Assembly: GCF_900114325.1 (NCBI RefSeq)
Contig: NZ_FOSR01000018.1
Span: forward strand, 1 to 64,000
Source of the DNA: Rhodanobacter glycinis
GTDB taxonomy: Bacteria > Pseudomonadota > Gammaproteobacteria > Xanthomonadales > Rhodanobacteraceae
Direction: 5' to 3'
Length of the DNA: 64,000 bases
In this document: one piece after another, positions 1-64,000 of the stretch
Layout of the letters: each line of letters starts with the position of its first letter
Position numbering within the stretch: position 1 is the stretch's first letter
Notes under the pieces: model-generated
Seen by the model: the letters and a program-made list of their open reading frames with translations, nothing else
Database searches by the model: none
Told to the model about the DNA's origin: nothing
Program-made: the position numbers and the translations under genes

Positions 1-2
1 TC

Positions 3-281
3 TTCTTCAAGTGGATCAAGCAACACCTGCGGTTACGGCGCTTCCTCGGTCGCAGCGAGAGAGCGGTGAAGATCCAGATCCTCACCGCCCTGGTGGCCTA
101 TCTGCTGGTGGCGCTGGCCCATCGCGCCAGCACCTCGGCCACCACGCTGTGGCTCTTTCTTGCCGAGCTCCGCGCCGGCTTGTTCCAACGCCCGGTCAGC
201 GCGGTGCCGGGACGTAGACGCGACCGGCGACGAAAGACCGTCCACCCCGGCGAACCGTGGCAACCCGGGCTGTTCGCATGA
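3..281 (+). CDS. IS4-family transposase, C-terminal end (cut by window start)
   Basis: The frame is open from the first bases to a TGA at 279-281, so only the last ~92 residues are present. They begin FFKWIKQHLR, followed by an F-L-G-x-S-E-x-A-V-K-I-Q-I stretch and a hydrophobic helix. This layout is typical of the end of IS4-family DDE transposases, where FFKWIKQHL lies just after the catalytic glutamate region. The protein ends QPGLFA, comparable to the short Leu-Phe endings of this family. The catalytic Asp residues and the left end of the element lie outside the window, so intactness cannot be judged. No clear terminal inverted repeat can be assigned without the other end. Confidence 0.6.
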   Translation, partial: FFKWIKQHLRLRRFLGRSERAVKIQILTALVAYLLVALAHRASTSATTLWLFLAELRAGLFQRPVSAVPGRRRDRRRKTVHPGEPWQPGLFA

Positions 282-634
282 GTCCGCTCGACATGAGACT
301 GAACGAGTCGGGGACTAGCGAATTTATTCCGGACAGCAGTGTGCCTCCGCAGGAATGACGAACAAAAAACGATGAATCAGACCTTCCTTGGCGACAAAGT
401 TCAGCCGACACCTCTCCGTTCACCCTGAGCGTAGGCCCGTAGGGCCGGAGTCGAAGGGCAATCACCTGCGGCCCCTTCGACTTCGCTGCGCTACGCTCAG
501 GGCGAACGGAATCACGCGCTATCCAGAGGCCCGATCCATAAGCCCGAACCGTGCCTGTTGCCCTTGCCCCCGGCCCGGGCTTGCCTCGCCGGCGGCAATC
601 GCTATGCTGGGGCGTCCTTGGCCCGCGGCCCTTC
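282..634. other. Intergenic stretch with repeats, no gene
   Basis: No convincing coding sequence lies between the transposase end and dtd. The stretch holds the inverted repeat at 415-510. A looser fragment at about 325-360 ends GCAGGAATGACG and resembles half of the REP-like palindromes seen at 51.1 and 56.0 kb. Longer open frames across it are antisense or out-of-frame readings of GC-rich DNA. Confidence 0.5.
415..510. repeat. Long imperfect inverted repeat (REP-like)
   Basis: The left arm starts CCGTTCACCCTGAGCGTAG at 416 and the right arm ends CTACGCTCAGGGCGAACGG at 509, with a single mismatch. Inner arms GAGTCGAAGGG and CCCCTTCGACTTC pair as well, leaving a short loop around 460-472. 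The whole can fold into a long hairpin. Palindromes built on a TTCGACT...CTCAGGGCGAACGG theme are a common dispersed type in Xanthomonadales genomes (general knowledge, not checked here). Confidence 0.7.
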
Positions 635-1075
635 ATGATCGCCCTGATCCAGCGCGTCAGCACTGCCCATGTCGACGTCGACGACGAAACCGTCGGCGCG
701 ATCGGCCCCGGCTTGCTGGCGCTGGTGGCGGTGCAGCCGGACGACGGCGAGGCGCAGGCCCGGCGACTGCTCGAACGCATGCTGGGCTATCGCGTATTCG
801 CCGACGCGGCCGGCAAGATGAATCGCTCGCTGACCGATACCGGCGGCGGCCTGCTGCTGGTCAGCCAGTTCACCCTGGCCGCCGACACCCGCTCCGGCCG
901 TCGCCCCAGCTTCACCACTGCGGCTCCACCCGAACAGGGCCGGCACTGGTTCGAACGACTGGTGGAACTGGCGCGCGCGGCGCATCCCGGGGTGGAAATC
1001 GGCCGCTTCGGTGCCCATATGCAGGTGCATCTGGTCAACGACGGCCCGGTCACCTTCTGGCTGGAGGCCAGCTGA
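635..1075 (+). CDS. dtd: D-aminoacyl-tRNA deacylase
   Basis: The 146-residue product hydrolyses D-amino acids, and also glycine, mischarged on tRNA; it acts in the cytoplasm as a homodimer. Family hallmarks are visible: the MIALIQRV start, SQFTL at residues 77-81 and the Gly-cisPro loop in NDGPVTFW near residues 135-142. Length matches the usual ~145 residues. The ATG at 635 is chosen because the conserved N-terminus begins there; the open frame runs further upstream but encodes unrelated residues. It sits upstream of rpoD with its own ~150-bp gap, so the two are probably transcribed separately. Confidence 0.95.
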
Positions 1076-1169
1076 ATCCCGATGCCCTGCGCAACGCCAC
1101 AGTCATCTGCAAACGCCTATCTGGCGCGATTCTTGCGTGTCGTACTCAAACATTTTTCACCTTGAAAAC

Positions 1170-1198
1170 TGGTCAAAAAAGCATCACATCGCTATACT
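1170..1198 (+). promoter_or_regulatory. Candidate sigma-70 promoter of rpoD
   Basis: A TATACT -10 hexamer lies at 1193-1198. A TGGTCA -35-like hexamer lies at 1170-1175, giving a 17-bp spacer. This is about 30 bp before the rpoD start, in an AT-richer patch of the intergenic region. It was assigned by eye only. Confidence 0.45.
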
Positions 1199-1227
1199 GA
1201 TCGGTTCCTGCATCCGCGGCGGTAGGT

Positions 1228-3111
<1,884 letters not shown>

Positions 3112-3133
3112 TCGCACTCGCCATCACGCACAC

Positions 3134-3166
3134 CCGAAGCCCCGCTCATGCGGGGCTTCGGCTTTT
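3134..3166 (+). terminator. Rho-independent terminator of rpoD
   Basis: The perfect 11-bp stem CCGAAGCCCCG / CGGGGCTTCGG (3134-3144 with 3151-3161) encloses a 6-nt loop. It is followed by CTTTT, about 20 bp after the rpoD stop codon. Confidence 0.85.
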
Positions 3167-3248
3167 GGGCACGGCACCCAACGAGACGCGAAGAACCCCA
3201 CGCGCAAGCGTGGCGGTCCGGCAACACTACGGCTACCATGTGCAGCAA

Positions 3249-3564
3249 GGGCCTATAGCTCAATGGTTAGAGCAGAGGACTCATCGAAAAGGTGCCGCCG
3301 CGGCGTAATCCGCGAACGGGATCGGGATGAATTCAGGGAAACCTCAGCGGCACGGCCGGTGGCGACCCTGAGCCAAGCCGTCGGTACACCGACGGAAGGT
3401 GCAGAGACTACCTGGGGACTTCAGTGTCCTTGATCACAGGCTAGAGCGTCCCGCGCCCCACCCGTTCACGCGAACGGAGGGCGAAGAGATAGTCCGCGCC
3501 GGAGGGAAACCTTCGGAATACGCGAATCCTTTGGTTCCAGGTTCGAGTCCTGGTGGGCCCACCA
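3249..3564 (+). tRNA. tRNA(CAU), tRNA-Ile2 type, interrupted by a group I intron
   Basis: Exons 3249-3284 (36 nt) and 3525-3564 (40 nt) join into a complete 76-nt tRNA. The acceptor stem GGGCCTA pairs with TGGGCCC (one G-U), followed by discriminator A and an encoded CCA. The D-arm is GCTC...GAGC, the anticodon stem GAGGA/TCCTT, and the T-arm CCAGG-TTCGAGT-CCTGG. The anticodon loop is CTCATAA, so the anticodon is CAU. By similarity to E. coli ileX-type tRNAs, and because group I introns are known in this gene (Azoarcus), tRNA-Ile2 is the best call. Its C34 would be changed to lysidine by TilS so that it reads AUA. Elongator tRNA-Met is the alternative. The intron splits the gene directly after U36. 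Confidence 0.9.
3285..3524 (+). ncRNA. Group I intron (IC3-like, Azoarcus type) in the tRNA anticodon loop
   Basis: This 240-nt self-splicing-type intron has no reading frame for a homing endonuclease. The guide GTG at 3292-3294 can pair with exon CAT (3282-3284) to form P1, with the required U-G pair at the 5' splice site. The last intron base is G3524 (omega-G). P2 is CGCGG/CCGCG at 3299-3314. P4 is formed by TCAGGG and CCCTGA around AAACC. P6 is a CCGTCGG/CCGACGG hairpin. The P7 strands read GCAGAGACTA and AGATAGTCC. Order, core sequences and insertion site match the ~205-nt Azoarcus tRNA-Ile(CAU) intron as known from the literature. Folding was done by eye and splicing is inferred. Confidence 0.88.
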
Positions 3565-3580
3565 AGAAAGTTGTCCATCC

Positions 3581-4255
3581 ATGCGCCTTCTGATTGCCGA
3601 GGATGACCCCGCCATCGCCGCTGGCATCAGTGCCACGCTGCGCCAGAGCGGGCATGCCGTCGACCATGTCGCCGACGGGAAAAGTGCCGACGAGGCGTTG
3701 CGGGGAACGCCTTACGATCTGCTGATCCTCGACCTCGGCCTGCCCGCGCTCGACGGCAGCGAGGTGCTGGAGCGCGTACGCAAGCGCGGAAGCACCCTGC
3801 CCATCCTCGTGATCACTGCCCGCGAAGGCCTGCGCGAGCGCGTGCGCGTGCTCGACCTGGGCGCCGACGACTATCTGGTGAAGCCCTTCGCGCTGGCCGA
3901 ATTCGAGGCCCGCGTGCGTGCCCTGCTGCGTCGCTATGCTGCGCAAGGCGCGCCGGAACTGACCCTGGGCCGATTGCGCATGGACTTGCCGGGACATCGC
4001 GCCTGGGTCGGCGACACGCCGCTGGAACTCACCGCGCGCGAGTTCGGCCTGCTTGAGGCGCTGGCCGCACGCCCCGATCGCGTGACCAGCCGCGCGCAGC
4101 TGACCGAAGCCCTGTGCAGCTGGGATGAGGAGCTCACCGACAACGGACTGGACATCGCCCTTTATCGACTGCGCCGGAAACTGGCCGACTCCGGCACCCA
4201 GGTGCGCACCATCCGCGGCCTGGGCTACCTGCTCGAGGAGGTCGAAGGCGCATGA
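3581..4255 (+). CDS. Two-component response regulator, OmpR family (TctD/QseB-like)
   Basis: The 224-residue product has an N-terminal receiver domain (1-~115) with acidic pair D8-D9, phosphoacceptor D51 in LILDLGLP, a TAR threonine segment (VITARE) and the LVKPF lysine. A C-terminal winged helix (~130-220) includes LTAREFGLLEALA and the recognition region RLRRKLADSGTQVRTIRGLGY. It overlaps the following kinase gene by 4 nt (ATGA), so the two form an operon and a cognate pair. Relatives TctD and QseB answer to tricarboxylates or to stress. No target gene can be named here, since the neighbours are rpoD and an unrelated aminotransferase. It starts only 16 bp after the tRNA. Confidence 0.9.
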   Translation: MRLLIAEDDPAIAAGISATLRQSGHAVDHVADGKSADEALRGTPYDLLILDLGLPALDGSEVLERVRKRGSTLPILVITAREGLRERVRVLDLGADDYLVKPFALAEFEARVRALLRRYAAQGAPELTLGRLRMDLPGHRAWVGDTPLELTAREFGLLEALAARPDRVTSRAQLTEALCSWDEELTDNGLDIALYRLRRKLADSGTQVRTIRGLGYLLEEVEGA

Positions 4256-5685
4256 CCCGCCGGCGCATGCTGCAGCTGCAACCGTGGCTGTACCGGCTGT
4301 TGCTGCCCGAAAGCCGGCACAGCCTGCGCCAACGCCTGCTGATCATCCTGCTGGTGCCGTTGATGCTGCTGCTGGTGTTCAACAGCCTGATCACCTATGC
4401 CGGCGCGCTGATCTATTCCAATCGGGTCCACGACGACAGCCTCACCAGCGACGCTCTCACGCTGCAGCAGATGCTCGCCACCCAGGACCCGGACGGTCGC
4501 ATCTCGCCGCAGGCCCGCTTCCTGCTCGAATACGATCCTGGCGGCCACAACTACTACAGCTATTTCAGCGTACGCAGCGCCCGGCACGGCCTGCTCGCCG
4601 GCAACAATACCCTGCAACCGCCTGCCGGCCTGGGCCGGCTCAGCGATGCGCCCCGGCTCTACGATGTGCACCTCGGCCATCGTTCGTTGCGCGCCGCCAG
4701 CGTCACGATGCCCAACACACGCGATCCCGGCGACATCCTCACCGTCACCGTGGCCGAGACATTGCGCGATCGCCACCTGGTGGCCCGGCAGATCCTGCTG
4801 CTGAGCATTCCGGCGCAGGCGGTGCTGATCCTCGCGGTGTTCCTGCTGGTCTGGTTTGGCGTGCGCACCGGCCTGCGCCAGCTCGATCCGCTGTCTGCCC
4901 GCCTGGCCCTGCGCGAACACGACTTGTCGCCCATCGGTGAAACCGGCGTGCCGGTGGAAATCCTGCCGCTGACCCGCACCATCGACGAATTGTTCGCGCG
5001 CCTGCGCAACATGCTGGCGCTGCAGGAGCGCTTCATCGCCGATGCCGCGCATCAACTGCGCACGCCGCTGGCCGGCTTGCGCGTCCACGCCGAGCGGGCC
5101 CAGGCCCATCCCGATCCTGCCACCGTGAGCGACTCGCTGCAGCACATCCGGCAACTCATCGAACGCGCCAACCGCACTTCCAGCCAGCTGCTGGCGCTGA
5201 CCCGCGCGCAATCGACCGAACCGGATGCCGCCGCCTCCACCCGGCTGGACCTGGCGGAACTGATTCCCGACCTGGTCCGCCGACGCGTGCACGAGGCGCT
5301 GGCGGCCGGCATCGACCTTGGCTACGACGGTCCCGCGGAACCGCAGTGGATCGAGGCGGACAGCCATACCTTGCAGGAATTGCTGGACAACCTGATCGAC
5401 AACGGCCTGCGCTACGCGGGACGCGGCGCCAGCATGACCATCACGCTGGCGCGCGAGGACGCGAACATCTGCCTGGGCGTGGAAGACAACGGTCCCGGCG
5501 TGCCGGACGAATGGCTGGCCCGGCTGGGCGAACGCTTTTTCCGGGTTCCCGGATGCAAGGCCGAAGGCAGCGGCCTGGGACTGGCCATCGTGCAGCGCAT
5601 CGCCGAGCGCCATCACGGCAGCGTGCGCTACCGCTCCGGCGACGCCGGCGGATTCCGGGTGGAAGTGCGCTTTCCCGCCACATAA
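4252..5685 (+). CDS. Two-component sensor histidine kinase (TctE-like)
   Basis: This 477-residue inner-membrane kinase is the partner of the preceding regulator. A first membrane helix lies at about residues 28-52 (LLIILLVPLMLLLVFNSLIT). A periplasmic sensor segment runs to about 180, and a second helix lies at ~183-205. A HAMP-like linker is followed by the dimerisation/H-box FIADAAHQLRTPLAGLR with phospho-accepting H267. The ATPase domain shows an N-box (ELLDNLIDNGLRYA), a G1 box (VEDNGPGVP) and a G2 box (GSGLGLAIVQRIA). The layout and the short tail after the G2 box match the TctE/QseC class. The signal is unknown. Confidence 0.9.
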   Translation: MTRRRMLQLQPWLYRLLLPESRHSLRQRLLIILLVPLMLLLVFNSLITYAGALIYSNRVHDDSLTSDALTLQQMLATQDPDGRISPQARFLLEYDPGGHNYYSYFSVRSARHGLLAGNNTLQPPAGLGRLSDAPRLYDVHLGHRSLRAASVTMPNTRDPGDILTVTVAETLRDRHLVARQILLLSIPAQAVLILAVFLLVWFGVRTGLRQLDPLSARLALREHDLSPIGETGVPVEILPLTRTIDELFARLRNMLALQERFIADAAHQLRTPLAGLRVHAERAQAHPDPATVSDSLQHIRQLIERANRTSSQLLALTRAQSTEPDAAASTRLDLAELIPDLVRRRVHEALAAGIDLGYDGPAEPQWIEADSHTLQELLDNLIDNGLRYAGRGASMTITLAREDANICLGVEDNGPGVPDEWLARLGERFFRVPGCKAEGSGLGLAIVQRIAERHHGSVRYRSGDAGGFRVEVRFPAT

Positions 5686-5731
5686 AAAAACGGCGACGCC
5701 CGGAGCTCATGACAAGCCCCCGGCATCGCCG
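5684..5731 (-). terminator. Probable terminator for the leftward operon
   Basis: An imperfect stem is formed by CGGCGACGCC (5691-5700) with GGCATCGCCG (5722-5731). It is followed on the minus strand by a T run, seen as A5684-A5690 on the plus strand. It abuts the end of the kinase gene from the other side. Confidence 0.5.
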
Positions 5732-5779
5732 TACGTGCCAGCTTCCCCTGCATGGGAAATTCGAACACTTAAAGTGAAA

Positions 5780-5807
5780 GCGTCCGGGCGCACGGGCGCC
5801 CGGACGC
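5780..5807. terminator. Hairpin between convergent genes
   Basis: A perfect 12-bp stem GCGTCCGGGCGC / GCGCCCGGACGC with a 4-nt loop sits 6 bp beyond the aminotransferase stop codon. TTTCACTTT follows on the minus strand. It can serve the leftward transcript and, as a hairpin, also slow the rightward one. Confidence 0.6.
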
Positions 5808-5812
5808 CATGA

Positions 5813-7219
5813 TCAGGCGGACTGCTTCTTGGCCTTGGTGAGGAGCTGATCGAGCAGCGCGATGGCCAGGTCGATCTCCTCGTGCGTGATGTCCAGCGAG
5901 GGCGCCAGCGTGATCACGTTCTTGTACCAGCCACCCACGTCGAGCACGAGGCCGATCTTCTTGCCGTTGTGCTCCAGGTCGCCGGCCAGGCCGATGTCGA
6001 CCATCGTGTCCAGCAGTGCCTTGTTCGGCGTGAAGCCGTCGTCGGTGCAGATCTCGGCGCGCAGCGCCAGGCCCAGGCCATCGACGTCGCCGATTTCCTT
6101 GTGCCGCTTCTGCAGGTCGCGCAGGCCTTCGAGGAAATGCGCGCCCTTCTTCGGCACGGTGGTCTCGTAGTCCAGTTCGTAACCCATCTTGATCACTTCC
6201 AGACCCAGCGAGGTGCCCAGCGGGTTGGAATTGAACGTGCTGTGGGTGGAGCCCGGCGGGAACACGGTCGGGTTGATCAGCTCTTCGCGCGCCCACAGGC
6301 CGGACAGCGGGTTCAGGCCGTTGGTCAATGCCTTGCCGAACACCACGATGTCCGGCGTCACGCCGAAGTTCTCGATCGACCACAGCTTGCCGGTGCGCCA
6401 GAAGCCCATCTGGATTTCGTCGGACACCATCAGGATGCCGTACTTGTCCAGCACCTTCTTCAGGCCCTGGAAGAAGCCCGGCGGCGGGATCACGTAGCCG
6501 CCGGTGCCCTGGATCGGCTCGACGTAGAACGCGGCGTATTCGCACTGGTTGGTCTTCGGGTCCCACACGCCGTTGTATTCGGTCTCGAACAGGCGCGCGA
6601 ACTGGTTCACGCAGCTGTCGGAGTATTCCTCGGCGCTCATGCCCTTCGGACGACGGAACGGGTACGGGAACGGCAGGAACATTGCGCGCTCGCCGAAGTG
6701 GCCGAAGCGGCGGCGGTAGCGGTAGCTCGACGTGATCGACGAAGCGCCCAGCGTGCGGCCGTGGTAGCCGCCCTCGAAGGCGAACATCAGGCTCTTGCCG
6801 TTGCTGGCGTTGCGCACGATCTTCAGCGAATCCTCGATCGCCTGCGCGCCGCCCACGTTGAAGTGCACGCGACCGTCCAGGCCGAACTTCTTCTTCGCGT
6901 CCAGCGCGATGGTCTTGGCCAGCTCGATGCGGGTCTGGTGCAGGTACTGGCTGGCCACCTGCGGCAGCACGTCGATCTGCTTCTTCAGCGCGTCATTCAG
7001 GCGCTTGTTGCCGTAGCCGAAATTGACCGCCGAGTACCACATCTGCAGGTCGAGGAACGGCGTGCCCGCGGTGTCGAACATGTAGCTGCCTTCGCCGTGG
7101 CGAAAGATCTTCGGCGGGTCCACGTAATGCACGGTGTCGCCGAAGGAGCTGTACTTGGCCTCGTCGGCGAGCAGTTGCGCGTCGTCGATGAAACCGACGG
7201 CGTTCTTGTCGATGTTCAT
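5813..7219 (-). CDS. Class III PLP-dependent aminotransferase
   Basis: This 468-residue fold-type I enzyme should transfer an amino group from an omega-amine or amino acid to a keto acid or aldehyde, with pyridoxal phosphate. Visible features are the cofactor-pocket motif FEGGYHGRTLGASS (~150-163), the acidic SDEIQMGFWRTG segment that holds the pyridinium ring (~265), and the lysine of VFGKALTNG (K296) as Schiff-base residue. THSTFNSNPL, the phosphate-binding loop, follows. The substrate cannot be told from sequence; relatives act on 4-aminobutyrate, beta-alanine, diamines or taurine. It lies 55 bp downstream of an MtnX-like phosphatase on the same strand, so the two probably act on one metabolite. 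Confidence 0.8.
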   Translation of the reverse strand: MNIDKNAVGFIDDAQLLADEAKYSSFGDTVHYVDPPKIFRHGEGSYMFDTAGTPFLDLQMWYSAVNFGYGNKRLNDALKKQIDVLPQVASQYLHQTRIELAKTIALDAKKKFGLDGRVHFNVGGAQAIEDSLKIVRNASNGKSLMFAFEGGYHGRTLGASSITSSYRYRRRFGHFGERAMFLPFPYPFRRPKGMSAEEYSDSCVNQFARLFETEYNGVWDPKTNQCEYAAFYVEPIQGTGGYVIPPPGFFQGLKKVLDKYGILMVSDEIQMGFWRTGKLWSIENFGVTPDIVVFGKALTNGLNPLSGLWAREELINPTVFPPGSTHSTFNSNPLGTSLGLEVIKMGYELDYETTVPKKGAHFLEGLRDLQKRHKEIGDVDGLGLALRAEICTDDGFTPNKALLDTMVDIGLAGDLEHNGKKIGLVLDVGGWYKNVITLAPSLDITHEEIDLAIALLDQLLTKAKKQSA

Positions 7220-7274
7220 GGTATGGGTCCGGGGGAACGGTGGTGGAGAGTGTTACGGGAGATGCAGCGACCGC

Positions 7275-7967
7275 TCAGGCCGCCGCTGCCTCGTGATAGC
7301 GCGCGTGGTGCGCCAGCGTACCGTCGACCAGGCGCGGCAGGAATTCCAGCGCGTCCTCGAAGCCGGTGATCGGCATGTAGGGAATGCCGGCGGCGCGGCA
7401 GTGTTCGATCAGGCGATGCTTGGCGAACACGAAGTCGACGTGATCGGCCGCGCAGAAATCCGAGGCGCCGTCGCCGATCAGCAAGGTCCTGGCGCCGGTG
7501 CTGCGGGCCTGCGCCACGCAGGCGCACTTGCAGGTGCCGCTGCGGCAGCCTTCGGCCTGGAACGGCGAGGTCAGCTGCCACTGCTTCGGCGGCGTTGCGG
7601 GAGCAAGATGGTTCGCGGCCAGCGGCAGGTCATCCAGACCGTAACGGCCGAGGATTTGGTGGATCGCATGATCGAGGCCGTCGCTGACGATGCGGATCGG
7701 CACGTTCAGCTCGCGCGCCTTGGCCACGAAACCCGGGAAGGCGTGGTCGATCCACAGCGTGCGCAGGTGCTCGTCCAGCTCGGCGCGGGTCATTTGCAGC
7801 AGTTCGACCTGGCCGCTCATGCACTCGCGCGAGCCGATGCGGCCGGCGCGCCAGTCGCGCTCCAGCGCTTCCCAGCCGGGACGGCCGAAACGGTCCAGCA
7901 ACGAGTCGATCACGTCCTCGACCGAGATGGTGCCGTCAAAATCGCAAAGGATGTTCCAACCGCTCAC
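7275..7967 (-). CDS. MtnX-like HAD-IB family phosphatase
   Basis: This 230-residue phosphohydrolase starts with the HAD motif I, CDFDGTIS (nucleophile D9, acid/base D11). It has the motif II serine in RIVSDG and motif III/IV in LLIGDGASDFCAA. The helical cap after motif I places it in subclass I near MtnX (enolase-phosphatase of methionine salvage) and phosphoserine phosphatases. A Cys-rich segment GTCKCACV sits in the middle and could bind a metal or form a disulfide. Start is GTG 7967, chosen because the conserved strand begins there and GGAGCG precedes it. Other methionine-salvage genes are absent, so an MtnX role is not supported. A shared pathway with the aminotransferase downstream is inferred. 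Confidence 0.75.
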   Translation of the reverse strand: MSGWNILCDFDGTISVEDVIDSLLDRFGRPGWEALERDWRAGRIGSRECMSGQVELLQMTRAELDEHLRTLWIDHAFPGFVAKARELNVPIRIVSDGLDHAIHQILGRYGLDDLPLAANHLAPATPPKQWQLTSPFQAEGCRSGTCKCACVAQARSTGARTLLIGDGASDFCAADHVDFVFAKHRLIEHCRAAGIPYMPITGFEDALEFLPRLVDGTLAHHARYHEAAAA

Positions 7968-8158
7968 GTAGGACCGCTCCGGTATCAGAGGGCGCCACCT
8001 TAACGGCGCATGCCTTTCGGTCCCCTTTCCGCAACGTCTCGCGATGAAGCGAATCGTAAGCCTCTACCGGTTATGCTTATGGCTCCCGCGTGCCGAGAAA
8101 CCCCGCCTTGCCCGCACCTGCCCCGCGCTTTTCGCTGATCCTGCGCCCCTACCGGCGG

Positions 8159-9613
8159 ATGGCAACCTCGCTGCGCCTGTTGCCCGCCTTGCTTGCGGTG
8201 GCCCTGGTCGGCTGCAGCGCCGCGGCACTGCCGGACCTGAAGCCGCCGGTACCCAGCGCATGGCGCAACGCCCAAGCCTCACCGGTGGCGGCCCCGGCCG
8301 CCGACCTGCACGACTGGTGGCACGCCTTCCACGACCCGCAGCTGAACGCGCTGGTCGATCGTGCGCTGCAAGGCAACCTGGATCTCGCCCAAGCCGCCGA
8401 ACGCGTGCGTGCCGCGCGCCTGCTGAACCGGCATTCACACGATGACTATCTGCCCAAGCTGAACGCAGACACCAACGACGTCATCAACCCCGACACCACG
8501 GCCTCGTATTTCATCGTCGGCTTCGACGCGCTATGGGAGCTGCCGTTGTTCGGTGCCTGGCAAAACAGCGGACGGATCGCCAAGGGCAACCTCGACGCGG
8601 CCGATGCCGACCTGCACGGCGCGCGCGTCTCGCTGGTGGCCGAGGTAGCGCGGCGCTGGATCGAGTTGCGCTCGGCCCAGCGGCAGGCACAACTGCTGGA
8701 TGACGCCTGCCAGGCCCGCCGCGAGAAATTGCGCCTGCTGAAGGTACGCGAACAGCTGAAACTCGTGTCGCCCGACGATGTGGCCGCGGCCACTGCCGAC
8801 GTCGCGCGCGCCGAGGCCGCCTTGACCGGACCGCAACAGGCCATCAACGCCAACGCGCAGCAGCTGGCCGTGCTGCTCGGCCAGAACGAGCCCGATCCGC
8901 AATGGCTGCAGCCGGGCGGCGTCCAGCCCGAATTGGGCCACTGGCAGCTGACCAGCGTGCCGGCCGACCTGCTGCGCACCCAGCCGCAAATCGCCCGCGC
9001 CGAAGCCGACGTGCTGCGCGCCGCGGGCGAGGCCGGCATCAGCCACGCCGACATCTATCCGCACCTGGGCATCGGCACCTCGCTGCAATGGTCGGTCAAC
9101 ATCGCGCGCAATCATCGTGCGCGCACCGGTGAAGGCATCTTCTCGCTCGGCCCGGTCATCAACGTGCCGCTGTTCGACTGGGGCCAGCGGGTCGCCCGGG
9201 CGCATGCCAAGGACCATGAACTGCGCGCCGCCGTGCTGGCTTATCGACAAGCCGTACTGCAAGGCGTGGCCGAAGTGGAAACCGATCTCGGCGACCTGCA
9301 CCAGCTGCATCTGCGCGAAGCGGCCACGAAGCGTGCCGTGCAGGCGCTCGATTCGCGCACGGCCGCGGTGCGCAAGCGCAAGCAACTGGGCCTGGGCAGC
9401 ACGCTGCAAGTGCAGGACAGTCTGATCGAACAACGCCAGGCCCAGGCGGAACTGGTCTCCGCCCGTACTGCCCGCGACCTGGCCTACGTGGCCCTGTACA
9501 AGGCGCTTGGCGGCGCACCGTTGCCGAAGGCCGACCAGCCGACTGGCGCCGCTGCCGACCACGACGCGGCCGCGCCCCAACCGGCCATGCCATCGGTGCA
9601 GGGAACGCCCTGA
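8159..9613 (+). CDS. Outer-membrane efflux lipoprotein (NodT/TolC family)
   Basis: This 484-residue outer-membrane channel has a lipoprotein signal ending LVGC (Cys ~19). It carries the NodT-type opening WWHAFHDPQLNALVDRAL and two OEP repeats, with DLLRTQPQIARAEADV introducing the second half. Long Ala/Gln-rich helices form the periplasmic barrel. The ATG at 8159 is chosen because the signal peptide starts there; the frame is open upstream but those residues are basic and non-conserved. Its stop overlaps the permease start (TGATG). With the next three genes it should form a continuous inner-to-outer membrane exporter. Confidence 0.88.
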   Translation: MATSLRLLPALLAVALVGCSAAALPDLKPPVPSAWRNAQASPVAAPAADLHDWWHAFHDPQLNALVDRALQGNLDLAQAAERVRAARLLNRHSHDDYLPKLNADTNDVINPDTTASYFIVGFDALWELPLFGAWQNSGRIAKGNLDAADADLHGARVSLVAEVARRWIELRSAQRQAQLLDDACQARREKLRLLKVREQLKLVSPDDVAAATADVARAEAALTGPQQAINANAQQLAVLLGQNEPDPQWLQPGGVQPELGHWQLTSVPADLLRTQPQIARAEADVLRAAGEAGISHADIYPHLGIGTSLQWSVNIARNHRARTGEGIFSLGPVINVPLFDWGQRVARAHAKDHELRAAVLAYRQAVLQGVAEVETDLGDLHQLHLREAATKRAVQALDSRTAAVRKRKQLGLGSTLQVQDSLIEQRQAQAELVSARTARDLAYVALYKALGGAPLPKADQPTGAAADHDAAAPQPAMPSVQGTP

Positions 9614-10746
9614 TGGTCGCGCTTGCACGCAAGACGCTGATCCACGAATGGCGGCGCTTCCTGCCGGCCATCCTCGCGGTGGGTTTCGCCGGCCTGCTGC
9701 AACTGCTGCAGGCGGCGCTGGTGCTGGGCATCTTCGGCAGCGCCAGCGTCTACATCACCAAATCCTCGGCCGACATCTGGGCCGGTTATCCCGGCACGCA
9801 AAGCGTGAGCCTGGGCCAGCCGATCAACCGCGACGTGGCGATGCACCTGCGCATGGATCCGGCCGTGAGCCGCGTCGAACCGTTCGACTGGGTCGACGGC
9901 AACTGGCGCGGCACCCAGGGAACTGGCGGCGTCCCCGTGTTCATCTGCGGCATCGATCCGAACCCGGACGGACTGATGTTCTCGCAAGCCCTGTCGCCGG
10001 AGCTGCGCGCACGCCTGAAGGAGCCGGGCGCGGTGATCGTCGACCAGGCCGACCTTTCCAGCCTCGGCGTCAAGCTTGGCGGCACCGGGGTCATCAACGG
10101 CCAGCGCGTGCACGTGGTCGGCATCAGCCATGGCCTGCGGGCGCTGGGCGGGGTCAACGTGATGACCTCGCTGGATACCGCGCGCATGCTCGACGGCGAC
10201 CCCGAAGACACCGACCGGATGACCTTCTACGTGGCCAAGCTGCGCGACCCGGCCATGGCCGCAAGCGTGGCGGAACGCTTGCGCGGCGCATCCACGTTCG
10301 GCCCCTACACGGTATGGACCGCGGATGATTTCGCGCGCCGTTCGCAGATGTACTGGATCCTCGACACCGGCGCCGGCGCCGGCGTGCTGTTCCTGGCCGG
10401 CATCGTGTTCCTGGTCGGCGCGGTGATCACCAGCCAGACCCTGATGGCCGCCGTGATCGGCTCGATCCGCGAGTACGCCACGCTCAATGCGCTGGGCGTG
10501 GGCGTGGGATCGCTGCGCAAGGTGGTGATGGAGCAGGCGTTCTGGGTCGGCGCGATCGGCCTGCTCGGCAGCATCGTGCTCGGCGTCCTGCTGCTGCTGC
10601 TGGCGCGCAGCCATGACGTACCGGTGACCCTGGACCCGATCACTGCGGTGGTCTGCCTGCTGCTGGGCATGGGCCTGGCCATCGTCTCGGGCCTCGCCGC
10701 CATGCGCAGCCTGCGCCGCGCCGATCCGGCGAGCCTGCTGCGATGA
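9613..10746 (+). CDS. ABC transporter permease, FtsX/DevC-like
   Basis: This 377-residue inner-membrane protein has one N-terminal membrane helix (~residues 18-45), a large periplasmic domain (~50-255) and three helices at ~258-285, ~310-335 and ~345-365. This is the type VII (FtsX/MacB-like) topology. The permease ends LRRADPASLLR, a typical coupling-end sequence. It overlaps the preceding gene by 1 nt and the ATPase gene by 4 nt. Such permeases do not pump through the membrane but drive the adaptor and channel mechanically. Substrate unknown; DevBCA relatives export glycolipids or peptides. Confidence 0.88.
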   Translation: MVALARKTLIHEWRRFLPAILAVGFAGLLQLLQAALVLGIFGSASVYITKSSADIWAGYPGTQSVSLGQPINRDVAMHLRMDPAVSRVEPFDWVDGNWRGTQGTGGVPVFICGIDPNPDGLMFSQALSPELRARLKEPGAVIVDQADLSSLGVKLGGTGVINGQRVHVVGISHGLRALGGVNVMTSLDTARMLDGDPEDTDRMTFYVAKLRDPAMAASVAERLRGASTFGPYTVWTADDFARRSQMYWILDTGAGAGVLFLAGIVFLVGAVITSQTLMAAVIGSIREYATLNALGVGVGSLRKVVMEQAFWVGAIGLLGSIVLGVLLLLLARSHDVPVTLDPITAVVCLLLGMGLAIVSGLAAMRSLRRADPASLLR

Positions 10747-11495
10747 GCATGCCCGACGTCATCGCTCCATCGCCGAACATCACGCTGCAGGCTCGCGGCG
10801 TGAGCAAGGCATTCGTGTCCGGCAGGCTGCGCAGCCCGGTGCTGCAGGATCTCTCGCTGGAAGTGCATGCCGGCGAGCTCACCCTGATTTCCGGACCTTC
10901 CGGTTGCGGCAAGAGCACCTTGCTGTCGATCCTCAGCGGATTGCAATCGCCGGATACCGGCAGCGTGCACGCGCTGGGCATGGCGCTGAGCGGACTCAAC
11001 CGGCGCCAGACCGAGCACTTCCGCCTGCAGCACACCGGCTTCGTGTTCCAGGGTTTCAACCTGTTCCCGGCGCTGAACGCACTGGAACAGGTGGAACTGC
11101 CGCTGGGCTACCTCGGCCTCGACCGCACCGAGACCCGCCGCCGCGCCGCGGCATCGCTGGAAGAAGTGGGCCTGGGCCCACGCATGCACCTGCGCCCGGC
11201 CGAACTGTCCGGCGGCGAAAAACAACGCGTGGCGATTGCCCGCGCGCTGGCCAAGGAACCCGAGCTGCTGTTCGCCGACGAACCGACCAGCGCACTGGAC
11301 GCCGCCAACGGCCAGACCATCATCGGCATCCTGCACACCATCGCCCGCACCCACGGCGCCACCGTGTTGTGCGTCAGCCATGACCCGCGCCTGGTCGCGC
11401 ACGCCGATCGCGTGCTGGCCATGGAAGATGGCCGCATTCTCAGCGACCGCCGCCGCGACGCCACCCACGTGGCTTCACCCGAGATCTCATCATGA
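10743..11495 (+). CDS. ABC transporter ATPase, LolD/DevA/MacB class
   Basis: The 250-residue ATPase is complete. Walker A is GPSGCGKST (~residues 51-59), the Q-loop is FVFQGFNLFP, the signature is LSGGEKQRVAIARAL and Walker B is LLFADEPTSALD. An H-loop histidine follows in CVSHDPRL. The Q-loop and D-loop wording places it with the LolD-like ATPases that pair with FtsX-type permeases. It overlaps both neighbours by 4 nt (ATGA), so the proteins are probably made at fixed ratio. Confidence 0.93.
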   Translation: MSMPDVIAPSPNITLQARGVSKAFVSGRLRSPVLQDLSLEVHAGELTLISGPSGCGKSTLLSILSGLQSPDTGSVHALGMALSGLNRRQTEHFRLQHTGFVFQGFNLFPALNALEQVELPLGYLGLDRTETRRRAAASLEEVGLGPRMHLRPAELSGGEKQRVAIARALAKEPELLFADEPTSALDAANGQTIIGILHTIARTHGATVLCVSHDPRLVAHADRVLAMEDGRILSDRRRDATHVASPEISS

Positions 11496-12532
11496 AGTCG
11501 ATTGCACCTGCTCCGACCTGGACCCGGCACCGTCCAGCCCTGTTCGGCATCGGCGGCCTCTTGCTGGTCACCACGTTGCTGGGCGCCTGTTCGAAGCAGG
11601 CCGACGCGCCGCCACCCGCCACCGCCACGCAGGCGAGTTATGTCGCCGTGGCACGCGGCCGCATCGACATCGAAGGCGGCCTGCTGAAGCTGTCGATGGC
11701 GCGCGCCGGCACCCTCGCCAGCGTCGCCGTGCACGAAGGCGAACAGGTGAAACGCGGACAACTGCTCGCCAGCCTCGACAGTCGCGCGGCGCAATTGGGC
11801 GTGGACGCGGCGAAGGCGCAATTGAAGCAGGCGCAGGCCCAACTCGAACTGCTCACGATCAAGCAGGCCTCGGCCAAGCTGCGCGCACAGCGTCTGGTCG
11901 CGGCCGCCGCGGCCGGTGCCGGCGACGGCCAGAGCGCCGACGACGCCCGCGAAGCGAGCAGCCAGCTCGGCGCGCAAGCCACCGCGGCGCAGGCCGCCGT
12001 GGCCATGGCCCACCAGAAACTGGCCGAAGCGAACTACGCACTGCAGCAGGACAGCCTGCGCGCCCCGCTCGACGCCCAGGTGATCCGCGTGATTGCGCAG
12101 CCGGGTGCCAGCGTGAGCCCCGAGGCCGGCCCGCTGTTCACCCTGCTGCCGAACAAGCCGCGCATCGTGCGCGCCGAGCTCAACGAGAGCTTCGTCGGCG
12201 TGGTGCACGCCGGCATGCGCGCCGAGGTGGCCGACGATGACGGCAGCGGCAACGGGCACTGGGAGGCGCGCGTACTGCGCGTGGGCCAGGTCTATGGTCC
12301 CGATCCGCTGGAAAGCGATCCGCAGATCCGTGCCAACACGCGTACCGTGGAATGCGTGCTGGCCTTCGAGCATCCCGAGCAGTTGCGCATCGGCCAGCGC
12401 GTGGTCGTGCATTTCCTGCCCGGTTCGGCTGGCAGTCAGGCCGTCGAAAGTCAGGCCGTCGAAAGCCACGCCGTCGAAAGCTCGGAGAAACCGCAGGCTG
12501 CGACACTGCCAGCCTCCCGAACCACGCCGTGA
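11492..12532 (+). CDS. Periplasmic adaptor lipoprotein (HlyD/DevB family)
   Basis: The 346-residue adaptor has a lipoprotein-type signal (LLLVTTLLGAC, Cys ~33). A split biotinyl-lipoyl half follows (GTLASVAVHEGEQVKRGQLLASLD, in pieces). Ala/Gln-rich coiled-coil helices span about 105-185. The second half-lipoyl (LRAPLDAQVIRVIAQPGA) and a beta-barrel domain follow. It should bridge the permease and the outer-membrane protein of this operon. The C-terminal tail contains a 3-fold 5-residue repeat (AVESQ-like) encoded by a 15-bp tandem repeat. Start at ATG 11492 overlaps the ATPase stop. Confidence 0.88.
   Translation: MKSIAPAPTWTRHRPALFGIGGLLLVTTLLGACSKQADAPPPATATQASYVAVARGRIDIEGGLLKLSMARAGTLASVAVHEGEQVKRGQLLASLDSRAAQLGVDAAKAQLKQAQAQLELLTIKQASAKLRAQRLVAAAAAGAGDGQSADDAREASSQLGAQATAAQAAVAMAHQKLAEANYALQQDSLRAPLDAQVIRVIAQPGASVSPEAGPLFTLLPNKPRIVRAELNESFVGVVHAGMRAEVADDDGSGNGHWEARVLRVGQVYGPDPLESDPQIRANTRTVECVLAFEHPEQLRIGQRVVVHFLPGSAGSQAVESQAVESHAVESSEKPQAATLPASRTTP
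12434..12478 (+). repeat. 15-bp tandem repeat, three units, in adaptor C-terminus
   Basis: Two identical units AGTCAGGCCGTCGAA are followed by a third with two changes (AGCCACGCCGTCGAA). They encode the Q/H-A-V-E-S tail of the adaptor. Unit length divisible by three keeps the frame if copies are gained or lost. Confidence 0.85.
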
Positions 12533-12566
12533 CGGCGGTCGTTCGCGCTCTTCTCAGGTATCGCGC

Positions 12567-13403
12567 GTGATCCAGCAAACCGACTTTTTCTTCGAGGGTG
12601 GCCGCAGCGGCATCCTGCTGATCCACGGCCTCACCGGCACGCCGATGGAAATGCGCTTGCTCGGCAAGGGCCTGAACCGCGCCGGCTACACCGTGCACGG
12701 CATGCAGCTGGCCGGCCATTGCGGCGATGTCGACGATCTGCTCGCCACCAACTGGCACGACTGGTACGCCAGCGTGGAAAAAGCCGCAGACGCCTTGCGC
12801 GAGAAGGTCGATCACCTGTTCGTGGGCGGGCTGTCGATGGGCGCGCTGCTGGCACTGAAGCTGGCCGCCGACCGCCCCGCGCAGATCGCCGGCGTGGGCG
12901 TGTACGGTGCCACCTTCCGCTACGACGGCTGGAGCATCCCGCGCATCGCGCGGCTGTCGTTCCTGTTGCCGCTGCTGAAACGGCTGGGCATCGGCCGCAA
13001 CCGCAGCTTCATGGAACAGCCGCCCTACGGCATCCGCGACGAACGCCTGCGTGCGCAGATCAGCAGCGCCATGCTCGGTGGCGACAGCGCCGCTGCCGGC
13101 CTGCCGGGCAACCCGTGGCATTCGCTGGCGGAAATGTACGGCCTGGCCGCCGAAGTGCGCCGCCAGCTGCCGCAGGTGACGGCCCCCTGCCTGATCGCCC
13201 ATGCCAGCGAAGACGACGTCGCCAGCACCCGCAACGCGGAACTGGTGCAGCGTTCGGTCAGCGCCCCGACCGAGCTGCTGTTGCTGGACGACAGCTACCA
13301 CATGATCACCATCGACAAGCAGCGGCGCCTGCTGGTCGATCGCTCGGCTGCGTTCTTCGATCGTGTGGCCGAAGGCGTCCCCCTTCAGCGCGTCGCGGCC
13401 TGA
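12567..13403 (+). CDS. Alpha/beta hydrolase, carboxylesterase/acyl-hydrolase type
   Basis: This 278-residue cytoplasmic serine hydrolase has an oxyanion segment ILLIHGLTGTP (~residues 17-27). Its nucleophile elbow is GGLSMGA, giving S90. A catalytic Asp is likely in HASEDDVAS and the His in DDSYHMITID. The pattern resembles Est30-type carboxylesterases and monoacylglycerol lipases. Start GTG at 12567 is chosen because the conserved beta-strand begins directly after it and an in-frame ATG is lacking until later. It stands 34 bp after the ABC operon and 2 bp before the small membrane pair, so it may be cotranscribed with both. A thioesterase-like role in the lipid cluster is inference. Confidence 0.8.
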   Translation: MIQQTDFFFEGGRSGILLIHGLTGTPMEMRLLGKGLNRAGYTVHGMQLAGHCGDVDDLLATNWHDWYASVEKAADALREKVDHLFVGGLSMGALLALKLAADRPAQIAGVGVYGATFRYDGWSIPRIARLSFLLPLLKRLGIGRNRSFMEQPPYGIRDERLRAQISSAMLGGDSAAAGLPGNPWHSLAEMYGLAAEVRRQLPQVTAPCLIAHASEDDVASTRNAELVQRSVSAPTELLLLDDSYHMITIDKQRRLLVDRSAAFFDRVAEGVPLQRVAA

Positions 13404-13405
13404 AC

Positions 13406-13783
13406 ATGCCGACCGGAGGCTCCATCACCGCCCTGGTCGCCGGGCTGTGGCTGGTCAACGTGATCCTCGACACCACCGGCCAGCTGGCATTCAAGGCCGC
13501 CGCCAGCGATCCCGCGGCAGGCGACGGCTTCGCCCGCTGGCTGCACATGGCCAGTCGCCCATGGTTGTGGACCGGCATTGCCTGCTACGTGCTGGAATTC
13601 CTGGCGTGGATCGCCTTCCTGTCGTTGCTGCCGCTGTCGCAGGCGATCCTGCTCGGCTCGATCAACATCGTAGCGGTGATGGTGGCCGGTCGCGTGCTGT
13701 TCGGCGAAAAGCTCACCTCCCTGCGCGTGGCCGGCATCCTGCTGGTGACGCTGGGCGTGGTGATCGTGGGAGTGGGCGGATGA
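13406..13783 (+). CDS. Small DMT-superfamily membrane protein, ArnE-like size
   Basis: The 125-residue protein has four hydrophobic helices: ~8-28, ~48-68, ~70-95 and ~100-122. This is the half-size DMT/EamA layout of small multidrug resistance proteins and of ArnE/ArnF, the heteromeric flippase for undecaprenyl-phosphate aminoarabinose. The ending AGILLVTLGVVIVGVGG is typical of these last helices. It overlaps its likely partner by 4 nt (ATGA), as expected for an obligate pair. A lipid or sugar-lipid flippase is inferred from pairing and context with DegT and ArnT-like genes; drug export by an SMR pair is the alternative. Confidence 0.75.
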   Translation: MPTGGSITALVAGLWLVNVILDTTGQLAFKAAASDPAAGDGFARWLHMASRPWLWTGIACYVLEFLAWIAFLSLLPLSQAILLGSINIVAVMVAGRVLFGEKLTSLRVAGILLVTLGVVIVGVGG

Positions 13784-14199
13784 AGCGCGGCTGGTTCTAC
13801 CTGATCGGCTTCCTGCTGCTGATGGGCTTCGACTCGATCGGCGCGATCAGCTTCAAGTACGCCGGCATGCATGCGCTGCCGGTGCAAGCCAACGCCGCGT
13901 GGCTGCTGCGCCTGTTCGGCAAGCCGTGGATCTACGGCGCGGTGATCGGTTACGTCGGCGCCTTCTTCACCTGGATGACCCTGCTCAAGCACGCGCCGAT
14001 CGGCCCGGCTTTCGCCGCCTCGCACCTGGAACTGGTGTCGGTGATGCTGCTGTCGGTGTGGCTGTTCAATGAACCGCTGACGCTGGCGCACGTGCTGGGC
14101 GCCGTGGCGATCATCGCCGGCATCGTCTGCCTCGGTTTTGCCGAGAGCCGCGAGCATGTCGCCGAACTCACGGATGATTCGACACGGGCCGATAGCTAG
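13780..14199 (+). CDS. Small DMT-superfamily membrane protein, ArnF-like partner
   Basis: The 139-residue, four-helix membrane protein is paired with the preceding gene by a 4-nt overlap. Helices lie at about 5-25, 48-68, 75-95 and 100-122. The E-L-V-S-V segment before helix 3 and NEPLTLAHVLGAVAIIAGI before helix 4 match EamA/DMT repeats. It is longer than its partner and ends in a charged cytoplasmic tail. Its stop codon lies inside the left arm of the inverted-repeat element that follows. Confidence 0.75.
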   Translation: MKRGWFYLIGFLLLMGFDSIGAISFKYAGMHALPVQANAAWLLRLFGKPWIYGAVIGYVGAFFTWMTLLKHAPIGPAFAASHLELVSVMLLSVWLFNEPLTLAHVLGAVAIIAGIVCLGFAESREHVAELTDDSTRADS

Positions 14200-14363
14200 G
14201 AGCGTGAGCGGTAGAAACGCAAGGGGCTGCGGCTTCGCGCTGTTGGCCAGCTTTTCCGCTCCTTTTCGTCAGATAGCTACGGCTATCTTCCTCAAATGAT
14301 CGAAAAACCTGCCTCAACATCGCTTTGCCTCGCCCCCTTGGTTTCTACCGCTCACGCTCCTAG
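14196..14363. repeat. MITE-like element with 23-bp perfect terminal inverted repeats
   Basis: The arm at 14196-14218 (CTAGGAGCGTGAGCGGTAG plus AAAC) is repeated exactly in reverse complement at 14341-14363, separated by 122 bp. Inside, GATAGCTACGGCTATC forms a second small hairpin (about 14272-14287). No reading frame of note lies between the arms. The left arm supplies the stop codon of the upstream gene. It could be a non-autonomous transposable element or a dispersed palindromic repeat; no clear target duplication is seen. Confidence 0.65.
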
Positions 14364-14378
14364 GCCCATCCTGCGCCC

Positions 14379-15593
14379 ATGCTTCCCCGCCGCCGACACG
14401 AATTGCCCCCGACCGCCGGCCTGCCGCTGACCCTGGCCGACCTGCGCCCGGGCCGGCCGTCGCTGGCGAGCGATCTTGCCCGGCTGTTGCACACGCCACC
14501 GCTGCAATTGACCTGCTCCGGCACCGCCGCCCTGCTGATTTCGCTGGTCACCCTGCACGAACAGCAGCCGCGTCGGCGACGCGTGGTGGTTCCGGCGTTC
14601 ACCTGCCCGCTGGTGGCGCTGGCCGTGCACAGCGCCGGGCTGGAACTGGTGCCGTGCGATCTGCGCCCCGATCATTTCGACATGGACCCGCAGGCCCTGC
14701 GTGCCGCCTGCGACGAACGCACGCTGGCCATCGTGCCCACCCACCTGGGCGGACGCGTGGCCGATGTCGACGACGCGCTGGCCGTCGCCAACAACGTCGG
14801 CGCGTATGTCATCGAAGATGCCGCGCAAGCCGTCGGCGCGCGACACGGCGACACCAGCGTGGGCCTGGCCGGCGACATCGGATTTTTCAGTCTTGCCGCG
14901 GGCAAGGGCTTGTCGATCTACGAAGGCGGCCTGCTGGCGGCGCGCGATCCCGCACTGCGCGAACAACTGCAACGCACCGCCGCGCGCATCGCACTGCCCA
15001 GCGCACACTGGGAACTGCGCCGCAGCATCGAGCTGCTGGGCTACGCCGCACTGTACCGCCCACACGGCCTGCGCCTGGCCTACGGCAATCCACTACGCCG
15101 CGCGCTGCGACGTGGCGATCCGGTCGCCGCCGTCGGCGACGATTTCGAACTGCCGCTGCCGCTGCACCCCGTGGGCCGCTGGCGCCAGGCCGTCGGCACA
15201 CACGCCGCCGTGCGCCTGCCCGCCTTCCTCGAACACTGCGCCGCGCAAGCGCAACGCCGCCTGCCGCGACTGCGCGAGATTCCCGGCATCCGCGTGCTCG
15301 ACGACAGCGGTAACGCCCACGGCAACTGGCCGTTCTTCCTGCTGCTGCTCCCCGACCAACGCCATCGCGACGAAGCACTGGAACAACTATGGCAAGCCGG
15401 CCTCGGTGTCAGCCGCCTGTTCATCCACGCGCTACCCGACTACGGCTATCTCAAGGGCATCGTGCCCGCCTGCGACGTACCAAACGCCCGCGACTTCGCC
15501 GCACGCAGCCTCAGCATCAGCAACAGCTCGTGGCTGGGCGATGATGATTTCGAGGCGATTTGCCGCGTGCTGGCTGCTGTCTGGAATAGATAA
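14379..15593 (+). CDS. DegT/DnrJ/EryC1/StrS-type aminotransferase
   Basis: This 404-residue PLP enzyme belongs to the sugar-aminotransferase superfamily that includes ArnB and PseC. Features are the CSGTAALLISL cofactor loop (~45-55), VVVPAFTCPLVALAV (~70), VIEDAAQAVGARHG with the ring-stacking Asp (~147), and the SLAAGKGLSIYEGG segment whose Lys forms the Schiff base (~185). The C-terminal half is Arg-rich and less typical, so the substrate may not be a nucleotide sugar. Just upstream is the ArnE/ArnF-like pair, and an ArnT-like transferase lies 5 kb further on. This supports, but does not prove, an aminated envelope precursor. Confidence 0.8.
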   Translation: MLPRRRHELPPTAGLPLTLADLRPGRPSLASDLARLLHTPPLQLTCSGTAALLISLVTLHEQQPRRRRVVVPAFTCPLVALAVHSAGLELVPCDLRPDHFDMDPQALRAACDERTLAIVPTHLGGRVADVDDALAVANNVGAYVIEDAAQAVGARHGDTSVGLAGDIGFFSLAAGKGLSIYEGGLLAARDPALREQLQRTAARIALPSAHWELRRSIELLGYAALYRPHGLRLAYGNPLRRALRRGDPVAAVGDDFELPLPLHPVGRWRQAVGTHAAVRLPAFLEHCAAQAQRRLPRLREIPGIRVLDDSGNAHGNWPFFLLLLPDQRHRDEALEQLWQAGLGVSRLFIHALPDYGYLKGIVPACDVPNARDFAARSLSISNSSWLGDDDFEAICRVLAAVWNR

Positions 15594-15687
15594 AGCGCAG
15601 GCTTCGTGGGTCAATGCCAAATCAGAACTCGCAACCGCTGTGGCCACTCGAAGCGCAACTACTGAGAGCGCTACTTAGCGTAGTGCT

Positions 15688-16476
15688 TCAATGGAGAGCT
15701 TCGTCAATTTTGAATCGCATTTCATCTCGCGCCTGAAGGGTGTCGACCACGGATGACGCTGCATTGAGCAGGCGGGACCGGTCGAGATGAGGAATAGTTG
15801 ACTGGTCTTGAAATACAACCATCGATTTGAAGCGGGCAAACTCAGAATGCCCCTGCAGGTGATGTCGGAGGTATTGGATGATGATGGTTGCGAGCCTTGC
15901 CTTGCCTTGATCAGGTACGCCGAAGATAAAGAGCGGTCCACGCTCTCCTGGAATGTAGAGGTCTACCGGGTAGCTCTCTCTCTGAGGGACATTGGGAACA
16001 AAGAAGGTTTCCTTGACTTGGTCGGCCCCAACGATTGCATCTACCTCGTCCTTCAAGTCCTCATAGAACGTGCTTTGCACACGCACACGATTCAAGAAAG
16101 TGAGATCGTGTATCCGCGTTAGTCCCTGGCCAAACCGAACTATCGCAGACCCAAGCTCTTCTCCCGGAACATCAATGAAGAACTCGCCATCCTCCTCCTG
16201 GAATCCAGAACTCTGAACAATCTGCTGCAATAGCGCACCTCTAGTTCCATCTTTAAATTTTTTGAGATCGTTGGCATAACTAAGGTGCATCATGGTCGTA
16301 CCACGGTCGGTGACACGCACCCCACTCGGACCAGGCTTAAGGAACATGGAATAGTGATCTCCGTCGTCAAACGTAAACGGAGTAGTTACGAATAGGTAGC
16401 CGTCAGCGCGCAGCACGAGCTCTACGTCCGCGCACAGCGACGAGCATATGGTTTTCTTTAGTAGCTCTGTGTTCAT
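15688..16476 (-). CDS. DUF1828/DUF1829 domain protein of low-GC island
   Basis: The 262-residue protein has an N-terminal ~90 residues that match the DUF1828 pattern (TTPFTFDDGDHYSMFL, then VRVTDRG), a small alpha/beta fold. The remainder resembles the DUF1829 C-terminal half, with a central FFVPNVPQ segment and IFGVPDQGKARLATIIIQYL. No catalytic motif is evident and there is no signal or membrane helix. Base composition is clearly more AT-rich than in all neighbours. It overlaps the upstream 161-residue gene by 4 nt (ATGA), so both are one operon. Family function is not established; a defence or toxin-antitoxin role is only a guess from island context. Confidence 0.7.
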   Translation of the reverse strand: MNTELLKKTICSSLCADVELVLRADGYLFVTTPFTFDDGDHYSMFLKPGPSGVRVTDRGTTMMHLSYANDLKKFKDGTRGALLQQIVQSSGFQEEDGEFFIDVPGEELGSAIVRFGQGLTRIHDLTFLNRVRVQSTFYEDLKDEVDAIVGADQVKETFFVPNVPQRESYPVDLYIPGERGPLFIFGVPDQGKARLATIIIQYLRHHLQGHSEFARFKSMVVFQDQSTIPHLDRSRLLNAASSVVDTLQARDEMRFKIDEALH

Positions 16477-16958
16477 TTGCGGAATAGATCTGGCTCGTCG
16501 GGCCCCGTATCGAGATTAAGTATGTTGCACATGCGGCAGAGCGTATGCAGCGCCCCATTGTGCGTCTGGAAATCGCTAGTGATTTCGGCATAGTGCTCAG
16601 CGTTCTTGCCGGCAGCAATGTAACGCTCCGTAGCCACATGAACATGACAGCGACCTACCGGGAAACCTGTCTTCTCTAGCTGATTTGTGTGGGGGTGACT
16701 TCCCCCATTACAACGCATCAAAATCACAGGCTCACCACTTTTCGGCATCCAGCGAAGCCCAGCCGTGAAGTTGTCTTCCATGTCGACATGGCGACGCACA
16801 AAGACAACAAACTCTTCGTCCGCCTCGCGAGCAACCGCCCGATACTCCAGCCGATACGATTTGCCGTCTTTGATCTCGCGGGCTCCCTTGTTAACGACTG
16901 ATTTGGGCATTGCAAGCAGATCTTGAATCCTTTCTTCAGTAAGCAGCGCCAGCAACAT
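16473..16958 (-). CDS. Hypothetical protein, DUF6978-like, partner of DUF1828 protein
   Basis: The 161-residue soluble protein has a helical start, then LEYRAVAREADEEFVVFVRRHVDMEDNF (in pieces), an extended beta region MRCNGGSHPHTN and a C-terminal CRMCNIL. It resembles proteins labelled DUF6978, recalled from memory and not checked. Several His residues (SHPHTN, CHVHV) and Cys residues could bind metal. The ATG at 16958 has a strong GGGGGAG ribosome site 5 nt ahead. It is the first gene of the low-GC pair and overlaps the next by 4 nt. Function unknown. Confidence 0.6.
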   Translation of the reverse strand: MLLALLTEERIQDLLAMPKSVVNKGAREIKDGKSYRLEYRAVAREADEEFVVFVRRHVDMEDNFTAGLRWMPKSGEPVILMRCNGGSHPHTNQLEKTGFPVGRCHVHVATERYIAAGKNAEHYAEITSDFQTHNGALHTLCRMCNILNLDTGPDEPDLFRK

Positions 16959-17185
16959 CGACTCCCCCCTTCCGTGCTTCTCTGTAGAAGATACGGGTGG
17001 TTACAAGGAACTGTCCACTTCTCCAATCGCATAGGCCGCGACACGTGTGTCGAACTAGGCCACCACAGCAAGCCCAACGGAAAGCAGATTCTGATGAGCG
17101 AGAGCATCGTGGCACAACTGTCGGTCGTAAACGTTATGGCCGGCCATGCCTCATGCTAGAAAACATTGAGGGCAACCCCACTCGT

Positions 17186-18067
17186 TCAACCCGAACGGGC
17201 CGCCAACGCCCCCAGCAACTCCAGATTCAACGCATGCTGTTGCGCCTGCCAGCCGGCGAGTTGCGCCGGATCGATTTGCGGCTGCTCGTCCATCGCGGAG
17301 AGTTTGCGCTTCCACCAACTGCGGTATTGGTAATGCGAGACCTCACCGTTGACGTCGCTGCCGACCAGCGTGTGGCGCAGGCCGTTGATCAGCGCCAGCG
17401 CATGCGGCAGCAGCAGGCGGCCCTGGTCCCAGTTGGTTTGCGCGACTTCGGCGGAAAACACGTCCTTGTCGATCGACAGGTAGGTACGCAGGGTTTGCGT
17501 GCGTTGGCTTTCGACGAAGGCGTCGACCAGCGCTTCAGGGGTGTCGAAGCCACGGAAGCAGCGCGATACGCCGAGCCGCCGTGACCAGCCGGTATTCACG
17601 CCCATGCTCCAGTAGGTGAGCTTGCCGCGCAGCAGCGGCGTCAGGTAGTTCTCCCACGCGTGGCCCGCGCCGATGTCGGCCGAGGTGATGCCGAGCACGT
17701 GCACGTGCGCGACGAACGGCAGCGCCGCCACCCGGCGCACCCACGAGCCGCAATGCACGCCGAACGGGAAGCGCATGTTGTCGGGATGGTTGTCCAGCAC
17801 AACAACCTGGATCGGCGCGTCGGGGCGCATCCGCGCCAGCAGCGGCCAGGTAAGGTGGTGGAAGTCGCCGCTGCCCATGAACACGGTGCCGTGGCGCGCC
17901 GGCAACTGCGCATCCAGCGTGGCGCGAAAACGGCGCATGGTCGCCAGCGAACAGCCGAAGCGCAGGGATTCCTGCCACTCGGCCAAAGGCACGACCACGC
18001 TGTCGGGCAGATCACCGATGGAGTGGTCGATATCCAGTACCACCGGGCGCAGGTCGTGCTCACTCAT
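17186..18067 (-). CDS. Arginase/ureohydrolase-fold-like protein
   Basis: The 293-residue protein keeps the order of the ureohydrolase metal motifs but in changed form. These are MGSGDFHHLTW (arginase GGDHS-like), VVVLDNHPDNM (DAHxD-like), and YLSIDKDVFSAEVAQTNWDQG (SxDxDxxDP-like). SDVNGE lies near the end. It may be a metal-dependent amidine or amide hydrolase, or an arginase-like protein with a new activity. It overlaps the GNAT-like gene upstream by 8 nt, so the two are translated together. It stands beside the acyl carrier protein and ketosynthase genes, which transcribe the other way. The specific reaction is unknown. Confidence 0.6.
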   Translation of the reverse strand: MSEHDLRPVVLDIDHSIGDLPDSVVVPLAEWQESLRFGCSLATMRRFRATLDAQLPARHGTVFMGSGDFHHLTWPLLARMRPDAPIQVVVLDNHPDNMRFPFGVHCGSWVRRVAALPFVAHVHVLGITSADIGAGHAWENYLTPLLRGKLTYWSMGVNTGWSRRLGVSRCFRGFDTPEALVDAFVESQRTQTLRTYLSIDKDVFSAEVAQTNWDQGRLLLPHALALINGLRHTLVGSDVNGEVSHYQYRSWWKRKLSAMDEQPQIDPAQLAGWQAQQHALNLELLGALAARSG

Positions 18068-19169
18068 CGTCGGACTCCGCCGTCGCCAGCCAGGCGCGGT
18101 CGCTTTCGAAATGGCCGCCCAGTCGCCGCAGCAGCCAGCGCAACAGCGGGTTGCGCGCGTACACGGCGTGCCGGGTGAAGGTCATGCTGGCGCCCAGGAA
18201 CGACTTCACCTCGGGGTCGGTCCAGCCGGCCACGTAGTGGGTCAGTCCGCGTTCGCGCGCATGGCCGAGGTTGTGCATCCAGCTCACGAAATAAAGGTTG
18301 TGCTCGCGTGCCGCGGGATACGCCAGGCCGATGTATTTGTCGATCAGCTTGCCGTCGCATTCGTAGCAGAGGTTCCAGCCGATCATCTGGCCCTGATGGC
18401 GATAGACGAACACCACGCTGCCACTATGCGCATCCTGGAAAATCTGCCGGAAGTAGCCGGCGGTGAGATGATCGAAGTGGATCTCGCTTTGCGCGTACAC
18501 GTTCTCGAACAGTGCGTGGAACTCGGCCAGCACGGTGTCGTCGTGGAAGCAGGCGTCGCCGGTGTGCAGCGTCTCGATCTGCAGGTCGTCGCGCGAACGC
18601 AGCTTGCGCCTGATGTTCTTGCGTCGGCTGCGCGACAGGCGCGCCAGGTAGGCGTCGTCCGAGTCGAAATCGATCGGCACCCACGCCAGCGCCTGCCCTT
18701 CCAGCAGCACGTAGCCTTCACGCTCGCAGGCCTCGGCAAAGGCATGCACGTAGCGGTTGCCGGCCTCGTCCAGCAGCGGTGAGTCGCCGGCGATGTCCTT
18801 CACGATCAGCAGCTTGCATTCACGCCCGTAGGCGGCTTTCAGCCCTTGCGCCAGCGCCGCCGGTTCGACATCGCCCGGCAGCAGCGCGTACTCGGACACG
18901 GTGGTGCCGACGAAACGCGTGCGCCAGCGCAGCAGGCGCTGCCAATGCCGGTACAGCGGCAAGCCCTCGACCCGACGCCGGAAGGCGTCGTCTGCCGTGG
19001 TCAGCAGGTCGAACGGGGCCACGAAGGACGGCGTGCCCTGCACCGTGCACTCCACGGCGAAACCATCGGGTGGCTGCGCCATGAACGCCCGCAGCATGGC
19101 CTCCGGTTCGAGTTGTGCGACGAAAGGCATGAGTAAGCGGTGCCGTCTAGACTGGGGATGGTGCATCAT
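18060..19169 (-). CDS. FemAB/GNAT-like N-acyltransferase
   Basis: The product is up to 369 residues. A helical and beta N-terminal half leads to FSRSRRKNIRRKLRSRDDLQIE-type basic residues (about residue 205-225) and the GNAT-like core: SGSVVFVYRHQGQMIGWNLCY, then IDKYIGLAYPAAREHNLYF and MTFTRHAVYARNP. The same order is seen in FemAB-like and COG3146-type acyltransferases, which move aminoacyl or acyl groups from tRNA, CoA or ACP to an amine. The divergent acyl carrier protein gene 26-65 bp away suggests an ACP-linked donor. The start is uncertain: ATG 19169 has GGTGGCGGG ahead, but Met at 19130 (MPFVAQL) fits a shorter N-terminus. Confidence 0.65.
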   Translation of the reverse strand: MMHHPQSRRHRLLMPFVAQLEPEAMLRAFMAQPPDGFAVECTVQGTPSFVAPFDLLTTADDAFRRRVEGLPLYRHWQRLLRWRTRFVGTTVSEYALLPGDVEPAALAQGLKAAYGRECKLLIVKDIAGDSPLLDEAGNRYVHAFAEACEREGYVLLEGQALAWVPIDFDSDDAYLARLSRSRRKNIRRKLRSRDDLQIETLHTGDACFHDDTVLAEFHALFENVYAQSEIHFDHLTAGYFRQIFQDAHSGSVVFVYRHQGQMIGWNLCYECDGKLIDKYIGLAYPAAREHNLYFVSWMHNLGHARERGLTHYVAGWTDPEVKSFLGASMTFTRHAVYARNPLLRWLLRRLGGHFESDRAWLATAESDDE

Positions 19170-19195
19170 TGTCGCCCGCCACCAAGGGTTCCGTC

Positions 19196-19465
19196 ATGGC
19201 CCCCACGATCCAGCAGCAAGTTTTCGAGATCATCGCCAAGCAGGCCAAGATCGACATTTCGACGATCAAGCCCGAATCCACGCTCAAGGACCTGGGCATC
19301 GCTTCGCTTGACGCGATCGAACTGATCTTCGACATCGAGGAACATTTCGACATCAACTTCCCCGAGCAGCAGGGCGCCAACTTCGACAGCGACACCGCGC
19401 AAAGCCTGGTCGACGCGGTGCAGAAGGCGCTGGACGAGAAGGCTGCAGGCGCAGGCCAGTCCTGA
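19196..19465 (+). CDS. Acyl carrier protein
   Basis: The 89-residue, acidic, four-helix carrier has phosphopantetheine attachment site S37 in LGIASLDAIELIF. The motif reads ASL instead of the usual DSL, and acidic helix II (DAIELIFDIEEHF) is intact for partner docking. It is separate from the housekeeping acpP context (no fabD/fabG nearby). The ATG at 19196 starts the conserved helix I. Its stop overlaps the ketosynthase start (TGATG), so carrier and synthase form a dedicated pair. It should hold a growing or finished acyl chain in a side pathway. Confidence 0.9.
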   Translation: MAPTIQQQVFEIIAKQAKIDISTIKPESTLKDLGIASLDAIELIFDIEEHFDINFPEQQGANFDSDTAQSLVDAVQKALDEKAAGAGQS

Positions 19466-20697
19466 TGGCTACCGTAACCACGCGCCGCGTGGTGATCACC
19501 GGCATGGGCGCGATCAGCCCACTGGGCGTCGGCGCCGAGGCATTGTGGCAAGGCCTGCGCGAAGGCCGCAGCGGCATTCGCCCGCTGCGCCACGCGGACA
19601 GCGAACGCCTGCGCGTGAAGGTCGCCGCGCAGGTGCCGGAAAGCTTCGACCCCGCCGCAAACATCGACGAACGCATCCTGCCGCAGCTCGATCGCACCTC
19701 GGAATTCGCCCTGCACGCCGCGCGCGAGGCGATCACGCATTCCGGCATCGACTTCAGCCGCGACGGCCTCGGCCTGCGCACCGGCGTGGTGGTCGGCACC
19801 GGCGTGGGCGGCGAAACCACGCAGGACGAGCAGAGCCGCCGGCTCTACGTGGACAACGCCAGCCGCACCCATCCGCTGACCATCGTGCGGCTGATGACCA
19901 ACGCCTCGGCCAGCCAGATCAGCATCGCCCACGGCTTGCGCGGCCCCACCTACGCGGTGGCCAGCGCCTGCGCCTCGGCCAACCACGCCATCATCCAGGC
20001 CGCGCAGATGATCCGCTTCGGCATGGTCGATGCGGCCATCACCGGCGGCACCGAGGCCTGCCTCAGCTACGGCGCGCTGCGTGCGTGGGAAGCCATGCGC
20101 GTGCTGTCCGACGACACCTGCCGCCCGTTCAGCGCCAACCGCCGCGGCCTGGTGCTGGGCGAAGGCGCCGGCATCTTCGTGCTGGAATCGCTGGAGCACG
20201 CGCAGGCACGCGGTGCAAATATCCTCGCCGAACTGGCCGGCACCGGCATGAGCGCGGACGCCTCGGACATCGTGATGCCGAATCCCGAAGGCGCCGCCAT
20301 GGCGATGCGCCAGGCCATGGACGAAGCCGGGCTGGCACCGCAGGACGTCGACTACATCAACGCCCACGGCACCGGCACGCAAGCCAACGACGCCACCGAA
20401 ACCCGCGCCATTCGGCTCGCCTTCGGCGCACATGCCGACCGCCTCGCGGTGTCCTCGACCAAGTCCATGCACGGCCACGCGCTGGGCGCTTCCGGCGCGC
20501 TGGAACTGGTCGCCGCCATCGGCGCCCTGCGCGACGGCGTGGTACCGCCCACCGCCAACCTGGACCAGCCCGACCCGGCCTGCGATCTGGATTACGTGCC
20601 GAACACCGCGCGCGAGATGCCGGTGCGCGCGGTACTCAGCAACTCGTTCGCCTTTGGCGGACTCAACGCGGTGCTGGCACTCAAGCGCGCACCCTGA
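19465..20697 (+). CDS. Beta-ketoacyl-ACP synthase, FabF-like (KAS II)
   Basis: This 410-residue thiolase-fold condensing enzyme has all catalytic residues: C169 in VASACASANHA, His in INAHGTGTQAND (~305) and His in STKSMHGHALGASG (~340). The Cys-His-His triad shows it is an active decarboxylating Claisen synthase rather than a chain-length factor. Length equals FabF (~412). It is translationally coupled to the dedicated ACP. With no reductase, dehydratase or malonyl transferase in the window, it must borrow those from primary fatty acid synthesis or make a single condensation. Confidence 0.93.
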   Translation: MATVTTRRVVITGMGAISPLGVGAEALWQGLREGRSGIRPLRHADSERLRVKVAAQVPESFDPAANIDERILPQLDRTSEFALHAAREAITHSGIDFSRDGLGLRTGVVVGTGVGGETTQDEQSRRLYVDNASRTHPLTIVRLMTNASASQISIAHGLRGPTYAVASACASANHAIIQAAQMIRFGMVDAAITGGTEACLSYGALRAWEAMRVLSDDTCRPFSANRRGLVLGEGAGIFVLESLEHAQARGANILAELAGTGMSADASDIVMPNPEGAAMAMRQAMDEAGLAPQDVDYINAHGTGTQANDATETRAIRLAFGAHADRLAVSSTKSMHGHALGASGALELVAAIGALRDGVVPPTANLDQPDPACDLDYVPNTAREMPVRAVLSNSFAFGGLNAVLALKRAP

Positions 20698-20735
20698 ATT
20701 GAACCCGTGGCCCGTGCCGGCAGCGCCGGCCACAG

Positions 20736-22325
20736 TCACGGCGACGTGAGCTGGCCGGCATGCCAGATACTCAGGCTGTGGTCGAGATAAGGCTGCCGAT
20801 AAAACGGCGCGGCCGCGAACCGATAGCCGGAATCCCCGCTGACGACCCATCCATCCGGATGCGCACGCGCCCACGCCATGATGGCGGCCGGGTCGGTGCT
20901 TTCCTGAATCGGCCTCGTCAACCGACCCGCGAACGTGAACAAGCCATAGGGCGTCCCGGCATACAGCAGCGGCGTGCCTTCGCGCTGTGCCGCGGCCAGC
21001 CGCAACGCGACCGAACGCATGTCGTAGCGGGGACCGATGCTGAACACGAAGGCCAGCTTGCACAGCATCAACGCCGCCAGCATGCCCAGCGCGGCCATGG
21101 AAGGTGCCAGCGCGCGCCGGCCCCGCAGCAGATAAAACAAACCCACCAGCACGACCAGCCCGCCGCAAAGAGTCGCTCCGACACGGGAGGGCGGATGTTC
21201 CAGCCAACCCAGGCCCGCTGCCACGGCGACCCCGATGGCCACGAGGGTAAGGCCCACGCGCCAGCCCACCACGCGCCAGCGATTCGCCCCCACCCGCATG
21301 CCGGCCGCCATGATCAGCGCCGGCAGCAACGGCAGCAGGTAATGCGGCTGCTTGCCGCTGATCAGGCTGAAGGCGACAAAGTCGGGAACAAAGGCCGCCA
21401 GCACGAAACGATTCGCCACTCGGTTCCGTTCCGCCGTCGCTCCCGCCGGCGGCGCTGGCGACGCGCCACGGCCGAGGCTCACCACCCATGGCAGCAACAT
21501 CAACGGCAATACCGGCAGATACCACCACCACGGCCGGGCGTGGGCGAAACTGTGCGCCACGCGGCCAAAGGTCTGATGCAGGAAGATCGCATCCTCGTAC
21601 TGCGTGCCGCCGGCATGCGCCGCGGGCAGCGCCCATGCCAACGCCACGGCGACAGCGATGACCAGGCCAGCCACCAGTCGCAGGTAGAACGCCAACGGCC
21701 GCGCACGCGCCGACGGCAACCACCACGGCGCGAGCAGCGCGGGCACGCCGCCCACCAGCAGGGCGACCGGCCCTTTCACCAGGATGCCCGCGCCCAGCGC
21801 CAACGCGAGCGCCAGCGTCCCACCGACCCAGCGCCGTTCGGCAAGCGCCGGGATCGCCCGCCACGCCGCCAGCGTGCACAACGTCAGCAGCATGTCGAAC
21901 ATCACCACGTCGGCATAGATGGCTACCGCGGCACAGCCCAGCCATAACCACATCGACGCTTCGCGAGCCGGTCGATCCATGCCCAGCCGCTGCTCCACCG
22001 CCGCCAGCAGGGGCAGCGTGGCCAAGGCCATCAACCCTTCCAGCAGCCGCGCCGCCCAGGCGTGCACCCCGGTCACCGACCAGATCAGGTTGATCAGCCA
22101 GAACAGCATGGGCGCCTTGTCGGGGTACGGCGCGCCATCCAGCCACGGCACCAGCCATTGCCCGCTGACGTGCATGTTCCACGCCACCGCGAGATAGCGC
22201 GTTTCGTCGATGGGAACAGGCTGCAGCAGGAACATCGGCGGCAGCAACAGCGCGAGCGCGGCGAACCACGGCCAGGCGCGCCTGGAAAACAGGTAAGCAT
22301 GCAAGCCGGGGGACGTGGGCTTCAT
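20736..22325 (-). CDS. ArnT-like glycosyltransferase (GT83, PMT superfamily)
   Basis: The 529-residue inner-membrane GT-C enzyme has about 11-12 hydrophobic helices. The first periplasmic loop carries PIDETRYLAVAW, the Asp-Glu metal/substrate motif of ArnT and mannosyltransferases. A later loop reads YPDKAPMLFWL. GT83 enzymes use undecaprenyl-phosphate sugars and transfer the sugar to lipid A or proteins on the outer face of the membrane. It converges on the ketosynthase gene with a 38-bp gap holding a GTGGCC/GGCCAC hairpin. ATG 22325 is preferred because AAGG lies 6 nt ahead; the upstream ATG at 22331 abuts AAGG. The donor could be the product flipped by the ArnEF-like pair (inference). Confidence 0.82.
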   Translation of the reverse strand: MKPTSPGLHAYLFSRRAWPWFAALALLLPPMFLLQPVPIDETRYLAVAWNMHVSGQWLVPWLDGAPYPDKAPMLFWLINLIWSVTGVHAWAARLLEGLMALATLPLLAAVEQRLGMDRPAREASMWLWLGCAAVAIYADVVMFDMLLTLCTLAAWRAIPALAERRWVGGTLALALALGAGILVKGPVALLVGGVPALLAPWWLPSARARPLAFYLRLVAGLVIAVAVALAWALPAAHAGGTQYEDAIFLHQTFGRVAHSFAHARPWWWYLPVLPLMLLPWVVSLGRGASPAPPAGATAERNRVANRFVLAAFVPDFVAFSLISGKQPHYLLPLLPALIMAAGMRVGANRWRVVGWRVGLTLVAIGVAVAAGLGWLEHPPSRVGATLCGGLVVLVGLFYLLRGRRALAPSMAALGMLAALMLCKLAFVFSIGPRYDMRSVALRLAAAQREGTPLLYAGTPYGLFTFAGRLTRPIQESTDPAAIMAWARAHPDGWVVSGDSGYRFAAAPFYRQPYLDHSLSIWHAGQLTSP

Positions 22326-22527
22326 GGGCATCCTTGGGACGGCTGGGGAAAGACCGTCGGGCCAACCGGATCGTCCGGCTGACCTGCGAGATGCGCGCCA
22401 TTTTTGTCGCCCAAGCTTTGCGAATGCTTAGGACAGATGCATGCAGGCCCGGCAGAGCCACCGCCCCGGCATCACCCCGGCCATGCCGGCACGCCCTGCG
22501 TACCGGCATGGCATATCGCGCGCGGCG

Positions 22528-22830
22528 TCAATCCGCGTCGTTGTTGTCCAGCGAGTTCTCGAGCAGCTTGCCGGTTTTCGCATCCACGCCCACTTCGTGG
22601 GTGTTCTTGCCGGACTTGATGTCGAACGAGTAGCGCAGGCCACTGCCGCCGGCTTCGTGCTCAAGCTCTTCCTTCACGATCTTGCCGGGATAGACCTTCA
22701 ACGCGATCTTGCGGGCCTGCGTCATGCTGATCTTCGCGTGCGCAGCCGCCTGCTTCGAAGTACCCGCCTGCGCGGCAAACACGAGGCCGCACAGGGCCAG
22801 CGGCAGGGCGAGAACGATGGACTTTTGCAT
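22528..22830 (-). CDS. Secreted PepSY-domain protein
   Basis: The 100-residue product has a clear signal peptide (MQKSIVLALPLALCGLVFA, cleaved after AQA). One PepSY domain follows: SMTQARKIALKVYPGKIVKEELE in pieces, then YSFDIKSGKNTHEVGVDAKTGKLL. PepSY domains often inhibit peptidases or sense the periplasm and are frequently controlled by two-component systems. The ATG at 22830 has a perfect AAGGAG ahead, which decides it against an upstream in-frame Met. The gene stands alone after the RND operon; three CTTAG/CTTAT units at 11-bp spacing lie 81-107 bp upstream. Confidence 0.88.
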   Translation of the reverse strand: MQKSIVLALPLALCGLVFAAQAGTSKQAAAHAKISMTQARKIALKVYPGKIVKEELEHEAGGSGLRYSFDIKSGKNTHEVGVDAKTGKLLENSLDNNDAD

Positions 22831-22910
22831 CACGTACTCCTTGGTGGTTGGGTGTCGATCGCCGCGCAAAAAGTTGCGTTGCGACGACACCTTCACCTTA
22901 CGCACGCGAG

Positions 22911-22937
22911 CTTAGCCACCTCTTATCCATGGCTTAG
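22911..22937 (-). promoter_or_regulatory. 11-bp-spaced CTTAG/CTTAT repeats upstream of PepSY gene
   Basis: On the plus strand CTTAG (22911), CTTAT (22922) and CTTAG (22933) begin exactly 11 bp apart. The last overlaps the stop codon of the RND gene. Direct repeats at one-helical-turn spacing are the usual binding pattern of OmpR-family regulators such as PhoP and PmrA. Read in the direction of the PepSY gene the unit is CTAAG. Confidence 0.5.
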
Positions 22938-25900
22938 TCTTCGCTTTGGGCCGTGGATTTCTTGCGACCGCGCCCCATCAGCCACGCATACAGCGCGGGC
23001 ATCACCAACAGCACCAGTGGCACCTGCACCAGCATGCCGGCGATGATCGCCACCGCCAGCGGCTGCTGCATCTGCGAGCCCTGGCCGATCGCCAGCGCCA
23101 GCGGCAGCAGGGTGAGGATCGCCGCGATGGTGGACATCAGGATCGGCCGCATGCGGTGATGCCCGGCGTACAGCATCGCCTCGTGCAGCGGCATGCGTTG
23201 CACGGCGTCGTTCATCTCGGAGAAGTAGAAGATCGCCAGTTCGGTGACGATGCCCACGATCATGGTCATGCCCATCATCGCCGAGATGTTCAACTCGATG
23301 CCGGTGATCCACAGCCCGACGAACACCGCCGCCAGCGCCAGCAGCGGCGCCGCCATCAGTGCCAACGCCACCCGGAAGCTTTCGTACAGGAACAGCAGCA
23401 GGGTGAACACCAGCGCGATCGCCGCCAGCATCACGATGCTCAGGTCATGGAAGGCGATCTGCTGCTGCGCATACAGGCCACCCATTTCGTGATACATGCC
23501 CGGCGGCAACAGGCCCGGCTTCGCCAGCACCTGCTTCACGTCGCTGACGGTGGAACCCAGGTCGCGGCCCACGATGCGCGCGGTCACCGCCACCATGCGT
23601 TTCAGGTTGTCGCGATCGATCTCCGGCTGGCCCTGCTCCTCGCTGATGGTGGCCAGTTGCGAAAGCGGCACGATGTGGCCATCGGCGGCGCGGATCGGTA
23701 GCGCCTCCAGTTGCTGCAGGCGCGCGCGCGAAGCCGGCGGCAACCACACGCGCACGCCGATCATCTTCGGCCCCTGCGGCAGTTCCGCCGCCACGTTGCC
23801 GGCCGCCGCGTCGGCCACCTGTTGTGCCACCGCGACCGGGTCGAGCCCGAGCATGGCTGCCTTGACCGGATCGACCTTGACGTCCAGTGCGTCGCCGGCC
23901 GGGTTGATGCCGTCGCGCACCTCGGCCACGCCGTTGACCTTGCCGATCGCTTCGGCGACTTTTTTCGCAGTGGCGTCGAGCTGGGCCTGGTCGTCGCCGT
24001 ACAGCTTGATCTCGATCGGTTGCGGCACCTCGGTGAGGTCGCCGATCAGGTCCTCCATCAATTGCGAAACATCGACATCCAGCCCCGGCACCTTGGCCAC
24101 GATCTGTTCGCGGATGTGTTCCATCACCGTCGACGTGGATGGCCGCTTGCCGTTCTTCAAACGCACGAAGAAGTCGCCGGTATTCGCCTCGGTGAGGCCA
24201 CCACCGAGCTGCAAGCCAGTGCGCCTGGAATAGGTGGCGACATAAGGATTGGCGCGGATGATCGCCTCGACCTGCTCCAGCAACCGGTTGGTTTCGGTGA
24301 GCGAGGTGCCCGGCTCGGACAGGTAGTCGAGCGTGAAACCGCCCTCGTCCATCTTCGGCATGAAGCCGGTGCCTACCTGCCGGTACGCCAGCACGCCCAC
24401 CAGCAGCAAGGGCACCACGCCCAGCAGCAGCCACGCGGGACGCTTGAGCAATTTGCCCAGCGTGCTTTCGTAACCTGCCAGCAGTTTCGTGGAAAAACGC
24501 CCCGGCGGATGCTCTTCCGCGTGGCGTTCGTCGATCAGCCATTCGGCCAGCAGCGGCACCGCCACCCAAGTGAGCAGATAAGAGATCACCAGCGCGCTGG
24601 CCATGGTCAACGACAGCGCCTTGAAAAAGGCGCCAGTGACACCGGTAAGGAATGCCAGCGGCAGGAAGATCACCACCGTGGCCGCACTGGAACCGGTCAA
24701 CGGCCGGGTGAACTCCCACGCTGCGCCGGCGATGCGATCACGCACCGGGCCAGTGCCATCGCGCAGGCGCCGCATGATGTGTTCCAGCATCACGATCACG
24801 TCGTCGATCAGCAATCCGACGGCGGCGGCCATGCCGCCCAGCGTCATCATGTTGAAGCTCATGTGCAGCACGTTGAGCAACATCACGGTGATCGCCAGCG
24901 TCGACGGCACCACGATCAACGCGACCAGGATCACCCGCACGTTGCGCAGGAACACGAACAGCACCAACCCGGCCAGCACGATGCCGATCAGGATTGCGTC
25001 GCGCACGCTGCCCGCCGCGCCAAGCACCAATTGGGTCTGGTCGTACCAGTTGGCGATATGCAGACCCTTCGGCGCCTGCTTGCGATACGTGGCCAGGCGC
25101 TGCGCCACGTCGCGCGCAATCTGCACGCTGTTGCCGCTGGGCTGCTGGAACACCTGCATCAATACTGCATCGTGGCCATCGGCCGTGGTGCGCACCCATT
25201 GCGGCACGTGATCCATGCGTACCGTCGCTACGTCACGCAAGCGCAGCACGCCGTGCGCACCGGCACGCAGCACGATGTCGCCCAGCGCCTGGGTCGTGGC
25301 CGGCTGGTTGTTCGCCAGCAGCAGGTACAGCTTGTAGTGATCCTGCAGCCGGCCCATCGCCTGGATGGTGGCGGCATTGGCCACGGCATGGTCCAGGTCG
25401 GCGAAAGTCAGCCCCTGCGCACGCAGCTTGTCCGCGTCCACGTCCACATGGAACTCGGCCACGTCGCCGCCTTGCACATCCACCTGCGCCACGCCGGTGA
25501 CGCCGGACAGCAAGGGCCGCAACTGGAACTCGGCGATGTCATGCAACTGGGTCGGCGTCAGTGTGTCCGAGCTCAGGCTGTAGGCGAGGACCGGGAACAC
25601 CGTGGGATCGAGTCGCTTGGCGCCCACGTTCACGCCGGGCGGCAGGCTCGGCAGGATCTCGCCAATCGCGGCGTTGACGTTCAGCAGCGCGCGGCCCATG
25701 TCCGCGCCCCAGTCGAAGCCGATGTTGATCTCGGCACTGCCGCGGCTGGTGGTGGAGCGCACCTCGCGCACACCGCGCACACGACGAATGGCTTCCTCCA
25801 CCGGCCGCGTGACCCTCACCACCATCTGGTCGGCGGGCTGGTCGCCGGCATCCAGGGTGACCCGCACGCGCGGGAACGACACGTTCGGAAACAGCGACAC

Positions 25901-25999
25901 CGGCAGGCTGAAGGCACTGATGATGCCGCCGATGGCGAGGATCAGCGCCAGGAACAGCAGCGAACGCCGATGCCGGTGCATCCATTGCGTGGCCGTCAT
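22934..25999 (-). CDS. RND efflux transporter inner-membrane pump
   Basis: The 1021-residue protein has the duplicated RND architecture. Helix 1 lies at ~15-33, followed by a periplasmic porter domain, helices 2-7 at ~335-560, a second porter domain, and helices 8-12 at ~850-1005. Helix 4 reads VGLLIDDVIVMLEH, giving the paired Asp of the proton relay as in AcrB-type pumps rather than the CzcA metal-pump pattern. Proton-driven export of hydrophobic toxins or lipids is likely; the substrate is unknown. It overlaps the adaptor gene by 4 nt and completes a TolC-adaptor-pump operon. Confidence 0.92.
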   Translation of the reverse strand: MTATQWMHRHRRSLLFLALILAIGGIISAFSLPVSLFPNVSFPRVRVTLDAGDQPADQMVVRVTRPVEEAIRRVRGVREVRSTTSRGSAEINIGFDWGADMGRALLNVNAAIGEILPSLPPGVNVGAKRLDPTVFPVLAYSLSSDTLTPTQLHDIAEFQLRPLLSGVTGVAQVDVQGGDVAEFHVDVDADKLRAQGLTFADLDHAVANAATIQAMGRLQDHYKLYLLLANNQPATTQALGDIVLRAGAHGVLRLRDVATVRMDHVPQWVRTTADGHDAVLMQVFQQPSGNSVQIARDVAQRLATYRKQAPKGLHIANWYDQTQLVLGAAGSVRDAILIGIVLAGLVLFVFLRNVRVILVALIVVPSTLAITVMLLNVLHMSFNMMTLGGMAAAVGLLIDDVIVMLEHIMRRLRDGTGPVRDRIAGAAWEFTRPLTGSSAATVVIFLPLAFLTGVTGAFFKALSLTMASALVISYLLTWVAVPLLAEWLIDERHAEEHPPGRFSTKLLAGYESTLGKLLKRPAWLLLGVVPLLLVGVLAYRQVGTGFMPKMDEGGFTLDYLSEPGTSLTETNRLLEQVEAIIRANPYVATYSRRTGLQLGGGLTEANTGDFFVRLKNGKRPSTSTVMEHIREQIVAKVPGLDVDVSQLMEDLIGDLTEVPQPIEIKLYGDDQAQLDATAKKVAEAIGKVNGVAEVRDGINPAGDALDVKVDPVKAAMLGLDPVAVAQQVADAAAGNVAAELPQGPKMIGVRVWLPPASRARLQQLEALPIRAADGHIVPLSQLATISEEQGQPEIDRDNLKRMVAVTARIVGRDLGSTVSDVKQVLAKPGLLPPGMYHEMGGLYAQQQIAFHDLSIVMLAAIALVFTLLLFLYESFRVALALMAAPLLALAAVFVGLWITGIELNISAMMGMTMIVGIVTELAIFYFSEMNDAVQRMPLHEAMLYAGHHRMRPILMSTIAAILTLLPLALAIGQGSQMQQPLAVAIIAGMLVQVPLVLLVMPALYAWLMGRGRKKSTAQSED

Positions 26000-27066
26000 T
26001 GGCTGCCCTTGCGTGCTGCGTTCTGGCGCACGGCCATGCCGTCGGACAATTCATAGGCGCCCAGAACGATCACCGGCAGCGCGGGATCGAGCGAACCTTC
26101 CACGCCGACCGGATCGCCCGCCGGCGAGCGCACGGTCACGTCCACCCGGTGCGCCTTGCCGTGATCCATCTGGAACAGGTAATCGCCGCTCTCGTCATGC
26201 CGCAGCGATGCCCGCGGCACCGCCCAGGCGGTGTAGTGGCGGGTCTGGATCTGCGCATTCAGCGCGGTGCCGGCCAACGGCAGCGCCGCCTTGGTCGGCG
26301 CCAGGCTGACCTGCACCGGCAGCAGGTGCGTCTGCGCATCGAGCGCGTCGCCGAGCATGCTCACCTGTCCCTGCAGCACCTTGGCGTCGCCGTACACCGT
26401 GCGCAGGCTCACCGGCATGCCGGGGTGGATGATGCCGGCCTCGCCCGGCTGCACGCCCAGTTGCGCGATCAATCCGCCAGACGGGGTGAAATCGAGCAGC
26501 GGCGCATTCGCCGACAGACGCTGGTCCAGGCTCACCTGCAGATGCGAGACCACGCCGGCCGCGGGGGCCACGACCGACTCGACCGCTGCTGCACCGCCCA
26601 GGCTGCGCTGCGCCTGCACGCCGGCCTCGGCATCGGCCACCGCCTTGCGCGCCGTGGCCAGTTGCGATTGCGTGGCCAGATGCTGCGCGGCCAGTTTCGT
26701 GGTGCGTGCCAACTCGCCGCGTGCCAGGGTCAGCGCGCTCTGCGCCTGCGCATAGGCATTGCGTGCGGTCGGGTCGGTGGCCACCTTCAACAGGAGATCG
26801 CCCGCGCGCACGGACTGCCCGTCGGCCACCCGCAGGGCTACCACCTGGCCACCGTGGGCGAGATTCAGCGTTCGCGCACGGCGCGGGTCGGCCTGGATCG
26901 TGCCGAAGGCTGCCACCGTGTCGTCGAAGCTGCGCTGGACCGGTTTGGCGGTGGTCACCGCCACGCTCGGCGCGGCCTCGTCGGTATTGCTGGCGCCCTG
27001 GCCACACGCGGCCAGCAGGCCGGCGATCAGCGGCAAGGCCAGTTTGGGGATCAGGCGATTCATCAT
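25996..27066 (-). CDS. RND efflux periplasmic adaptor lipoprotein
   Basis: The ~356-residue membrane-fusion protein has a lipoprotein signal (PLIAGLLAACG, Cys ~21). The first lipoyl half GGQVVALRVADGQSVRAGDLL follows in two blocks. A helical hairpin spans about 95-155, and the second lipoyl half is ESVVAPAAGVVSHLQVS. Beta-barrel and membrane-proximal domains end the protein. It links the pump to the outer-membrane channel. Start is the tandem ATGATG at 27066/27063, which overlaps the stop codon of the TolC-like gene; an upstream Met adds 17 atypical residues. Confidence 0.88.
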   Translation of the reverse strand: MMNRLIPKLALPLIAGLLAACGQGASNTDEAAPSVAVTTAKPVQRSFDDTVAAFGTIQADPRRARTLNLAHGGQVVALRVADGQSVRAGDLLLKVATDPTARNAYAQAQSALTLARGELARTTKLAAQHLATQSQLATARKAVADAEAGVQAQRSLGGAAAVESVVAPAAGVVSHLQVSLDQRLSANAPLLDFTPSGGLIAQLGVQPGEAGIIHPGMPVSLRTVYGDAKVLQGQVSMLGDALDAQTHLLPVQVSLAPTKAALPLAGTALNAQIQTRHYTAWAVPRASLRHDESGDYLFQMDHGKAHRVDVTVRSPAGDPVGVEGSLDPALPVIVLGAYELSDGMAVRQNAARKGSQ

Positions 27067-28463
27067 TTGTGCCGGTTCGAAGAAGGTGAGGTGGCGCTCA
27101 TGGCTTGGGCGGTCCAATCGCCGCCGAGCAGCGTTTCCAGCGCAATCGCCTGGGTGGCGCGTTGTTGGCGCAGGGCGAGCAGGTCGAGATCGGCGGTCAA
27201 GGCGTTGCCGCGAATCGACAGATACGTCGGCCAGTCCATCAGGTTGGCCTGCCAGGCCTGGCGCGCGGCCGCGCGGGCGGCATCCAGCCGTCGTGCGTGT
27301 GCCTCCTGCATGGCAGTCTGCGCCTGCAGCGAGGTCAAGCCCTGTTGCAGCTGGTGCATGTCGTTGCGCGTGGTCAGCAGCCGCGCATCGTAATCGTCAT
27401 GCAACTGCTGGCGGGTGGCCTTCTCGATCGCGATGTTGCCGCGATTGCGGTTGAACAAGGGCAGCGTGATGCCGATGCTGAAGCCGTTGGTGGTGACGTC
27501 GCTGGTGTCGCGGGCGCGGTTGATGCCGATGTTGATCGCCGGGAACTGCGCAATCACCGCTTCGCGCAGCCGCTGCTCCTGGGCGGCGTAACCGGCCCGC
27601 AGCGCCAGCAGGTCGGGGCGACGCGCGGGCAAGCTCTGCAACGCCTGCTGCAATTGCGCGGCGTCGGGCTCGCGCCCGTAAGGCGCTCCGACCAAATCCA
27701 GCGGTGCCCGGGACGACAAGCCCAGCAAGCTGCGCAGGTCGGATTCGGCTTGCTGGCGCTGCCGCGTGGTTTCGGCCAGGCGCCGCTGGGCGTCGGCCAT
27801 GGCATTGAGGCCCACGGCCGCACCGTCATAGCTCAGGTTGCCGGACGCCAACGCCACGCGCACTTGCCGGTCAAGCGGCTTCAATGCGGCCACTTCGCGT
27901 GTCAGCACCGCCTCCTGGGCCCGGCTGGAGGTCACCTGGTCGAACAGCAGGCGCGCCTGCGCCACCGTCTGCCATTCGGCCCACAGCAGGTCCAGATGCA
28001 CCTGCTCGCGCGACTTGTCCGCGGCTTTCACCCGCGCCGAGCGGGTCAGCAGGTTGCCGATGTCATAGCTGAGGCCGAGGCTGTAGGCGCTGGTCAGGCC
28101 ACTCTGGCCGCTGCTCGGAAGGTCGCGCGACCACGCCAGCTGCGGATCGGGCAACAGTCCGGCGGCAAACGCCTGCGCGCGCGCCACGCCAAGCTGGTCG
28201 CGCATGACCTTGAGCTGGGGGTTGTTGACCACCGCCAGCATCGCCGTTTCGGTGACGTCGAGGCCATCGGCCGGGTCGAACCGGTGTGCGGCCAGGTCCC
28301 GCACCGGCATCGAGGACGCGGGCACCACCAGCTGGTTCAGGTTCACCGTGCCGTGTCCGTTGCCGAGCGGCTCGGGGGCATAGCTTGCGCAGCCTGACAA
28401 GGCCAGCAGCATCGCCGCCGGCAACCAGCCGGCAAGCCTGCGCCGCCGTGGAAAACGACCCAT
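27063..28463 (-). CDS. Outer-membrane efflux channel, TolC/CusC family lipoprotein
   Basis: The 466-residue protein has a lipoprotein signal MLLALSGCAS (Cys ~25). Two OEP repeats with long helices follow, and the mid-protein FSIGITLPLFNRNRGNI is the conserved signature of the second strand pair. It is the first gene of the efflux operon (channel, adaptor, pump, each overlapping the next by 4 nt). Met at 28463 is preferred because it begins the signal peptide; Met at 28511 is a possible longer start. The 11-bp-spaced CTTAG pair lies 71-86 bp upstream. Confidence 0.88.
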   Translation of the reverse strand: MGRFPRRRRLAGWLPAAMLLALSGCASYAPEPLGNGHGTVNLNQLVVPASSMPVRDLAAHRFDPADGLDVTETAMLAVVNNPQLKVMRDQLGVARAQAFAAGLLPDPQLAWSRDLPSSGQSGLTSAYSLGLSYDIGNLLTRSARVKAADKSREQVHLDLLWAEWQTVAQARLLFDQVTSSRAQEAVLTREVAALKPLDRQVRVALASGNLSYDGAAVGLNAMADAQRRLAETTRQRQQAESDLRSLLGLSSRAPLDLVGAPYGREPDAAQLQQALQSLPARRPDLLALRAGYAAQEQRLREAVIAQFPAINIGINRARDTSDVTTNGFSIGITLPLFNRNRGNIAIEKATRQQLHDDYDARLLTTRNDMHQLQQGLTSLQAQTAMQEAHARRLDAARAAARQAWQANLMDWPTYLSIRGNALTADLDLLALRQQRATQAIALETLLGGDWTAQAMSATSPSSNRHK

Positions 28464-28533
28464 GGGAGCCGGCGTGTCAATGATGTAGGTTGCGCGTAGG
28501 GGAGTCCGCATCCTGCCACTTTGCCGTTTTCAA

Positions 28534-28549
28534 CTTAGCCCAAGCTTAG
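28534..28549 (-). promoter_or_regulatory. 11-bp-spaced CTTAG pair upstream of efflux operon
   Basis: CTTAG at 28534 and 28545 are separated by exactly 11 bp in the divergent region between the TolC-like and YncE-like genes. In the direction of the efflux operon it reads CTAAG-N6-CTAAG, the same orientation and spacing as upstream of the PepSY gene. Confidence 0.5.
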
Positions 28550-28598
28550 AACCGGTTCATGATCTTCCGGCAGTGCCGGCGACGCCCTGTCGCGCGCG

Positions 28599-28614
28599 CT
28601 AAGCCAGTCATAAG
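28599..28614 (+). promoter_or_regulatory. 11-bp-spaced TAAGCC pair upstream of the YncE/GT9/PAP2 operon
   Basis: CTAAGCC at 28599 and ATAAGCC at 28610 are 11 bp apart, 57-72 bp ahead of the YncE-like gene. A GATGAT/GATATG region at 28625-28633 could serve as -10. It reads in the same orientation relative to its gene as the sites for the PepSY gene and the efflux operon. Confidence 0.5.
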
Positions 28615-28670
28615 CCGGCGACGGGATGATATGCGGATACCACTCCATCCATCGCGCGAAGGTTCCGCTC

Positions 28671-29711
28671 ATGCCACGCTCCCTGTTACGTACGGCCCTG
28701 CTCGCAGTGCTCGCCACCGCCATCGTCGGCATCAGCGCCCACGCCAGCACGACCTCGCCGGCCTCCGGCTATCGCGTGCTCTCGCGCTGGCAACTCGGCG
28801 GCACGGGCGGCTGGGACTACCTGAGCTTCGATGCACAGCGGCGGCACCTGTTCGTCAGCCGGGGCAACCGCGTCCTCGTGCTCGACGCCGACAACGGGAA
28901 GCAGGTCGGCACGATTGCCGACACCGATGGCGTGCACGGCATCGCGCTCGCCCCTGACCTGGACCGCGGCTTCACCAGCGATGGCAAGAGTGCGTCGGTC
29001 ACGGTGTTCGACCTGGCCACGCTGAAAACCGTCGCGGTGGTGTCCGGCACCGGCAAGAACCCCGACGCGATCGTCTATGACCCGTCGTCGCACCACGTGT
29101 TCACCTTCAACGGCCACAGCAACAGCGCCAGCGTGATCGATACGACGAAGAACCTCGTCATCGACACGATTCCGCTGCCCGGTCGTCCCGAGTTTGCCGT
29201 GGCCGACGGCGCCGGCCACGTGTACGCGAACATCGAAGACAAGTCCGAGCTGGTGCAGATCGACTCGCATACCGACAAGCTGCTGCACACCTGGCCGCTG
29301 GCGCCGTGCCACTCGCCCAGCAGCCTGGCCATCGACACCGCCCACCACCGCCTGTTCTCGGTGTGCGACAACAATCTGATGGCGGTGCTTGATGCCCGCG
29401 ACGGCCAGCGCGTGGCGATGGTGCCGATCGGCGATGACCCGGACGCCGTGGTGTTCAATCCGGCCACGTCGATGATCTACAGCGCCAACGGCGGCAGCGG
29501 CACGATCACCGCCGTGCACGAGAACAGCCCCGACCAATACCGCGTGACGGCCACCATTCCCACCCAGCGCAGCGCCCGCACGCTGGCGCTGGACCCGCAG
29601 AAACATCGCCTGTACCTGTCTGCCGCGCAGTGGAGCAAGACTACCAAGGCCAACGGCCGCCACGGCATCGTGCCGGGCAGCTTCAGCGTACTGGTCGTGG
29701 GACGCCCATGA
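28671..29711 (+). CDS. Exported YncE-like beta-propeller protein
   Basis: This 346-residue periplasmic protein has a signal peptide (LLRTALLAVLATAIVGISAHA). About seven blade repeats of the YVTN/YncE type follow, for example HLFVSRGNRVLVLDADNGKQ, HVFTFNGHSNSASVIDTT and LFSVCDNNLMAVLDARDGQR. Such propellers bind ligands or partners and rarely catalyse. ATG 28671 is chosen over an upstream Met because AAGG lies 8 nt ahead and the signal peptide begins there. It overlaps the glycosyltransferase gene by 4 nt and likely heads a three-gene envelope operon. Confidence 0.85.
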   Translation: MPRSLLRTALLAVLATAIVGISAHASTTSPASGYRVLSRWQLGGTGGWDYLSFDAQRRHLFVSRGNRVLVLDADNGKQVGTIADTDGVHGIALAPDLDRGFTSDGKSASVTVFDLATLKTVAVVSGTGKNPDAIVYDPSSHHVFTFNGHSNSASVIDTTKNLVIDTIPLPGRPEFAVADGAGHVYANIEDKSELVQIDSHTDKLLHTWPLAPCHSPSSLAIDTAHHRLFSVCDNNLMAVLDARDGQRVAMVPIGDDPDAVVFNPATSMIYSANGGSGTITAVHENSPDQYRVTATIPTQRSARTLALDPQKHRLYLSAAQWSKTTKANGRHGIVPGSFSVLVVGRP

Positions 29712-30802
29712 GCGAGCGTGCGTCCCCGCCCCGCAGCAGCACCGGCATGCGCTTGTGCCAACCCGGGGAATTGCCGGTGCGCGGCATCCATCGCGTGCTG
29801 GTCTGCCGGCCCAACCACCGGCTTGGCAACATGGTGCTGATCAGCCCGTTGCTGCACGAGATCGAGACGCTCTATCCGGGCGCCGAGATCGATATCGTCA
29901 GTGCCGGTTGCGCCGCACAGGTGCTGTACGGCCCACGCTTCCAGGTCCGGCGCATCATGAATTTCCCGCGTCGCGCCGTGCATCATCCATGGCTTGCCGC
30001 GCAGCTGGTGCATGAATTGCGCGGCAACACCTACGACCTGGCGATCGACCCTTGCGCCGGCTCGGGCTCCGGTCGCCTGGCCCTGCGCGTCTGCCGGGCG
30101 CGCTACAAGGTGGGATTCCCGAACTCGACCGCGGGCGGAGAAACCGACGGGCCCTGGTCGACCGCACCCGAACACCTGGCCAAACGCAGCGTTTTCCTGC
30201 TGCGGACCGCCTATGCGGGAACGACGGAAACCGAATGGCCCACGCTTGACGTGCCACTCGCGCCCAGCGACATGCAGCACGGCGCATCCGCGCTCGCCAA
30301 GATCCTCGGGCGCGACGGTTGCAAGGCAGGTACGCAGCCGGTGATCGGCATCTTCGGCAACGCCACCGGTCCCAAGCGACTGCCCGAACCGTGGTGGGAG
30401 GCATTCACCACGGCACTGCGCGCGCGCCGGCCGGATGTCCATATCGTCGAGGTGTTGGCCGAGCACGGCCGCTCGCAACTGCCCGGGGTCACCGCATCGT
30501 TCTACACCCGCGATTTGCGCAAACTGGCCGCGGTGCTGGCGAACATGCAGGGCTTCGTCAGCGCCGACTGCGGCGTCATGCACCTGGCCGCGGCCGTCGG
30601 CACGCCGACGTTGGGCCTGTTCACCCAGTCCAATCGAAGCAAGTACACGCCCTATGGTCCGCGCAACGAAGGGATCGACGTGGCGGCGGGAGACGACGGT
30701 GTCCACACGGCACCGTGCGTGGCCGGCTGGGTCGACCGGGCCATCGGCGAATACACCACCTGCACCGCGCAACCCGATTACCCAGCAGCCTCATCCCGAT
30801 AA
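29708..30802 (+). CDS. Glycosyltransferase family 9 (heptosyltransferase-like)
   Basis: The 364-residue protein has the two-domain GT-B fold of ADP-heptose:LPS heptosyltransferases. The N-terminal strand-loop is VLVCRPNHRLGNMVLISPLL (~30-49). The C-terminal donor site includes GIFGNATGPKRLPEPWW (~215) and DCGVMHLAAAVGTPTLGLF (~288-306). No signal or membrane span, so it is cytoplasmic and acts on lipid-linked acceptors at the inner membrane. It is coupled to the YncE-like gene (ATGA) and followed 57 bp later by a PAP2 phosphatase. A role in modifying LPS core or another envelope glycan is inferred. Confidence 0.85.
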   Translation: MSERASPPRSSTGMRLCQPGELPVRGIHRVLVCRPNHRLGNMVLISPLLHEIETLYPGAEIDIVSAGCAAQVLYGPRFQVRRIMNFPRRAVHHPWLAAQLVHELRGNTYDLAIDPCAGSGSGRLALRVCRARYKVGFPNSTAGGETDGPWSTAPEHLAKRSVFLLRTAYAGTTETEWPTLDVPLAPSDMQHGASALAKILGRDGCKAGTQPVIGIFGNATGPKRLPEPWWEAFTTALRARRPDVHIVEVLAEHGRSQLPGVTASFYTRDLRKLAAVLANMQGFVSADCGVMHLAAAVGTPTLGLFTQSNRSKYTPYGPRNEGIDVAAGDDGVHTAPCVAGWVDRAIGEYTTCTAQPDYPAASSR

Positions 30803-30859
30803 GCCGCACACTCACCGACTGCATGCAGGCAGCCGTTGAATACCATGGAGAAGCACGTC

Positions 30860-31483
30860 ATGCGCCACTTTCTGATTCTTGCCATCGCCCTTTGCGCATT
30901 GCTGCAGGTGCCACTGGCCCATGCTGGCGGCGGCCCTTTCGGCATCGATCATCGCCTGCATTACGACAACCACGGCATCTGGAATCGCAACGCGCAGCTG
31001 GGCGTGGAATACGGAACCATGCTGACGGTCATCGGCGGCGCGTTTGCGCTGGGTGACCAGACCAAGCTGGGCGATACGTTCTGGCGCTCGGTGGATGCCG
31101 TCGCCGTATCGGCTGTCGCCGCCCAGGCGATGAAGCTGACGTTCCAGCGCGAGCGTCCCTCGCAAACCGACGATCCGAACCGCTTCTTCCGCGGCATCCA
31201 CAACGAAAGCTTTCCCAGCGGCGAAGTGACCGTGATCAGCGCCGCGGTAACCCCCTTCATGGTGAAGTACGGCAGCGACCATCCAGCGGTCTATGCGCTG
31301 GCCGCGTTGCCGCTGTACGACGCCGTCGCACGCCTCAAGGTGCGCGGGCACTGGCAAAGCGACGTCATCGTCGGTGCCGCACTGGGTGCCGGCCTGGGCA
31401 TCTGGGCCTCGCACCGGCAGAGCCCGCTGATCCTCGGCTGGCTACCCGGCGGTTTCCGCATCGGCTACGTGCATCGCTTCTGA
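30860..31483 (+). CDS. PAP2-superfamily phosphatase with altered motif 2
   Basis: The 207-residue exported or membrane protein has a signal peptide (MRHFLILAIALCALLQ, then AHA). PAP2 motif 1 is present as KLTFQRERP. Motif 2 reads SFPSGEV where PSGH is usual, so the general-acid His is replaced by Glu. Motif 3 is intact as ARLKVRGHWQSDVIVG, with the nucleophile His and the supporting Asp. ATG 30860 is preferred because GGAG lies 9 nt ahead; an earlier ATG at 30845 is possible. Members of this superfamily remove phosphate from lipid phosphates such as undecaprenyl pyrophosphate. The Glu may lower or change activity. Confidence 0.82.
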   Translation: MRHFLILAIALCALLQVPLAHAGGGPFGIDHRLHYDNHGIWNRNAQLGVEYGTMLTVIGGAFALGDQTKLGDTFWRSVDAVAVSAVAAQAMKLTFQRERPSQTDDPNRFFRGIHNESFPSGEVTVISAAVTPFMVKYGSDHPAVYALAALPLYDAVARLKVRGHWQSDVIVGAALGAGLGIWASHRQSPLILGWLPGGFRIGYVHRF

Positions 31484-31524
31484 GAGCCTGCTCAACATCT
31501 TTCCGAACATGCAGACCTGAGACA

Positions 31525-31549
31525 GAAGCGGCCTCCTACAGGCCGCTTC
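31525..31549. terminator. Perfect hairpin between convergent genes
   Basis: A 10-bp perfect stem GAAGCGGCCT / AGGCCGCTTC with loop CCTAC lies between the PAP2 stop and the kinase stop. It lacks a T run, so termination strength is uncertain. It can act on both convergent transcripts. Confidence 0.55.
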
Positions 31550-31594
31550 CACTTCGCGAAGGATGAGGGGCCGGACGAGGTTTCGGACTGGCTC

Positions 31595-32989
31595 TCAGCC
31601 ACCCCAGCCCAGGACCACACGCAGCTGCTGCGATGGATCCAGCTGGAAAGCCAGTTGGAAGTCCATCGCGCGAGCCGCTGCGCCTGCCAGCGCCAGACCC
31701 AGTCCGGCATGGCCTTCGCTGCCCGGATGCTTGCTCCAGAAGCGCTGCCCGAAGTGCGACACGTCGCTGCTGTCCAGACCCGGCGCGGCGTTGCTGATGA
31801 TCAGGGATGGCCCTTCGTGGCGAATCACGATCACGCTGCCCTCGGGAGCATAGGTACTGGCGTTCCCCAGCAGGTTGCCGATGACGATGGCCAGCAGTGA
31901 CGGGTCGGCGATGACCGTTCCGGCCACGGGCAACCGCTGCCAGTCGAGCCGCAACCCGCGTCGATTCAGAGTCGGCGCCACATGTTCGATTTGCCGCTCG
32001 AGCACGCTGTCCAGATCCACCTCGATGCGCTGCATGCTTTCCACGCCGGCATCCAGCCGGGTCAGCAGGAGCAACCCGGACACCGTGCTTTCCAGCTCGC
32101 CGCCGATATTGCCGATTTCCGCCAGCAAGCCATCGATGGGACGACCGCTGGGGTAGCGCCGCTCCACGTCGACCAGGACACGCAACTCGGCCAGCCGGGT
32201 GCGGGTTTCATGGGCCAGTGCACCGGCGAACTGCCGCTCGCGATTGACGCCTTCGTCCATGCGCTCCAGCACGCCGTTGAAGCGACCGACCAATGGCTCC
32301 AGTTCGCGCGTGCCGGTTTCCGGCAGGCGCTTCCCGGGTGCCTGCGGACCGATGTGCCGCATTTCGTTGCCCAGCAAGGCCAGCGGCTTCAGCCCGCGCC
32401 GGACCAGCATCGGTGTGATCAGCAACACGGCCAGCAAGGCCAGCATCGGCGTGAAGACGAGGATGCCGTCAATCGCCTCCAGAATGTCGTCGAGCTTGGT
32501 CCGCGGCTGCATGAAGATGATGCTGCAACTGCCGGCTCCCGCTGCGGCCGATGCGTCCTCGCCAGGCTCCTTCGAAAGCTCCGGCTGGAAGCGGAACCAC
32601 ACGGCCCGCAACACGCGGTGATCGATGCGGATGTCCTGGTACGCCGGCTGTGCAGTCGCCCGCTCGGCCCAGCCTTCCGGATAACGCGCCGGCGCCGGGT
32701 CGCTCAGCAGTGATTGGCCACCGCTGCAGCGCATGGCATAGACCGTCTCGTCGATTTCCGACAGCCATCGTGCATGCGGCGAATCCGAATCGCCCAATGC
32801 CAGCCGCCCGTCCTCCAGCGTGGCCAGCGCGGAAAGCGCGTTGGCCTGGGAAACCAGATCCGAATCGAAGCGCTGGGCCATCTCCGCATCGACCCACTGA
32901 TCCATGACCACCGACGCCACCCCGAGGATGGCCATGGTGGCAACGCCCACCAGCAACGCGATACGTCCCGCCAGCGAACGCGGTTTCAT
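31595..32989 (-). CDS. Two-component sensor histidine kinase
   Basis: This 464-residue inner-membrane kinase has a helix at ~8-30, a periplasmic sensor region of ~140 residues with a Cys pair, a helix at ~178-200 and HAMP. The H-box is FAGALAHETRTRLAELR, with Thr where Pro is usual after H-E-x-R. The N-box is IVIGNLLGNASTYAPEG and the glycine box GHAGLGLALAGAAARAM. The second glycine box is shortened (NAAPGLDSSD). Overall it resembles QseC/PhoQ-type kinases. It overlaps its regulator gene by 4 nt (ATGA) and lies downstream of it. The signal is unknown; the nearby efflux and lipid genes suggest envelope stress. Confidence 0.88.
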   Translation of the reverse strand: MKPRSLAGRIALLVGVATMAILGVASVVMDQWVDAEMAQRFDSDLVSQANALSALATLEDGRLALGDSDSPHARWLSEIDETVYAMRCSGGQSLLSDPAPARYPEGWAERATAQPAYQDIRIDHRVLRAVWFRFQPELSKEPGEDASAAAGAGSCSIIFMQPRTKLDDILEAIDGILVFTPMLALLAVLLITPMLVRRGLKPLALLGNEMRHIGPQAPGKRLPETGTRELEPLVGRFNGVLERMDEGVNRERQFAGALAHETRTRLAELRVLVDVERRYPSGRPIDGLLAEIGNIGGELESTVSGLLLLTRLDAGVESMQRIEVDLDSVLERQIEHVAPTLNRRGLRLDWQRLPVAGTVIADPSLLAIVIGNLLGNASTYAPEGSVIVIRHEGPSLIISNAAPGLDSSDVSHFGQRFWSKHPGSEGHAGLGLALAGAAARAMDFQLAFQLDPSQQLRVVLGWGG

Positions 32990-33651
32990 GGAATGAGGTA
33001 ACCCGCGCCGCGGCGTGTCTTGACGATGTCTTCGAGTCCGGCATCGGAAAGCTTCCGGCGCAGGCCGAAGACCAGTACCTCGACGCTGCCTTCCGACGCG
33101 GTCGAGTCACTGCCGGCCAGCCGTTCGAGGATGTCATGCCGACTGAACACGCGGCCGCGATGCCGCATCAGCAGGCCCAGCAGGGCAAATTCGCGCGGCG
33201 TCAACGACAGCGGCTCATCCGCCACGAAGGCGCTCTGCGAACGGGTATCGATGCGCAGGGGCCCGCATTCGAGGATGGGCATGTGCGCTTCCTCGGGACG
33301 GCGTGCCAGGGCGCGCAATCGCGCCACCAGCTCATCGAAGGAAAACGGCTTCACCAGGTAATCGTCGGCGCCGGCGTTCAGCGCCTCGATGCGGTCGGAT
33401 ACCTGGTCGCGCGCCGACAGCACCAGCACCCGTGGGCGCGTGCGCAGTCGCGCCAGGCCGCGCAGCACGGCCATGCCGTCCATTCGCGGCAGCATCAGGT
33501 CGAGGGTCACCAGGTCGTATTCGTAGGTGTCGAGGAAGCCCTTGGCCATCACGCCGTCGGCTGCGGCATCCACCACGAACCCGGCCGCCACCAGCCCGTG
33601 CTGGAGCGTGCTACGCAGGCGTTCGGAATCTTCGACAAGCAGCAATTTCAT
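32986..33651 (-). CDS. Two-component response regulator, OmpR family
   Basis: The 221-residue regulator has an acidic pair E7-D8 in LLLVEDSER, phosphoacceptor D51 in VTLDLMLPRMDG, the VLSARD threonine-equivalent serine and LVKPF. The winged helix spans ~125-218 with LTPREFALLGLLMRH and a recognition helix in EGSVEVLVFGLRRKLSDAG. Met 33651 starts the receiver; the frame is open 13 codons upstream. It is the likely reader of the CTAAG repeats spaced 11 bp near 22.9, 28.5 and 28.6 kb, since it is the closest OmpR-type regulator. That link is inference. Confidence 0.9.
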   Translation of the reverse strand: MKLLLVEDSERLRSTLQHGLVAAGFVVDAAADGVMAKGFLDTYEYDLVTLDLMLPRMDGMAVLRGLARLRTRPRVLVLSARDQVSDRIEALNAGADDYLVKPFSFDELVARLRALARRPEEAHMPILECGPLRIDTRSQSAFVADEPLSLTPREFALLGLLMRHRGRVFSRHDILERLAGSDSTASEGSVEVLVFGLRRKLSDAGLEDIVKTRRGAGYLIP

Positions 33652-33783
33652 CGTTGCGGCCCGTGCCCGGCAAACAGGCGGCAGCAACACACGATCGATC
33701 GTGTCACGGGCACGGCAAGATTTTTCGGAAGAGGCGGCATGGGCTCACAGTACGCATCGGCCCGTGGGTTTTGAAGCCCCTTG

Positions 33784-33799
33784 CTAAGCATCGCCTAAG
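33784..33799 (-). promoter_or_regulatory. 11-bp-spaced CTAAG pair upstream of the two-component operon (tentative)
   Basis: CTAAG at 33784 and 33795 are 11 bp apart, 133-148 bp ahead of the regulator start. It overlaps the last codons of the LacI-type gene, and its orientation relative to the regulated operon is the reverse of the other three sites. It could reflect autoregulation or chance. Confidence 0.3.
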
Positions 33800-34863
33800 C
33801 CCGATGGTTCGCGCACGCTCGATCGCCGCACGATCAGCTTGCCCGGCAGCACCGCGCTTTCGGGCGATTCGCCGTGGATCATCTTCAATACGCTTTCCAC
33901 CAACGCATCGCCAGCCTGGCGAGTGTCCTGGCGAATGGTGGTGAGCGAGGGATTGATAAAGCCGGCCACGGGGATGTCGTCGAAACCGGCCAGCGCCACG
34001 TCGTCCGGCACCTTCAGGCCACGACCGGCCAGCGCGCGCAGCGCGCCGATGGCGATCAGGTCGCTGGCGGCGAACACCGCGTCGAACTTCGCGTCGCGTT
34101 CGAGCAGGCTCTGCATGGCTTCGTAACCGGCGCGCTCGGTGCTTTCCGCATTGGCCTGCAAGTCGGGGTCGGCGACCAGGCCGTGCTCTTCCAGCGCCGC
34201 GGCATAGCCGCGGTAGCGTTCGAAGAATTCCGGGTAGTGGCTGGAGGCATCACCGAGGAACGCGATGCGCCGGCAGCCCTGCTCATGCAGGTGCGTGGCG
34301 ATATCGTGGCCGCCACGGAAATTGTCGCAACCGATGGTGATGTCGGGCTGGCCCGGCAACACCGCGCCCCAGCGCACGAAACTGGTGCCCTGTTCGACCA
34401 GCTTCTGCAGGCGGTCGCAATAGGCCAGGTAATCGCCATAGCCAAGCAGGATGATGCCGTCGGCCTTCTTGCTGTCGGCGAAGTCGGCATGCCAGTCACG
34501 CGACAGCTGCTGGAATGAGATCAGCAGGTCGTAGCCCTGCTTCGCGCAGGCGCGGGTGATCGAGCCGAGCATCGACAGGAAGAACGGGTTGATGTGCGAA
34601 TCGTCGGGGGTGGGGTCTTCGAAGAACAGCAGCGCCAGCGTGCCGGAGAACTTGCGCCGCAGGTTGGAGGCGTTCTTGTCGACGGTGTAGTTGAGCGACT
34701 CCACCGCCGCCTGCACGCGCCGCCGGGTCTCCTCGTTCACCAGCGGGCTGCCACGCAACGCGCGCGATACCGTGGACTGGGAAACCCCGGCCAGATCGGC
34801 GATGTCGAACGAGGTGATTTTCTTGTTGGTCGTCACGCTGGCCAGAACCCCCGTGGCAGGCAA
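33784..34863 (-). CDS. LacI-family transcriptional regulator
   Basis: The 359-residue repressor has an N-terminal helix-turn-helix and hinge (TSFDIADLAGVSQSTVSRAL at ~17-36, then NYTVDKNASNLRR), followed by a periplasmic-binding-protein-like sugar domain. The C-terminal region has GFDDIPVAGFINPSLTTI, common to all LacI members. It usually represses sugar-uptake or degradation operons and releases DNA with the sugar. It is separated from the maltodextrin locus by the T6SS module but is the only LacI-type regulator in the window, so it is a candidate for the palindromes at 44.55 and 44.72 kb. A GTG at 34836 is an alternative start. Confidence 0.92.
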   Translation of the reverse strand: MPATGVLASVTTNKKITSFDIADLAGVSQSTVSRALRGSPLVNEETRRRVQAAVESLNYTVDKNASNLRRKFSGTLALLFFEDPTPDDSHINPFFLSMLGSITRACAKQGYDLLISFQQLSRDWHADFADSKKADGIILLGYGDYLAYCDRLQKLVEQGTSFVRWGAVLPGQPDITIGCDNFRGGHDIATHLHEQGCRRIAFLGDASSHYPEFFERYRGYAAALEEHGLVADPDLQANAESTERAGYEAMQSLLERDAKFDAVFAASDLIAIGALRALAGRGLKVPDDVALAGFDDIPVAGFINPSLTTIRQDTRQAGDALVESVLKMIHGESPESAVLPGKLIVRRSSVREPSGLGDA

Positions 34864-35071
34864 TCATCGGGAAACGGCCATTTGCCGGCCGCCTCCATGA
34901 CGATCCTAGCAGCCTGTCGGGCCCTGGTTGGCCGGACGCCCCCGGATGGCGAACTGTGACCGGGTCGACACCGACACCCGGCCGTGTCGGATTTCGCCGA
35001 TACCCCTCGCAACTTCATGTCATTAAGCTTGAAGGGACAGGGCTGTACCGTATCTGCGCAAGAGAAAAGAC

Positions 35072-37636
35072 ATGGAAGACTTTGACGTTTCCGCCTGGCT
35101 GGGGCTGCTGTCGCAGACCACGCGCTTCATCACGCTGGACACCACTGCGGCCGACGGCCTGATCGTCGAGCGCTTCGAAGGGCGCGAAGCCGTCAACGAC
35201 GATTTCCGCTTCGAACTGGATTGCGTCAGCGCCTCCGCCTTCATCGATCTCAAGCCGCTGATCGGCCAACCGATCAGCGTGGGCATCGCCACCGCCGCCG
35301 GTGGCCGCCGCTACTGGCACGGCATCATCACCCATGCCGCCTCGCTGGGTGCCGATGGCGGCCTGGCGCGTTACCGGCTCGACATGCAATCCGGGCTGGC
35401 CTTGCTGGCGCTGCGCCGCAACGCATTGATCTTCCAGGATCGCAGCGCACTCGACGTGGTCACCCAGGTGCTGGCCGACTACCCGCAACTCAAGGTGCGC
35501 ACCGAAGTCACCACGCCACTGCGCACCCGTCCCATCTGCACCCAGTACCGCGAAACCGATCTGGCCTTCGTGCAGCGGCTGCTGGGCGAGGAAGGCCTGT
35601 CGTACCGCTTCGAGCACGACCAGACCAGCAGCGACGATGGCCCCGGCCACACCCTGGTGATCTTCGATACCCAGGCAGCACAGCCCACGGGCGCGCCGGC
35701 CGCGGTGCGCTTCCATCGCATCGACGCCACCGAGCAGGACGACGCGATCAGCGTGTTCAGCGAACGCCGCCAGCTGGTGCCCGACCAGGTCACCACCGCC
35801 AGCTGGAAGCCCGATCAGGTACTCAGCGTGGCCGGCACGGCCCAGGCCCCGCATGACGGCAACGCCCCCGAGCTGCCCTCGCTGGACGTGTTCGACGCCG
35901 ACCGCAGCGGCCGTTTCGACACCGCCGCGCAGGCACAGCACTACGCCACCCATCGGCTGGATGCCCTGCGTCTGCCTGCCCGCACTTTCCGCGGCCAGGG
36001 CGCCGTGCGCACACTGGAAGCGGGCAAGAGCTACCTGCTGACCCAGCACCCGGACCTGTCCGGCCAGAGCTTTGTGCCGCTGACGCTGGACCATGTGGCC
36101 ACCAACAACCTCGGCACGGCGTTGCCGCACCTGCGCGGCAGCCAGACCGACGACAGCACGCTCGGCAAGGGCAGCTACCGCCAGCAATTCGACGCCGTGC
36201 CCGCCGGCACGCCGATTGCGCCCGCGCATCGTGACCGCCCACTGGCCCCGGGCGTGCAAACCGCCATCGTCACCGGCGTGCCGGGCGACACGCTCACCGG
36301 CACCCGCGATCACCAGGTGCGCGTGCAATTCCCGTGGCAGCGCGGCACCGCGCCGCTGCCCGGCGGCCTCACCGACACCATGAGCCAGCACCTGCCGCAA
36401 GGCCACGCGCCGGGCGATCATCATTCGGGCACCTGGGTGCGCGTGGCCGAAGCCAACGCTGGCGCCCATCACGGCCACAGCTTCGTGCCGCGCATCGGCA
36501 GCGAAGTGCTTGTCGAATACGCCCACGGCGACATCGACCATCCGGTCGTCGTCGGCCAGCTCTACAACGGCCCGGCCACGCCGCCGTTCGCGGCAGGCGA
36601 AAACAGCGGCGCCAATCATCCCGGCACGCTGAGTGGCGTGCAGACGCAAACCCTGGATGGCCAGAACGGCAGCCGCTGGGTGCTCGACGATGCCAGCGGT
36701 CAATTGCGCCACAGCCTCAACCACAGCATCGCCGACAGCCAATTGAACCTCGGCTACCTGATCGACCAGAGTGGCAACACCCGCGGCGGCTATCGCGGCG
36801 AAGGCTTCGAACTGATCACCGCCGGCTGGGCCGTGGTTCGCGCCGGCGAAGGCCTGCTGCTGTCCGGCACTGCCCGCGCGCAAGGCCAATCCACCCAGAT
36901 GGACGCCGCCGAAGCGATCGGCCAGCTCAAGGCCGCGAACGCCACCGCCAAGCGGCTGGACAGCGCGGCCACACAGGCCAAGGCCGGCGGCCTGGCCGCC
37001 AACCGCGCCCAGACCGATCTGCAGCAAGTGATCGATCCCCAGCAAAACGGCAAATACACCGGCCCCGTCAATGGCCAGGCCAGCACCAAGCCCAGCGGCA
37101 GCCAGCGCAGCGGCGGCGACCCGGTCGAACGCTTCGCCGCGCCAGCGATCATGCTGGAATCACCCGAGAGCGTCGCCCTCACCACCCCCAACAGCGCCGC
37201 CAGCTTCGCCGGCGAACACCAGCACCTCACCAGCCAGCGCGACACCCACCTCGCCGCCGGCGCCACCCTCGCCGCCGTCAGCGGCGACAGCGCCAGCCTC
37301 TACACCGCCGACGGCGGCATGAAAATCATCGCCAACCACGGCCCGGTCAGCATCGAGGCCCACACCGACGCCATGGACATCCTCGCCGACCAAAGCGTCA
37401 CCGTTACCAGCACCACCGACAGCATCCAGGTCCTCGCAAAAGACAAGATCGTCCTTCAATCCGGCCAAAGCACCATCACCCTCGACGGCCAGAACATCAC
37501 CATCGCCTGCCCGGGGAACTTCACGGTCAAGAGTGGGACGCATGAGTGGTTGGGAGGTGAGGGGAAGGCGGCGCAATTGGAACCGTTGCCTCAAGGACTC
37601 ACACAGCTCAAATCCGACTATCCACGCTCGGTGTAA
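35072..37636 (+). CDS. vgrG: Type VI secretion tip protein VgrG
   Basis: The 854-residue spike protein has gp27-like and gp5-like parts in the first ~530 residues. A YRETDLAFVQRLLGEEGLSY segment (~155) and the OB-fold stretch near HGHSFVPRIGSEVLVEYAHGD (~470) are typical. The DUF2345-type segment (about 640-780) and a C-terminal beta-helix end the protein; no extra enzymatic domain is obvious. It carries effectors through the contractile T6SS sheath into target cells. The structural T6SS genes are not in the window, so this is an orphan VgrG module with its own cargo. Ten bases separate it from the effector gene. Confidence 0.92.
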   Translation: MEDFDVSAWLGLLSQTTRFITLDTTAADGLIVERFEGREAVNDDFRFELDCVSASAFIDLKPLIGQPISVGIATAAGGRRYWHGIITHAASLGADGGLARYRLDMQSGLALLALRRNALIFQDRSALDVVTQVLADYPQLKVRTEVTTPLRTRPICTQYRETDLAFVQRLLGEEGLSYRFEHDQTSSDDGPGHTLVIFDTQAAQPTGAPAAVRFHRIDATEQDDAISVFSERRQLVPDQVTTASWKPDQVLSVAGTAQAPHDGNAPELPSLDVFDADRSGRFDTAAQAQHYATHRLDALRLPARTFRGQGAVRTLEAGKSYLLTQHPDLSGQSFVPLTLDHVATNNLGTALPHLRGSQTDDSTLGKGSYRQQFDAVPAGTPIAPAHRDRPLAPGVQTAIVTGVPGDTLTGTRDHQVRVQFPWQRGTAPLPGGLTDTMSQHLPQGHAPGDHHSGTWVRVAEANAGAHHGHSFVPRIGSEVLVEYAHGDIDHPVVVGQLYNGPATPPFAAGENSGANHPGTLSGVQTQTLDGQNGSRWVLDDASGQLRHSLNHSIADSQLNLGYLIDQSGNTRGGYRGEGFELITAGWAVVRAGEGLLLSGTARAQGQSTQMDAAEAIGQLKAANATAKRLDSAATQAKAGGLAANRAQTDLQQVIDPQQNGKYTGPVNGQASTKPSGSQRSGGDPVERFAAPAIMLESPESVALTTPNSAASFAGEHQHLTSQRDTHLAAGATLAAVSGDSASLYTADGGMKIIANHGPVSIEAHTDAMDILADQSVTVTSTTDSIQVLAKDKIVLQSGQSTITLDGQNITIACPGNFTVKSGTHEWLGGEGKAAQLEPLPQGLTQLKSDYPRSV

Positions 37637-37645
37637 GGACGCGCC

Positions 37646-39874
37646 ATGCTTATCAGCCCTCCCTTTCTGCCGCAGCGCGCCGCCAGCAGTCCCGATGATC
37701 CGTGGCTGGCCCTGGCCATGAACGGCGGCGGCTTTGGCGATGGTGCCTTCCCGCTAGGCTCCGACATGGCTTGGCATGGTGGCGTGCACCTGGTGGCGCC
37801 ATCCCACGACGGAAAGCGCTTGCCAGTTTGTGCCATGGCCGACGGCACCGTGGTTTATGTACGCCAACCCAAGCCACAGACAAGCAATGCCAACGATCCG
37901 TTGAACTACGGCGGTGGCTGGTCGGACAACGGCTGCGTGGTGATCCGTCACGAAACCGAGATCGGCGAGAGCGTCACGGTTCGCTTCTTCTCGATCATCC
38001 TGCATCTCAAGCGCATCGCCAGCAACGTGAAGCAAGGCCAAAAGATCTGGCGCAAGGATGAGGTCGGCGAAGCCGGCAGCATCTACGGCAAGCCCGGGCG
38101 GGTTCATGTCGAGATCGTCTGCGACGACGCCAATCTTGTGGCCTTGGTGGGCCGCGCGTCCGGTGCACTGAATACCGGCAAGGATGGCCGCCTCACCAGC
38201 GTGTTCGGCCATGCCTACCTGCGTCTTCCGGCCGGTACGCCGTTCTACGATGCCATCCCCCTGCCGCCGGAACATGTGGGCTTCTGGCCGGAGACCACGG
38301 CATTGTCGAAGCCGACATGGAGTAGCACCGACGCGCTGGTCGTGGGCATCGACTTGGCTCGTCCCCATGGCACGCACTACGTCACCTACGCGATGGACGG
38401 AAAGACCATTGGCAGCATGCCCGCTGCTGCCGACACGACCCTGTTCGACACGGCCTGCGCTTTGGCCAAGCGGACCCAGGGCGGCGTGGGGCGTGATGCC
38501 TATGAGCTGTTGCGCTTTGGGCGCGTGCTTGAGCCACTGGGCAATGCGGCTGGACTGCAGGATTGGCAGCAGGTGGCCTGTCCCGGTGGGCAGGGCTGGG
38601 TGAACCTGCACGCTGAAGGCGTGCATGCCTTCAGCGACGCGGATTTTCCGGACTGGTGCGGTTGGCAACTGGTCGACGACGATGCCGACAGCGACAGCCG
38701 CTGCGACTCCGCCACGCTGATCGATCTGATCCTGCAAAGCCAGGGTGGCGCGACCAAAGCACGCCGTGCCGATGCCTTGGGCAAGGTGGCCGGCGCGGAT
38801 GCGCAAGCGCGCCTGGCGTACACGATCTGCAAGTTTCCCACCGAGTGGGAGAAAGCCACCATCGCCACACGCTGGCAGTGGCTGACGAAGGAGACCCCAC
38901 CCGATGCCGGCCCTATAGCCGGTCCATATTTAAAGCCGGAGGACTTTCCGCGCTTCAAGGCGCACTCCGAGGCGTTGTGCTTCTGGGAAGACGCCGACCT
39001 CGGCATCCCAAGCAAGCACTGGCACTTCCACCCGCGCGAGTTCGTGCGCGTGTTCCGCCAGTGCGGTTGGCTGAGCAAGGACGAAATGATTCAGTTGTTT
39101 CCGAAAACCGCCATGCGCGAAGCAGCCCATCATCAGTGGGTATCTGAGCCGATCACCGTCCTTCCCAGAACGGTGGCCGGTTATCACAACGAACTCAACA
39201 AAGCCTGCCGCCGCTACGGCATCGTTACGCCTCTGCGCATGGCTGCGTTCTATGCGAACGCGATGGTGGAGACGCAATGGTTTGCGCGGCTGGAAGAGCG
39301 AGTCAACAACGCCCATCCTCCGCGTTACTACCCGTGGAACGGGCGTGGTTTCATGCAACTCACTTGGCCAGACAACTACATCAAGTATTGGCTCTTCATC
39401 GGCAGGGATGTGGATGACGATCTGGCCAGTCGTCTGAAGGCCGCTCACAAAGAGGTCGAACGGCGGCACAAACATCATCTGCCGAATGAAAATGAACCAT
39501 TGGCAGTATTGGAAGCCACGGTGGCTGCCGCACACATGAAGCCATGGCGTACTGAGACAGGTGATGGCACTCGGATCGATATTTCCGCCGACACCGCAGG
39601 GACTTTCTGGGCATGGAATGGCTTCGCCAAAAACGCAGACACTGAACCAGTAAACCAACGCACATCAAAACCCGCCACGGGAACTGGCAGCCACATGTAC
39701 TACAGCAGCCCCGGCATGCGAAGCGTGGCCGTGGCAATCAACGGTGGTGGAAACGGTCTCGTCGCTCGCTTCCAAGCCTACAACACCTGCGAAGTCGTGT
39801 TGCTGGATACCCCTGCGTTTCCCGGCTCGAACAAACCGAACGAACCGCAAGACTACAAACCGAGGCATTCATGA
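37646..39874 (+). CDS. Large T6SS effector: degenerate M23-like domain plus GH19-like muramidase domain
   Basis: The 742-residue predicted cargo of the adjacent VgrG has no signal peptide. Residues ~35-165 look like an M23/LytM metallopeptidase fold: WHGGVHLV, AMADGTVVYV, VVIRHE, IILHLKRI and RVHVEI. The usual HxGxD aspartate is His and the final HLH is reduced to VHV. The middle (~200-480) is unassigned. Residues ~500-690 resemble GH19 lysozymes/chitinases, with AFYANAMVETQWFARLEER (catalytic Glu), YYPWNGRGFMQLTWPDNY and DTAGTFWAWNG. Peptidoglycan cleavage in the target periplasm is likely. The AAGGA 7 nt before ATG fits translation. GC falls towards the 3' end. Confidence 0.78.
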   Translation: MLISPPFLPQRAASSPDDPWLALAMNGGGFGDGAFPLGSDMAWHGGVHLVAPSHDGKRLPVCAMADGTVVYVRQPKPQTSNANDPLNYGGGWSDNGCVVIRHETEIGESVTVRFFSIILHLKRIASNVKQGQKIWRKDEVGEAGSIYGKPGRVHVEIVCDDANLVALVGRASGALNTGKDGRLTSVFGHAYLRLPAGTPFYDAIPLPPEHVGFWPETTALSKPTWSSTDALVVGIDLARPHGTHYVTYAMDGKTIGSMPAAADTTLFDTACALAKRTQGGVGRDAYELLRFGRVLEPLGNAAGLQDWQQVACPGGQGWVNLHAEGVHAFSDADFPDWCGWQLVDDDADSDSRCDSATLIDLILQSQGGATKARRADALGKVAGADAQARLAYTICKFPTEWEKATIATRWQWLTKETPPDAGPIAGPYLKPEDFPRFKAHSEALCFWEDADLGIPSKHWHFHPREFVRVFRQCGWLSKDEMIQLFPKTAMREAAHHQWVSEPITVLPRTVAGYHNELNKACRRYGIVTPLRMAAFYANAMVETQWFARLEERVNNAHPPRYYPWNGRGFMQLTWPDNYIKYWLFIGRDVDDDLASRLKAAHKEVERRHKHHLPNENEPLAVLEATVAAAHMKPWRTETGDGTRIDISADTAGTFWAWNGFAKNADTEPVNQRTSKPATGTGSHMYYSSPGMRSVAVAINGGGNGLVARFQAYNTCEVVLLDTPAFPGSNKPNEPQDYKPRHS

Positions 39875-40527
39875 AAAGAGTTGTCATCCTCGTAGGGTTG
39901 GTTCTCGCTGCGACAGTTGCGTGTGCGCGGCAGTCAGCATCAGACAGCTCAACAGGCACGGCTTCCGCTGGTCTCAGTCCCATCTATTCTCCCGGAAAAT
40001 GCCACTTCCGACTCAAGCTCAATGGGGGAACGGTATCCGTGCACAATGCCAGTTCGTTCCAGAGTGCAGGGTACTACCCACCCGGCACGGAAAACTGGAG
40101 CGTGCCGCTACTCTGCTACGCCGGCGCGTCGCAAGACCAGATTGATCAGCAACTAGATGCCAAGAAAATCAATGGAACATGGGTCTGGTACAACCCTGGT
40201 GCCGGCAACGTCCCCGAGAACCCGCCCTTCACACCAGAGCAGCATTTCCACGCCTACGCGTTATCCGGTAGCAACTGGAAAGGCACAGCCATCACCTACG
40301 ACGACACGACGGGCGATGAGGCGACCCGGGGGCGCAACCTTTTCTTCTGCTTGGTCGAGACGGGCGGCTCGCAGGTACTTTGCGGCGGCCCGATCCCAGT
40401 CAGGGCACTGGTCGATCCGCCTTCCACAAGCACTCTTCCCAAAATCATGGCTGTCCTCAAAACTATCGAGTTCGTCGATGCCTCAGTAGGCTCCCCGACA
40501 CCGGCTAGCGCAGCAGCCGCACACTAA
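39871..40527 (+). CDS. Exported hypothetical protein, candidate T6SS immunity protein 1
   Basis: The 218-residue protein has an N-terminal signal (VVILVGLVLAATVACA). The mature part contains paired Cys residues (GKCHFRL, PLLCYAG, FFCLVETG, QVLCGG) that could form disulfides. There is no recognisable family. It overlaps the effector stop by 4 nt (ATGA), the arrangement expected of a cognate immunity gene that protects the periplasm from a peptidoglycan hydrolase. The function rests on location, export and size. Confidence 0.6.
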   Translation: MKRVVILVGLVLAATVACARQSASDSSTGTASAGLSPIYSPGKCHFRLKLNGGTVSVHNASSFQSAGYYPPGTENWSVPLLCYAGASQDQIDQQLDAKKINGTWVWYNPGAGNVPENPPFTPEQHFHAYALSGSNWKGTAITYDDTTGDEATRGRNLFFCLVETGGSQVLCGGPIPVRALVDPPSTSTLPKIMAVLKTIEFVDASVGSPTPASAAAAH

Positions 40528-40573
40528 ATGATGGGCATGACCTCTCCAATACTGTGCATGTTGAGATAAAAAC

Positions 40574-40999
40574 ATGAGGGCAATCGTGGCTCTTGTATTG
40601 TTCCTTCCGGCAGTGGCCATGGCTTGTTCGGCTAACGAGGAGACGGTATTTCGTTGCGTCACAACCAATGGCAAACCAGTTCATGTCTGTCAGGCAAAGG
40701 ATACGGTCAACTATCGCTTTGGAAGCAAGCCTGACATGGAAGTCAAGGTGCCAAATGCGGAGCTGAAGTGGGAAGCAGGCAACGGAACTGGTGCCTTTTT
40801 CAATCTACTAACGTTTCCACATGGAAAAACCTTATATCAGGTTCTCTATATTGAATCCTTCAAAGGACCGCCTCGTAGGGATGGGGAAGTCCAGGTTGCT
40901 CGTAACGGGAAACAGTTGGCCGATATCCAGTGTGCGGATGGCTCAGTTTCGTTCAATTCGGGTGCACTCAAGACACACAAGCCAGACTCAAGCTACTAA
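40574..40999 (+). CDS. Exported hypothetical protein, candidate T6SS immunity protein 2
   Basis: The 141-residue protein has a signal peptide (MRAIVALVLFLPAVAMA) and four Cys in the mature part (C18, C28, C39 and one near 116), enough for two disulfides. The Y/F-R-C...C pattern loosely resembles small periplasmic lysozyme inhibitors; this is weak. Composition is AT-richer than the genome background, like the effector 3' end. It lies 46 bp after candidate immunity protein 1, so the module may carry two protective proteins for the two-domain effector. Confidence 0.55.
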   Translation: MRAIVALVLFLPAVAMACSANEETVFRCVTTNGKPVHVCQAKDTVNYRFGSKPDMEVKVPNAELKWEAGNGTGAFFNLLTFPHGKTLYQVLYIESFKGPPRRDGEVQVARNGKQLADIQCADGSVSFNSGALKTHKPDSSY

Positions 41000-41041
41000 C
41001 CATCAATGCAAATGGCACAGCGGATGCCTATCGCAAAACGT

Positions 41042-42487
41042 TCACCCACGCATATCCTCCAACTCCACCCCCTTGGTCTCGCGCACGAAGCGCAACACGA
41101 AGATCAACGACAGCAGGGCGAACGCGGCGTACACGCCGTAGGAGAACGGCAGGCTCAGTTCGGCCATGGCGGGGAAGCTGCTGGTGATGGCGAAGTTGGC
41201 CAGCCATTGCGCGGCGGCGGCGACGGCCAGGGCCATGGCGCGGATGCGGTTGGGGAACATTTCGCCCAGCAGCACCCATACCACCGGGCCCCAGCTGAGG
41301 CCGAAGAAGATCACGTAGGCGTTGGCCGCGACCAGCGCCACCGGCCCCCACGGTTCGGGTAGCACCAGCGCGGCGCCGCTGCCGCTGGCCTGGGCGAAAC
41401 ACCATGCCATCACCGCCAGGGTCAGCGCCATGCCGCCGGAGCCGATGACCAGCAGCGGCTTGCGGCCGATGCGGTCGACCAGGGCGATCGCCACCAGCGT
41501 CACCAGCACGTTGATCACCGAGGTGACCACGGTGATGGCGAACGAGTCGGCCTCGCTGAAACCCACCGAGTGCCACAGCGTGGACGAGTAGTAGAAGATC
41601 ACGTTGATGCCGACGAACTGCTGGAACACCGACAACGCGATGCCGACCCAGACGATCGGCAGCAGGCCGCTCTTGCCAAGCAGATCGCTCCAGCGCGGCT
41701 TGTGTTCGCGACGCAGACTTTGCTCGATGTCCCCAAGCTTGCGCTGCAGCGCTTCCTCGTCGGTCATGCCCAGCACTTGGCGCAACACGCGCAGCGCATC
41801 ATGCGGACGGCTGCGCGCCACCAGATGACGCGGCGATTCGGGCACGCCCAGCACCAGCACACCGTAGACCAGCGCCGGCACCAGCATCGCCAGGAACATC
41901 CAGCGCCATGCTTCCAGACCCAGCCACAGCGCGTGTTCCGCACCGCCAGCCACACTGGCCAGCCACGCATCGCTGAGCAGGGCGACGAAGATGCCGAGCA
42001 CGATCGCCAACTGCTGCATCGAACCGAGCCGTCCGCGGATGCGTGCCGGCGACACTTCGGCGATATAGGTCGGCGCCACCACCGACGCCACGCCCACGCC
42101 GATGCCGCCGATCAGGCGCCACAGGATCAGCGTGGCCACGCTGTGTGCCAGCCCCGCGCCGAGTGCGCTGACGGCCAGCAGCGCCGCGGCCACTTGCATG
42201 GTACGCACGCGGCCGAAGCGATCCGCCAACCGGCCCGCATACCATGCGCCCAGTGCCGAACCGAGCAGCGCGCAGGACACGGCGAAGCCGGTCCATCCCG
42301 CGCTCAATCCGAAGCTGTCGCGCAATGCGTCCACCGCGCCATTGATCACCGCGGTGTCGAAACCGAACAGGAAGCCGCCGAGGGCCGCAGCGGCCACGAT
42401 CATGATGACCCGCGCGGTGCTGCCTGGTTGCGTTATGTCCATGGACGACGCCATCGCGGCGTTCGTGGTTGGCCCCGTAACTTGCAT
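41042..42487 (-). CDS. MFS sugar porter (GLUT/XylE-type)
   Basis: The 481-residue inner-membrane symporter has 12 helices. Sugar-porter signatures are present: GRLADRFGR after helix 2, PESPRHLVARSR after helix 6, VDRIGRKPLL after helix 8 and the ending VRETKGVELEDM. Helix 7 carries QQFVGINVIFYYSS, the sugar-binding motif. It should bring maltose, maltodextrin or glucose across the inner membrane. ATG 42487 is preferred because GAGGGGG lies ahead; the upstream in-frame Met adds 14 atypical residues. It is followed leftward by the end of the T6SS module and belongs functionally with the glucosidase next door. Confidence 0.9.
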   Translation of the reverse strand: MQVTGPTTNAAMASSMDITQPGSTARVIMIVAAAALGGFLFGFDTAVINGAVDALRDSFGLSAGWTGFAVSCALLGSALGAWYAGRLADRFGRVRTMQVAAALLAVSALGAGLAHSVATLILWRLIGGIGVGVASVVAPTYIAEVSPARIRGRLGSMQQLAIVLGIFVALLSDAWLASVAGGAEHALWLGLEAWRWMFLAMLVPALVYGVLVLGVPESPRHLVARSRPHDALRVLRQVLGMTDEEALQRKLGDIEQSLRREHKPRWSDLLGKSGLLPIVWVGIALSVFQQFVGINVIFYYSSTLWHSVGFSEADSFAITVVTSVINVLVTLVAIALVDRIGRKPLLVIGSGGMALTLAVMAWCFAQASGSGAALVLPEPWGPVALVAANAYVIFFGLSWGPVVWVLLGEMFPNRIRAMALAVAAAAQWLANFAITSSFPAMAELSLPFSYGVYAAFALLSLIFVLRFVRETKGVELEDMRG

Positions 42488-42804
42488 GTCTTCCCCCTCG
42501 TAACCGTCGTGCGACGGCCCTGTTGGCATGGTCTGGTTGATGTCGTTCTTTTGTTTTCCGGGTTGCGCGCGTTTGCGTGCGATGCGCTTCCTCTCCGGCG
42601 AAACAGCATCGCGCGCAAGCGCGCTCCTACATCGAGATGGTCATTCCGTGTAGAACCTCCCACACGCGCGCCGGTGACCGGGGCGTCAACGCCTCGACGT
42701 CCTTGCCTCCAAAACGCTTTCTCCTCGCTGCCGCTACACGGCGACGCTCAGAGCCTGCCCTGACTTGACCCGGGGGCGAACGATGAAAACTTCAACGAAC
42801 CGCA
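42488..42804. other. Gap between sugar porter and glucosidase, with a REP-like unit
   Basis: No gene is seen in this 317-bp gap. It should contain the porter promoter, but no clear -35/-10 pair is evident. The only structured feature is the palindromic unit at 42606-42630. Confidence 0.5.
42606..42630. repeat. Single REP-like palindrome
   Basis: The unit GCATCGCGCGCAAGCGCGCT followed by CCTAC contains the self-pairing core GCGCGC-AA-GCGCGC. Palindromes of the form GTAGGAGCGCGCTTGCGCGC are widespread in Pseudomonas and Xanthomonadales (general knowledge). Confidence 0.6.
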
Positions 42805-44457
42805 TCAAGCACGCCCGGTTTCGATGACCTGTCGCTGCGCGGCATCGAGCCGTGCAAACACCGAGCCATACCCGGGAAGGTACAGGCGTCCGTTCTGCAC
42901 GCGCCCCGGCGGCAGGCCATGGCCTTCCAGTAGGGGCGGCGCGCCGTCCAGCGGCAGATCCATCACCGCGTCGTGTTCGGACAGGTTGAACGCCACCAAC
43001 AACGTGTCGTCACTGCAGCTGCGCATGAAGGCGAGGATCGGCTCGGCGGTATCGAGGAAGTGGATATCACCGGTCCGCAGCGCAGGTTGCGCATGGCGCC
43101 AGCGCATGAAGGTGCGGAAGCCCTGCAGCGCGGACGCCGGGTCGATTTCCTGGCGTGCCACCGCCAGCGCGCGATGTTCCTGCGGCACCGGCAGCCACGC
43201 CGAGCCGCTGCTGAAACCGGCTAGTGGATCGTCGGTCCACGGCATCGGCGTGCGACAACCGTCGCGACCCTTGAATTGCGGCCAGAACGCGATGCCATAG
43301 GGATCGCGCAGCGCTTCGTACGGCACGTCGGCCTCGGTCAGGCCCAGCTCCTCGCCCTGGTACACGCAAACCGAACCGCGCAGCGAGCACAGCATCGCGG
43401 TGAGCAGGTTGGCCAGCGGCGCGGACGGGCGACCACCGCCCCAGCGCGTCAGCACGCGCTCGACATCGTGGTTGGAAATGGCCCAGCACGGCCAGCCTTC
43501 GGTCATCTTCGCTTCCAGCGTCTGCACCGTGCCGCGGATGTAGGCCGCGCTGAAATCGTCGGTAAGCAGCTCGAAGCTGTAGCCCATGTGCAGGCGGCCG
43601 CGGCGGGTGTATTCAGCCATCGTCGCCAGCGAATCCTCCGAGGAAATTTCACCCAGCGCGGCGACGTCGTCGTAGCGATCCATCAACGCACGCAGCTCGC
43701 CGAGGAAGGCCAGGTTCTCCGGCTGCGTGTTGTTGTAGTAGTGGTACTGGAACGCGTAGGGGTTGTCCGGACTGAAACCGCGGCCCACGCGCTTGTCCTT
43801 CGGCTTGGGCGGGTTGTCGCGTAATTGGGTGTCGTGGAAGCAGAAGTTGATCGCGTCCAGGCGCAGCCCGTCCACGCCCTTGTCGAGCCAGAACTTCACG
43901 CCGTCCAGCACGGCGGCACGCACGTCCGGATGATGGAAGTTGAGATCCGGTTGCGAGGTCAGGAAGTTGTGCAGATAGTACTGGCCGCGGCGCGGTTCCC
44001 ACTGCCACGCACTGCCGCCAAAAAGCGACAGCCAGTTGTTCGGCGGGCCGCCATCGGCTCGCGCATCGGCCCACACGTACCAGTCGGCCTTCGGGTTGTC
44101 GCGGCTTTGCCGGCTTTCGCGAAACCACGCGTGCTCGGCCGAGGTGTGGCTGAGCACCTGGTCGATCATCACCCGCAAGCCCAGCGCATGCGCCTTGGCC
44201 AGCAACCGATCGAAGTCGGCCAGCGTGCCGAACAGCGGATCCACGTTGCGGTAATCGGCGATGTCGTAGCCGAAATCGGCCATCGGCGAAGTGAAGAACG
44301 GGGCGATCCAGATCGCGTCGACACCGAGCCCGGCGACGTAGTCGAGGCGCTCGATGATGCCCGGCAAATCACCCACGCCGTCGCCGTCGGTGTCCTGGAA
44401 ACTGCGCGGGTAGATCTGGTAGATGACGGCTCCGCGCCACCACGATGCATCGGTCAT
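42805..44457 (-). CDS. Cytoplasmic alpha-glucosidase, GH13 family
   Basis: The 550-residue enzyme has the catalytic triad in GLRLDAINF (D201, nucleophile), ALGEISSED (E270, acid/base) and ISNHDVERV (D331). WWRGAVIYQIYPRSF at the N-terminus and the absence of a signal peptide place it with cytoplasmic oligosaccharide-hydrolysing GH13 enzymes, close to the Xanthomonas alpha-glucosidase/transglucosidase type. It should release glucose from imported maltose or maltodextrins. ATG 44457 starts the conserved part. Its upstream region is shared with the divergent TonB receptor and contains two LacI-type palindromes. Confidence 0.9.
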   Translation of the reverse strand: MTDASWWRGAVIYQIYPRSFQDTDGDGVGDLPGIIERLDYVAGLGVDAIWIAPFFTSPMADFGYDIADYRNVDPLFGTLADFDRLLAKAHALGLRVMIDQVLSHTSAEHAWFRESRQSRDNPKADWYVWADARADGGPPNNWLSLFGGSAWQWEPRRGQYYLHNFLTSQPDLNFHHPDVRAAVLDGVKFWLDKGVDGLRLDAINFCFHDTQLRDNPPKPKDKRVGRGFSPDNPYAFQYHYYNNTQPENLAFLGELRALMDRYDDVAALGEISSEDSLATMAEYTRRGRLHMGYSFELLTDDFSAAYIRGTVQTLEAKMTEGWPCWAISNHDVERVLTRWGGGRPSAPLANLLTAMLCSLRGSVCVYQGEELGLTEADVPYEALRDPYGIAFWPQFKGRDGCRTPMPWTDDPLAGFSSGSAWLPVPQEHRALAVARQEIDPASALQGFRTFMRWRHAQPALRTGDIHFLDTAEPILAFMRSCSDDTLLVAFNLSEHDAVMDLPLDGAPPLLEGHGLPPGRVQNGRLYLPGYGSVFARLDAAQRQVIETGRA

Positions 44458-44553
44458 TGAACGTGTCCCCACGACATGAAGCGGGCGCATTTGGCCGCCC
44501 GTCGTTGAATGTCGATCAGCTTAGCCGCAGCCCCATGACGACCAGCACGGGTA

Positions 44554-44567
44554 TGCATACGTATTCA
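44554..44567. promoter_or_regulatory. LacI-type operator palindrome 1
   Basis: TGCATACGTATTCA is a near-perfect 14-bp palindrome with the central CG expected of LacI-family sites. It lies on the glucosidase side of the divergent region. It is the exact reverse complement of site 2. Confidence 0.6.
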
Positions 44568-44723
44568 TTCGTGCTGCGGTTGCGTCATGCGCACGCAGGT
44601 CTCGCCCAGGTCGCACTCGCGCACCGCGCCCGCACGTCAAGTCCTGCCATGGCTCGCGCCGCCGATGCCCGATTGCGCGACACGTTGTGCTGCACTGCGA
44701 TAAACGCGGTTTGTTGCCCACCA

Positions 44724-44737
44724 TGAATACGTATGCA
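44724..44737. promoter_or_regulatory. LacI-type operator palindrome 2
   Basis: TGAATACGTATGCA is the reverse complement of site 1, 170 bp away, on the receptor side. Two sites in a divergent region could bind one repressor tetramer with a DNA loop, or each control one promoter. Confidence 0.6.
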
Positions 44738-44892
44738 GAAAATGCTTCACTGCGGAAAGCCCGGCCTACCATGCGATCACGCCGCCGAAAACCATTTGGC
44801 AGCGCACCTGCCGACGGTCGTCGCCGACGGAAGCGCGGGGAAATCAAGCCAACAAGATCGACGGCGACACACTTTTGCGGGAGGGGAACACA

Positions 44893-47859
44893 ATGGTTCT
44901 GAAACACAAGGTGCTGGCACTGGCTGTCGCTTCGGTCTGCCTCGGCATGTGCGCCGTGGCCAACGCCGGAACCGCGCCGCTGGCCAGCCAGCAGCAGGAC
45001 ACGCAGACGACGTCGTCGTCGAACACCAAGACCGACAACAACGGCAAGTCCGACAAGACCACCGACAAGCGCCAGCCGCAGAAGATGGCGGCCGTGCAGG
45101 TGAACGGCTTCGTCAGCAGCATCGAGAATTCGACCGCGCTGAAGCGCAACGCCAACACCATCGTCGAGGCGGTGTCGGCCGAACAGGTCGGCAAGCTGCC
45201 CGGCGTGAGCATCGCCGACACCCTGGGCCGCCTGCCGGGCCTGGCGGTGCAGACCGTCGACGGTCGCCCGCAGGTGCTGACCATCCACGGCCTCGGCCCG
45301 GATTTCTCCACCGCGCTGATCAACGGCGGCCAGCAGGTCAGCACGAACAACAACCGCGACGTGGCGTTCGACCAGTACCCGTCGAGCTGGTTCGACAACG
45401 TGGTGGTGCATCTCTCGCCGGAAGCCAACCTGATCGGCCAGGGCTTGGCCGGCACGGTGGACATGCACACCATTCGCCCGCTGGACAAGAGCGGCCCCGA
45501 AGCCGCGGTGAATGCCAAGTACATCGGCAACAGCATGTCCGAGCTTTCCCCGGGCAAGGGCGTGAGCAACCATGGTTACAACGTCAACGGCGTGTGGGTG
45601 AACCAGTTCGCCGACCACACCATCGGCGTGACCCTGGGCGTGGACCTGGAGAACAATCCGTCGCAGATCGAGCATCAGGCACCGTGGGGTTATCCGACCG
45701 ACAGCAACGGTGACTACGTCATCGGCGGCTCAAAGAACTACGGCATCACCGACTCCATGAAGCGCAACGGCTTCCTGGCCACCGTGCAGTGGCAGCCGAA
45801 CGAGTTCTACACCGGCACCATCGACATCACCGCCGACAACTTCAAGGAAGTGCAGCAGGCCAAGGGCATGGAGCTGCCGCTGGGCTACGGCCCCGATGGC
45901 ATGACGTACCTGACGCCGGGCACGGTTTCCCGCGGCTTCGTTGAAAACGGCACCTATGACCACGTCAACCCGGTCATCCGCAACGATTTCAACAGCACCA
46001 CGGCACGCGTCTACAACTTCAACTGGGACAACAAGTTCCACATCAACGAGAACTGGTCGGCCGACCTGGACGGCAACTACTCGCGCGCCACGCGCCGTGA
46101 TGTGAACCTGGAAAGCTATTCGGGCACCGGCTACTACTACGGTCCCAACGCGTACTACGACCCGGCCACCGGCAGCGTCACCGGCAGCCCGCACGCACCC
46201 AGCGGCAGCTTCGGCTTCAACGAGCTCGGCAATGGCATGCTCTACGTCGATCCCTCGATGAATTACGGCAGCGGCATGGTGCTGACCGATCCGCAAGGCT
46301 GGGGCGCCGGCAACAAGGTGGTGCAGGAAGGCTTCATCAACGCTCCGCACACCGTCGACTACCTGGCCAACCTGCGCCTGAGCGTGGAACGCGACTTCGT
46401 CAGCGGTCCGTTCTCCAGCCTGCAGTTCGGCGCGAGCTACGCCACCCGCAACAAGACCTACAACATCGACCAGAACTTCCTGACCCTGGGCGGTGGTTCG
46501 TTCAGCGCAACGAACACGCCGGTGCTGTCGGCGCCGTTCAGCGGCAGCAGCTGCGCACCGCTGGCGTGGATGGGCATCGGCTCGATGCAGTGCTACAACC
46601 CGTTCTCGCTGATCGCCAACGGCACGCTGACCGAGGTGCCGGTGTTCATGTCCTCGCTGCCGTTGCCGCCGAACTGGAAGGTGCGCGAGCGTGACCTGAA
46701 CCCGTACGTGCAACTCAACATCGACACCTACCTGGGCGGCATCAGCCTGCGCGGCAATGTCGGCATGCAGGTGGATCACACCAACCAGACCTCGACCGGC
46801 GAGCGCGTGGCTCCGGGCAGCGACGTCACCGGCGGCCACACCGACCTGATCCCGGTGTCGGGCGGCACCAGCTACACCCGCTACCTGCCCAGCGCCAACC
46901 TGATCTTCGGCCTGACCGACAATGACGACCTGCGCTTCAGTGCGGCCCGCACCATTGCCCAGCCGCGCATGGACCAGATGAACGCCAGCCAGAACGTGAG
47001 CGGCAACATCACCCACCTGGCCTCGACCGATCCGAACCAGGCGTTCTTCAGCTCCAATGGCGGCAACGCCAAGCTGCTGCCGACCAAGGCCGACAACTAC
47101 AACATCAGCTACGAGCACTACTTCTCCGGCCCGGCCTCCGGCTACCAGTGCAACTCCGCCGACCAGAAGAACTCCGACCTGTGCCGCAGCGGTGGCGGCG
47201 GTGGCTACTTCGCGGTCTCCGGCTACTTCCTCGAACTGAGCGACTACATCGATCCGAACGCGTCCTACCTGTACGACTTCAGCGCGTTCGTGCCGTCGTA
47301 CCTGACCCCGGCGCAAGCGGCCACGCTGGGTACCACGCAAGGCATCGTCTCCGGCCCGACCAACGACGGCCACGGCTACGTGAAGGGCGCCCAGGTCACC
47401 TTGAACCTGCCGTTCAACCTGATCGCCCAGCCGCTGGACGGCTTCGGCGTGATCCTCACCGGCAACCGCACCAAGAGCTCGCTGGTGTACGGCAACAACC
47501 CGTCGCCGATCACCGTGCCGGGCCTGTCGAAGTGGGTTGCCAACGGCACGCTGTACTACCAGCATGCGGGTTTCGAAGCCCGCATCAGCGACAGCTACCG
47601 TTCCAGCTTCCTGGGTGAGGTGTCCGGCATCAGTTCCTCGCGTATCGAGCAGACCTTGAACGGCGGCAGCACCTACGATGCACAGGTGAGCTACAGCTTC
47701 GAACACGGTTCGTTCAAGGGCCTGACCCTGATCGCCACCGGCTCGAACCTGTCGAACAAGATCTTCACCACGTACCAGAACAACGATCCGCGCCAGACGC
47801 AAACCTGGGAACGCTACGGTCGCACCTACTCGCTGGGCGTTTCCTACAAGTTCCAGTAA
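44893..47859 (+). CDS. TonB-dependent outer-membrane receptor, maltodextrin type
   Basis: The 988-residue receptor has a signal peptide (VLALAVASVCLGMCAVANA). A low-complexity Gln/Thr/Asn/Lys linker is followed by the plug domain (VSIADTLGRLPGLAVQTVDG at ~95, then TIHGLGPDFSTALINGG) and a 22-strand barrel ending in SYKFQ. Its length and plug wording match receptors that take up maltodextrins and other oligosaccharides rather than siderophores. It lies directly upstream of the halogenase homologue and amylases. GGAGGGGA precedes ATG 44893, which decides it over an in-frame codon at 44875. A strong terminator follows. Confidence 0.92.
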   Translation: MVLKHKVLALAVASVCLGMCAVANAGTAPLASQQQDTQTTSSSNTKTDNNGKSDKTTDKRQPQKMAAVQVNGFVSSIENSTALKRNANTIVEAVSAEQVGKLPGVSIADTLGRLPGLAVQTVDGRPQVLTIHGLGPDFSTALINGGQQVSTNNNRDVAFDQYPSSWFDNVVVHLSPEANLIGQGLAGTVDMHTIRPLDKSGPEAAVNAKYIGNSMSELSPGKGVSNHGYNVNGVWVNQFADHTIGVTLGVDLENNPSQIEHQAPWGYPTDSNGDYVIGGSKNYGITDSMKRNGFLATVQWQPNEFYTGTIDITADNFKEVQQAKGMELPLGYGPDGMTYLTPGTVSRGFVENGTYDHVNPVIRNDFNSTTARVYNFNWDNKFHINENWSADLDGNYSRATRRDVNLESYSGTGYYYGPNAYYDPATGSVTGSPHAPSGSFGFNELGNGMLYVDPSMNYGSGMVLTDPQGWGAGNKVVQEGFINAPHTVDYLANLRLSVERDFVSGPFSSLQFGASYATRNKTYNIDQNFLTLGGGSFSATNTPVLSAPFSGSSCAPLAWMGIGSMQCYNPFSLIANGTLTEVPVFMSSLPLPPNWKVRERDLNPYVQLNIDTYLGGISLRGNVGMQVDHTNQTSTGERVAPGSDVTGGHTDLIPVSGGTSYTRYLPSANLIFGLTDNDDLRFSAARTIAQPRMDQMNASQNVSGNITHLASTDPNQAFFSSNGGNAKLLPTKADNYNISYEHYFSGPASGYQCNSADQKNSDLCRSGGGGGYFAVSGYFLELSDYIDPNASYLYDFSAFVPSYLTPAQAATLGTTQGIVSGPTNDGHGYVKGAQVTLNLPFNLIAQPLDGFGVILTGNRTKSSLVYGNNPSPITVPGLSKWVANGTLYYQHAGFEARISDSYRSSFLGEVSGISSSRIEQTLNGGSTYDAQVSYSFEHGSFKGLTLIATGSNLSNKIFTTYQNNDPRQTQTWERYGRTYSLGVSYKFQ

Positions 47860-47886
47860 GCGCTTTATCGAAGTGTCTCCCCTGGT

Positions 47887-47921
47887 GCCCCGCTGTGTGC
47901 TTTCCAGCGGGGCCTTTTTTT
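47887..47921 (+). terminator. Rho-independent terminator after the TonB receptor
   Basis: An 8-bp stem GCCCCGCT / AGCGGGGC (47887-47894 with 47906-47913) is followed by CTTTTTTT. It separates the receptor from the halogenase and glycosidase genes, unless read-through is used. Confidence 0.85.
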
Positions 47922-47975
47922 CACGGTCCTGCCGCCGGATCATCGGTGGCAAGGCAACCACGACGGAAGAGGCCC

Positions 47976-49493
47976 ATGAGCGACGACCCGCACGATTCCC
48001 GCATCCGCCACGTGGTGATCGTCGGTGGCGGTACCGCCGGCTGGATGACTGCCGCGCTGCTGGCCAAGGCACTCGGCCGCCGCGTGCAGATCCGCCTGAT
48101 CGAATCGGAACAGATCGGCATCGTCGGCGTGGGCGAGGCAACCATTCCGCAAATCCGCCACATCAACGCCTTCCTCGGCATCGATGAGGACGACATGCTG
48201 CGCGCCACCCACGGCACCTTCAAGCTGGGCGTGCAACTGAACAACTTCGGCCGACTCGGCGATTCCTATCTGCATGCCTTCAGCGATATCGGCCTGCCGC
48301 TGGGGCTGATCGGCTTCCATCACTACTGGCTGCGCAAGCGCGCGAGCGACCCCGCCAACGACCTGTGGTCGTATTCGCTCAATACGCAGACGGCGAACGA
48401 ACACCGCTTCGGCCGCATGGACAAGGTCGGCAGCAGCCCGCTCGGAGGCATCAAGTACGCCTACCATTTCGACGCCGGACTGTACGGCCAATACCTGCGC
48501 CAGCGCTGCGACCCGCAGGTGGTGCAGCGCATCGAGGGCAAGGTGGTCGACGTGCAGCTGCGCGAGGTCGACGGCTTCATCGAATCGGTGCGGCTGGAAA
48601 GCGGCGAGCGCATCGCCGGCGACCTGTTCATCGACTGCTCGGGTTTTCGCGGCCTGCTGATCGAAGGCGCGCTGCACACCGGTTACGAAAGCTGGCAGCA
48701 CTGGCTGCCGTGCGATCGGGCGATGGCCGTGGCCAGCGCGCGCACCGAACCGCTGTGGCCATACACCCGCGCCACCGCACGCAGCGTCGGCTGGCAATGG
48801 CGGGTGCCGTTGCAGCACCGCACCGGCAATGGCCTGGTGTATGCCAGCCAGCATCTCAGCGACGACGAAGCCAGCGCGATGCTGCTGGCCAACCTCGACG
48901 GCGAAGCACTGGGCACGCCGCGTCCACTGCGCTTCACCACCGGCATGCGACGCAAGGCGTGGCAGCGCAACTGCGTAGCGCTGGGTCTGGCCGCCGGTTT
49001 CATGGAGCCGCTGGAATCCACCAGCATCCACCTGATCCAGTCCGGCATCAGCCGGCTGCTGGCGATGTTCCCGGATCGCCACTGCGACCCGGTGCTGGTG
49101 GACGAGTACAACCGGCAGACCCGCTTCGAATACGAAAGCATCCGCGATTTCCTGATCCTGCATTACAAGGCCACCGAGCGCGACGACACCCCGTTCTGGC
49201 GGCAGTGCGCCCACATGGACATTCCGCCCACGCTCGCGCGCAAAATCGAGTTGTTCCGCAGCCACGGCCAGATTTTTCGCGAGCACGAGGAGCTGTTCAC
49301 CGAGGTCGCGTGGTTGCAGGCGATGATCGGCCAGCACATCGAACCGCAGGCCTATCATCCCTTGGCCGATGCGCTGGACGAAACCCGACTGGACGCGTTC
49401 CTCGGCGATATCCGTACCCTGGTAGGACGTGCCGCCGGCAGCCTGCCCGATCATGCGCGCTTCGTCGCCGACCATTGTCTGACCCGCACCTGA
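47976..49493 (+). CDS. Flavin-dependent tryptophan-halogenase family protein
   Basis: The 505-residue FAD protein has the Rossmann motif VVIVGGGTAGWMTAALLAK (~residues 13-31). GVGEATIPQIR and the THGTFKLG segment follow; its K83 sits where halogenases keep the lysine that carries or activates hypohalous acid. The second signature, W-x-W-x-(I/V)-P, is GWQWRVPL near residue 276. Both hallmarks are thus intact, so activity is possible. Genes of this type often follow TonB sugar receptors in Xanthomonadales, and some Xanthomonas members brominate indoles in vitro (from the literature). Its role in sugar uptake is unknown. GGAAGAGG precedes ATG 47976. Confidence 0.88.
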   Translation: MSDDPHDSRIRHVVIVGGGTAGWMTAALLAKALGRRVQIRLIESEQIGIVGVGEATIPQIRHINAFLGIDEDDMLRATHGTFKLGVQLNNFGRLGDSYLHAFSDIGLPLGLIGFHHYWLRKRASDPANDLWSYSLNTQTANEHRFGRMDKVGSSPLGGIKYAYHFDAGLYGQYLRQRCDPQVVQRIEGKVVDVQLREVDGFIESVRLESGERIAGDLFIDCSGFRGLLIEGALHTGYESWQHWLPCDRAMAVASARTEPLWPYTRATARSVGWQWRVPLQHRTGNGLVYASQHLSDDEASAMLLANLDGEALGTPRPLRFTTGMRRKAWQRNCVALGLAAGFMEPLESTSIHLIQSGISRLLAMFPDRHCDPVLVDEYNRQTRFEYESIRDFLILHYKATERDDTPFWRQCAHMDIPPTLARKIELFRSHGQIFREHEELFTEVAWLQAMIGQHIEPQAYHPLADALDETRLDAFLGDIRTLVGRAAGSLPDHARFVADHCLTRT

Positions 49494-49505
49494 GGAGATC
49501 CCGAC

Positions 49506-51092
49506 ATGCCTTCACGCCGATGCCTTGCCTCCCTCGCGCTTGCCACGCTGCTTGCCACAGCGGCGCCCCTGGCGGCAGAAAACTCCGCGCCAAGTGTCCC
49601 CGCAGTGACGGCGAAAGCCCCGTCCGGCGTGTGGTACGAGATCTTCGTGCGCAGCTGGTACGACACCAACGGCGACGGCATCGGCGATCTCGACGGCGTC
49701 ACCGCCAAGCTCGATTACCTGAAATCGCTGGGCGTCAGCGGCATCTGGCTGATGCCGATCAACACCTCGCCCAGCTACCACGGTTACGACGTCACCGATT
49801 ACTACGGCATCAATCCGCAGTACGGCACGCTGGCCGATTTCCGCCACCTGCTGGTCGAGGCGCACAAGCGCGGCATCAAGATCATCATGGACATGGTGAT
49901 CAACCACAGCGGCAACGAGAACCGCTGGTTCAAGGCCGCGCTCGACCCGAAAAGCCCTTATCACGACTGGTACAGCTGGGCGAACAAGTACACCGACCTG
50001 GCCAGCGACAGCGTCACCGGCAGCACCGCCTGGCACGCGACGACGAAGAAATCTGCGCCTGACCAGTACTACCTCGGCATCTTCGCGCCGATCATGCCCG
50101 ATCTGAATTACGACAACCCGGCGGTGCGCGCCGAGATGATCAAGGTGGGCCAGTACTGGCTGAAGCAGGGCGTGGACGGCTTCCGCCTCGACGCCGCCCG
50201 GCACATCTACGAAAACTTTCCGTGGGACGTGGACGATGCTTCCGCACAAGCGAAAAACTTTGCCTGGTGGAACCAGTATCGGCGTGGCCTCGACGCGGTG
50301 AATCCGCACACCTACCTGGTTGGCGAAGTGACCCGCGACCGCGCCAGCGAACTGGCACCGTGGCTGAAGCCGCTGGACGCCGTGTTCAATTTTCCGCTGG
50401 CGAAACAGCTGATCGCCGCCGCCGGCAGCGAACGCAACCTCGGCCTCGGCCCCAGTCTCGACCACACCTATGCCGCCTACGAGGCGGTCGGCGGCGCGGC
50501 GATCAAGGATGCACCGTTCCTGTCCAACCACGACCAGGAACGCGTGATGAGCCAGCTCGACGACAACCCGCAACACATGCGCACGGCCGCCGCGATGCTG
50601 CTCACCCTGCCCGGCGAGCCGTACATCTACTACGGCGAGGAACTCGGCACGCAGGGCAGGAAACCCGATCCCGACCTGCGCCAGCCGATGCGCTGGCAGC
50701 GCTCGTCGACGGCGAAGGGCGAGACCACCTGGGAAGCCGGCAGCCCCGCCAACGGTGCCGATGTTTCAGTCGCGGCCGAACAGACCGATTCGCAGTCGCT
50801 GCTGCACCTGTATACGCGACTGATCCACTGGCGCAGCGAAGTACCCGCCTTGCGTGATGGCGGTTTCCGCGCGTATCCGGAAGCCAGCGATCATCTGGTC
50901 GCATGGGAACGCACCGCGCCGCACGGCACCGTGCTGGTGGTGCACAACCTGTCCGGCCAGACGCAAACGATGGCGCTGGACGTTCCTGGCCGACCGCACT
51001 TTTCCCGTGTGCTGAAACAGACCGGCCCCGGCGCCACGATCCATGCCGACACGCTGAGTGTGCCGGCTTATACCAGCGTGGTGCTGCAGTGA
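49506..51092 (+). CDS. Exported GH13 alpha-amylase/alpha-glucosidase-like enzyme
   Basis: The 528-residue enzyme has a signal peptide (LASLALATLLATAAPLAAE). The GH13 triad is D229 (GFRLDAARH), E274 (LVGEVT) and D343 (FLSNHDQER). The barrel starts at VWYEIFVRSWYDTNGDGIGD, and the C-terminal beta domain is short. Export places it in the periplasm, where it should cut oligosaccharides that pass the receptor. GAGGAGA lies 7 nt ahead of ATG, 12 bp after the halogenase stop, so the genes are cotranscribed. Confidence 0.92.
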   Translation: MPSRRCLASLALATLLATAAPLAAENSAPSVPAVTAKAPSGVWYEIFVRSWYDTNGDGIGDLDGVTAKLDYLKSLGVSGIWLMPINTSPSYHGYDVTDYYGINPQYGTLADFRHLLVEAHKRGIKIIMDMVINHSGNENRWFKAALDPKSPYHDWYSWANKYTDLASDSVTGSTAWHATTKKSAPDQYYLGIFAPIMPDLNYDNPAVRAEMIKVGQYWLKQGVDGFRLDAARHIYENFPWDVDDASAQAKNFAWWNQYRRGLDAVNPHTYLVGEVTRDRASELAPWLKPLDAVFNFPLAKQLIAAAGSERNLGLGPSLDHTYAAYEAVGGAAIKDAPFLSNHDQERVMSQLDDNPQHMRTAAAMLLTLPGEPYIYYGEELGTQGRKPDPDLRQPMRWQRSSTAKGETTWEAGSPANGADVSVAAEQTDSQSLLHLYTRLIHWRSEVPALRDGGFRAYPEASDHLVAWERTAPHGTVLVVHNLSGQTQTMALDVPGRPHFSRVLKQTGPGATIHADTLSVPAYTSVVLQ

Positions 51093-51131
51093 TCGGGCGG
51101 CATGCATCAATGTCCCCCAGCCTCCGACGCC

Positions 51132-51217
51132 GTCATTCCGGCGCAGGCCGGAATCCAGCGACTGCATGGCTTGAGCAGGCGTGGTCGCTACTGGATCCCG
51201 GCCTGCGCCGGGATGAC
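51132..51217. repeat. REP-like inverted repeat, copy 1
   Basis: GTCATTCCGGCGCAGGCCGG at 51132 pairs with CCGGCCTGCGCCGGGATGAC ending at 51217. The arms are ~27 bp around a 30-bp loop. The same element occurs at 55964-56060. Confidence 0.85.
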
Positions 51218-51301
51218 AAGCATGAAAAGCCATTGCCACCTCGTGCGGGAGCCGATTGCCGCCACCGCGAAGCCTCCACTCACCAGCGAGCCCACATCCC
51301 C

Positions 51302-53692
51302 ATGTCCTCCAGCATTCTCCGCACCACCACACGCCGCACACTGACCGCCGCACTCGCCACCGGCCTGCTGCTTGCCGCTCCGGCCCTGTTCGCCACCGCA
51401 GCCCCCACCGCTTCGGCCATCCACGCCGACACGCAAGGCGTCGCCTTCCGCCTCGGCAGCGAACACGTGTCGATCCGTTTCGATGGTGCCGGCGTGGTGC
51501 ACGTGCAGGCACTCCCTGCCGGCGCCAGCGATGCGCATACGCTGGTACTCGACCCGCATGCGAAAGCCGTCGCCGTATCCGGTGCGCACGTGCATGACGA
51601 CGGCACCACGCTCACCCTCACCAGCGATCGGCTGGTAGCGATCTGGCACAAGCAGGCCGACACACTGGAACTGCAGGATGCGCAGCACCACTCGCTGCTC
51701 ACGCTTGATCTCGCCGCGCTGGCCAAGGGCCAGGTCCAACTGACGCACGCCACCGACGACGCGCTGTACGGCATCCACGGCTACGACAAGGACGAGAACG
51801 CTTCCGCCGGCCTGCTGCGCAGCGGCACGCAAGTGGCCAAGGCCGGCGAGCAGGGTTTCGCCGGCGCACCGTTCGTGTGGAGCACCGCCGGTTATGGCGT
51901 GCTGGTGGATAGCGACGGTGCAAGCTACGCGCTAAAAGGCGGCCGCATCGACATCAGCGGCCTGTCCAAGCCGGCGATGGACGTCTATCTGATGGCCGGC
52001 GATCCGCCGCAACTGTTCGGCGAACTGGCCCGGCTCAGCGGCCACGCGCCGCTGTTCCCGAAATGGTCGCTGGGTTTCATCAACAGCCAGTGGGGCATCG
52101 ACGAGAAAGAGTTCCGGCAGATCATCGCCACCTATCGCGCCAAGCACATTCCGCTGGATGCCTTCACCTTCGATTTCGACTGGAAGAACTGGGGCAACGA
52201 CTGGGGCGAATTCAGCTGGAATCCGGTGAAATTCCCCGACGGTCCCACCGGCAAGCTGAAGGCCGACATGGACAAGCTCGGCGTGCACATGACCGGCATC
52301 ATGAAGCCGCGCGTGCACGTGAATACCGTCGAAGGCCATTACGCCACCGCGCATGATCTGTGGCTGCCCGACGAAAAGGTCAGCAACGATTACTTCTCGC
52401 ACAAGCCGGTGAAGGACCTCGATTTCGACAAGCCGGCCACCCGCGCATGGTTTTTCAACAGTGCGCTGAAACACAGCTTCGACACCGGCATCGTCGGCTG
52501 GTGGAACGACGAGGCCGACACCACCAAGAGCGACACCCAGTTCCTCAACATGCAGCGTTCGATCTACGACGGCCAGCGCGCGTATTCCAACCTTCGCGTG
52601 TGGTCGATCAACCGCGACTTCTGGCTCGGCGCGCAACGCTACGCCTACGGCCTGTGGTCGGGCGACATCGACACCGGCTTCAAGAGCATGGCCGCGCAGC
52701 GCCAGCGCATGCTCAGCGCGATCAGCGTGGGCGAGATGCAATGGGGCATGGATGGCGGCGGCTTCAACGGCCATCCGTCGGACGAGAACTACGCGCGCTG
52801 GATCGAGTTCGGCGCGTTCACCCCGATCTTCCGCGTGCACGGCACCTTCGGCCAGAAACGCCAGCCATGGACGTACGGCCCGATCGCCGAGAAGGCCGCG
52901 ACCAAAGCCATCCGCCTGCGCTACAAGTTGCTGCCGTACATGTACGCCTACCAGCATCAGGACCACGCGCACGGCGTCGGCCTGGTGCGACCGCTGGCCT
53001 TCGCCTGGCCGCATGATGCCAAGGTGCGCAACGACACCAGCGCGTGGTTGTTCGGCCAGTGGCTGCTGGTCTCGCCGGTGGTGCAGCAGGGCCAGACGGT
53101 CAAGCACATCTACCTGCCCGCAGGCCGCTGGACCGACTGGTTTACCGGCAAGGTCTACGCCGGCGGCCAGACCATCGCGGTCACGGTCGACGCGAAGAAC
53201 TGGCTCGACATTCCGCTGTTCATCCGCGACGGCGCGATCATCCCCACCTGGCCGCCGATGGACTACGTCGGCCAGCATCCGGTGACGACGCTGAGCGTGG
53301 ACATGTTCCCCGCCGACCACGCCACCCACTTCGACTATTACGACGACGACGGCGACACCTACGCCTACGAACACGGCCACTACTTCAGCCAACAACTGAC
53401 CACGCAGCGCGAAGGCGATTCGGTGCACGTCGACATCGCCGCCAGCCGCGGTAGCTACGCGCCGGCGTTGAAGTTCTATCTGCTGAAGGTCCACGGCGCA
53501 CAGGCGGCGAACGTTACCGATCACGGCCATGCACTGCCCGCGCTCGACAGCCTCGATGCACTGGAACACGCCAATGGCGAAGGCTGGGCACACGGCCACG
53601 ATCGCTACGGCGAGGTGACCTGGGTGCGTGTGGCGGCGGCGAAGGCGCAGGACATTGTGCTCGCGAGCAAAAACCGCAAAAGCACCGAGTGA
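51302..53692 (+). CDS. Exported GH31 alpha-glucosidase/alpha-xylosidase-type enzyme
   Basis: The 796-residue enzyme has a signal peptide (LTAALATGLLLAAPALFA). An N-terminal beta-sandwich spans up to ~250, followed by a TIM barrel. The GH31 nucleophile sits in GWWNDEADT (D403) and the acid/base region in GLWSGDIDTGF (~460). PLDAFTFDFDWKNW is the conserved metal-independent substrate loop. A C-terminal sandwich ends the protein. The ATG at 51302 is chosen because it begins the signal; upstream in-frame codons read through the REP-like repeat. It should remove terminal alpha-linked glucose, or xylose, in the periplasm. Confidence 0.9.
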   Translation: MSSSILRTTTRRTLTAALATGLLLAAPALFATAAPTASAIHADTQGVAFRLGSEHVSIRFDGAGVVHVQALPAGASDAHTLVLDPHAKAVAVSGAHVHDDGTTLTLTSDRLVAIWHKQADTLELQDAQHHSLLTLDLAALAKGQVQLTHATDDALYGIHGYDKDENASAGLLRSGTQVAKAGEQGFAGAPFVWSTAGYGVLVDSDGASYALKGGRIDISGLSKPAMDVYLMAGDPPQLFGELARLSGHAPLFPKWSLGFINSQWGIDEKEFRQIIATYRAKHIPLDAFTFDFDWKNWGNDWGEFSWNPVKFPDGPTGKLKADMDKLGVHMTGIMKPRVHVNTVEGHYATAHDLWLPDEKVSNDYFSHKPVKDLDFDKPATRAWFFNSALKHSFDTGIVGWWNDEADTTKSDTQFLNMQRSIYDGQRAYSNLRVWSINRDFWLGAQRYAYGLWSGDIDTGFKSMAAQRQRMLSAISVGEMQWGMDGGGFNGHPSDENYARWIEFGAFTPIFRVHGTFGQKRQPWTYGPIAEKAATKAIRLRYKLLPYMYAYQHQDHAHGVGLVRPLAFAWPHDAKVRNDTSAWLFGQWLLVSPVVQQGQTVKHIYLPAGRWTDWFTGKVYAGGQTIAVTVDAKNWLDIPLFIRDGAIIPTWPPMDYVGQHPVTTLSVDMFPADHATHFDYYDDDGDTYAYEHGHYFSQQLTTQREGDSVHVDIAASRGSYAPALKFYLLKVHGAQAANVTDHGHALPALDSLDALEHANGEGWAHGHDRYGEVTWVRVAAAKAQDIVLASKNRKSTE

Positions 53693-53724
53693 ATCGCCAC
53701 TCCGACGCAAACCTAGAACTGACT

Positions 53725-55955
<2,231 letters not shown>

Positions 55956-55963
55956 TTCCCGCT

Positions 55964-56060
55964 GTCATCCCGGCGCAGGCCGGGATCCAGTAACGTCAGG
56001 GATAGGTTGTCGCGAAAACCACATGCCTTGCTACTGGATCCCGGCCTGCGCCGGGATGAC
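55964..56060. repeat. REP-like inverted repeat, copy 2
   Basis: GTCATCCCGGCGCAGGCCGG at 55964 pairs with CCGGCCTGCGCCGGGATGAC ending at 56060, arms ~27 bp. It is the same type as copy 1 at 51.1 kb, with a different 43-bp loop. It lies right after the neopullulanase-like stop codon. Confidence 0.85.
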
Positions 56061-56151
56061 GAGCAAAGAGCTGCGTTGACGGAACGCAGCCCAATCAACA
56101 GGAAACACAGACGATGCAGATGACACGAACCCATTCCGCGAGGCGCCCACC

Positions 56152-58326
56152 ATGCTGACAGTCGCCCTCCTTGCCACCGCCCTGGCCACTACGCCATCCA
56201 TCCACGCCGATTACCTCGACTGGCACAGCCAGCGCGCCGCCATCACCGCGAACGCCGACGGCAGTTACGTGCTGAACGGGCCGGCCGGTGAGCGGCGCAT
56301 TCCTGCGTCGACGGCGACCGCGCAGACGGCCAGCCCGCTGTTCGACGGCTTGTTCGCGATGGCGCAGGACGACCTCAAGCGCGACTCGGTCACCTCGATC
56401 AAGGACGGCGCGTTCGACAACGATCGGCCGATGCCTTGCCACTGCTTCGAGACGGGCGCGAGCTGGCATTACGTGTGGACGCGCGATCTGTCCTACTCGG
56501 TCGACCTGGGGCTGTGGCGCTTTGACCCGGCGCGTTCGCGCAACGGACTCGAATTCAAGCTGTCCGGCGTGCGTGACAAGAACGCACCGGCAGGTCTTTA
56601 CCCGATGCAGGACACCGGTTCCGGCGGCAGCTGGCCGATCAGCACCGACCGTATCGTGTGGTTCCTGGGCGCGCGTCATCTGCTCAATGACCGCGCGTTT
56701 GCCGACAAGACCTGGCAGGCGCTGAATGACACGCTGGCGCAGGATCGCCGCTACATCTTCGATCCGGCGATGGGCCTGTACCGCGGCGAGACCTCGTTCC
56801 TCGACTGGCGCCAGCAGACTTATCCGGAGTGGGCGGCCAGCGACGTCACCTTTATCGGGCACTCGTTTGCGCTGTCCACCAACGTGCTGCATTACGACGC
56901 GTTGCGCCTTGCCGCACGTCTGGCGACGCAACGCCACGACCCGCGCGCGGCCACTTATGCGGCGCAGGCCGCCGCGCTGAAGCAGGCGATCAACACGCAT
57001 TTCTGGCGTGCCGATCGCGGCATGTACATGAGTTACATCGGCGGCAATGGCATGCCGGTGGAAGCCTATGACCTGCTCGGCCTGTCGCTGGCGATCACCA
57101 GCGGCGTGGCCGACGAGGCACGCGCGCGTTCCTCGCTGACGCACTATCCCGCGTGGCCCGCCGGCAGCCCAGTGATCTGGCCCGAGCGCGCCGACCAGCC
57201 GATCTACCACAACCGCGCGATCTGGCCGTTCGTCAGCGCCTATGCCTTGCGCGCGGCACGCATCACGCAGCAACCCGAGCTGATCGCGCACGAACTGCAC
57301 TCGCTGCTGCGTGGCGCCGCGCTGGCCGGTTCGAACATGGAGAATTTCGACCTGGTGACGCAGTCCACCCATGTCGACGACGGCAAGCTGAGCGGACCGG
57401 TGGTCGACTCGAAGCGGCAACTATGGTCGGTGGCCGGCTATCTCGACATGGTCAGCGAGGGCGTGTTTGGCCTGGAAGACAACGGCGAGGTGAAGCCGGA
57501 GCTGCCCGTCTCGCTGGTGCCGCTGTTGTTCGGCACGCATGGCCGCATCTCGCTGAAGCTGCCCGGGCGCAGCATCACCCTGGTGCGTCCGGCCGCGCTG
57601 GACGGCAACCTGCTGGTGGCCGATCGCACGACGCAGGATGGCCAGCACACCACGGTGACGCTGAAGGCAATCCACGTCGCCAGCTCGCCGCTGCGCACCG
57701 ATGCACCCACCTACGCGCCACCCACGCCCGCCGCTCCCGTGGTGGTCCGCGACGGCACGCACTGGCAGGTGCACGGCGACGGCGTGTTGTACGTCAATGG
57801 CCATCGCCACGGCACCATCCACGGCCAGCTGGCGCTGCCGTGGTCGCCCGCGCAGCAGTGCTTCAACCTCACCCACGTCGGCAAGGACGGCGTGGCTTCG
57901 CTGCCCAGTCCGACCATTTGCGTCGGCGACACGGCCAGCATCAGCGGCACGTGGCCGCGCACCTGGACCGCGCCCTCCACTGGCCGCTTCCGTGCGTGGC
58001 TGGACTACAGCAACCACCACGGCTCGATCGAAACCGGCGTCACCGCCGCGGTGAAGTGGCTGCACGTGAGCTGTGCCGGCAGCGCGCCGCAGGACACTCT
58101 GCTGGTGATGCCACACAGCGTCGGCCAACAGGCCTCCACCCCCGGCAGCTTCACCGCACAGGCCGGTGCGCATTGCACGTTCGCGCTGAAGCAGGGCTTC
58201 AACATGAGCGATCTCGCGCATTTCGCGCATTACACCGGCGCTGGCGGCAGCGCCGGTCCGTTGAACGAGGCGGACTACGACGCATTGCATATTGTCGCGC
58301 TGCCGAAAGACGCGGCCACGCCCTGA
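56152..58326 (+). CDS. Exported six-hairpin ((alpha/alpha)6) glycosidase-like protein
   Basis: The 724-residue protein has a short N-terminal signal (LTVALLATALATTPSIHA). The (alpha/alpha)6 barrel (about 50-470) contains ASWHYVWTRDLSYSVDLGL (Arg-Asp motif), GGSWPISTDRIVWFLGARHL, HSFALSTNVLHYDALRLA and ERADQPIYHNRAIWPFVSAY. These resemble the barrels of glycogen-debranching, GH15, GH63 and related enzymes. The C-terminal ~200 residues form beta-rich regions with several Cys (QQCFNLTH, PTICVGD, LHVSCAG) and match nothing I recognise. An exo-acting role on maltodextrin is likely. It closes the locus and is followed by a large hairpin. Confidence 0.78.
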   Translation: MLTVALLATALATTPSIHADYLDWHSQRAAITANADGSYVLNGPAGERRIPASTATAQTASPLFDGLFAMAQDDLKRDSVTSIKDGAFDNDRPMPCHCFETGASWHYVWTRDLSYSVDLGLWRFDPARSRNGLEFKLSGVRDKNAPAGLYPMQDTGSGGSWPISTDRIVWFLGARHLLNDRAFADKTWQALNDTLAQDRRYIFDPAMGLYRGETSFLDWRQQTYPEWAASDVTFIGHSFALSTNVLHYDALRLAARLATQRHDPRAATYAAQAAALKQAINTHFWRADRGMYMSYIGGNGMPVEAYDLLGLSLAITSGVADEARARSSLTHYPAWPAGSPVIWPERADQPIYHNRAIWPFVSAYALRAARITQQPELIAHELHSLLRGAALAGSNMENFDLVTQSTHVDDGKLSGPVVDSKRQLWSVAGYLDMVSEGVFGLEDNGEVKPELPVSLVPLLFGTHGRISLKLPGRSITLVRPAALDGNLLVADRTTQDGQHTTVTLKAIHVASSPLRTDAPTYAPPTPAAPVVVRDGTHWQVHGDGVLYVNGHRHGTIHGQLALPWSPAQQCFNLTHVGKDGVASLPSPTICVGDTASISGTWPRTWTAPSTGRFRAWLDYSNHHGSIETGVTAAVKWLHVSCAGSAPQDTLLVMPHSVGQQASTPGSFTAQAGAHCTFALKQGFNMSDLAHFAHYTGAGGSAGPLNEADYDALHIVALPKDAATP

Positions 58327-58372
58327 ACCGGCGGCGCAGGAACGGGCCGGCCACCGTTCCTGCGCCCGGTTC
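58325..58372. terminator. Large hairpin closing the maltodextrin locus
   Basis: An inner stem GCGCAGGAACGG / CCGTTCCTGCGC (58334-58345 with 58354-58365) is continued by an outer stem GAACCGG / CCGGTTC. It begins within the stop codon. There is no T run, so it may end or protect the transcript. Confidence 0.6.
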
Positions 58373-58453
58373 GCGGGAAGCGCCGATTGTGACGGTTGCG
58401 TGTCACCCCCCATTTGCCGCACATTGCCGGGACGGGTGAGGGAAATATCGGGG

Positions 58454-59032
58454 ATGCACGCCAAGTGGGACCAAGTGTCGATTGAGCCGCCGCCAGCGCC
58501 GGCCGACGGAGCGCGCGCGATCGCCGAGGCTTTCGACGCCTTCGTGCGCGAGCAGCGGCGCCCGTTGCTGCACTTCCTGCGCAGTCGCACGCCGACCGAG
58601 CAGGATGCCGAGGACGTGCTGCAGGAAAGCCTTGCCCGGCTGTTGCGCTATCGCGACAGCGAAGCGCCGGCAGGCTGGAAGCCATTGCTTTACCGCATCG
58701 CCGCCAACGTGGCGCACGACCAGCGCCGCGCCGCCACCAGCCGGCACAGCGGCGACCACGTGACGCTGGACGACCTGGATCTCGCCGCCGATGACCGTTC
58801 GCCTGAGCAGCGCGCCGACTGCGACCAGCAGCTGGCGCGCCTCAGCGAGGCGATCATGGCCTTGCCGCCCAAGTGCCAGCGCGTCTACCTGCTCAAGCGC
58901 GTCTACGGCTTCAGCCGTACGCAAATCGCCGAACGCTGCGGCATTTCGGTGAAAATGGTCGAAAAGCACATCACCACCGCCATGGCCTTGCTGAAGCAGA
59001 AGGTAGGCGATTCCTTCCCGGATACGTTCTAG
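58454..59032 (+). CDS. FecI-like ECF sigma factor
   Basis: The 192-residue sigma-70 family protein has region 2 (~30-95, with LLHFLRSRTPTEQDAEDVLQ and WKPLLYRIAANVAHDQRR) and region 4 (~125-180: ALPPKCQRVYLLKRVYGFSR and IAERCGISVKMVEKHITTAM). Region 3 is missing, as in ECF factors. The adjacent anti-sigma gene 5 bp downstream and the STN-type TonB receptor further on give the Fec-type surface-signalling trio. ATG 58454 is chosen as the start; GGGGA precedes it. Confidence 0.9.
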   Translation: MHAKWDQVSIEPPPAPADGARAIAEAFDAFVREQRRPLLHFLRSRTPTEQDAEDVLQESLARLLRYRDSEAPAGWKPLLYRIAANVAHDQRRAATSRHSGDHVTLDDLDLAADDRSPEQRADCDQQLARLSEAIMALPPKCQRVYLLKRVYGFSRTQIAERCGISVKMVEKHITTAMALLKQKVGDSFPDTF

Positions 59033-59037
59033 CAGGC

Positions 59038-60072
59038 ATGGACAGACACTCCGAACAACGCGAAGCCGTACCCGGCGCTGCCGAGCGCTGGTACGCGCGC
59101 CTGCTCGAAGCGGACTGTCCGGACGCCGATCGCGCCGCCTGCGCCCGCTGGCGCGCCGCCGATCCCGCCCACGAAGCGGCCTGGCGCGAGCTGGATCGCC
59201 TGTGGCAACACAGCGCCACCGCAGCCCGCCACCCCGCCGTGGCCGCTGCCGCCCTGCGCGCCCTGCACTACACGCCGCCCGCGCCGTGGTATCGCCGCCA
59301 GGCATGGCTGTGGCCGGCGACGGCGGTCGCGGTGGCCGCGGTGGCGGTGCTGGCCATCCTGCCGCACTGGCGCGCCATCGCACCCGCGCCGGGCACCACC
59401 TACAGCACCGCCATCGGCCAGCAGCGCAGCGTCAATCTGCCGGACGGCACCACGGTGACGCTCGATACCCAATCCAGCCTGGTGGTGCGCTACGACGCAC
59501 ATGAACGCAGCGTCGACCTGCTGCGCGGCCGCGCCCAATTCAGTGTGCGCGCCAACCCGCAGCGGCCGTTCGTGGTGCACGTGGGCAACGGCACCATCAC
59601 CGACGTCGGCACCGTGTTCCAGGTACGCACCGACAAGGACTGCACCGGCATCACCCTGATCGAGGGCGAACTGGATATCGCCGCCAGCGCCCCCGATCAC
59701 GCCACCGAGCGGGTGTCGCTGCACAGTGGCAAGCAGCTCTGGTTCGACCGCAGCGGCCACATTTCACCGGTGCAGCCCGCCGACCTGCAGGCCGCCGAAG
59801 GCTGGACCGAGGGCAAGCTGTTCGTGCACGACTGGAAGCTGCCCGACCTGCTCGCCGAAATGAACCGCTACAACCGCACCCAGGTCAGCATCGGCGACCC
59901 CGCGCTGGACGCGATCCGCATCAGCGGCGTGTTCGACAGCCACGATCCGCACACCATGCTGCAACTGCTGCAACGCGGCTGGCCCATCCGTGCCCGGGCC
60001 GACGGCAGCCACCACGTGGTCCTGCTCAATGCTGCCCGGAATCAACGGGCAGCAAGACCCCAGAAGCTTTGA
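59038..60072 (+). CDS. FecR-like anti-sigma factor
   Basis: The 344-residue inner-membrane protein has a cytoplasmic anti-sigma domain (1-~85: EQREAVPGAAERWYARLLEA in part, with WRAADPAHEAAWRELDRLW). One helix follows (~92-112, AVAVAAVAVLAILP). The periplasmic FecR domain carries RSVNLPDGTTVTLDTQSSLV (~140) and RGRAQFSVRANPQRPFVVHVG in part, and a C-terminal STN-like half ends it. It holds the sigma factor inactive until the outer-membrane receptor signals. Five bases separate the two genes. Confidence 0.92.
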   Translation: MDRHSEQREAVPGAAERWYARLLEADCPDADRAACARWRAADPAHEAAWRELDRLWQHSATAARHPAVAAAALRALHYTPPAPWYRRQAWLWPATAVAVAAVAVLAILPHWRAIAPAPGTTYSTAIGQQRSVNLPDGTTVTLDTQSSLVVRYDAHERSVDLLRGRAQFSVRANPQRPFVVHVGNGTITDVGTVFQVRTDKDCTGITLIEGELDIAASAPDHATERVSLHSGKQLWFDRSGHISPVQPADLQAAEGWTEGKLFVHDWKLPDLLAEMNRYNRTQVSIGDPALDAIRISGVFDSHDPHTMLQLLQRGWPIRARADGSHHVVLLNAARNQRAARPQKL

Positions 60073-60189
60073 TACAACAGCGCTGGCAAACCGACTCTCG
60101 AAGACAGGCCCCATTTGGCGAACCATCAATAATCGCCTCATGGTCGCGGTGTGTGGCTCTTCCAACCCTTCGAGAAGCGGCGCGCGACG

Positions 60190-60420
60190 GAGGATCAGGC
60201 CCGCAGGGTGACCGGCAGGGATGCCGGCCAGTTCGACGCCAGGGCAGGCGACGGCATGGATGCCGGAGTTGAGGCAACGCAGGACGCAGTTGCCCGAAGC
60301 CCTGTCGGCGAACCCCCGCAGCCGCGCGCGGACCCGCCGGCTCGCAGAGCCGGTGGGCGCGAACGCAGGGTGTCCCTCTTTTGGTTCCGTTTTCTCGGAC
60401 AAGCGAGAAAATGAACCCGG
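60190..60420. repeat. Dispersed-repeat-like segment in the 60.07-60.95 kb gap
   Basis: The gap between the FecR-like gene and the receptor is 879 bp and holds no convincing gene. The first ~115 bp and 60420-60540 show nothing recognisable. At 60210-60225 a CCGGCAGGGATGCCGG hairpin occurs, then GATGCCGGAGTTGAGGCAAC and, at 60390-60411, TTTTCTCG-GACAAG-CGAGAAAA. A segment with this order of motifs (spurious short reading frame, then TTTGGTTC...TTTTCT...AGAAAA) is repeated in many Xanthomonadales genomes, as I recall. It may act as a terminator downstream of the FecR-like gene. Confidence 0.5.
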
Positions 60421-60550
60421 CCGCCGGCAGGCGGGCGGAACCTCCGTCACCGCAGGTGGCGGCAAAAGGCCGAGAGCACTTCAGTCAAAATTGATGTGGC
60501 CCAAAACGTTCCGGACAGGAGTCGTCGTGCTGGCCACTCGCCAGCGGTAG

Positions 60551-60566
60551 CGTGATACAGATCACG
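60551..60566. promoter_or_regulatory. CRP/Clp-type binding site upstream of the TonB receptor
   Basis: CGTGATACAGATCACG is a perfect palindrome apart from its two central bases and fits the GTGA-N6-TCAC core of CRP and the Xanthomonas relative Clp. It lies ~386 bp ahead of the receptor start, far for a class I or II site but within the gene-free gap. Confidence 0.5.
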
Positions 60567-60951
60567 CTTTTCGACATTTCCGGGTAGGGATTTTTCCGCG
60601 GCATCCGTTTCAACCCGGGACGATGCCGCTACGTACCCGGTGCGCATGGATTGCGGAACGCCTACGCCTGCATGGATATGGCATCGTCGGTTTTACCTCG
60701 GGCGCGCGGACAACCGCCCCGACCCTGCGTGACCTTCCACCCTCGCCGTGTTCCGGATCGATCCGGCCGGTGTCGGCAGCGCCCCGCGACGCCCGCAGCG
60801 GCGACCCTCCACTTTCCCGATCCCCGCCGCGGCTCGCTTCACCTACGCCGCGTGTCCTGCCCGTATGATGGCCCGGTTCGGGGAATGAGGGCGCGGGCAT
60901 CGAACAGCGTCCGCTTCCGCATCTGCACGTCGGGGGAACCGCGGAAACCGC

Positions 60952-63900
60952 ATGTTGGCCATGTGCAAAAGAACTCGTGGGCGCGGGCCATCGGCTCCTA
61001 CCCGGCCAATGCTGTGGGCGCTGGCCGCTGCCGTCGCGTGCCTGCCAGGCACTGCCGCACTGGCAGCACCGTCGCGTGCGGCCCAATCCGCGCCACCGTT
61101 GCACGCCTATGCGATTGCGCCCGGCGCGCTGGGCCACGCGCTCGATTCGCTGGCCGCGCAAGGCGGCGTGCAGGTGGCCTACGCGCCCGAACTGATTGCC
61201 GGCAAGACCACACGCGGGCTCAGCGGCCGTTTCACCCCTACGGCCGCATTGAAACGATTGCTCGACGGCACCGGCCTGCGGTGGAACGCGCTGGGCCCGG
61301 CCAGCTTCGTGCTGATGCCGGCCGACCACGCGCCCCAACGCACGGTGCATGCGCTGCCGTTGCGGCCGGCCAGCAACGACGCATCCACGCTGGCCACGGT
61401 CAACGTCAGCGGCGCGCTGATCGGCGATGCCCGGGTGCAGACCGCCACGCCGGTATTCACCATCACCGCCGCGCAGATCGAAGCGCGCGGCTTCAGCAGC
61501 GTGTCGGACGTGCTGCGCAACAACGTGTTCGCCACCGGCTCGGTGCAAGGGCAGCAGGAGGCCGGCTCGTTCACCCAGGGCGCGCAGCCGATCAGCCTGT
61601 TCGGGCTCGGCCCGCAGTTCACCCTGATCCTGGTCGATGGCAAGCCGATCGCGCAGTACGGCCGCCCCTACAACGGCAGCAACAATTTCATCAGCGTGGC
61701 CAACCTGCCGTTGTCGCTGATCGACCATATCGACGTGATGGCCGGTGGCGGCTCGGCGATCTACGGCTCGCAGGCGATCGGTGGCGTCATCAACATCGTC
61801 ACCCGTTCGCATCTGGACGGCGGCGCGGTGTCGGCACGCATGGGCGGTTATGCCGACGGCGGCGGCGCCAGCCAGCGCATGACTTTCGCCTGGGGCCACG
61901 ACAGCGGCCGGCTGCACACCCTGGCCGCGCTGGAGTTCACCAATGCCGAACCGATCTGGGGCTACCAGCGTTCGCTGACCTCCGGCACCGGACCGCAGGG
62001 CGGCTCACCGCCGCTGCAGGCCGGCATCCTCGACTACGGCACGATCGCCACGTTCACCGGCTATCCGCAAGGATTCCTTGCCCCGCCGAACGGCTGCGAC
62101 CAGGCCCTCTACGGCCACAGCACCCGGCTCGCCGGCACCAGCGCGAGCCGCCAGTATTGCGGCTCGTCCACGCTCGGCGGCTACCGCACCTACAGCAACG
62201 ACACGCGCAGCTATGACGGCTTGCTGAAACTGCGCTACCGCGCCAGCGACAGCGTCCGGTTGTACGCCGACGCGATGTGGGACTGGCAGGAACAACGCTG
62301 GTATCCCGGCGTGCCGGGCTGGGATGCCGACGACCTGCCCGGCGGCGTGATCGAGGATGCCGCCAGCGGCCATATCCTCTATCCCGAAAAATACTTCGCG
62401 CCGGAAGAAATGCCGAACGGCGTCTTCGGCCAGATGTACCGCCAGCGCGACGTGCTGTACCAGGCCGACCTGGGCGCCAACGGCCGCTTCGGCGCCTCAG
62501 ACTGGACCTGGGACATCTACCACCTGCGCAGCGGCGACCACGCACGGGTGGAGGAGCCATTGCTGATCGCGCCGCTGATCAACCACTTCTTCAGCGCCCT
62601 GCTGGGCGCGACCGGCAACATCGATCCGGTCACCGGCCTGCCGCTCTACCGCACCGATGCGGCGGCCTTTTTCGATGGCGTGTCGCCGGCCCAATACGCC
62701 GGCTTTGCGCGCGATGTCGGCGAAACCAGCAACACCGCCCTGCACGACACGCGCCTCACCATCGGCAACACGGCCTGGTTCGAGCTGCCGGGCGGCAACG
62801 CCAGCCTGGCTGCGCTGGTCGAAGCCGGCGGCGAATCGTGGCAGGAGCCGATCAATCCGTTGTTCGCCGACCATGCGGTGTTCGAGCACGCGGCCTCGGG
62901 CGGCGGCGGCCGTCGCGCGCACGCGGCGACGGCGTTCGAGCTGAACCTGCCGCTGTTCAAGCCGCTGACGCTGGACCTGTCCGGGCGCTACGACCGCTAC
63001 GACAGCGACCGTACCCGCGGCAACCACCATTTCACCTATCGCTTCGGCGTGGAATACCGCCCGTTCCACTCGCTGCTGCTGCGTGGCAACTACGCCACCT
63101 CGTTCAAGGCGCCGGACCTTTCGTCGCTGTTCCTCAGCCCGTCGAGTTACTACACCCAGGTCACCGACTACTACGCATGCGCGAAGGATGGCGCGTCCAG
63201 TTGCGACGCCTACAGCAACGGCGTGCGCGGCACCTTGCTGGCCAACCCGACGCTGCGCCCGACCACGGCGAGCAGCTGGACCGCCGGTGCCGCCTGGTCA
63301 CCCACCGAGCGCGTGAGTGTGAGCGTGGATTACATCGACATGGCCATTCGCAACGAAGTCGTCGAACAGGATATTGACCAGCTGACCTACGACGACGCGC
63401 GCTGCCTGCTCGGCCAGCTCGATCCGGCTTCGGCGCAATGCCAGGCGTTGACCAATCCGACCACCGGCCAGGTGCAGCGCGCCGGGACCGATGGGCCGAT
63501 CACGGCCCTCGTCACCAGCTATGCCAACCTGTCCAGCGAAACGATACGCGCGATCTTTGCCTCGCTTCGCTACCACTTCGTACCCACGCGCTTCGGCAGC
63601 TTCGGCCTGCAGTTGGACTACAACGACCTGCTCAACCACGAATTCCGCTTCGAAGCCGGCACGCCATCGGTGCGGCAACTGGCCAACCCGCAGTCCAGCA
63701 CCGAATTCAAGAGCATGTTCACCGGCGCGCTGGACTGGACCAGCCCCGGCCGCCGCTGGACCAGCACCTTGTACGCCCGCCGCGTGGGTTCATCGCCAAA
63801 CTATGCCGCCATCCTGGGCGGTGCCAGCCAGCCCGGTGCCGGACGCCTGCGCCCGTGGATCACCTTCAACGGCAGCATCGGCTACCAGGCCACGCGCCAC

Positions 63901-64000
63901 CTGCGCTTCGCGCTGATGGTCAACAACCTCGCCAACAAGATGCCGCCACGCGACGCCAGCTACACCGACGCGCCGTACTTCAACGACGAGAACTACGACG
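60952..64000 (+). CDS. STN-domain TonB-dependent receptor (runs off the window end)
   Basis: The frame is open from 60952 to the last base, ~1016 residues so far, so the C-terminus is missing. After a signal (WALAAAVACLPGTAALAAP), residues ~50-110 form an STN domain (FecA-type secretin/TonB N-terminal: AIAPGALGHALDSLAAQGGV and LSGRFTPTAALKRLLDGTGL). The plug follows (VSDVLRNNVFATGSVQ, then FTLILVDGKPIAQYG and YGSQAIGGVINIVTR) and the barrel after it. STN domains pass the ligand signal to FecR-like proteins, which matches the upstream sigma/anti-sigma pair. Starts at 60952, 60961 and 61009 are all possible. The ligand is unknown; it may be a glucan fragment, given the neighbours. Confidence 0.88.
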   Translation, partial: MLAMCKRTRGRGPSAPTRPMLWALAAAVACLPGTAALAAPSRAAQSAPPLHAYAIAPGALGHALDSLAAQGGVQVAYAPELIAGKTTRGLSGRFTPTAALKRLLDGTGLRWNALGPASFVLMPADHAPQRTVHALPLRPASNDASTLATVNVSGALIGDARVQTATPVFTITAAQIEARGFSSVSDVLRNNVFATGSVQGQQEAGSFTQGAQPISLFGLGPQFTLILVDGKPIAQYGRPYNGSNNFISVANLPLSLIDHIDVMAGGGSAIYGSQAIGGVINIVTRSHLDGGAVSARMGGYADGGGASQRMTFAWGHDSGRLHTLAALEFTNAEPIWGYQRSLTSGTGPQGGSPPLQAGILDYGTIATFTGYPQGFLAPPNGCDQALYGHSTRLAGTSASRQYCGSSTLGGYRTYSNDTRSYDGLLKLRYRASDSVRLYADAMWDWQEQRWYPGVPGWDADDLPGGVIEDAASGHILYPEKYFAPEEMPNGVFGQMYRQRDVLYQADLGANGRFGASDWTWDIYHLRSGDHARVEEPLLIAPLINHFFSALLGATGNIDPVTGLPLYRTDAAAFFDGVSPAQYAGFARDVGETSNTALHDTRLTIGNTAWFELPGGNASLAALVEAGGESWQEPINPLFADHAVFEHAASGGGGRRAHAATAFELNLPLFKPLTLDLSGRYDRYDSDRTRGNHHFTYRFGVEYRPFHSLLLRGNYATSFKAPDLSSLFLSPSSYYTQVTDYYACAKDGASSCDAYSNGVRGTLLANPTLRPTTASSWTAGAAWSPTERVSVSVDYIDMAIRNEVVEQDIDQLTYDDARCLLGQLDPASAQCQALTNPTTGQVQRAGTDGPITALVTSYANLSSETIRAIFASLRYHFVPTRFGSFGLQLDYNDLLNHEFRFEAGTPSVRQLANPQSSTEFKSMFTGALDWTSPGRRWTSTLYARRVGSSPNYAAILGGASQPGAGRLRPWITFNGSIGYQATRHLRFALMVNNLANKMPPRDASYTDAPYFNDENYD

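Follow-up and report, generated by a model that had tools for sequence, protein, structure and literature searches.

Group I introns in tRNA-Leu(UAA) genes are known from cyanobacteria. Overall, bacterial group I introns occur chiefly in rRNA and tRNA genes (PMC3984707), and in the available part of one review those in bacterial tRNA genes are tabled for cyanobacteria and for alpha- and betaproteobacteria (PMC4033280). In tRNA-Ile2, group I introns are reported from Acidovorax and Burkholderia by the tRNAscan-SE 2.0 paper, which in the portion of its text accessible to us names only these two as proteobacterial hosts (PMC8450103); by description, these introns agree with the one presented here in the tRNA and in the kind of intron. 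The Azoarcus pre-tRNA-Ile(CAU) carries a group IC3 intron of 205 nt, to which our intron is alike in the host tRNA, the position after U36, the guide GUG and the terminal G. A further comparison is offered by the td intron of phage T4, which belongs to group IA2 and whose host gene is a phage gene, not a tRNA. It is described as resembling the IC3 ribozymes of Azoarcus and Synechococcus save for a P7.1/7.2 extension between P7 and P3 (PMC4498298, available in part).

In the window, the 64,000-nt stretch of Rhodanobacter glycinis DNA that was analysed, a tRNA-Ile(CAU) gene on the forward strand is divided into a 5' exon (3249-3284) ending with U36, a group I intron of 240 nt (3285-3524) and a 3' exon (3525-3564) that encodes the CCA end. 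The exons join to a 76-nt tRNA fold with anticodon CAU, and the coordinates that the initial annotation had given for exons and intron were exact. Its call of a group I intron was borne out by the covariance model: an Rfam scan of the 64 kb returned a single match, RF00028 at 3259-3516, which covers the model in full (1-253) and with 51.3 bits (E 4e-10) lies 1.3 bits over the curated cut-off of 50 bits. The same intron is the only RF00028 match in the 3.87-Mb host genome. With default settings ARAGORN reports zero tRNAs over the whole window, and its intron mode recovers the gene with a 240-nt intron, a boundary off by two bases and the name Arg(CCG); hence, an annotation of such a genome can seem to be without a tRNA for AUA. 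A scan upstream of the tRNA found no sigma-70-type promoter and a terminator scan of 3090-3620 found no terminator, with a GC-rich hairpin visible by eye at about 3140-3160. Positions 3200-3600 had no match in a plasmid collection.

The intron folds into P3-P8 and P4-P6 domains with a P3/P7 pseudoknot, all helices being read from the forward strand. In P1 (3282-3294) the exon triplet CAU (3282-3284) and C3285 pair with G3291 and the guide GUG (3292-3294). It is followed by P2 (3295-3319; loop CGUAAU in the window copy, from the alignment fold), the 5' strand of P3 (3323-3329, partner 3447-3453, placed by the fold and the wider alignment) and the P4-P5-P6-P6a domain (3333-3400). The 5' strand of P7, GACUA (3406-3410), pairs with UAGUC (3490-3494) and is invariant in 49 of 49 aligned introns. 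Between P7 and the 3' strand of P3 (3447-3453) lies an extra helix (3411-3440), and P8 (3454-3483), the 3' strand of P7 and finally P9.0 and P9 (3495-3524), with a GAAA loop and the terminal G at 3524, complete the fold. The guide opposite CAU, the terminal G, P4, P6 and P7 noted in the initial annotation are thus all present, together with P3.

To evaluate this fold, a structure of 81 pairs was drawn by hand and then counted over an alignment of 49 distinct introns, the window's included (3966 cells; L027 was omitted as identical to L026). The aligned introns are 235-260 nt long, with a pairwise identity of at least 73%, gaps counted. Pairing is kept in 97.3% of the cells, and 26 pairs show changes on both sides, in 209 cells. 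Shuffled controls gave means of 16.9 pairs and 54.1 cells, with 0 of 500 shuffles equalling the observed values, and with slid partners only 32-42% of cells paired and 4-6 pairs had two-sided changes. P3, P4, P6 and P7 are 100% paired in the 49 rows, so the P3/P7 core can fold, and their variation is mostly absent: P1, P6 and P7 are invariant within the family and therefore give no covariation information, and changes in P3 and P4 are confined to one side. All 49 introns keep both the U.G pair that P1 forms at the 5' splice site and the three anticodon-stem pairs covered by the alignment. Compensation of P3 is seen when the comparison is widened to a set of 30 introns, where its pairs exchange CG/UA, GC/CG and AU/GC and 210 of 210 cells are paired. 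P2 changed on both sides in eight of its ten pairs among the 49 copies. The weakest helix is P5 (86.3% paired in the 49 introns). The window copy has C-A and C-U mismatches in P2 and a U-U mismatch in P5, at a position unpaired in 38 of the 49 copies. As aligned, P2 and P5 are paired in 77% of cells in the wider set, and P2, P5 and P9.0 range from 77 to 87%.

The extra helix distinguishes this intron from the Azoarcus type. Positions 3411-3440 fold as a CCUG/CAGG outer stem with an inner stem, a P7.1/P7.2-like element supported by the fold and by comparison with four Azoarcus-type introns from the family of Aromatoleum (L343, L346, L347 and L348). These are 204-205 nt long compared with 240 nt for the window's intron, and in all four the helix is absent and P7 leads directly into P3, which was located by eye; as MAFFT misplaces their P3 and P8, only the P7-P3 joint was compared. 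We take L347, by sequence and length, to be the studied Azoarcus intron; the window intron is 56% identical to it over 190 aligned bases, and by eye both types have GNRA-type loops on P2 and P9. In the 30-intron set the outer four pairs of the helix form in 120 of 120 cells, as CG, GC, AU and UA, and both of their sides have changed. P7.2 is paired in 86.7% of cells in this set and poorly in the tRNA-Thr copies as aligned, which makes the inner part of the helix less sure there. The window intron is inserted in tRNA-Ile(CAU) after U36 as in Azoarcus, but its P7 is not joined directly to P3. By description it resembles in this respect the td intron, and as the P7.1/7.2 extension sets td apart from IC3 in the available part of the source (PMC4498298), we do not place the window intron in IC3. 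Among the open-licence papers listed in literature searches, none was seen from its title or the start of its abstract to describe this intron family, which is a weak negative. The kind of intron is already known; the difference lies in the P7.1/P7.2-like helix and in its patchy recurrence among relatives.

The host genome is 99.99% complete, in 29 contigs, and has 45 tRNA matches (RF00005). At these 45 loci ARAGORN reports two CAU tRNAs, L038 and L058, presumably elongator Met and fMet by their sequence features, and no tRNA-Ile(UAU); odd calls in L061 (Arg TCG and Asp GTC) were taken as false. A gene for TilS is present, with 181.4 bits against a cut-off of 93.6. As the two other CAU tRNAs are Met and fMet, no Ile(UAU) was found and TilS is encoded, the split gene is very probably the sole tRNA-Ile2. 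The idea that it may be the only tRNA that decodes AUA holds as far as tested, since the count of other CAU tRNAs gave only Met and fMet. With a CAU tRNA distinct from both and TilS in the genome, lysidine modification of the split gene's product is predicted from sequence.

Within the host family, Rhodanobacteraceae, 56 RF00028 matches were obtained in 54 of 233 genomes. Fifty of them lie in tRNA-Ile(CAU) at exactly the window's site, one a genome, and the remaining six in tRNA-Leu genes. A guide-region pattern recovers the same 50 genomes, from 10 of the 26 genera. The site was rightly described as known from Azoarcus, but within the host family the intron is common and not sporadic, and its patchy spread in relatives is wider than a reading of the single sequence could show. 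In the window's own genus the intron occurs in 3 of 15 genomes. Among five named genomes, RF00028 matches were found in Dyella dinghuensis, Dyella acidisoli and Rudaea sp. 3F27F6, where they share coordinates with the matches of G072, G069 and G209 that were typed as tRNA-Ile, and were absent from Frateuria terrea and Aromatoleum buckelii. At 235-260 nt, none of the 50 family introns, the window's copy included, has room for a homing endonuclease gene. A pattern for the uninterrupted tRNA-Ile(CAU), which replaced an earlier one-mismatch pattern that also matched tRNA-Lys, is found in 153 of the 233 genomes and in none of the 50 intron carriers; hence, the split gene must work in them. The patterns used detected neither the intron nor the contiguous tRNA in 30 of the 233 genomes. 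Two uninterrupted matches each were seen in G001, G005, G025 and G064, and at most one in the other family genomes. At 42 of the 50 intron-bearing loci, and at 56 of 80 intron-free loci chosen from the 153 genomes, the tRNA is preceded at a distance of 70-2260 nt by the 3' end of rpoD in the same orientation, which indicates mostly one orthologous locus in two states.

We consider it highly likely that a self-splicing group I intron splits the sole tRNA-Ile(CAU) gene and that the spliced product is then modified by TilS to read AUA. The gene structure, the single copy, the conserved and compensated fold, the match of guide and target and the TilS gene are direct observations; by the mechanism known for this intron family, the guide GUG would pair with the anticodon CAU in the precursor RNA to form P1, a guanosine bound in P7 would cut after U36, and U36 would then attack after the terminal G, joining the exons, before C34 of the mature tRNA is modified by TilS and AUA can be read. 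As splicing itself is deduced, and a second gene could hide in a gap between the 29 contigs, the intron could instead be a degenerate relic that has lost the ability to splice, with AUA read by another tRNA. We regard this as extremely unlikely, given the completeness of the genome and the lack of another Ile(CAU) or Ile(UAU) among its 45 tRNA matches; furthermore, the catalytic core is unchanged, the outer helices are compensated, TilS is kept, and in a further 49 genomes patterns likewise find no copy besides the split gene. Excision by protein enzymes, as happens in archaeal and eukaryotic tRNAs, or membership of another intron class may come to mind from a position that adjoins the anticodon, near the archaeal and eukaryotic site, but the bacterial host, the RF00028 match, the P3/P7 pseudoknot, the terminal G and the length of 240 nt render the chance of this practically negligible. 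The neighbouring genes invite a different question, namely whether splicing serves as a switch over AUA decoding or over the gene downstream. As the initial annotation had noted, rpoD ends upstream, and a regulator gene starts 16 nt past the CCA. In the family, rpoD (here 1228-3111, forward strand) often lies beside tRNA-Ile(CAU). The regulator (3581-4255, forward strand) is a response regulator of the OmpR type; together with a sensor kinase of the 2CSK_N type it occupies 3581-5685, directly after the tRNA. Both the sole gene and this proximity would suit a switch. However, in a neighbour check that reached mostly 1 to 1.5 kb downstream of the tRNA site, the regulator (E 1e-10 or better) was found at only 2 of 130 loci, the window's and L022, where it is 40% identical, so that a switch appears very unlikely. 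In Frateuria terrea (L062) a 73% identical regulator is found, and regulator and kinase match at the DNA level, in a 10.7-kb locus in which no tRNA was found. The regulator was therefore rejected as a functional partner and looks to be an incidental neighbour.

The patchy presence of the intron could reflect either old residence with many losses or repeated horizontal gain. Descent was assessed on a short rpoD fragment, a weak marker that was sufficiently covered at 87 of 131 loci. On the resulting tree of 87 tips, 36 of them with the intron, presence requires 24 changes and is almost unclustered, as 500 shuffles gave a mean of 27.8 and a minimum of 20 changes; close relatives differ in presence. 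The nearest relatives of the window intron belong to other genera, L305 by gapped identity (89%) and L022 by ungapped distance, with L305 included in both comparisons. With presence almost unclustered and the closest introns in other genera, exchange between lineages is possible. A potential vehicle is seen in three viral contigs from IMG/VR (L360, L361 and L362), the first 300 bases of which begin inside the intron and continue through the tRNA-Ile 3' exon into a frame of 413 amino acids. L360 and L361 start at the identical intron base. The frame of L360 matches phage integrase models and those of L361 and L362 are near-identical to it by eye, and no second copy of the stretch of intron and 3' exon occurs in the whole records of the three. 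Prophages therefore seem to use tRNA-Ile(CAU). Against horizontal gain, the distances between introns grow with those between the rpoD fragments (Spearman 0.67, reached by 0 of 2000 permutations) in a test of 35 tips with the intron, the 36th, L027, being dropped as identical to L026; in addition, the median intron distance is 0.082 within genera and 0.143 between them, and the rpoD-linked locus exists both with and without the intron. Repeated gain, whether the intron moved by reverse splicing or the tRNA locus itself was exchanged, with prophages as one conceivable route, hence appears rather unlikely, with an appreciable chance of being correct. The best fit is an intron of old standing that has disappeared or been replaced many times, and with less certainty than for the splicing itself we infer that it was inherited mainly with the host lineage and often gave way to an uninterrupted copy or was lost.

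Relatives of the intron are not confined to tRNA-Ile. In a class-wide sample, 56 of 369 genomes, the window's own included, have an RF00028 match, and the best 30 loci, among which the window's does not figure, were typed: 18 are tRNA-Ile(CAU) introns of the P7.1 type, four lie in tRNA-Thr(UGU), one in tRNA-Lys(CUU) and three in tRNA-Leu(UAA), and four have no surrounding tRNA visible to ARAGORN. The tRNA-Thr copies (L315, L317, L320 and L323) and the tRNA-Lys copy (L326) are likewise P7.1-bearing introns inserted after U36. In the family of Aromatoleum, RF00028 matches were obtained in 15 of 121 genomes, at 16 loci. Here the tRNA-Ile introns after U36 are the four of the Azoarcus type and one of the P7.1 type (L344); five tRNA-Ile(CAU) introns (L352, L353, L354, L356 and L357) lie between U33 and C34 by eye, four introns are in tRNA-Leu(UAA), and those in tRNA-Thr(UGU) and tRNA-Ser(UGA) (L345 and L351) were placed by eye between bases 34 and 35. 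Guide and target triplets match in all 34 U36-site introns, which were extracted by motif search from 52 loci (6 of the 50 family copies and L313-L358) and include the four Azoarcus-type ones: CAU/GUG in 29, UGU/GCA in four and CUU/GAG in one.

These findings suggest a tentative picture, to which we give somewhat less than an even chance, in which proteobacterial tRNA introns marked by the P7.1/P7.2-like helix form a lineage of their own. This lineage would have reached several tRNAs with U36-A37 (Ile CAU, Thr UGU and Lys CUU) by re-fitting of the guide, without an endonuclease, and would be gained or lost whole in the host family, where the tRNA is single-copy; prophages at the same tRNA may help its exchange. 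The family offers about fifty natural ribozymes that share one architecture. Because carriers and non-carriers occur side by side within genera, and the guide changes form a natural series from one tRNA to the next, the routes by which endonuclease-free introns spread and are lost become testable.

The tRNA-Leu(UAA) introns of the host family (L156, L162-L164 and L166) are also small tRNA group I introns, but differ from the window's in their site, which by eye lies between bases 34 and 35 instead of after U36. The extra helix is absent in L156, and the P7 motif was unmatched in L162-L164 and L166. A further group I intron, L165 (G176:C55), lies in a tRNA-Leu(CAA), after C34 by eye; it has C, not U, at its 5' splice site, and the same genome also carries a tRNA-Ile intron.
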